From Chloroflexota bacterium (GTDB lineage: Bacteria; Chloroflexota; Anaerolineae; J102): a stretch of DNA of 5,854 nucleotides. The notes under the pieces were generated by a model. It was not told the DNA's origin, made no database searches, and saw only the letters and a list, made by a program, of their open reading frames with translations. Shown in pieces: positions 1 to 5,854 of the stretch. Position 1 is the first letter of the stretch. Each line of letters starts with the position of its first letter. Both the position numbers and the translations under genes were made by a program. The stretch lies in assembly GCA_003353825.1 (NCBI GenBank), contig PIVW01000377.1, positions 1 to 5,854 on the forward strand, read 5' to 3'.

Positions 1-7
1 TATAGAT

Positions 8-280
8 CTACAACATATCTACTACCCCCCATAAACCTACCAAAATCAAAACACCACTAACGACAAAGCCAATTATTGCATAACGACGTATTTGCTCGTA
101 ACTCAAGTCAGGATTTGCAAAGTCGCTGTCTTTTTGCCACGCGCTCGAAGTCCATTGCATGTAGATCCACTTGTACATCATAGAATCAGGAGATAAAGAT
201 TCTGGATTCCGAAATAGATTTAAACTCCAGATCAAAATCAATATCCCTCCTACCAGAAAAACTATTGTCATCAAATCCAT
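8..280 (-). CDS. Small two-helix membrane protein, function unknown
   Basis: This is a 90-residue protein I do not recognise. It has two clear hydrophobic helices, at about residues 5-23 and 67-90. They flank a polar loop of about 43 residues rich in Ser, Asp, Tyr and Trp (WIYMQW near residue 40), and an Arg pair (65-66) sits just before the second helix. This predicts an inner-membrane hairpin protein with no signal peptide. The ATG at 280-278 is supported by an AGGA at 293-290 (read on the minus strand), nine bases upstream. The stop is TAG. The gene begins only 20 bases after the stop of the Rhs-like gene (301-810) on the same strand, so the two are probably co-transcribed. An immunity or accessory role to that neighbour is possible but is only inference from position. 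All Trp codons are TGG. Confidence 0.72.
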   Translation of the reverse strand: MDLMTIVFLVGGILILIWSLNLFRNPESLSPDSMMYKWIYMQWTSSAWQKDSDFANPDLSYEQIRRYAIIGFVVSGVLILVGLWGVVDML

Positions 281-300
281 TTTGTCATATCCTATTTGCC

Positions 301-810
301 TTAAGGCCCGATTATTTCGAGCCCCTGTTTTAGCCCCCGTCCGAGGCTAATGACGTCAGGGAGAATCGGGATGTAAACGCCCGTCAAAGCTAATCCAAAG
401 TCGACTCCTTGAGCTTGCATCGCGTCGCCTTCTGCTAAATCAACGGCCAGCGGCATACCGCTCTGGAGCAAGCTCATCGAATCCAACATCTGGCCAGCGA
501 CCCTGGCTCCTTTTCCAACCTGAATTCCGTTGATTACTCGACCGCCAGCTCCAAACGATACGGCATCAGCAAGAATTCCACCAGCATCCAACCCAACGCC
601 CACCCAATCTACATTTTCCAGATGAAAAACATAGTGGACTTGTGGAGAATTGGCTATATAAGTTCCATTTACAATACCTTCGCCAAAATTGAAGAAAGCT
701 CTTTGTGGCAGACTCGTGACCAAATTCACCCCACAACAGGGCAGATATCGAACAAAAATAGGGATGAATGCCTTGAAAACGATCAGTTTTTGACACTTTC
801 TCTCCACCAA
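301..810 (-). CDS. Rhs/polymorphic-toxin-like C-terminal region, probably a 5'-truncated fragment
   Basis: The open frame encodes 169 residues and ends with TAA. From about residue 39 it is rich in Gly, Ala, Val and Leu. Diagnostic-looking stretches are FNFGEG (40-45), VDWVGVGLDAGGILADAV (67-84), GAGGRVINGIQVG (87-99) and IPILPDVISLG (147-157). Such stretches resemble the hydrophobic region after the Rhs repeats and just before the variable C-terminus in large Rhs or polymorphic toxin proteins; this is from memory, not a search. No Rhs core motif or YD repeat lies upstream. The frame has no ATG before residue 108, the only early starts being TTG at 810-808 and the next GTG, and in-frame stops lie a little further upstream. 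The first 38 residues look unlike the rest and may be translated junk. I read it as a displaced tail piece of a larger gene, possibly still expressed with the downstream membrane-protein gene. It could instead be a short stand-alone hydrophobic protein. Confidence 0.5.
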   Translation of the reverse strand: MVERKCQKLIVFKAFIPIFVRYLPCCGVNLVTSLPQRAFFNFGEGIVNGTYIANSPQVHYVFHLENVDWVGVGLDAGGILADAVSFGAGGRVINGIQVGKGARVAGQMLDSMSLLQSGMPLAVDLAEGDAMQAQGVDFGLALTGVYIPILPDVISLGRGLKQGLEIIGP

Positions 811-1124
811 ATTGTCTGTTTTGGTGCCGTAACGAAATTGGCGAAGGTATTAATATTAACACAGCATTTTCAGGCCGTATCTTCCGTACCTGTATCGGAG
901 ATTCAAGAATCACATGAAGACTCCGCAAAGGGCCACGGACGTTTAGTAGCATAAGCATTTTCTCTGAATCATACAAATTGCAGCGGTTTACCTGTTGTCA
1001 AACGTAAGCAGAAATGTGCTGTTATTAATTTTTGATTGCGCGAGTAAGTGGGGATCCGTTATGATATCACCGTAGTGTGAATCGCACCGTCCAGCCTGGG
1101 GAAGGATTCGCCTTTAGACAGAAC

Positions 1125-1170
1125 AACATACGGGGTTTTATCCTGCATTGATGGCAGTGTTCCGTATGTT
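1125..1170. repeat. 9-bp inverted repeat forming a hairpin in the lyase leader
   Basis: AACATACGG (1125-1133) is the exact reverse complement of CCGTATGTT (1162-1170). In RNA the stem can be extended inward by three G-U pairs (1134-1136 with 1159-1161). A second small stem, CTGC (1143-1146) with GCAG (1154-1157), sits inside the loop. No T-tract follows, so it is not an obvious terminator. It lies about 60 bases before the lyase start codon and could be a leader hairpin, an operator, or the footprint of a tiny element. Confidence 0.5.
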
Positions 1171-1222
1171 ATTAAATTCCCATTCCCTATGTCGGGTACG
1201 TACTTTAGCATCATCGAGTCAT

Positions 1223-1227
1223 AGGAG
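1223..1227 (+). promoter_or_regulatory. Ribosome-binding site of the pectate-lyase-like gene
   Basis: AGGAG (continuing AGGAGA) lies six bases before the ATG at 1234. It fixes that start and agrees with the signal peptide that follows immediately. Confidence 0.75.
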
Positions 1228-1233
1228 ACTGAT

Positions 1234-2793
1234 ATGGACTCCCGCCTTCACTGCAGACCGCTATTTGCTATAGCCAGTTTGATTGTAGTTTTGCTTCTGA
1301 CTGCTGGCGTAAGGTCAGCATCAAGCACGATCATCCCACCAAGTCGCCGGGTGATCTGGAAACCTGGGATTCTTGGTGGAATCCCAGAACTACTAATTGT
1401 CAATAACGTTCTCGATTTCGGCGCGGTGTCCGATAACCAAACCGACAATCGAATCGCGTTTCAAAATGCCATCAACGCCGCAGCCGCTATCGGTGGGGGT
1501 GCTGTGTGGGTACCGGCAGGCACTTACCGATTTACCTCCACCACTGCTTACAATTCCAGTATCGATCTGAGGTCAGGAGTTGTTTTGCGCGGAGCGGGCA
1601 TGGATGCGACCCACCTGGTTTTTGATTTCAACGGCGCCAGAGCGGATGCGGTCAAAATCCAAGATTGGGATTACGGAGCATTCGCACCTGTTGTAGGAGG
1701 TCATCAAAAAGATTCTAATAAACTTACTCTAGTCGACGCCTCCTCCTTTCATGCCGGAGACTTAGCAGAAATTCAGGAGGAGAACAATATCTTGATCGAG
1801 AATGAACCCTGGGCGTTGAATGCAGTCGGGGAAATGGTAGAAATCGTCTCAGTCAGCGACAATGACATCACCCTGGCGGAGCCATTACACTACAACTATG
1901 AAGCCGGCCGGTATCCAGTTATTCGCCGCGTTGGCGTCATTGAACAGGCCGGCATTGAACGCATGCATCTTAAACGAGAGGATGCAGGGCCGGGGCAGAT
2001 GGTCTTAATCTACAACGCTGCCCGTGTTTGAGTGCGCGAGGTAGAGAGTGAAGATATAACATATACTCATGTTATGGGAATCAGCACCTACAAATGTGAG
2101 ATACGTGATAGCTACATCCACCATGCCCAGGGCTATGGAACTGGCGGGCAGGGTTATGGCGTGGATCTCGAAAAACACGCCACCGATTGCCTTGTAGAAA
2201 ATAACATTTTTCAATCTCTACGGTACTCTATGGTCGTTCAGGTTGGGGCAAGTGGAAATGTCTTCGCTTATAATTATTCTCGAGAGCCCTATGCAGATGC
2301 CGGAGGTTGGACGCCACCTGATATCTCTATTCATGGTCATTTCCCTTCCTACAACCTTTTTGAAGGAAATGTGGTGCAAGAAGTGGATATCGCCGATGCA
2401 TGGGGGGCTGCAGGGCCGGGTAACACGTTTTTTCGCAACTGCACCCAGTCTGAGGGAATTCAGATTTGGGAGCCTTCTCATCAGCAGAATCTGATAGGGA
2501 ATGTTCTGGGATTATCACCAATTAACGATATCGACATTAACGCAATGGCTGAGTCTACGTTGGTGCACGGCAACTACCAAAATGGGGCAGTCCAGTGGGA
2601 TCCGAGCATTGAAAATCATACGCTCCCTGCCAGTTATTATTTGGATTCAGCGCCAGCCTTCTTTGGCGCCACAACTTGGCCAGCAATCGCTCCTGACAAC
2701 AAGACGAATCCTGCCGATTGCATGATTCCATCTCGCGCTCGTAAGTTTAGCGCTTATGGCGCCAACAGCGACAAAGTTTGGTCGATAGATTAG
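1234..2793 (+). pseudogene. Secreted pectate-lyase superfamily beta-helix protein, interrupted by in-frame TGA
   Basis: One reading frame of 520 codons is broken only by TGA at 2029-2031 (codon 266), and the frame is the same on both sides. The N-terminus is a signal peptide: charged start, hydrophobic core at residues 9-25, likely cut after V-R-S at 28. Residues 59-100 match the start of the Pectate_lyase_3/right-handed beta-helix family: VLDFGAVSDNQTDN, then AFQNAINAAAAIGGG and VWVPAGTYRF, then GVVLRGAGMDATHLVF. After the stop the beta-helix continues with CEIRDSYIHHA, GGQGYGV, CLVENNIF and GNVFAYNYS. It closes with a family-like tail, LPASYYLDSAPAFFG. The protein would be exported and probably binds or cleaves a polysaccharide, but substrate and activity cannot be read here. 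Homologues as I remember them have Trp where the TGA falls (before VREVES), so one TGG-to-TGA change explains the break. The rest shows no frameshift, so the decay is recent, or the stop is read through. The 265-residue N-terminal half could still be made. The final stop is TAG. Confidence 0.85.
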
Positions 2794-2958
2794 ATAGCGA
2801 AACCGAGTTCGAGCAGGAGGCCTCGCATTCCTGATAAGTATCGACGACGCCAATCATTCAACGACTTCTGGAAAGTCTATCAAGTGCTACCTGAGTGGGA
2901 CTGGCAGTGGAACGCCAGTTTTTGGGATTCAGCTTTTACTGAAGAGCAAGCGATTTAG
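2794..2958 (+). other. Trp-rich in-frame remnant after the lyase stop
   Basis: The lyase reading frame stays open after its TAG (2791-2793) for another 54 codons, to TAG at 2956-2958. The last 32 residues look protein-like rather than random: FNDFWKVYQVLPEWDWQWN followed by ASFWDSAFTEEQAI, with five Trp in all. There is no start codon or ribosome-binding site of its own. It may be the C-terminal tail of an unrelated lost gene, or a lyase extension cut off by a second nonsense mutation. I do not recognise the family. The segment ends about where the maturase fragment begins. Confidence 0.35.
2900..2923 (+). terminator. Possible Rho-independent terminator
   Basis: ACTGGC (2900-2905) pairs perfectly with GCCAGT (2914-2919) around an eight-base loop. 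A run of five T (2919-2923) starts at the last stem base. It lies about 107 bases after the lyase stop, a sensible place to end that transcript. The stem is short (six pairs, four of them G-C), and the segment may also be old coding sequence, so the call is tentative. Confidence 0.35.
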
Positions 2959-2969
2959 GCATCCGCATC

Positions 2970-3283
2970 GTGGCAGACCGACTAGAGAGAAAGAGGTACA
3001 AGAGACGACAGCTAACCCGACGTAGCCAGGGACGAACCATTGAAGAGATTCGAGATAAGTTGAATCCCGTCATCCGCGGCTGGGTAATTTTCTTTGCACT
3101 GGTGGCTGCCCAAACGCATATGCAGCGGCGGGATGAATGGACGCGACGGAGACTGCGGCAGCTTTGTGGAAGCAATGGCAGACACCGGTTGCAAACTTAC
3201 GAGGTCCACACATCTTTTGGAGAACCAGACCCAATCTTCCCATTTCCGACCGCATGAACTACCATACCAGGATTAGAATATAA
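2970..3283 (+). pseudogene. Group II intron reverse transcriptase/maturase, C-terminal remnant with frameshift
   Basis: The translation from 2970 contains LTRRSQGRTIEEIRDKLNPV and then IRGWVIFFALV. This is the hallmark of the group II intron maturase-specific domain (domain X, GIIM): a basic helix, RRxxGR, xLNxxxRGWxxYF. It continues with DEWTRRRLRQL, as in intact maturases. At about 3163 the frame is lost: the expected LWKQW appears only in another frame, where it runs on with QTPVANLRGPHIFWRTRPNL to a TAA at 3281-3283. A single missing base near 3162-3166 explains this. The reverse-transcriptase palm (with its YADD box) and the N-terminal domains are absent. The upstream frame closes at TGA 2940-2942. 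I found no domain V-like hairpin nearby, so this is a dead fragment and not a mobile intron. The GTG at 2970 is unlikely to be a real start. Confidence 0.82.
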
Positions 3284-3296
3284 TACATGGTTGACA
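3279..3296 (+). promoter_or_regulatory. Candidate promoter elements for the ABC exporter gene
   Basis: A perfect TATAAT (3279-3284) overlaps the end of the maturase remnant. Its best -35 is weak (TGAACT at 3255-3260, 18-base spacer). A perfect TTGACA follows at 3291-3296, but the -10 it would use is poor (AATCTT at 3313-3318, 16-base spacer). Either could start a transcript reading into the ABC gene at 3368. These are consensus matches by eye only. Confidence 0.35.
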
Positions 3297-3367
3297 TCTA
3301 AGACCGTCCTCGAATCTTCATGTTTTGGACCACTCGCCCATACTTCCAAACGCCCCACTGTTATCCA

Positions 3368-5131
3368 ATGTCTGCCCTGACCCCCACCGCCGAATTCACC
3401 CTGCCCGAACGTTATAAAACCGACCGCCGTGGCGCCGTGCGCTGGCTGATATCCCATGCTCTCCAACATTGGTTCTTGTGGATTGTTCTGATTGTCGGCG
3501 CTTTCAGCAATGCAGCTTTGGCCGCCACCATCCCCATATTTATCGGCCAGGCCTTTGATGGCATTCTCGCCGACCCACCGGTGACCACCGTACTGCTGCG
3601 TTCGGCCTTGCTCATCCTGGCCTCACAACTCCTGCGCAGTGTCTTGCAACTGGGGCGCAACTTCAGCGCCGAACTGATCGGACAACGGGTTGAACGCGAT
3701 ATCCGCAACGAACTCTACACGAGTTTGCTGGGCAAGAGCATGACTTTCCACAGCCTGCAGCCCGTGGGCGACACCATGGCTCGGGCCACCAACGATGTGC
3801 GCGAGATCAACCTGATGTTCAATCCTGGTGTCAATCTCGTGATCGGTTCGGCCATGTTTCTGGTCATGCCGTTGTTTTTCTCCCTGCGCTACAATCCCTG
3901 GCTGGCGCTCACACCGGCGCTCTATATCATCCTCTTTGTGCTGGCGCTGGGCCAGTATCTGCATGAGTTGCAACCGATTACGCAGCGAGTGCGGGACACG
4001 TTCGGCGATATGAATTCGCGCCTGACTGAGGCCTTGGATGGGGTAGAGACCGTCAAGGGCGCGGCGCAAGAAGAGGGGGAAGTCACCCGGTTTACAGAAA
4101 CTGCACGTCATTTCCGCAATGCCTTTGTACGCCAGGGCGATGTCGAGGCCCGATTTGTCCCCCTGCTGCTGCTGGGACTTGCCAGCGCACTGGGTTTTTT
4201 ACAGGCAACGATTCTCTATCAGCAAGGCCTTATCGCTATCGGCGATATCGTCGCTTACATGGGGCTGCTACAACTACTTGGTTTTCCCACTTTTGTATCC
4301 TTGTTTGCCTACTCGCAGGTATCTTCCGGGCTTTCAGCCTCTCGCCGTATTCTCGAACTCGTCAATCGTAAGACAGATCTGGATCAAAATGTGCAAGGCC
4401 ACGCCGGCCCCATCACAGGAGAAATCGAGTTCAGGCAGGTGGTGTTCTCCTACGAGGATGAGGATCCCGCACTGCATGAGATCTCCTTCACCGTGAAACC
4501 AGGCCAAACCGTTGCCATTGTCGGCCAGACCGGCTCGGGCAAGACCTCTCTGGCAAAATTGGTCAATCGCACCTACGATGTCAATGCTGGACAGGTGCTG
4601 GTACAAGGGCTGGATGTTCGAGAGTGGAACCTGGAAAATCTGCGTCGCCAGATATCCATCATCGAACAGGATATTTTCCTGTTTTCGCGTTCAATTGCCG
4701 ACAACATCGCCTTCGGTAAGCCCGATGCCACCCGCGCCGATGTCGAAGCAGCTGCGCAGGCGGCACAGGCGCACGAGTTCATCAAGGGTTTTACAGAGGG
4801 CTACGATACCGTGATCGGCGAGCGGGGAGTCACCCTGTCAGGGGGCCAACGCCAACGTCTGGCACTGGCTCGGGCCTTTTTAACCGACCCGGCCATCCTT
4901 ATTCTCGACGACTCTACCAGCGCTATCGACAGCGCCACCGAGGACCAAATTCAGCGCGCTATCTACGCCGCCGCCAGTGGCCGCACCACTCTCATCATCA
5001 CCCACCGCCTCTCTCAAATCCGCTGGGCCGATTTCGTAGTCGTGCTCCGTAGCGGCCGCGTTGCCGCCATCGGCGCCCATGAAGAACTGTTGCAAACGTC
5101 AGAAGCTTATCGGAGGATTTTTAGCGGCTAG
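3368..5131 (+). CDS. ABC exporter half-transporter (ABCB/MsbA type), degenerate-site subunit
   Basis: This is an intact 587-residue protein with the usual fusion of a six-helix membrane domain (about residues 30-320) and an ATP-binding domain (about 345-587). Nucleotide-site motifs are all visible: A-loop Tyr362, Walker A GQTGSGKT 386-393, Q-loop Gln434, signature LSGGQ 490-494, Walker B ILILD ending at Asp514, and switch His546. The residue after Walker B is Asp515, not the catalytic Glu. In heterodimeric exporters such as TM287/288 this Asp, with an intact LSGGQ in the same chain, marks the non-hydrolysing half. The working partner would carry Glu, and none is in the window. The protein would export a hydrophobic compound, lipid or peptide across the inner membrane; the substrate cannot be told. 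I prefer the start at 3368 (MSALTP). An ATG at 3320 would add 16 residues of unlikely composition, and neither has a clear ribosome-binding site. The C-terminus stops at RRIFSG, shorter than usual, and its TAG lies in the first unit of the repeat array. The gene is clearly GC-richer than its neighbours. Confidence 0.93.
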
Positions 5132-5269
5132 TCGCGTGGTCGCGTGGTCTGTTAGTCGCGTGGTCGTATGGTCTGTTCTCTTTATCACGTTGGATATCTG
5201 ATATGGTAGTCTGTCTTTTCAAATTGGTCTTATAGTCGCATGGTCGATTGGTCGTTTCGTCTGTTCGAT
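5126..5269 (+). repeat. Degenerate 8-bp tandem array (consensus NNNTGGTC)
   Basis: Read in steps of eight from 5126, the units are GGCTAGTC, GCGTGGTC, GCGTGGTC, TGTTAGTC, GCGTGGTC, GTATGGTC and TGTTCTCT (to 5181). After five unreadable units (5182-5221) the pattern resumes in exactly the same register: AATTGGTC, TTATAGTC, GCATGGTC, GATTGGTC, GTTTCGTC, TGTTCGAT. The array fills most of the gap between the ABC gene and the four-helix-bundle gene, and its first unit contains the ABC stop codon. It is not a CRISPR: the units are too short and there are no spacers. Confidence 0.8.
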
Positions 5270-5325
5270 TCATATCATTGAATGTTTGGCACAAAAGGCC
5301 GTCTTCACAGTAGCGCGAGTGTAAA

Positions 5326-5712
5326 ATGACTACGATAAAAAGATTTGAAGATATACGGGCTTGGCAGAAGGCCCGGGAATTGGCAAAAGAAGTCTATCGA
5401 GTGTCAGGTACGGGCGCTTTTGCCAGAGATTTCTCTCTGCGAGATCAAATTCGAGACGCGGCAGGTTCCGTTATGCATAACATTGCAGAGGGCTTTGATG
5501 CCGGATACGACACCGAATTCATCCGTTTCCTACGCATGTCACGTCGTTCAGCCACTGAAGTTCAATCAGAGCTATACATTGCACTCGACCAGAAATACAT
5601 CCAACCCACCGAATTCAGCAAAATCTATGACATGGCAGATGATTGCAAAAAGACCATCAACGCACTAATCCGCTACCTAAAAACCAACCAAAAACCGCGA
5701 CCACCCAGCTAA
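5326..5712 (+). CDS. Four-helix-bundle protein, 23S rRNA intervening-sequence (IVP/S23) family
   Basis: The 128-residue protein matches the small four-helix-bundle family first seen as ORFs inside 23S rRNA intervening sequences. Motifs in order are FEDIRAWQKARELAKEVY (7-24), FSLRDQIRDAAGSVMHNIAEG (36-56, the family core SxxNIAEG), EFIRFLRMSRRSATEVQSEL (64-83) and a C-terminal helix (about 97-120). Length is typical. There is no catalytic motif. The bundle resembles Avd, the pentameric partner of diversity-generating reverse transcriptases, and nucleic-acid binding is the likely role by analogy. The actual function of the family is unknown. No 23S rRNA sequence surrounds it. Instead it is embedded in 8-bp tandem repeats on both sides, and its last codons (Arg-Pro-Pro-Ser) are written by a GACCACCC unit at 5699-5706. 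The ATG at 5326 is the natural start by homology, although no Shine-Dalgarno sequence is visible. The stop is TAA. Confidence 0.92.
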   Translation: MTTIKRFEDIRAWQKARELAKEVYRVSGTGAFARDFSLRDQIRDAAGSVMHNIAEGFDAGYDTEFIRFLRMSRRSATEVQSELYIALDQKYIQPTEFSKIYDMADDCKKTINALIRYLKTNQKPRPPS

Positions 5713-5736
5713 TACAACCCTTGGTACAGTGACACG

Positions 5737-5784
5737 GGTGACAAGGTTGCATGGTGGCAAGGTGGCAAGGTGACAAGGTGCACA
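5737..5784 (+). repeat. 8-bp tandem array (GGTGRCAA type)
   Basis: Six contiguous octamers begin 25 bases after the stop of the four-helix-bundle gene: GGTGACAA, GGTTGCAT, GGTGGCAA, GGTGGCAA, GGTGACAA, GGTGCACA. The period matches that of the array before the gene but the unit differs. No protein or structured RNA is evident in it. Confidence 0.8.
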
Positions 5785-5806
5785 TAATTCGAATCCAAGA
5801 ATTAAC

Positions 5807-5854
5807 AACCACCCGACCACCCGACCACCCGACCACCCGACCACCCGACCACCC
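5807..5854 (+). repeat. Perfect 8-bp tandem array (GACCACCC), continuing past the window
   Basis: One AACCACCC is followed by five identical GACCACCC units up to the last base of the window, so the true length is unknown. An isolated GACCACCC also occurs at 5699-5706 inside the end of the preceding gene. The reverse complement, GGGTGGTC, differs by one base from GCGTGGTC in the array before that gene, so the outer arrays are inverted copies of one another. Confidence 0.9.

What the first reader, a model, noticed from the sequence alone, without database searches (positions are those of the whole stretch)
5126..5854. Four-helix-bundle gene framed by 8-bp tandem arrays, the outer ones inverted
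Three separate arrays with the same 8-base period surround a single IVP-family gene: NNNTGGTC before it, GGTGRCAA just after it, and perfect GACCACCC beyond. The first and last are near reverse complements (GCGTGGTC against GGGTGGTC), so a transcript across the cassette could fold into a long imperfect stem with the gene in the loop. Classical 23S intervening sequences also pair their ends around an IVP ORF. This may be a free-standing mobile or RNA-processed element in which the protein acts on the repeats. The common period with differing units suggests the period itself is the constrained feature. The periods and units are seen; the link to the protein is inference.
Basis: partly seen in the sequence, partly recalled or inferred. 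Interest (0 to 1): 0.8.

Follow-up and report, generated by a model that had tools for sequence, protein, structure and literature searches.

The report
Repeat-framed gene that reads its repeats
A small bacterial protein of unknown role sits between mirror-image rows of 7-8-letter DNA repeats, and one amino acid of the protein predicts one letter of the repeat, so the protein very probably recognises the repeats of what looks like a previously undescribed kind of inserted element.

Summary
PF05635 ("23S rRNA IVP", four-helix-bundle) genes lie between two inverted arrays of 7- or 8-bp units: 90 of 127 loci (87 of 121 distinct) score >=14 against 11 of 1285 control placements. Arms show periods 7 and 8 above all.

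Relatives lack the insert: the ABC gene pair flanking the window's element lies -3 to +64 bp apart in 16 of 30 relatives read; the gene sits between them in 2. Gene-less paired arrays are scattered in the same genomes.

New result: in NIAEG[F/Y]-type proteins residue 62 predicts the first base of the core word xAC. Found on 59 elements, it was checked on other loci (53 scorable of 144): Asp goes with G in 18 of 18, any other residue in 0 of 35; Asn/Thr/Gln with A in 22 of 22; Lys/Arg with C in 5 of 5. The letter needs at least 23 changes on the tree, in step with the residue. The window fits (Asp62, GACCA).

Best reading: the protein reads the arrays, probably as DNA; these are gene-bearing and gene-less forms of a new intercistronic element. 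The RNA-stem idea is weaker. How it moves is unknown.

The parts
3320..5131 (+). Upstream ABC transporter gene (ATPase/permease); its TAG stop at 5129-5131 is the first TAG of the left array
5129..5173 (+). Left array, block 1: six TRGTC units at exact 8-bp spacing
5207..5261 (+). Left array, block 2: TRGTC at 5207, 5225, 5233, 5241, 5249 and TCGTC at 5257
5326..5712 (+). PF05635/TIGR02436 gene, 128 aa; AlphaFold2 model pLDDT 93.4, four-helix bundle like 2GSC/2RLD
5509..5511 (+). Codon 62 (GAC, Asp), first residue of helix 3 in the model; the residue that predicts the first base of the core word
5699..5703 (+). Single GACCA unit inside the 3' end of the gene
5737..5780 (+). Middle array, period 8, variant word GACAAGGT/GGCAAGGT, same orientation as the right array
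5807..5854 (+). Right array: AACCA at 5807 then GACCACCC units, inverted relative to the left array; runs off the window

Best explanation
The window holds a copy of an element made of one PF05635 gene between two inverted arrays of its own recognition word (a five-base core plus a 2-3-base spacer). The protein, whose solved relatives have five chains, binds the arrays in a sequence-specific way, and residue 62 at the start of helix 3 reads the first base of the core. Since both arms carry the word, one on each strand, the target is most likely DNA (duplex, or single-stranded arms). Elements settle between co-directional genes, where the left array can supply the stop codon and the right array a start codon. 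Gene-less array pairs in the same genomes are non-autonomous or decayed forms, possibly served in trans. Shown: arrays, inversion, period, coupling of the arms, filled and empty sites, residue-base code. Inferred: direct contact, DNA as target, trans service, and that binding helps the element to spread or persist, probably with a partner enzyme because no other domain was found.
For: Arrays. First core letter agrees between arms in 59 of 61 loci typed on both (55 of 57 distinct). Code: discovery 24 of 25 and 0 of 34; check on other loci Asp-G 18 of 18 against 0 of 35, Asn/Thr/Gln-A 22 of 22, Lys/Arg-C 5 of 5; at least 23 letter changes on a tree built with column 62 masked, Asp and G labels 17 changes each; residue 62 explains 0.87 of the letter, the next column 0.20. 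Insert. Gene-less pairs: 14 of 20 places read have both arms. Genome link: 22 of 52 versus 1 of 28. Trans: 7 genomes with only Asp62 known hold 340 GAC and 18 AAC matches, 6 with only Asn62 known (MHNIAEGF-type) 18 and 83. Solved relatives with five chains.
Against: No binding or movement was seen; all is comparative. Column 62 has no association in 26 scorable proteins of other subfamilies. Trans test exceptions: G016 (14 GAC, 0 AAC, Asn62 known), 18 AAC in G008, GAC arrays in the Gly62 genome G151 (82) and the Arg62 genome G124 (4). Proteins at the metallophosphoesterase and hbd sites form one group each, so movement is rare. Gene-less arrays may be deletion remnants. No duplication of target DNA was looked for formally.
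Confidence: 0.72

Rival explanations
1. RNA-level element like the 23S intervening sequence: the arms pair in the polycistronic transcript, the protein binds that RNA, and the hairpin is processed.
For: Arms are inverted; 9 of 10 gene-less copies fold at z below -2; elements lie in the direction of both neighbours in 83 of 100 loci; the same protein family occurs in 23S intervening sequences (passage in PMC10053308).
Against: Unit order of spacers is hardly paired in register. In one transcript the two arms carry opposite senses of the word, yet both keep it equally. No rRNA hit in the window and 19 other loci.
Confidence: 0.22
2. Not mobile but a regulatory cassette: the protein binds arrays at its own gene and in other intergenic regions to control operons; the arrays are operators.
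For: Intercistronic places, arrays at stop and start codons, gene-less arrays between other genes, long vertical persistence at two sites.
Against: Patchy filled / array-only / empty states among relatives at one site; at the ABC site 16 of 30 are tight and 2 hold the gene; L029 is nested in one site group but sits elsewhere; copy numbers of 2-27 per genome.
Confidence: 0.25
3. Neutral satellites: slippage made the arrays, which share ancestry with the gene but are not read by the protein.
For: Some arrays are long and near-perfect (e.g. L013, L029); words and proteins are both inherited.
Against: Letter and residue changed together many times; one protein column stands far above all others; arms on both sides of the gene change together; conserved core with variable spacers.
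Confidence: 0.03

Closest known systems
23S rRNA intervening sequence with IVP / S23 gene (PF05635, TIGR02436)
   Same: Same protein family; gene in the loop of an inverted repeat (the pairing ends of classical sequences are recalled, not from a call).
   Different: Not in rRNA here; arms are arrays of a 7-8-bp word; sits between protein genes; gene-less copies in the genome.
REPIN-RAYT system (PMC3116915, PMC8049555, PMC3686654: search listing and start of abstract only)
   Same: A single gene plus many gene-less inverted repeat pairs between genes.
   Different: The protein is a four-helix bundle, not a Y1/HUH transposase (that class is recalled; PMC6006769 listing); short-period arrays instead of palindromes.
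Avd of diversity-generating retroelements (4DWL, 8UB7)
   Same: Same fold by Foldseek (4DWL TM-score 0.71 by query length, E 0.037; 8UB7 E 0.078).
   Different: Little sequence identity (5-13 percent in those rows); no retroelement parts recognised among seven window proteins, apart from a group II maturase fragment.
TAACTGA direct repeats of Beggiatoaceae (PMC4679880: passages only)
   Same: Intergenic 7-bp repeats; the authors consider a repeat-binding protein as the possible mobile part.
   Different: Direct repeats in small sets; the terms intervening, four helix and S23 do not occur in the main text.

Membership tests
PF05635 / TIGR02436 | Profile match above the curated cut-off | tested here: met
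   107.4 bits against 33.8; 104.4 against 24
PF05635 / TIGR02436 | Four-helix-bundle fold of 2GSC/2RLD | tested here: met
   AlphaFold2 pLDDT 93.4; 2GSC TM-score 0.77-0.83 by query length, rmsd 1.4-1.8
PF05635 / TIGR02436 | Five-chain assembly | not testable with these tools
   2GSC and 2RLD each hold five chains; assembly of this protein not modelled
23S rRNA intervening sequence | Lies inside a 23S rRNA gene | tested here: not met
   No rRNA match in the window or in 19 further loci, only two tRNAs; left neighbour is an ABC gene
23S rRNA intervening sequence | Ends pair into a stem around the gene | tested here: inconclusive
   Arms inverted but spacers not clearly in register
REPIN-RAYT | RAYT transposase domain | tested here: not met
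   Only PF05635 found in the gene
REPIN-RAYT | Dispersed gene-less inverted copies in the same genome | tested here: met
   2 of 14 array places in G001 hold the gene
Insertion sequence | Recognised transposase | tested here: not met
   No other family in the gene
Insertion sequence | Target-site duplication | not tested
   Empty sites were compared by eye only
Diversity-generating retroelement | Reverse transcriptase with template and variable repeats beside the gene | tested here: inconclusive
   Seven window proteins scanned: only a group II maturase fragment; template and variable repeats were not searched for, and the window ends 142 bp after the gene

The most novel reading that the evidence does not exclude
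PF05635 proteins are repeat readers with a swappable one-residue-one-base code: a five-fold ring whose protomers each take one 7-8-bp unit, at the heart of a class of elements without a conventional transposase, from which the 23S IVP and the retroelement protein Avd were recruited.
Probability: 0.5. Interest if true: 0.95.

Novelty: categorically new. Interest (0 to 1): 0.88.

Why it matters
The role of the 23S IVP / S23 / four-helix-bundle family is open although it is very common (2974 relatives of this one protein). The arrays give it a substrate, and residue 62 gives a single-substitution test. It would also add a widespread class of intercistronic elements, explain many short intergenic tandem arrays, and offer a relative in which the nucleic-acid side of Avd can be studied.

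Tried and rejected
Window's own genome: none held, so what lies right of 5854 is unseen. Spacer pairing in register as the constraint: tested, marginal. Five units per arm to match a five-chain ring: medians are 6 and 7, minimum 4, compatible but not specific. Further code positions: residue 106 for word position 4 and residues 70/112 for position 5 reach only 0.45-0.55 and may be subfamily effects; left as leads. Trans test: groups were set from the proteins I knew, which was incomplete. Asp62 genomes G020, G070, G034, G081, G010, G015, G008: 340 GAC, 18 AAC, six of seven without AAC. Asn62 (MHNIAEGF-type) genomes G043, G007, G004, G002, G016, G311: 18 GAC, 83 AAC, five of six with more AAC; G016 is the exception, and G311 and G016 also hold an Asp62 protein of the SNIAEGF type. 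Both types: G009 69/17, G001 17/4, G055 40/125 (GAC/AAC). Lys/Arg/Gly62: G198 39/0 (a broken Asp62 copy found later), G151 82/11, G124 4/0, G087 0/3; the last three are unexplained. Literature: nine searches showed no paper linking PF05635 to such arrays; the library lacks most subscription journals.

Full report
What is in the window. Gene 5326-5712 encodes a PF05635/TIGR02436 protein. A left array of NNN-TRGTC units starts exactly at the TAG stop of an ABC transporter gene (5129); a second left block follows at 5207. After the gene come a variant-word array (5737-5780) and a clean GACCACCC array (5807-5854), all of period 8. Left and right are inverted to each other. The right end is outside the window and no genome is held for it.

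The pattern is general. A scan with the window's protein gave 244 relatives, of which the best 80 were kept. Period-8 arrays (score 16 or more) lie within 500 bp of the gene in 38 of 81 loci, window included, and period-7 arrays in 11 of 81. Near the genes there are 50 and 23 such arrays in 78 kb, elsewhere in the same loci 28 and 53 in 725 kb. Of the 77 loci (of 81) with at least 150 bp on both sides, 53 have TRGTY chains upstream and RACYA chains downstream; the wrong orientations occur in 7 and 1, and control windows hold such chains in 18 and 19 of 1429. Without assuming a word, on 127 of 131 loci (50 added), the upstream flank aligned with the reverse complement of the downstream flank scores 14 or more in 90, against 11 of 1285 placements elsewhere in the loci; the 131 loci hold six repeats of one another, and without them the count is 87 of 121. 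Autocorrelation in 258 arms is highest at lags 8 (z 35) and 7 (z 20) and their multiples 16, 24, 14, 28, with weaker peaks at 4, 11, 20 and 21. Distant subfamilies keep the arrangement with other words, for example L131 GATTTAC/GTAAATC and L140. Period and inversion stay, the word does not.

Anatomy. In the 53 of 131 loci with strong RACYA arms on both sides the median is 6 units upstream and 7 downstream; steps are 8 (563) and 7 (76); core positions 2, 3 and 5 are nearly fixed while spacers vary (the detection asked for the core, so its fixity is partly built in). The first core letter agrees between the arms: GG 26, AA 33, AG 1, CA 1 among 61 loci typed on both (distinct loci 23, 32, 1, 1). 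Spacers scarcely pair in register (t 2.1 and 1.6). Of 100 loci (of 131) with both neighbours called, 83 have both in the gene's direction. In 44 loci the upstream stop could be placed against the array: it is TAG in 38 and in exact phase with the array's TAG in 22. The downstream start often lies in or at the array, where the spacer GGA makes an AGGAG (seen).

It is an insert. At the window's own site 30 relatives of the ABC gene were read. In 16 the next ABC gene starts -3 to +64 bp after the stop. Eight have longer gaps (82 to 237 bp, and 554 bp in L233 with another reading frame); of these L230 and L238 hold short-period arrays without the gene and L235-L237 another palindromic repeat. In L216, the same place as L002, the gap is 528 bp and holds the PF05635 gene; L217 holds the start of it at its contig end. 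Four show no second ABC gene. At a second site (metallophosphoesterase) L151, L152 and L157 hold the gene (L157 matched over 89 residues), L154, L156 and L114 hold arrays only, and L153 and L155 have overlapping stop and start codons with nothing between. Proteins at the metallophosphoesterase site and at the hbd site form one group each on the tree, so insertions are old and movement rare. L029 is nested in the first group but lies upstream of a coaD-like gene and downstream of a recG-like one (names recalled from the protein letters).

Gene-less copies. Exact four-unit RACYA arrays occur in 23 of 80 Anaerolineae genomes: 22 of the 52 with a PF05635 match and 1 of the 28 without (Fisher p 1.8e-4). 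I read 20 places without the gene in G001 and G008: 14 have both arms, spanning 75-180 bp, and 6 only one by the strict rule. In G001 2 of 14 array places have the gene within 500 bp (counted). Of ten gene-less copies folded as RNA, nine have z below -2 and one -1.75.

The code. Among 59 elements with a clear first letter, column 62 is Asp in 24 of 25 G-words and 0 of 34 A-words (p 1.2e-15, best of 198 tests). Within the argF-site elements, where the word switched between relatives, 13 of 13 typed rows follow the rule (12 distinct; L101 repeats L025). I then took other loci: 80's list and 93; 29 were dropped as exact repeats of earlier ones, leaving 144. Of these 65 could not be scored (30 no AC in the word, 24 weak, 7 variable, 4 short or no array). 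Among the 53 scorable NIAEG[F/Y]-type proteins Asp goes with G in 18 of 18 and non-Asp in 0 of 35; Asn, Thr or Gln with A in 22 of 22; Lys or Arg with C in 5 of 5. Re-scored in the same way the first set gives, as distinct loci, Asp-G 29 of 29, Asn-A 38 of 38, Gln/His-A 6 of 6, Thr-A 3 of 4, Ser-C 1. In the later 35 scorable ones alone: Asp-G 16, Asn-A 9, Thr-A 4, Lys-C 3, Arg-C 1, Gly-C 1, Pro-C 1. Where a word held two AC steps the better conserved was used; two of the Lys/Arg cases (L364, L369) hold GAC as well as CAC and are weaker. Rows outside the rule, both sets: Ser, Gly, Pro, Tyr, Glu, Ile, Phe proteins and one Thr with C (L100). In 26 scorable proteins of other subfamilies the column has no association. 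Near relatives are not independent: with column 62 masked, the tree of 131 proteins needs at least 23 changes of word letter, and the Asp label and the G label need 17 each (8 each forced by strongly supported branches). Over 136 elements residue 62 explains 0.87 of the letter's information and the next column 0.20. In the model residue 62 begins helix 3. Recalled, not from a call: Asp-C, Asn-A and Lys/Arg-G are usual major-groove contacts, which fits this code if G and C are read on the opposite strand; contacts to unpaired bases would also be possible.

Mechanism. Both arms keep the word although in any one RNA they carry opposite senses. That favours a reader of DNA, as duplex or as separated strands. 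The likeliest account is a repeat-binding protein that marks the ends of its own element and of gene-less copies. Genome-wide words follow the resident residue in most but not all genomes tried (exceptions listed under Tried and rejected). Which enzyme moves the element is unknown. Fold kinship with Avd (4dwl, 8ub7) makes a reverse-transcription partner thinkable; nothing here shows it.

Known relatives. It works like REPIN-RAYT (listing only) but the gene shows no such transposase, and it shares the protein but not the location of the 23S intervening sequence. Nine literature searches in a partial library showed no report of the arrays or the code.

Noticed in passing
window 1234-2793: A pectate-lyase-like gene (PF12708 in its first part) is split by an in-frame TGA at 2029-2031.
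   Followed up: no
window 2970-3257: Fragment of a group II intron maturase (PF08388), without the reverse transcriptase part in this reading frame.
   Followed up: no
L419 (G008:C11:7300-11600): Three PF05635 matches in tandem within 3.3 kb; the first has an in-frame stop, the third is of another subfamily.
   Followed up: partly
L182, L183, L230, L238: The same intercistronic sites that carry PF05635 elements in some genomes carry gene-less hairpins or arrays of other short words in others.
   Followed up: no
L184, L235, L236, L237: A longer palindromic repeat (TCATTGCGAGG...GAAGCAATCTC... inverted) occupies the same kind of tight gene junction.
   Followed up: no
G080: The control pattern (the word read backwards) matched 362 and 292 times, so this genome is rich in arrays of another word.
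   Followed up: no
HisF sequences match residues 27-71 at E down to 1.5e-6 over a short stretch around GYDTE-IRF; probably a chance likeness.
   Followed up: no
PMC10910872 (one figure-legend passage): 23S rRNA IVP is spelled out in a legend on new associations of CRISPR adaptation modules; short arrays beside the gene might have contributed to such a score (guess).
   Followed up: no
Residue 106 for word position 4 and residues 70 and 112 for position 5 are weaker candidates for further contacts.
   Followed up: partly
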